A DNA stretch of 14,722 nucleotides. It comes from Christensenella sp. UBA7707. Lineage in GTDB: Bacteria; Bacillota; Clostridia; Christensenellales; CAG-138. The number at the start of each line of letters is the position of its first letter. Position 1 is the stretch's first letter. Positions 1 through 14,722 of the stretch are shown piece after piece. Both the position numbers and the translations under genes were made by a program. The notes beneath the pieces are model-generated. The model was not told the DNA's origin. It worked only from the letters and a program-made list of their open reading frames with translations, and ran no database searches. The stretch spans positions 1 through 14,722 of the forward strand of contig DLFZ01000186.1 in NCBI GenBank assembly GCA_002482435.1. The letters run 5' to 3'.

Positions 1-735
1 AGAGCCGGCAAGTCCGGCAGGGCGGTTACGCTTTGCTGCGGCGGCCGCCAGCTTGACGCGCTGTTCCAGCTCAAGCGCTTTGTGCGCTGTGACATTACAA
101 AAATGAGCCTGCCCAGCGCCGCCGACATTCAAAGAAGCGGCGAGGAGGCCATTTTGGAGTCCCTGAAGGATGCGGTGGACGCGGGCGAATTCAGCTACGC
201 GGCACTTGTTGAAACGCTCGAAGGCCAAGGCTTCGACGCGAAGGACATCGCCGCCGCCGCGCTTCAGCTTTGCTATGGCAAGCCGCGCGAAACCGTTGCC
301 CTTTCGGAGCCGCGAAGCCACAGCAACTTTGAAAAGAAGGAACGCGTGTTTGGAGAAACCGCCGACGTGCCGAACATCGCTTTGAGCATCGGCCGTTCGA
401 GCGGCGTTGCGCCCGCGCACATTGTGGCAGCCATCGCGCAGGCTACAAAGCTCACGGGCGGTGACATCGGCAAAATCGAGATCCGCGAGGACATCACGCT
501 TGTCGCGGTGCCGGAAAGCGAGCTTCATAACGTTCTTAACGCCATGAACCGCTCCAAAATTCGCGGCAGGCAGGTTTCCGCTGCGCCCTACGTATACAAA
601 AAGCCGGAAAACCGTTCGCGTCCCTATGGCCGCGACCATGCCGACAGGCGTGAATACAGCGATAGGCGCGAATATGGCGACCGCAAGGATTATCGCCGTC
701 TGCCGCCCAAAAAGCGCGCGGAAACAAGGCGGTAA
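1..735 (+). CDS. DEAD-box ATP-dependent RNA helicase, C-terminal part (5' truncated by window edge)
   Basis: Frame 1 is open from the first base, so the gene begins outside the window and 244 C-terminal residues remain. The first residues, RAGKSGRAVTL, match the end of helicase motif VI (HRIGRTGRAGKxG), which binds ATP and RNA in the second RecA-like domain. Residues about 125-198 (from NIALSIGRSSG to SAAPY) match the DbpA-type RNA-binding domain: a glycine-rich first strand, the conserved GDIGKIEI segment, then a strand with acidic residues. The last 45 residues are a basic tail rich in R, Y and D with repeated RREY-like units, probably a further RNA-binding extension. Family knowledge suggests a CsdA/DeaD- or CshA-like helicase in ribosome assembly or mRNA decay. 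I cannot tell which, because the DEAD motif itself is missing. The gene ends at TAA 733-735, 64 bases before a hairpin terminator. Confidence 0.93.
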   Translation, partial: RAGKSGRAVTLCCGGRQLDALFQLKRFVRCDITKMSLPSAADIQRSGEEAILESLKDAVDAGEFSYAALVETLEGQGFDAKDIAAAALQLCYGKPRETVALSEPRSHSNFEKKERVFGETADVPNIALSIGRSSGVAPAHIVAAIAQATKLTGGDIGKIEIREDITLVAVPESELHNVLNAMNRSKIRGRQVSAAPYVYKKPENRSRPYGRDHADRREYSDRREYGDRKDYRRLPPKKRAETRR

Positions 736-799
736 GCAAAAAGCTGCTTTGTGTGCGGCGAAGGCCGCAACGATGTGCCGCATAAAACACGTTGATTTC

Positions 800-832
800 G
801 GGCAGACAATGTTGTCTGCCCTTCACTTTATG
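800..832 (+). terminator. Rho-independent-type terminator after the helicase gene
   Basis: GGGCAGACA (800-808) pairs perfectly with TGTCTGCCC (813-821) around the loop ATGT, giving a 9-bp stem. The following bases (TTCACTTTAT) are T-rich but not a clean U-run, so termination may be partial. Confidence 0.7.
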
Positions 833-875
833 CCAATGGCTGTACATGCCACAAAAACGGTATCTTATGCCGGTG

Positions 876-904
876 TTCGCATTTTGAAAAAATTTTGCTA
901 TAAT
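876..904 (+). promoter_or_regulatory. Extended -10 promoter for the hydrogenase/methyltransferase unit
   Basis: TGCTATAAT (896-904) is a perfect extended -10 (TGnTATAAT). A weak -35, TTCGCA, lies at 876-881 with a 17-bp spacer. A start near 911 gives a leader of about 20 nt containing the ribosome binding site GGGAGG before the ATG at 932. Confidence 0.75.
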
Positions 905-931
905 GGGCACAGCAACAAAGGGAGGCAAACG

Positions 932-2188
932 ATGGTTACATTTCAGGAACTTTACGAAAGGCTCTTAAGCGCTTCGGCACAAAACCGTATAGAGGGTGAA
1001 GTAAGCGCGCTCAAGGCGGACGAGTTCGACCCGCATCATCTTGACTGCCTTTTGAACCCAAAGGGGCACCCTGTGGTGCTTCGCACCGGCGATTGCCTTT
1101 GCGGCAAGGAAGAAAACCCGCCGTGCGCCGTAAGGTGCCTGTTTGACGCGATCTTTCGCGATGAGAAGGGCGCTGTAAGCATCGACCCGATGCGTTGCGT
1201 GGGTTGCGGGGACTGCATCGACGCGTGCGCTTGCAAAAAACTGACCGAGAGCAGGGACATTCTTCCCGCGCTCGAGGCCATCCACAGCGCTCGTGCGCCC
1301 GTATACGCTTTAATCGCTCCGGCGTTTATCAACCAGTTTACCGAGGAAGTTACCCCGGGCAAGCTTCGCGCGGCGTTCAAGCGGCTGGGCTTTACGGGAA
1401 TGGTGGAAGTTGCTCTGTTTGCGGACATCCTTACGCTCAAGGAGGCGATCGAGTTCGATAGAAACATCGTCACCGAAAAGGATTACCAACTTACAAGCTG
1501 CTGCTGTCCTATGTGGATCGCCATGATCCGCAAGGTCTATCACGAGCTGATGCCCCATGTGCCCGCGGCGGTGTCGCCCATGGTGGCGTGCGGACGTGCC
1601 ATAAAAACGCTGCATCCAGATGCTGTCACCGTGTTCATCGGCCCGTGCATGGCCAAAAAAGCGGAGGCGCGCGAAAAAGACATTGCGGACGCGGTGGATT
1701 ATGTGCTCACCTTCCATGAAATTCGCGACGTGTTCAACGCGGCGCGCATTGACCCCGCAAAAATGAGTGAGGACGAACGCGACCATTCCTCCCGCGCGGG
1801 CAGGATTTATGCCACCACCGGCGGCGTGAGCGAGGCCGTGCAAAAAACCGTGAAGCGCATCAATCCCGATCGTACCATTGCCGTGCATGCTATGCAGGCC
1901 GACGGTGTAGTTGCGTGCAAGGCGATGCTCAGCGACCTTAAGGAAGGTAAAATCTCCGCGAACTTTATCGAGGGCATGGGCTGCGTGGGCGGCTGCGTGG
2001 GCGGCCCCAAGGTTTTGATCCCGAAAGAGGAGGGGCGCAAAAACGTGTACGAGTACGGTGACAAAGCCGCGTACCAAACGCCTGCCGAAAACCCCTATGT
2101 GGTCGAGCTTTTGAAGCGGCTTGGTTTTGAAACCCTTGAAAGCCTTGTGGAGCACAGCGATATGTTCACGCGCGACTTCCGGCAGTGA
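932..2188 (+). CDS. Monomeric [FeFe]-hydrogenase homologue with N-terminal ferredoxin-type domain
   Basis: Start chosen at ATG 932, which has GGGAGG nine bases upstream and a promoter at 896-904; the open frame extends further upstream only over the helicase tail. The product has 418 residues. Cysteines 55, 57, 65 and 69, then C89-x2-C92-x2-C95-x3-C99, form a ferredoxin-like region with one canonical [4Fe-4S] motif. The H-cluster domain follows: L1 TSCCCPMW (188-195), SPMVACGRAIK (215-225), L2 PCMAKKAE (238-245) and L3 MGCVGGCVGGP (349-359). All four H-cluster ligand cysteines are present (C192 or a neighbour, C239, C351, C355), so H2 activation or sensing is plausible. No signal peptide, PAS domain or small-subunit tail is seen, so it is probably cytoplasmic. 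The subgroup is uncertain; the layout recalls the B-type monomeric enzymes. TGA 2186-2188 is 10 bases before the methyltransferase ATG, so the two are co-transcribed. Confidence 0.88.
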   Translation: MVTFQELYERLLSASAQNRIEGEVSALKADEFDPHHLDCLLNPKGHPVVLRTGDCLCGKEENPPCAVRCLFDAIFRDEKGAVSIDPMRCVGCGDCIDACACKKLTESRDILPALEAIHSARAPVYALIAPAFINQFTEEVTPGKLRAAFKRLGFTGMVEVALFADILTLKEAIEFDRNIVTEKDYQLTSCCCPMWIAMIRKVYHELMPHVPAAVSPMVACGRAIKTLHPDAVTVFIGPCMAKKAEAREKDIADAVDYVLTFHEIRDVFNAARIDPAKMSEDERDHSSRAGRIYATTGGVSEAVQKTVKRINPDRTIAVHAMQADGVVACKAMLSDLKEGKISANFIEGMGCVGGCVGGPKVLIPKEEGRKNVYEYGDKAAYQTPAENPYVVELLKRLGFETLESLVEHSDMFTRDFRQ

Positions 2189-2198
2189 GGGGGGAGCC

Positions 2199-3362
2199 AT
2201 GGACGAGCTATGGGCCGCGTTAGAGGCGGCCTTCACAAAAGAAACGTATAAGGTCGTTTTGAGTGCGCCCGTTGAAAAAGGCGTCGAGAAACTTGTGCTG
2301 AGCCGCAAGGGAAATGGCTTTCAGGTCGAGCGTAGGGTAGGCGCGCAAGCGTTTCACGAAAACCTTGACGATGCAGGTGCGAAAGCGCTCGTAAAAAAGC
2401 TCATGGGCACCGCGTACCGCCAGTACAACGGCTGGGACGAAAAATATGAGCACATGGTGCGACTGAGCAAAAAAGGCAAGGCGTTTTACACCAAAACCGC
2501 CGCCGATTCGGCACCTAAAAAAGAAAGCGCGCACAACCGTGAAAAGGAGTACATCCTCAAAGAGGGCTTACCGGTTGGGCCGCTTGTGGAAATGGGCGTG
2601 CTTACGCCCGATGGGCGTATCGTAAAGGCGATGTACGACAAGTTCCGTCAGATCAACCGTTTTTTGGAAGTTGTAGACGACGCGCTTGGGGCGCATGAAG
2701 CGACAAAACCGCTTCGCGTTGTGGATTTTGGCTGCGGCAAGTCGTATTTGACCTTTGTTTTGTACCATTATTTCACCGTAATCAAGGGTTTTCAGGTTGA
2801 AATGACGGGGCTTGATTTAAAAAAAGACGTGATCGAGGCCTGCAACCGCGCCGCGGAAAAATTCGGCTACCAAAGCTTGCGTTTCGCGCTCGGGGACATT
2901 CGCGGCTACCAGCCTGAGGGCCAAATCGACATGGTGGTAACGCTGCATGCGTGCGATACCGCCACCGATCATGCGCTGTATAACGCCGTAAACTGGGGCG
3001 CGGAGCATATTTTTTCGGTGCCGTGCTGCCAGCATGAGCTCAACGCGCAGCTGAAAACGGAAAACCTTCCCATCCTTACACGCTACGGCATCATCAAGGA
3101 GCGCGCCTCGGCGCTTTTTACGGACGCCATCCGTGCCAACCTTTTGACTGCCTGCGGTTATAAAACGCAAGTGTTGGAGTTTGTGGATCTTTCGCATACA
3201 CCAAAAAACTTGCTGCTGCGCGCCAAAAAGGCGAACCTTCCGCTTGCTGCAAAGAAAAGCGCTCTTATGGAAGCGGAAGCGCTCATGGTGGAGTTCCATG
3301 TGAGCCAAACGCTTCACACTTTGCTTGAAAAGCGCCTGCACGGGGATATTTTGGGGGAATAG
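2199..3362 (+). CDS. Class I SAM-dependent methyltransferase (Methyltransf_32-like)
   Basis: Start chosen at ATG 2199 because GAGGGGGGAG lies just before it; the frame is open further upstream, but only inside the hydrogenase gene. The product has 387 residues. Residues 172-186 (LRVVDFGCGKSYLTF) are SAM-binding motif I, with an Asp/Gly-Cys-Gly loop. VTLHACDTATDHAL (247-260) and SVPCCQHEL (273-281) match the LHACD and CCxH segments that I associate with the Methyltransf_32 family (related to GSTCD/METTL25). The first 110 residues are a separate basic region (K/R-rich, with RQYNGWDEKY at 74-83) that could bind RNA. Substrate unknown; an rRNA or tRNA base is the usual guess for this family. It lies 10 bases after the hydrogenase stop and shares its transcript. 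Confidence 0.82.
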   Translation: MDELWAALEAAFTKETYKVVLSAPVEKGVEKLVLSRKGNGFQVERRVGAQAFHENLDDAGAKALVKKLMGTAYRQYNGWDEKYEHMVRLSKKGKAFYTKTAADSAPKKESAHNREKEYILKEGLPVGPLVEMGVLTPDGRIVKAMYDKFRQINRFLEVVDDALGAHEATKPLRVVDFGCGKSYLTFVLYHYFTVIKGFQVEMTGLDLKKDVIEACNRAAEKFGYQSLRFALGDIRGYQPEGQIDMVVTLHACDTATDHALYNAVNWGAEHIFSVPCCQHELNAQLKTENLPILTRYGIIKERASALFTDAIRANLLTACGYKTQVLEFVDLSHTPKNLLLRAKKANLPLAAKKSALMEAEALMVEFHVSQTLHTLLEKRLHGDILGE

Positions 3363-3363
3363 C

Positions 3364-3407
3364 GGCGTCTCGCCCAGCGTTTCCGGCAAGGCGGGATGCC
3401 TGTTTTT
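3364..3407 (+). terminator. Terminator after the methyltransferase gene
   Basis: GGCGTCTCGCC (3364-3374) pairs with GGCGGGATGCC (3390-3400) over 11 bp with two G-U pairs, around a 15-nt loop. TGTTTTT (3401-3407) follows directly as a U-run. Confidence 0.68.
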
Positions 3408-3468
3408 GATGGCAAAAAAACATGCGGAAAACGGCGGTTTTTGCTTCCGTTTTTTCGAACCAACTTGA

Positions 3469-3507
3469 AAAACCGCCATACTTTAATGTATGACGGTTTT
3501 GTTTTTG
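3469..3507 (+). terminator. Terminator-like hairpin covering the start codon of the next gene
   Basis: AAAACCGCCATAC (3469-3481) pairs with GTATGACGGTTTT (3488-3500) over 13 bp with one C-A mismatch around the loop TTTAAT, followed by GTTTTTG. It is a good intrinsic terminator by shape, yet the ATG at 3490 sits in its 3' arm. It may therefore be a second terminator of the upstream unit, an attenuator, or a translation-blocking structure. The 5' arm can also pair with GGCGGTTTTT (3433-3442), which would open it. Confidence 0.6.
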
Positions 3508-4152
3508 TACAATCACAGTACGCAGGAGTTTGAACGTTTCGCTTGTGCCGAGCTTCCGTATCTCACGCATGGGCGCATTGCCATGCGCGGGTTCCTTGGG
3601 CAGAGCGACACCGACCTTGCATGGACGGACCTTCGCCTGCTTGAAGCATATGACGCATTTTGCGAAGCAAGCGATACGCCTGTGTACGTTGGCGCGGGCT
3701 TTCGACGTGTGGGAAGCGGGCTTCATGCGGGTCAGTCGGCACACTACGCGGGGCTTGCGCTGCACATGGGGCAGGGGTCGAATTCTGAGGAGCGGGAAAG
3801 GTTAAGGCAGCTTGCTTCGGAAACAGAGCTATTTTCGTATGTGGAGCCAAACTATCTCGCGCCGGTTTGGATTCATGCAGAGGTTTACGCCGCGCCGCCG
3901 TGCGGGCTTTCACGCGGCTACCCGTATCTTTCGCGCGGCATGAGCGGGGTGCATGTGTTTGTTTTGCAGGATGCGCTTTTGTGCTGCGGTTACAGTGCCG
4001 CGCTCACGGGCGTGTTCGATGCGGTGACCGAGCGTGCCCTTGTGCGCTTTCGCGAGGCGGAGGGGCTTGCCCCGGGCGTTTGTGCCGATTTGATGCTTTG
4101 GAAAAGGCTTATGAAACGCGCGCTCGAAAGCGCGCAAAAGAAAAGCGAATGA
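3490..4152 (+). CDS. M15-peptidase-like / peptidoglycan-binding domain protein
   Basis: 220 residues. Residues about 65-135 resemble the M15 D-Ala-D-Ala carboxypeptidase core: VGAGFRRVGSGLHAGQ, then SAHYAGLALHMG (83-94), then VWIHAEVY (126-133). In M15 enzymes the pattern is SxHxxGxAxD...WxH. H85 and H129 fit zinc ligands, but the usual Asp is H92 here, so activity is uncertain. Residues about 144-208 form a clear PG_binding_1 domain (YPYLSRGMSGVHVFVLQDAL, then GVFDAVTERALVRF). No signal peptide is visible, which is odd for a wall protein; it may act in the mother cell or spore, or leave by a non-classical route. The ATG at 3490 lacks a good ribosome binding site and lies inside a hairpin; a later start such as M32 is possible. 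No promoter was found. Confidence 0.72.
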   Translation: MTVLFLYNHSTQEFERFACAELPYLTHGRIAMRGFLGQSDTDLAWTDLRLLEAYDAFCEASDTPVYVGAGFRRVGSGLHAGQSAHYAGLALHMGQGSNSEERERLRQLASETELFSYVEPNYLAPVWIHAEVYAAPPCGLSRGYPYLSRGMSGVHVFVLQDALLCCGYSAALTGVFDAVTERALVRFREAEGLAPGVCADLMLWKRLMKRALESAQKKSE

Positions 4153-4220
4153 AAGGTGCTTCTTACATGTAAGCTAAAAGCGGTACCAATGGAAGCGAGG
4201 CTTCCCCGAAAAAGTAGTTA

Positions 4221-4250
4221 CTGGCAGGGAACTTCCGTGCGTGATATAAT
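4221..4250 (+). promoter_or_regulatory. Extended -10 promoter for pfp, embedded in repeat copy A
   Basis: TGATATAAT (4242-4250) is a perfect extended -10; CTGGCA at 4221-4226 is a 4/6 match to the -35 with an 18-bp spacer. The -10 forms the left arm of the palindrome ATATAATAGC...GCTATTATAT (4244-4272), so a protein or RNA structure at this dyad could control initiation. Confidence 0.65.
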
Positions 4251-4351
4251 AGCCGCGAATCCGCTATTATATATTTTTAGGCGTGTGCGGTTTTCGCCTG
4301 CGGGCAAGCGCACACGCGCGGATTCCACCACAATCCGCTTCGCTTCTATGG
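4242..4351 (+). repeat. Structured leader repeat, copy A (upstream of pfp)
   Basis: In order it contains the palindrome ATATAATAGC (4244-4253) with GCTATTATAT (4263-4272), followed by ATTTTTAG; then a hairpin GCGTGTGCG (4281-4289) with CGCACACGC (4309-4317) and an inner GCC/GGC stem; then the 3' segment GCGGATTCCACCAC (4318-4331) and CGCTTCGCTTCTATGG (4336-4351). The same order and much of the sequence recur on the minus strand at 11723-11840 before hflX. It ends 50 nt before the pfp ATG. It also holds GAATCCGC (4257-4264), complementary to GCGGATTC (4318-4325), an alternative long-range pairing. The rest of the 249-nt gap (4153-4401) holds the palindrome CTTACATGTAAG (4162-4173) and the small hairpin GGAAGC-GAG-GCTTCC (4191-4205). 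Confidence 0.7.
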
Positions 4352-4401
4352 ATGGGATACATTCCGCAAAAAAATGGTGAAAAACCATGGAGGATATACA
4401 A

Positions 4402-5652
4402 ATGGCAAAACAACTCAAAGGTGCATGCATCATTGGCCAGTCCGGCGGCCCCACCTCGGTTATCAACGCGAGCGCATACGGCGTGATCAAAACCGCGCTT
4501 GAATGCCCCGACATCACGCGTGTTTACGGCGCTGCGCATGGTATCCGCGGCGTGCTCGACGACGTACTCTACGACATGGGCGAGGAAGATGAAAAAGAGC
4601 TTGCCCTGCTTTTGAACACGCCCTCCTCGGCGCTGGGTTCCTGCCGCTACAAGCTCAAGGACAGCTCCGTGGACGACAGCGACTATAAGCGCATCCTCGA
4701 GATCTTCAAAAAGTACGACGTCCGCTATTTCTTCTACAACGGCGGCAACGATTCCATGGATACCTGCAACAAAATCTCCAAGTACATGCAGCAGGCCGGT
4801 TACGAATGCCGCATCATGGGCGTTCCCAAAACCATCGACAACGATCTTTATGGCACCGATCACTGCCCGGGCTTCGCGTCCGCCGCGAAGTATATCGCAA
4901 CCACCTGCATGGAGCTTTATCTGGATGCGCGTGTATACGACAAGGGTATGGTGTGCGTGCTCGAGTGCATGGGCCGCCACGCGGGCTGGCTCACCGCCGC
5001 TGCGGGTGTCGCGTCGCATTTCGGTATGGGGCCGGATCTTATTTACCTGCCTGAGCGCGTGTTCGATGTAGACCGTTTCCTTGCGGATGTTGAAGCGGTT
5101 TATAAAAAGAACGGCAACTGCCTCGTGGCCGTTTCCGAGGGCACGCATGACGAAAACGGCACGCTCATCGTCGAAGCCGCCAACGCGAACGCTGCGGTGG
5201 ATGCGTTTGGCCATAAGCAGCTCGGCGGTCTTGCTTCTTTCCTTGCCGACAAGGTAAAAGAAAAGCTCAACGTAAAGGTGCGCCCCATCGAGTTTTCGCT
5301 CATGCAGCGCTGCGCCGCGCACAGCGCCTCCGCAACCGACGTGAACGAGTCCTTCCTCGCGGGCAAAGCCGCCGTGGAAAACGCCGTGAACGGCATCACC
5401 GATAAAATGGTGGGCTTCGAGCGCAGCTACGATGAAAACGGCAAGTATGTTTGCAGCATTAAGCTCATCGATCTTGCGGAGGTGGCCAACACTGAAAAGA
5501 AGGTACCCGACAGCATGATCAACGCGAGCGCCAACGGCGTGACCGAGGAATTCATCAGCTATGTGCTGCCGCTGATTGAAGGCGAAGCAAAGCCCGTGTA
5601 CCAAAACGGCGTGCCGCGCTTTGCCAAGCTTAAAAAGGTAAAGGCGAAATAA
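4402..5652 (+). CDS. pfp: Pyrophosphate-dependent 6-phosphofructokinase
   Basis: Start chosen at ATG 4402 because GGAGG (4389-4393) is 8 bases upstream; the ATG at 4387 would overlap that site. The product has 416 residues, a usual length for short PPi-type enzymes. GQSGGP (12-17) is the nucleotide/PPi loop. GGNDSM (114-119) has Asp117 where ATP-using enzymes have Gly, and PKTIDND (142-148) has Lys144 in place of Gly; together these mark the PPi-dependent type. MGRHAGW (190-196) contributes to fructose-6-phosphate binding. It phosphorylates fructose 6-phosphate with pyrophosphate, reversibly, in cytoplasmic glycolysis/gluconeogenesis. It appears monocistronic: own promoter and leader upstream, strong terminator downstream. 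The 445-residue open frame antisense to it is a composition shadow. Confidence 0.95.
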   Translation: MAKQLKGACIIGQSGGPTSVINASAYGVIKTALECPDITRVYGAAHGIRGVLDDVLYDMGEEDEKELALLLNTPSSALGSCRYKLKDSSVDDSDYKRILEIFKKYDVRYFFYNGGNDSMDTCNKISKYMQQAGYECRIMGVPKTIDNDLYGTDHCPGFASAAKYIATTCMELYLDARVYDKGMVCVLECMGRHAGWLTAAAGVASHFGMGPDLIYLPERVFDVDRFLADVEAVYKKNGNCLVAVSEGTHDENGTLIVEAANANAAVDAFGHKQLGGLASFLADKVKEKLNVKVRPIEFSLMQRCAAHSASATDVNESFLAGKAAVENAVNGITDKMVGFERSYDENGKYVCSIKLIDLAEVANTEKKVPDSMINASANGVTEEFISYVLPLIEGEAKPVYQNGVPRFAKLKKVKAK

Positions 5653-5667
5653 ACGATTCTTATCACA

Positions 5668-5703
5668 AAAACGCCTCCGCGAATTTACTCGCGGAGGCGT
5701 TTT
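5668..5703. terminator. Bidirectional terminator between pfp and the thymidylate kinase gene
   Basis: AAAACGCCTCCGCGA (5668-5682) pairs perfectly with TCGCGGAGGCGTTTT (5689-5703) around the loop ATTTAC. The T-run on one strand and the A-run on the other let it serve both converging genes. Confidence 0.93.
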
Positions 5704-5735
5704 AAATTAAATTCCATTTACGAAGTAGTTCCTTT

Positions 5736-6413
5736 TTATGGAAGGATGTTTCTTGCCTGAAGTTCGTCAAGCGCACGGGAGCAAATTTCAGGGGGGCTCA
5801 GAAGTATGCCGTCTTTCATGCACGGTATCACGGCGATCTCTTCAAACCGCTTTGCGCACTCAAGGTATTTTTTGCGCGCACGCTCCTGAATGCCGCTCGA
5901 TTGCTCGTAAACATCCGCTCCCTCGCCCACATAGCCGCGAAACCCTTTCTTTTTTACGTTTTCCTCAGCTTGTGCCGAACTTACGTCAAAAAGCAGCGTC
6001 ACATCCGGACGGGGAAGGCCAAAGTGGTTGTACTCCAAATCGAACACCCAATCTACAATGTCGGGCTTGCCAAGGTCAATATCGCGAATGCTCTGGTAAA
6101 CGGCGTTGGAAAGCACGAAGCGGTTCAAAAGCAAAAACTGCGACGCACCATCGCGGTAATCGTGAAAGCTCTCCCAGCGGTCGAGCGCAAACCAAAGCGC
6201 CATGCTTTTGCCATCCACCGTGTCGGCGCGCACGCCGCCCTCGCCGGATAGGAGCCTTCCTACCTGCGTGCCGAAAAAGCTTTCGTAACGCGGGTAATCC
6301 CGTGTTTGCACGCTATAGCCGCGCGATTGAAGCGCCTCGTACAAAAGCGCAAACTGCGAACCCTTGCCGCTTCCGTCGATGCCTTCGATGGAGATGATCT
6401 TTGTTTTTCTCAC
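5736..6413 (-). CDS. tmk: Thymidylate kinase-like protein (dTMP kinase)
   Basis: 225 residues, GTG start at 6413 with AGGA eight bases upstream. The P-loop is GIDGSGKGSQ (11-20), of the SGK(A/G)TQ type seen in a branch of clostridial thymidylate kinases rather than the usual GKTTQ. PRYESFFG (41-48) and ALDRWESF (76-83) fit the dTMP-binding region; LNRFVLSNAVYQ (96-107) corresponds to DRYxxSxxAYQ but with Asn97 replacing Asp. The segment RPDVTLLFDV (135-144) is the usual strand before the lid, and KKKGFRGYVGEGADVYE (154-170) is the lid region. It would phosphorylate dTMP to dTDP in DNA precursor synthesis. Because of the variant residues, another deoxynucleotide substrate is possible. It is monocistronic, with its own promoter (6495-6522) divergent from that of padR. 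Confidence 0.85.
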   Translation of the reverse strand: MRKTKIISIEGIDGSGKGSQFALLYEALQSRGYSVQTRDYPRYESFFGTQVGRLLSGEGGVRADTVDGKSMALWFALDRWESFHDYRDGASQFLLLNRFVLSNAVYQSIRDIDLGKPDIVDWVFDLEYNHFGLPRPDVTLLFDVSSAQAEENVKKKGFRGYVGEGADVYEQSSGIQERARKKYLECAKRFEEIAVIPCMKDGILLSPPEICSRALDELQARNILP

Positions 6414-6494
6414 GAAACTGTCCTTTTAAGCGCCCGCAAGCGACAGCATGCGCGCTGCGGGTTGGCCATGTTTGAGATAGGGGTTACCATGCCC

Positions 6495-6522
6495 ATTGTA
6501 CCACAAAAAATATTTTTGAAAA
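6495..6522 (-). promoter_or_regulatory. Promoter for the thymidylate kinase gene
   Basis: On the minus strand TACAAT (6500-6495) is preceded by TGG, an extended -10. TTTTCA (6522-6517) is a 4/6 -35 match with a 16-bp spacer. The leader would be about 75 nt. Confidence 0.55.
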
Positions 6523-6537
6523 AGCGATAAAATGGCA

Positions 6538-6566
6538 TTGACAAACAATATTATATGAAATATAGT
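6538..6566 (+). promoter_or_regulatory. Strong sigma-A-type promoter for padR
   Basis: A perfect -35 TTGACA (6538-6543), a 17-bp spacer and TATAGT (6561-6566, 5/6). A start near 6573 gives a leader of about 110 nt. Confidence 0.85.
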
Positions 6567-6569
6567 ATT
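6547..6569. promoter_or_regulatory. Candidate PadR operator palindrome over the padR -10
   Basis: AATATTATAT (6547-6556), centre GAA, and ATATAGTATT (6560-6569) are inverted copies with 9 of 10 pairs matching. The dyad covers most of the spacer and the whole -10. PadR proteins bind dyads and commonly repress their own promoters, so autoregulation is the natural reading. Part of the symmetry could come simply from AT-richness. Confidence 0.55.
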
Positions 6570-6584
6570 ACACATAAGGCAATG

Positions 6585-6647
6585 GTGTGCGGCGAGCAAT
6601 GATATACACGGGTTTTCCTCCTTGGTAAATGCAGGGTCGCCGCATAC
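6585..6647 (+). other. Leader hairpin in the padR mRNA
   Basis: GTGTGCGGCGA (6585-6595) pairs with TCGCCGCATAC (6637-6647), 11 bp with one G-U pair. The 41-nt loop contains CCTCC (6617-6621), complementary to the padR ribosome binding site GGAGG (6672-6676). It could hold or release an anti-Shine-Dalgarno sequence. Confidence 0.45.
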
Positions 6648-6683
6648 AAAACGGTTTTCTAGACGCCATCGGGAGGTGAGCAA

Positions 6684-7016
6684 ATGCTATTTCAGTTGGG
6701 TTCTGCGTTGCTGGACGCATGCGTGCTGTCGGTTTTGGACAAAGAGGATACCTACGGTTACGTTCTCACGCAGAGCGTAAAGGAGGTTGTGGACATTTCA
6801 GAGTCCACGCTGTATCCGGTACTCCGAAGGCTGCAAAAAGACGGGCTTTTGACTACTTACGACCAGCCCATATCCGGCAGACTTCGCCGTTACTACGCCA
6901 TTACGGATGGCGGGCGCAAGGCGCTTGAAGAATACCGCCTGTCGTGGGCGGAGTACAAACAAAAGGTGGAGCACTTATTGATCGGGGGTGGAAGCGATGC
7001 GAAAAACGAGGGTTAG
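6684..7016 (+). CDS. PadR family transcriptional regulator
   Basis: 110 residues, ATG at 6684 preceded by GGGAGGTGAGCAA, a strong ribosome binding site. The sequence is a PadR winged helix: LDACVLSVLDKEDTYGYVLTQ (helix 1 and the conserved YGY), then ISESTLYPVLRRLQKDGLL (about 38-56, the recognition helix) and GRLRRYYAITDGGRKAL (about 65-81, the wing with its usual Arg/Tyr run). The C-terminal helix WAEYKQKVEHLL would form the dimer. This is the short PadR-s1 type. It most likely represses its own promoter through the palindrome at 6547-6569, and perhaps the genes downstream. The next gene encodes a HAAS/DUF4097 protein, a pairing commonly seen with PadR regulators in Firmicutes, which suggests control of an envelope or stress function. 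Confidence 0.92.
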   Translation: MLFQLGSALLDACVLSVLDKEDTYGYVLTQSVKEVVDISESTLYPVLRRLQKDGLLTTYDQPISGRLRRYYAITDGGRKALEEYRLSWAEYKQKVEHLLIGGGSDAKNEG

Positions 7017-7115
7017 TCCGCGCGGAGAAAAGCGCGTGCAGCGCTTTGCATGGATTGTTGAATGTATGAAGGAAACCGAGCTTCAAAAACAAAAATTACT
7101 GGGAGGGTTACGGTA

Positions 7116-8066
7116 ATGCGCAGGAGGGAATTTTTAACGCGTCTGGAAGCGGCGCTTGTAACGCTTCCGTATGAGGAGCGTCAGGCGGCGCTGCGCTATT
7201 ACGAAGAGTACCTTCTGGACGCTGGCGAGGAAAACGAAGCGGAGGCCATCGCCGAGCTTGGCGCTCCTGAGGCGCTTGCGGATAAAATTGTTCGCGAATC
7301 CCGCGCTTACGCAAAGGAAAGCGCAAAGGAGCAAACCGCACCCGATCAAAGCGGGGCGGAAAAGCTGAACTCGTTTTCAAACATAGAGCTCGATCTTGCC
7401 AATGCCTCCGTTACGCTTTTCAAGGGGGAAGCTTACTCCATCGCGCTCGATTTCCCGGAGGGCTACCCGCTGCCCGAAGTGGGTGTTCGCGACAATACCC
7501 TATACGTAAAGGAAAAGAAGTTCGCGCACTTCTCATTCTTTGGGTTCCGCTCGTTTGTGTTTGTAAAAAAGAGCGAGGTCGCCATTACGCTGCCCGATGC
7601 GCAGTATGAGCGCTTCTCGTTCGATATGGTCAACGGCTCGCTCAAGGTTCCCGCGCTTCGCGTGCGCGAATTGAAGGCGGAGAGCGTTAACGGCGGTATC
7701 ACCGTGGATGGGGTGAGCGGCGAGCGCCTCTCCCTCAACAGCGTCAACGGTAAGCTGAGCGCGTCCGACATCGCCATGACAGACGGCTGCAAGTGCAGCA
7801 CCGTGAACGGCGGCATCGGGCTGAGCGGCAGCATCCGCGGCAAAGTGCATGCCGACGCAGTCAATGGCGGCATCCATATTGCAATTCCGCTTTCCGGCAA
7901 GGATTATAACCTCCGTCTTTCTACCGTTTCCGGCTCCGTGCGTGTGAACGGGCAGAAGATGAGCAAATCCTTCAACGTGCAAAACAACTCCGCCAACAGC
8001 GTGCATGCGGATACGGTAAACGGCGGCATTCAGGTGGAGTTTGAAAGCGGTACCATCGTGATTTAA
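7116..8066 (+). CDS. HAAS (DUF1700) plus DUF4097 beta-repeat protein
   Basis: Start chosen at ATG 7116, which has GGGAGGG (7101-7107) upstream; an in-frame ATG at 7062 has no such site. The product has 316 residues. Residues 1-62 are a HAAS/DUF1700 helical domain (MRRREFLTRLEAAL, LPYEERQAALRYYEEYLLDA, IAELGAPEALADKIV), which usually accompanies PadR regulators and may contact them. A charged linker follows (63-85). From about 86 the protein is beta-rich and matches the DUF4097/toast-rack class, with repeated turns: VNGS 172, VNGG 191, VNGK 210, VNGG 230, VNGG 249, VSGS 271 and VNGG 301, spaced mostly 19-20 residues. No transmembrane helix is visible, unlike many HAAS proteins. It is likely a partner of the preceding PadR protein in the same transcript. 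The 99-nt gap after padR shows nothing else. Confidence 0.85.
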   Translation: MRRREFLTRLEAALVTLPYEERQAALRYYEEYLLDAGEENEAEAIAELGAPEALADKIVRESRAYAKESAKEQTAPDQSGAEKLNSFSNIELDLANASVTLFKGEAYSIALDFPEGYPLPEVGVRDNTLYVKEKKFAHFSFFGFRSFVFVKKSEVAITLPDAQYERFSFDMVNGSLKVPALRVRELKAESVNGGITVDGVSGERLSLNSVNGKLSASDIAMTDGCKCSTVNGGIGLSGSIRGKVHADAVNGGIHIAIPLSGKDYNLRLSTVSGSVRVNGQKMSKSFNVQNNSANSVHADTVNGGIQVEFESGTIVI

Positions 8067-8097
8067 AGCGCTTAAAAAGCGCAGCAACTTTTCCTAG

Positions 8098-8135
8098 CGC
8101 GAAGGAAGCGTTCGTTTGAGCGCTTCCTTCGCGCG
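8098..8135 (+). terminator. Inverted repeat after the HAAS/DUF4097 gene
   Basis: GCGCGAAGGAAGCG (8098-8111) pairs perfectly with CGCTTCCTTCGCGC (8122-8135), loop 10 nt. No U-run follows, so it may be a weak terminator or an mRNA-stabilising 3' structure that allows reading into the MFS gene. A smaller hairpin, GCGCTT-AAA-AAGCGC (8069-8083), lies just before it. Confidence 0.5.
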
Positions 8136-8192
8136 AACGGTGTAAGAAGTCCGTATCGGTTTAAAAAATCTGAACAACAAAGGAATTGTTTT

Positions 8193-9431
8193 ATGGAAAC
8201 GGCAAAGCCAAAGCTTTGGACGCGCAACTTTACGCTGCTCACGGCAGGCAGCACCATCTCCATGCTCGGGAACGCAATCGCGGGCTTCTCCTTGGGGCTT
8301 TTGATCCTCGATTATACCAAGTCCACCTTTTTGTACGCGCTTACGATGGTGGTTTACAACCTTCCAAAGGTTGTCATGCCTGTTTTGAGCGGGCCGTACC
8401 TCGACCGCTTTTCAAGAAGAAAAACGCTGTATTCTCTGGATTTTGTGTCGGCTGTTTTGTATTTGCTGATGTTTTTTATGCTGCAAGGCGGTTTTTTCAA
8501 CTATGCGGTCATGCTCTTTGTGTGCGTGCTTGTAGGCTCGCTTGACAGCGTGTATCAGGTGGCGTACGAAAGCTTCTATCCGCTTTTGATCACCGAGGGC
8601 AATTATTCTAAGGCCTATTCCATCTCTAGCATGATCTACCCGCTTTCCGCTATGATGGTGCCTGTTGCTGCGCACCTCTACGAGCGCACGCACGACATTG
8701 CACCGCTGTTTTTGTTCAACGCCGTTACCTTTTTGTTTGCGGGCGCTGCGGAGATGATGATCCGTGCGGACGAATCGCACCTCTTAGGCAGTGCCAAGGC
8801 ATACAGCCTTAAGCAATATGGTGAGGATTTTAAGGCGGGCATCGGCTACATTCAGTCGGAAAAAGGGCTTTTGGTCATTACCGCCTACTTTTTCGTGTCC
8901 ACCCTCGTTTCGAGCGCCGCAGGCACGCTTTTGATGCCGTACTTCAAGGCGGAACCAAACCTTGGCGTGGAGCTTTACACTTATGTAATGGGCTGTTCGC
9001 TCATCGGCAGGCTCATTGGCGGGAGCGTACACTATAACTTCAAATACCCGACGGATAAGAAGTTCCTCATCGCCATGGGTGTTTACCTTGTTTCGAGCGT
9101 CATTGAGGGAAGCTATCTTTTCCTGCCGGTGGTGGCGATGATGGTGCTAAACTTCGTAAGCGGCTTTATCTGCGTAACGTCGTTTAACATCCGCATTTCC
9201 TCTACGCAAAACTATGTGCCCGACGGCCTTCGCGCGCGTTTCAACGGCAGCTTTCAAATGATCTGTACGCTCGGCACCATTCTGGGCGGGCTTATTGCGG
9301 GCGCTTTGGGCGAGTTTTTGCCCATCCGCGGCATCATCGTGTGCTGTTATGCGCTGTGCGCGCTTGCGGCCATGCTCATCATGTTCCGTGGCAGGCGGCA
9401 TGTGAAGCTCATTTACAACCGCGAATTTTAA
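8193..9431 (+). CDS. Major facilitator superfamily transporter (MFS_3/EntS-like)
   Basis: 412 residues, ATG at 8193 with AAAGGAA about 10 bases upstream. The protein consists of alternating hydrophobic segments compatible with about 12 membrane helices, split by a central loop near residues 190-220. SGPYLDRFSRRKTLYSLD (about 69-86) is the loop between helices 2 and 3 and resembles MFS motif A (GxLaDrxGrrkvl). The N-terminal FTLLTAGSTISMLGNAIAGFSLGLLILD is typical of the MFS_3 group, which includes enterobactin and macrolide exporters. It therefore probably exports a small molecule by proton antiport; the substrate cannot be read from the sequence. It follows the PadR/HAAS genes by 126 bases with no clear promoter of its own, so it may belong to that regulated unit. 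The end is at TAA 9429-9431. Confidence 0.87.
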   Translation: METAKPKLWTRNFTLLTAGSTISMLGNAIAGFSLGLLILDYTKSTFLYALTMVVYNLPKVVMPVLSGPYLDRFSRRKTLYSLDFVSAVLYLLMFFMLQGGFFNYAVMLFVCVLVGSLDSVYQVAYESFYPLLITEGNYSKAYSISSMIYPLSAMMVPVAAHLYERTHDIAPLFLFNAVTFLFAGAAEMMIRADESHLLGSAKAYSLKQYGEDFKAGIGYIQSEKGLLVITAYFFVSTLVSSAAGTLLMPYFKAEPNLGVELYTYVMGCSLIGRLIGGSVHYNFKYPTDKKFLIAMGVYLVSSVIEGSYLFLPVVAMMVLNFVSGFICVTSFNIRISSTQNYVPDGLRARFNGSFQMICTLGTILGGLIAGALGEFLPIRGIIVCCYALCALAAMLIMFRGRRHVKLIYNREF

Positions 9432-9460
9432 CGGCCTTCGCCGGAAGAAAACGCGATGCG

Positions 9461-9507
9461 TTTAAACGGTCCGGTTCCGCAAGCAATGCGGAACCGGACC
9501 GTTTAAA
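9461..9507. repeat. Perfect 21-bp inverted repeat between converging genes
   Basis: Positions 9461-9481 and 9487-9507 are exact inverted copies around the loop AGCAA; the core is ACGGTCCGGTTCCGC. The ends are TTTAAA, so each RNA strand has only a short U-run. It probably ends transcription of the MFS gene, and perhaps of anything reading leftward. It is the longest uninterrupted stem in the window. Confidence 0.75.
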
Positions 9508-9650
9508 AACCGCTTTTCTTCTTTACGCCGCCGTGTTTCGGCAAAATTCCCCGGGAAATGACGGAACATAGCTTTGGTAAAAACCGAAGTGGAGAGAAGT
9601 TATGGCGTGTACAACTTGGTGAGCACGACCGCAGGGGAAACGGTTAATGC

Positions 9651-9688
9651 AAAAAAGGCTCTTCGCATAGATTTGCAAAGAGCCTTTT
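9651..9688 (-). terminator. Terminator of the hflX / small membrane protein unit
   Basis: Read on the minus strand, AAAAGGCTCTT (9688-9678) pairs with AAGAGCCTTTT (9663-9653) around 14 nt, and the U-run continues to 9651. It lies 4 bases after the 63-residue gene. The rest of the 260-nt gap (9432-9691) shows no gene. Confidence 0.85.
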
Positions 9689-9691
9689 GCT

Positions 9692-9883
9692 TTAATAAAG
9701 ATTGCGGTTTCGCGGCCGTACCATGAGGTACCAGATCCACGCGCTGGGAACCAGCAACACGATAAGCCGCCATCTGCGCGCATTCAGGCCGCGCCTTTGC
9801 GCGTCCCAAAACACGCGGCTAGCGATAAAAGCGTGTGACGCAAACATGAGCACAAGAACGAGCGGAACAAGAAGGACTTCCAA
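9692..9883 (-). CDS. Small two-helix membrane protein of unknown function
   Basis: 63 residues, starting at TTG 9883 and ending directly before the terminator. The hflX stop codon (9892-9890) is in the same frame, seven bases upstream of the TTG. GGGAG in the last hflX codons is the only candidate ribosome binding site, about 10 bases away. Residues 1-24 (from EVLLVPLVLVLMF) form one hydrophobic helix. A basic loop, WDAQRRGLNARRWR, follows at about 26-39, then a second helix (LIVLLVPSAWIWYLMV) and a basic end RPRNRNLY. By the positive-inside rule the loop would face the cytoplasm. I do not recognise a named family, although short proteins with a DAxRRG loop between two helices are common in Firmicutes. 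Translation is probably coupled to hflX. Confidence 0.62.
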   Translation of the reverse strand: MEVLLVPLVLVLMFASHAFIASRVFWDAQRRGLNARRWRLIVLLVPSAWIWYLMVRPRNRNLY

Positions 9884-9889
9884 AAAACA

Positions 9890-11662
9890 TCAGCTCCCGA
9901 TGAGTTTTTTCAGCTTCCAAAGCGTTTGCGCATCCACGAGCGCGGCAACCTTCGTGCCATCCTCCGCATGCTCCTCCGACAAAAGCTTTCCTTCCGCGCG
10001 GATGAGCGACATCGCTTCGTATTTGCCGTAGGGAATGAGAAGCTCCACCTTTTGACGCGACGCGCCAAGCGCGTGTTCCACCATGTTCAAAAGCTCGGGG
10101 ATCCCTTCGCCGTTCATAGCGCTTATGTAAATGGCGTTTTCGCGCGCAACGGGCTTTTCGATAAGCCTGTCAACCTTATTGTAAACCTCAATGCGCGGCG
10201 TGTCGAGTGTGCCGAGCTTTGACAGCACCTCTTCCACCACGTTTTTTTGCTCCATCAGCTCGGGAGAGGAGGCGTCGACCACATGCAAAATAAGGTCTGC
10301 TTCCTTTACTTCCTCAAGGGTCGATTGGAATGCCTCCACAAGGTCATGCGGAAGCTTGCTGATAAAGCCTACGGTGTCCGAAAACAGTACCGCCGTACCG
10401 CTTGCAAGCTCCACCTGACGCACCACGGGGTCGAGCGTTGCGAAAAGCTTGTTTTCCGCAAGCACGTCCGCGCCGGAAACCGTGTTGAGAAGGGTGGATT
10501 TTCCGGTGTTGGTGTAGCCTACGAGCGCAACGAGCGGAATCTTATTTTTCTCGCGCCGCTCGCGCCGCAGTCCGCGCTGCTTTTCGATTTCCGAAAGCTC
10601 CGTTTCGAGTTCGTAGATGCGCCTCTTGATCCTGCGGCGGTCGATTTCAAGCTTGCGTTCGCCCGGGCCGCGCGTGCCGATGCCGCCTCCCTGCTGCGAA
10701 AGGGTGCGGCCTTGCCCCAAGAGGTGGGGGAGGCTGTATTTGAGCTGCGCAAGCTCCACCTGAAGCTTGCCCTCGCGCGACTGCGCGCGCGCGGCAAAAA
10801 TGTCGAGGATTAATGTCGTGCGGTCGATCACGGCGGTGTTGGTGGCGGCTTCCAAGTTTCGCACCTGAACGGCGCTCAGTTCGTCGTCAAAAATGATGAG
10901 ATCCGCTTCAAGCTCGCTCACCGAAAGGGAAAGCTCTTCGGCCTTGCCGCTGCCGATGTAGGTCGCGTTGTCGATCTCCTTGCGTTTTTGGGTAAACTGG
11001 CCAACGACCTCCGCACCCGCGGAAAGCGCAAGCTCCTTAAGCTCTGCCATAGAGTCAAAGCCTCCGCCGTTTTCAAGCCCCACAAGCACCGCGCGCTGCG
11101 GCTTGGATTCGAGCACCTCCTTGGTGCTCGATTTAAGCAGCGCGTCCGCCGCGTAGATTTCCTGCATAAGCATGCGTTGGGGGAGTTTATAGGGGCGAAG
11201 CGGCCCCAGAAGCACCACGGAGCGCTCGTTTCCCTCCATTTCTCCAAGGTAAGCCGCGTAAAGGGAGAGCGGGTTTCCCTCCGCGCTCACGCCCATGGAA
11301 GCCATGCTGTCGAGCCGCGCGCTTCGAAGCGTGCCAAGGTCCACGCCCGACGGGCGCGAATCGCCGTTGGGGTGGGTATGGATGCAGCGAACGCCACTAA
11401 GCCTGTCTTGGTTTCTGACAAGGCGAAGCGAAGGCATGCTCACCTTACCCGTATCGCCCAAAGAAACGTCCACCACACGCCCGTCGCGCGCGATGTAAAC
11501 GGAAACCTCGCGCCGAAGCCTTGCGGTAAACTCCGCCATCTGCGACAAAAGCTCAAAGGTGGCAAACTCATCTTGGTTCATTTTTACGTCGTAAAGGAGC
11601 GCCATCTGCTCCAAAATGGAGTCTTTTACGCCCTGTGTATTTCCGTTGACTTTTTGCGCCAT
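9890..11662 (-). CDS. hflX: GTPase HflX with an N-terminal JAMM/RadC-like domain
   Basis: Start chosen at ATG 11662, with GAGG six bases upstream; the frame is open to 11794 but only across the leader repeat. The product has 590 residues, about 170-190 longer than classical HflX. Residues 191-590 are HflX: LVGLENGG and YIGSGKAEEL (235-244), the glycine-rich QQGGGIGTRGPGERKLE (323-339), then G1 GYTNTGKST (382-390), G3 DTVGF (429-433), G4 NKVD (495-498) and G5 SAM (514-516). HflX binds 50S subunits and splits stalled or hibernating ribosomes. Residues 1-190 hold the sequence REVSVYIARDG (51-61) and IHTHPNGDSRPSGVD (94-108), which together give the metal-binding signature E52, H95, H97, S105, D108 of JAMM/MPN+ enzymes. 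The leader holds repeat copy B and an extended -10 at 11717-11725. The small membrane gene behind it shares the transcript. Confidence 0.94.
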   Translation of the reverse strand: MAQKVNGNTQGVKDSILEQMALLYDVKMNQDEFATFELLSQMAEFTARLRREVSVYIARDGRVVDVSLGDTGKVSMPSLRLVRNQDRLSGVRCIHTHPNGDSRPSGVDLGTLRSARLDSMASMGVSAEGNPLSLYAAYLGEMEGNERSVVLLGPLRPYKLPQRMLMQEIYAADALLKSSTKEVLESKPQRAVLVGLENGGGFDSMAELKELALSAGAEVVGQFTQKRKEIDNATYIGSGKAEELSLSVSELEADLIIFDDELSAVQVRNLEAATNTAVIDRTTLILDIFAARAQSREGKLQVELAQLKYSLPHLLGQGRTLSQQGGGIGTRGPGERKLEIDRRRIKRRIYELETELSEIEKQRGLRRERREKNKIPLVALVGYTNTGKSTLLNTVSGADVLAENKLFATLDPVVRQVELASGTAVLFSDTVGFISKLPHDLVEAFQSTLEEVKEADLILHVVDASSPELMEQKNVVEEVLSKLGTLDTPRIEVYNKVDRLIEKPVARENAIYISAMNGEGIPELLNMVEHALGASRQKVELLIPYGKYEAMSLIRAEGKLLSEEHAEDGTKVAALVDAQTLWKLKKLIGS

Positions 11663-11716
11663 AAATTCCTCGTAAAATAGATTCCGCAATCCTGCGGTTA
11701 AGGTATTGTAGTTGTT

Positions 11717-11725
11717 ATTATACCA
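11717..11725 (-). promoter_or_regulatory. Extended -10 promoter for hflX
   Basis: On the minus strand TGGTATAAT is a perfect extended -10; no good -35 precedes it. The start would be near 11710, with a leader of about 48 nt. A second TGGTATAAT lies at the far end of repeat copy B (11837-11829), so two start points are possible, one including most of the repeat in the RNA. Confidence 0.6.
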
Positions 11726-11840
11726 TGGAAGCGAAGCGACTATGGTAGAATCCGCGCATGTGCGTTTGGCCTTAAGGCCAAAAATCGCACACACATAAGA
11801 ATAAGCAGTATAATAGCCGCTTGCGGCTATTATACCATAG
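11723..11840 (-). repeat. Structured leader repeat, copy B (upstream of hflX)
   Basis: Read on the minus strand it starts with CTATGGTATAATAGCC. A perfect palindrome follows: GTATAATAGCCGC (11835-11823), TT, GCGGCTATTATAC (11820-11808). Next is a two-part hairpin: outer stem GTGTGTGCG (11794-11786) with CGCACATGC (11764-11756), and inner stem TTTGGCC-TTAA-GGCCAAA (11782-11765). It ends with GCGGATTCTACCATAG and TCGCTTCGCTTCCATGG. Order and sequence match copy A at 4242-4351. It ends 60 nt before the hflX ATG. On the plus strand the segment is flanked by near-identical TATTATACCATGG (11716-11728 region) and TATTATACCATAG (11828-11840). Confidence 0.7.
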
Positions 11841-11844
11841 CTTG

Positions 11845-11870
11845 AAAAAATAAGCGCCTGTTGCGCGGCG
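11845..11870 (-). terminator. Possible weak terminator after the AGCS gene
   Basis: Downstream of the AGCS stop, the minus strand has a short GC hairpin (GCGC-AACAG-GCGC) followed by TTATTTTTTC. The stem is only 4 bp, so strong termination is doubtful and reading into repeat copy B is possible. Confidence 0.35.
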
Positions 11871-11876
11871 GAGAAG

Positions 11877-13223
11877 TTATTTTAAAAGCGTTTTGTAGGA
11901 GCGCACCGCGCGGCTTACCTCAGGCGCAAGCGCCACAAGCATAATAAGGTTTGGGATTGCCATGAGGGAGTTGAACGTTTCTCCAAGCCGCCATACGAGC
12001 GACACCTCAAGCGACGCGCCTACCACGATGAGGCACAAAAACAAAATCCTATAGTAAAACACGCCGCGTTCCCCAAATAAGTATTCCGCGCACCGCGCGC
12101 CGTAGAGCGACCACGTTAAAACCGAGCAAAACGCAAAAAGAAGCACAGCCGCCGCCAAAAAAAGCCCCGCACCCTGCGTGCTTACAGCAGTACCCAGCGC
12201 ATGTACGGAAATGGCCATGCCGTTTGCGTTTGCGTTGCCGTAGGGAATTTCGATATCCGCCATCAATACCATGAACGCCGTAAGGCTGCAAATCACGATG
12301 GTATCTATGAACACCTCAAGTATGCCCATCATGCCCTGCTCCACGGGGCTTTTGGTTTCTGCCGCCGCGTGCGCGATGGGGGCGGAGCCTAAGCCGGCCT
12401 CGTTTGAGAAGACGCCGCGCATCATGCCGCATTTGAATGCCTGCCCAAGTGTAAACCCGCCAATGCCGCCAATGGCCGGTCGGAAACCGCCGAACGCCCC
12501 TTGCATGATCTCACTGAGTGCCTTGGAGAAAAGATGGAAGTTTGGCACGATTACCAAAAGCGTGGCAGCGATGTACAAAGCGCTCATAAACGGTACAAGT
12601 ACCTCCGCTGCGGCACCGATGCGCTTTGCGCCGCCAAACGTTACGGCACCTACCGCTGCCGCCACAAAAAGCCCTACAAAAAGATCCACCGTCTGCGCGC
12701 CCGTACCGGGGAAAAACGCCTCCGTCGCCTGCTCGGCGGCCGAGGCGATGGTGTTGACCTGCACCATATTGCCCATGCCGAACGAAGCGAGCACGCCGAA
12801 CACACAAAACGCGCCTGCGAGGTAGCGGTAACGCGTGCCCATACCGCGGGTGATGCAGTACATCGCGCCACCTTTGAATTCGCCGTCCGCGCCGCGCGTA
12901 CGATAACGAAGCGCAAGCACCACCTCGGCAAACTTCGTTGCCATACCGAAAATGGCGCTCACCCACATCCAGAAGATCGCGCCCGGCCCGCCTATGGCGA
13001 GAGCGCTCGCCACGCCCGCGATGTTACCCGTGCCGACCGAGCCGGCGAGCGCCGTTGATAGCGCGCGAAACGGCGAAATGCCGCCCTTTTTGCCTTTGCG
13101 GCGAAACGGCATAATGAGCATGTCAAAAAAACGCGTTACCTGAAAAAAGCGCGTAATGCCGCTAAAGTATACGCCCGCCGCAAGCAGCAAAAACGCCATT
13201 GCGATGTTGATTTTTTCGTCCAT
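11877..13223 (-). CDS. Alanine/glycine:cation symporter (AGCS family)
   Basis: Start chosen at ATG 13223, with GGAG seven bases upstream; an upstream in-frame ATG at 13286 lies in the preceding terminator. The product has 448 residues, a usual length for the family. Family landmarks are GSVGTGNIAGVA (61-72), GGPGAIFWMW (78-87), KFAEVVLALRYR (97-108) and GGAMYCITRGMG soon after. GVFSNEAGLGSAPIAHAAA is the conserved AGCS segment in the second half. About 10-11 hydrophobic segments are seen, and the basic loop RRKGKKGG (41-48) should be cytoplasmic. It should import alanine or glycine with Na+ or H+. A strong terminator lies just upstream and a weak one downstream, so it appears to stand alone, although no clear promoter was seen in the 111-nt gap. 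Confidence 0.94.
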   Translation of the reverse strand: MDEKINIAMAFLLLAAGVYFSGITRFFQVTRFFDMLIMPFRRKGKKGGISPFRALSTALAGSVGTGNIAGVASALAIGGPGAIFWMWVSAIFGMATKFAEVVLALRYRTRGADGEFKGGAMYCITRGMGTRYRYLAGAFCVFGVLASFGMGNMVQVNTIASAAEQATEAFFPGTGAQTVDLFVGLFVAAAVGAVTFGGAKRIGAAAEVLVPFMSALYIAATLLVIVPNFHLFSKALSEIMQGAFGGFRPAIGGIGGFTLGQAFKCGMMRGVFSNEAGLGSAPIAHAAAETKSPVEQGMMGILEVFIDTIVICSLTAFMVLMADIEIPYGNANANGMAISVHALGTAVSTQGAGLFLAAAVLLFAFCSVLTWSLYGARCAEYLFGERGVFYYRILFLCLIVVGASLEVSLVWRLGETFNSLMAIPNLIMLVALAPEVSRAVRSYKTLLK

Positions 13224-13268
13224 TCTACGCTCCGCCGTTAAAAAGTGCGGCGTTGTTTGCGGTGCGGC

Positions 13269-13307
13269 AAAAAAACGCCTTCGCATGTTTTTATGCGAAG
13301 GCGTTTT
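13269..13307 (-). terminator. Terminator of the beta-propeller gene
   Basis: AAAACGCCTTCGCAT (13272-13286) and ATGCGAAGGCGTTTT (13293-13307) are exact inverted copies. Read leftward the stem is followed by seven T residues (13275-13269, overlapping the stem end), a textbook intrinsic terminator for the gene ending at 13335. Confidence 0.93.
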
Positions 13308-13334
13308 GGTTCATCACACTTTTTGCGTTTTCAC

Positions 13335-14722
13335 TTACTTAAGGCGGATGCCGTATATTTTGGAGGCGCGTGTGCCGATTACGATCATATCGTCAAACGC
13401 GGCGGCGCTTGCTTCAAAATTACCTTCAAGCTCGAGCTTGTCAAGAAGGTCGCCTGTTCTGCCGTCGAACAGGTAACATTTGCCCGCCGAGTCAAACTCT
13501 ATCACATAACCGTCGCCGTTGTCGTCGTAAAGGACGATGGGGGAGGACCATGTGTATGCGTCGAGGTCTTTCACCCAGCGTTCTTCGCCGGTGGCCTTAT
13601 CGTAGGCAACAAGCACGCCGCGCGTTTCGGTTTCAGTCGTCATGGCGTAGGCAACGTATACAAGGTCGCTCACGTTTTGCTTGCCGATGGCGGCGGTATC
13701 CTGTATGCCGCCCGAAACGCTGCTCCTCGTGCAGCGGTAGCCGTCGGCCTTCCACACGACTTCACCCGTCAGTGCATCGATACGCCAGAAGGGGATGATG
13801 CCTGTGTTGTCCCCGTCCACCGTCCAGTGGAGCGAGGTGCCGATGTAGATGGAACATTCGCCCGTTTCTTCGTTGATTTCAAACACAGGCGAACAGTTGG
13901 TATCGTCCATCACGTCCTGCATCCAAACGACCTCCATGGTGTTGATGTCGATGCAGAACAGATCGCCCGCGTTGTCGGAAACGTACATGTAGTGCCGCCA
14001 AATAACGGGACTCGATTCAAAACCAAGCCAGTAGGCCTTTGTGCCGCTCTCTCGCGAACGCTCGGTGGTGTAGCGCCACTTGAGGATGTTCGAGGGGTCG
14101 ATGGAAATGGTTCCGGCCGCCTCGTCGTACACGGTGTTGAGCTTGAATTGGTAGATGATACCGGATTCGGAGGCATAGGTAACGGTATCCGTGCCCGCGT
14201 GCACGAGCGTTGCGGGATCAAACGCGAGGAAGCTTCTGAGCGAGTACGGGTCGCGCGCGCCGTAGCTGTAGATCTTTTTGCCGTCGATGAGGCTTATGAT
14301 CATATTTTCGGCCGGCCCGTTCGGGCCTGCGTCGCCCGCGCCCACATAAAAGAGCGGATAACCGCGCGGGTCAAGGCTGCCTGCGCCCTTGAACGTCCAT
14401 TTGCCGTTGATCTTGTCGCGCGTAAAGCTGCCGTCTTCAAGATCGAGGAAATAGATATAGCTGTTTTCTGTAGCATAGATGACCTCGACTAGGCCATCCT
14501 GGTTTTTCTTTTCGTCGTAAAGGTTCATGATGCGGCGCGTGGCCTCCGGCCAGCGCACAATCAGCGGCTGTCCCGTCCAGCCGCAGCCGAACCAGCTTCC
14601 GCTGTCGCTCTTGGAAATGCTGCCGGGAATTTCTTTTTCCCATGCAATTTCAAGCTTTTTTTCGGCAACCGCACCGGCAGAGCCGTAGGTTGGCGCATCG
14701 CGGAAGTTGTTGCCGCGGAAGG
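13335..14722 (-). CDS. PQQ-like beta-propeller repeat protein (5' truncated by window edge)
   Basis: The frame is open to the window edge, leaving 461 C-terminal residues; the start and any signal peptide lie outside. The first visible residues, FRGNNFRDAPTYG, resemble the FRGN(x)RT...G opening of many PQQ-type propeller proteins. Blade motifs recur: CIDINTMEVVW, RIDALTGEVVW, AYDKATGEERW and LFDGRTGDLLD, each the DxxTGExxW type turn, and SSPVIW, CSPVFE and SSPIVLYDDNGDGY precede blades. GNFEASAAAFDDMIVIGTR closes the last blade. The fold is clear but the function is not: propellers of this kind serve as scaffolds or binding modules, usually outside the membrane, and need not bind PQQ. It ends 28 bases before a strong terminator. 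Confidence 0.88.
   Translation of the reverse strand, partial: FRGNNFRDAPTYGSAGAVAEKKLEIAWEKEIPGSISKSDSGSWFGCGWTGQPLIVRWPEATRRIMNLYDEKKNQDGLVEVIYATENSYIYFLDLEDGSFTRDKINGKWTFKGAGSLDPRGYPLFYVGAGDAGPNGPAENMIISLIDGKKIYSYGARDPYSLRSFLAFDPATLVHAGTDTVTYASESGIIYQFKLNTVYDEAAGTISIDPSNILKWRYTTERSRESGTKAYWLGFESSPVIWRHYMYVSDNAGDLFCIDINTMEVVWMQDVMDDTNCSPVFEINEETGECSIYIGTSLHWTVDGDNTGIIPFWRIDALTGEVVWKADGYRCTRSSVSGGIQDTAAIGKQNVSDLVYVAYAMTTETETRGVLVAYDKATGEERWVKDLDAYTWSSPIVLYDDNGDGYVIEFDSAGKCYLFDGRTGDLLDKLELEGNFEASAAAFDDMIVIGTRASKIYGIRLK

Follow-up and report, generated by a model that had tools for sequence, protein, structure and literature searches.

The window analysed here is a stretch of 14,722 nucleotides from Christensenella sp. 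UBA7707 (assembly GCA_002482435.1, contig DLFZ01000186.1), and it contains an hflX gene whose product carries an N-terminal extension with a JAMM-type motif (Table 1). HflX is a main bacterial factor for the splitting of stalled ribosomes. The product matches TIGR03156 at residues 191-531, scoring 462 bits where the cut-off is 216.75, and the extension is followed, in order, by the GTP-bdg_N, GTP-bdg_M, GTPase and HflX_C domains. With the GYTNTGKS, DTVGF and NKVD motifs and the GGGIGTRGPGE loop all intact, the HflX core is whole. Residues 191-590 share all of these domains, the GTPase motifs and the loop with HflX of E. coli, B. subtilis and mycobacteria and with HflX/HflXr of Listeria, and membership of this family suggests that the protein binds and splits ribosomes as they do.

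Several other features of the window were recorded. Upstream (5′) of hflX lies a perfect 13-nt inverted repeat (window 11808-11835; GTATAATAGCCGC, with a 2-nt gap) with TATAAT on both strands, and a second TGGTATAAT occurs closer to the hflX start; the repeat is possibly a regulated or divergent promoter. Farther away, a gene at window 626-2188 encodes a [FeFe]-hydrogenase large-subunit C-terminal domain with a ferredoxin-like part and lies beside a methyltransferase gene, a frame at 82-735, near the window edge, matches the DeaD dimerization domain and the DbpA RNA-binding domain and so corresponds to the C-terminal portion of a DEAD-box helicase for RNA, and a PadR regulator is followed by a HAAS and Toastrack (DUF4097) protein at 6684-8066.

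Table 1. Coordinates in the window of the hflX gene, its domains and the candidate motif residues
Feature	Position	Strand	Remarks
hflX with N-terminal JAMM-type domain	9890..11662	-	590 aa plus stop, ATG start
Shine-Dalgarno-like GAGGA	11667..11671	-	four bases 5′ of the hflX ATG
N-terminal extension, residues 1-190	11093..11662	-	outside alignments of solved HflX chains
NGNTQGVK, residues 6-13	11624..11647	-	conserved, outside the RadC-like core
RadC-aligning core, about residues 44-125	11288..11533	-	81 columns, profile-profile comparison
E52, candidate catalytic glutamate	11507..11509	-	
H95-T-H97-P-NGDSRP-S105-GV-D108	11339..11380	-	candidate metal site and catalytic serine
HflX N-terminal domain GTP-bdg_N, PF13167	10793..11056	-	
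HflX middle region GTP-bdg_M, PF16360	10553..10789	-	with the GGGIGTRGPGE loop
GTPase domain MMR_HSR1	10175..10531	-	with GYTNTGKS, DTVGF, NKVD

The N-terminal extension and its motif

An earlier note on this DNA had proposed that the first 190 residues have no counterpart in classical HflX and that they contain a complete JAMM/MPN+ signature, and both proposals are borne out. Alignments of solved HflX chains to the protein begin at residue 178 or later and none covers residues 1-177, which identifies residues 1-190 as an addition to HflX; compared with the HflX proteins named above, the window's carries an additional N-terminal domain of ∼190 aa with a JAMM motif. The pattern E...HxHx7Sx2D is present in order within it, and E52, H95, T96, H97, P98, S105 and D108 all stand at the positions that the note gave them. 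When the letters of the domain were shuffled 200,000 times, E-x(30-60)-HxH-x7-S-x2-D turned up in this order 9 times, and the glutamate is separated from the first histidine by 43 residues, as against 50 in six RadC rows that were compared. Conservation provides a stronger test of the motif than letter shuffling does.

The same note likened the residues around the serine to the PS form seen in RadC. This is true of the window's protein, which has P104, but not in general, the AMSH-like LS form being commoner: of 127 aligned rows, 109 have L at position 104 and 17 have P, the window being counted three times among the latter. The NGNTQGVK segment is kept in most N-domains, its G7 being found in 126 of 127 aligned rows.

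N-terminal extensions of HflX as such have been described before. A 2025 review reports them in several Clostridium species, with no mention of a JAMM domain in the passages cited here (PMC12493154), and the same passages describe a mycobacterial extension that is added at the same point of HflX, measures 39-58 aa, again with no JAMM motif mentioned, touches both uL16 and H38, and extends to the H69-71 junction (PMC12493154). A description of an HflX-JAMM fusion was not found in the open-licence literature; the text matches to "jamm" in the relevant parts of PMC10502375 and PMC6514570 are to the word "jammed" and not to the domain.

Conservation of the motif among homologues

Conservation was assessed in 46 N-domains sharing 22-60% identity with that of the window, chosen at below 60% mutual identity with the motif-less locus L131 left out, a set that describes the intact form. 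Nine of the 187 columns are invariant (E52, G61, G69, H95, T96, H97, P98, S105 and D108), and all five motif residues fall within these nine, an outcome with a probability of 7e-8 if columns were alike. The E and S show the same invariance as the H, H and D; in known JAMM enzymes the E and S are not metal ligands.

Searches beyond this set favour motif-bearing copies, as N-domain profiles under-find motif-less ones, and their counts are to be read in that light. With the extension as query 1008 proteins were obtained, and all 120 of the matches listed (the window's protein included) have E, H, H, S and D. Starting instead from a distant member gave 2529, the pattern fitting all 117 that were new among the 120 matches listed. 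A named genome collection yielded 103 loci encoding a relative, located by two peptide patterns of which one contains HTHP itself, and the motif is kept in the best 80 of the 103. In genome surveys the motif is intact in 47 of 48 phylum matches and in 88 of 89 class HflX loci examined, the window's genome being in both sets and a contig-end match in genome G537 falling outside the 89. The earlier note had proposed conservation of E52, H95, H97, S105 and D108 as a test of its reading, and nearly all homologues found by these motif-favouring searches pass it. Four loci (L163, L206, L217 and L242) have L in place of P98 with the five motif residues intact.

At six loci (L131, L140, L141, L142, L145 and L231) the domain is present with two or more motif residues lost, at L241 D108 is replaced by N, and L143 is a doubtful motif-less case. 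Fifteen long HflX frames without a match to the first profile, picked by hand from the phylum list, included four with a recognisable motif-less domain (L140, L141, L142 and L145), the doubtful L143 and ten with none; at L136 the frame examined was not hflX, and G179 and G277, from the family of L141 and L142, lie outside the 15. Because these four further copies were found by frame length, the phylum profile scan under-counts copies of this kind, and the phylum sample holds at least 47 intact copies together with five that are motif-less (the four and L131). JAMM domains exist in catalytic (MPN+) and non-catalytic (MPN-) forms. The six motif-less copies are apparent pseudo-enzyme forms, and to judge from its sequences HflX seems to have both catalytic-type and non-catalytic-type JAMM domains. 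That the domain persists after loss of the motif indicates that part of its role is not catalytic.

Relation to known JAMM proteins

Matches of the window's domain to JAMM family models stay below threshold. No Pfam family exceeded its cut-off on this domain, Prok-JAB coming closest (E 0.0022, 18.3 bits against 25), and RadC models gave no match to it at E up to 0.05. When single members were searched, Prok-JAB matched 18 and RadC (PF04002) 11 of the 46 at E up to 0.1 (best E for RadC 5e-4), NCBI RadC models matched 3 and 1 of the 46 (best E 0.033), and the serine peptidase DegS matched one member weakly (E 0.008; E 0.38 for the window's own domain). Sub-threshold Prok-JAB matches lie inside three fusion hflX genes (G011, G050 and G097), with a RadC match in G682, and scans with N-domain profiles also strike four RadC-like genes (L236-L239). 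We rejected the possibility that the extension is RadC proper, given that the window's domain has no RadC match at E up to 0.05 and a separate RadC gene (L254) is present in the same genome.

Among solved structures, a profile of the full 46 domains matched AMSH-LP best (E 1.1e-4), followed by Sst2, AMSH and, weakly, Prp8, together with two chloroplast S19 chains at chance level (E 0.44-0.82). None of the alignments starts before profile position 69, which leaves E52 outside them. A profile of the 22 motif columns retrieved 19 sequences from the PDB (E up to 10), all of them JAMM/MPN (AMSH-LP, AMSH, Sst2, AfJAMM and its AF2198 entry, RadC 2QLC and Prp8). The full profile scored above the motif-only profile for AMSH-LP (25.2 versus 22.0 bits), Sst2 (23.9 versus 17.7) and Prp8 (14.8 versus 11.8) and below it for AMSH/STAMBP (20.7 versus 21.9), and it lost AfJAMM and RadC 2QLC altogether. 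AMSH-type JAMM deubiquitinases are eukaryotic and act on ubiquitin chains. The extension shares IHTHP......LS.VDL with AMSH, AMSH-LP and Sst2, its best solved-structure matches, but unlike them it is bacterial and tied to a ribosome GTPase, and the alignment to them stops short of the catalytic E.

A profile-profile comparison with 23 RadC proteins (23 of 30 loci with HxHPSG in frame) gave a probability of 92% and an E of 7e-7 over 81 columns, with a score of 44.8, compared with at most 17.65 for 20 column-shuffled RadC profiles and 12.6 and 9.6 for HflX's own domains as controls; E52 falls on the E of RadC, a pairing that was not imposed. Prok-JAB, represented by 17 loci picked by motif, gave a weak match (score 21.9 with shuffles at most 15.95, probability 6.5%, 20 columns), and RadC against Prok-JAB, two known relatives, scored 26.95. 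When the motif was kept and the RadC flanks were shuffled, the real score was reached in 2 of 100 trials, and in 9 of 200 with larger alignments (39 motif-picked RadC rows and the 156 of 223 N-domain rows remaining after an 80% filter); with Prok-JAB flanks it was reached in 74 of 100. The relation to JAMM proteins thus depends chiefly on the motif and on how well it is conserved. The features shared with the RadC family (PF04002) are HxHP-x-G, S-xx-D and, upstream, an E with a conserved G after it, whereas RadC usually has HNHPSG where the HflX extension has HTHP; to judge from the flank shuffles, likeness to RadC beyond the motif, in the flanks, is marginal. The profile test that the earlier note suggested against JAB and RadC gives its reading partial support: RadC and AMSH-LP were both found, but the signal is mostly that of the motif and Pfam stayed below its cut-off. 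Residues 1-190 would, on these comparisons, adopt a JAB fold.

Distribution and evolution

The domain is found in 23 of 25 genomes of the window's family and 48 of 299 genomes of its phylum. Profile matches occur in 50 of 101 order genomes, five of the 50 having been checked for RadC-like and contig-end cases and the total including two RadC-like genes, with at least one cut by a contig end; they also occur in 91 of 291 class genomes, one match being RadC. HflX as defined by PF13167 is present in 228 of the 299 phylum genomes, with exactly one match in each of the 48 carriers, so the fusion protein is the HflX of its genome. Record titles of the named loci are nearly all Clostridia, Clostridiales, Eubacteriales or Christensenella(ceae), a few giving only Firmicutes, Bacillota or bacterium; by these titles many are of rumen and gut origin. 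A named strain among the carriers, from the search with a distant member, is Phosphitispora sp. TUW77. The suspicion in the earlier note that the fusion might be widespread is thus upheld for the clostridia by genome surveys within the phylum, and its suggestion that other clostridial HflX proteins also measure about 590 residues holds in part: the length is frequent among clostridia without being the rule, and many frames in the phylum list of HflX are 400-460 aa.

The N-domain and the HflX core have diverged together. Over 44 sequences, with L129-L131 left out, their identities are correlated (Mantel r 0.81, reached in 0 of 999 permutations), and r is 0.47 over the 900 pairs with cores below 60% identity, from which we conclude that the two parts have largely travelled together. 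On a tree of 91 HflX cores (55 with an intact domain, 6 motif-less including L143, and 30 without the domain), the domain label changes 8 times against a shuffled mean of 30.4, with 28 of 87 inner branches starred; the domain-free rows were chosen by hand, every eighth named locus was taken, and L020 and L076, being missing or short, were excluded. The tree, whose backbone is weak, is compatible with one old gain and several losses. A stand-alone gene for the domain was also sought, with a search that its profile length limited to short proteins, and no convincing case was seen among the 120 matches listed of 205 obtained with the 46-row N-domain profile: 40 have HflX core sequence, and many of the other 80, judged by eye from their tails, stop where HflX would go on or enter unrelated or frame-shifted sequence.

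Possible functions of the extension

The earlier note had suggested that the domain might cleave a peptide or isopeptide bond on a stalled complex, or might bind nucleic acid. We consider it reasonably likely that the sole HflX of these genomes has in its extension a metal-dependent hydrolase domain of the JAMM (MPN+) type and brings it to the 50S interface, where it would probably cut a peptide or amide bond. In such a domain a zinc ion would be bound by H95, H97 and D108, the activation of water would fall to E52, and S105 would stabilise the transition state, roles that we take over from the known JAMM mechanism. HflX would bring the domain to the 50S interface in binding there to split stalled 70S ribosomes, and by analogy with the mycobacterial extension, for which the cited passages describe the contacts given above (PMC12493154), the predicted JAMM domain may lie near uL16, H38 and H69-71. 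Its target would be a protein lodged on, or part of, the stalled ribosome, and cleavage may be coupled to splitting. A bolder version is possible, though we think it less likely than not: clostridial HflX might be a rescue factor with two activities, the GTPase splitting the stalled 70S while the built-in JAMM peptidase cuts a defined bond in an interface protein. The site cut might then lie in the tail of a ribosomal protein, in a factor for hibernation or rescue, or in a protein joined to the nascent chain, and the cut might mark or clear the large subunit.

The main alternative is that the extension is structural, binding RNA or protein and remodelling the 50S interface, with a metal that only stabilises it and nothing being cleaved. 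Motif-less copies still fused to HflX in several families are what such an extension could produce, and the mycobacterial extension, according to the passages cited, contacts the 50S and is needed for rRNA disordering (PMC12493154); however, the latter is much shorter and may not be homologous to the JAMM-type domain. Moreover, in 46 sequences that diverge to 22% identity (L131 left out) the E and S vary no more than the metal ligands do, and motifs are mostly either whole or broken at several positions, L241 with its single change of D to N being the exception. On balance we regard a purely structural extension as unlikely.

It is highly improbable that the domain removes a ubiquitin-like modifier of the ThiS/MoaD type, or a precursor tail, as some JAMM enzymes do. 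The idea draws on the closest solved match, AMSH-LP, which is a ubiquitin-chain hydrolase, but a small ThiS-family frame is present in 4 of 24 good-quality carrier genomes (G591, G684, G686 and G687) and absent from 20, a count that covers the ThiS family, would miss other modifier families, and leaves out two matches in long frames of G581 and G682 that look to us like TGS domains. A ThiS-type substrate is unlikely because those 20 genomes have no small ThiS protein, which also weakens the ubiquitin-like form of the cleavage that the earlier note proposed; the window's genome, at 68% completeness, cannot decide the matter alone, and ThiF-fold proteins, present in 39 of 41 relatives, do not discriminate. 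Nor did a recurrent small-protein neighbour stand out, and no substrate clue came from gene neighbours in up to 138 loci and 448 frames. The commonest neighbour groups, with names assigned by eye, are presumably sodium:alanine-symporter-like (20 loci), thymidylate-kinase-like (18) and SpoVK-like AAA proteins (14); of two further groups of 10, one is a short frame truncated where the locus stops and one lies mostly on the opposite strand.

Least probable of all is that an unrelated domain acquired this metal-binding pattern by chance or convergence. Although likeness beyond the motif is marginal for RadC and not established for Prok-JAB, and the full profile loses AfJAMM and RadC 2QLC, the five residues are invariant in 46 rows in the canonical order with an E-to-H spacing of 43 residues against 50 in the six RadC rows, the motif-only profile retrieves JAMM/MPN chains only, and E52 pairs with the E of RadC unprompted.

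If the extension is an active protease, part of the clostridia would couple ribosome splitting to proteolysis, with a substrate at the ribosome. The two-activity factor outlined above, if real, would be a bacterial ribosome-bound JAMM protease, and would loosely resemble the JAMM enzymes found in the proteasome lid and in the COP9 signalosome. HflX proteins with an intact domain, with a motif-less one and with none form a natural set on which the question can be tested directly.
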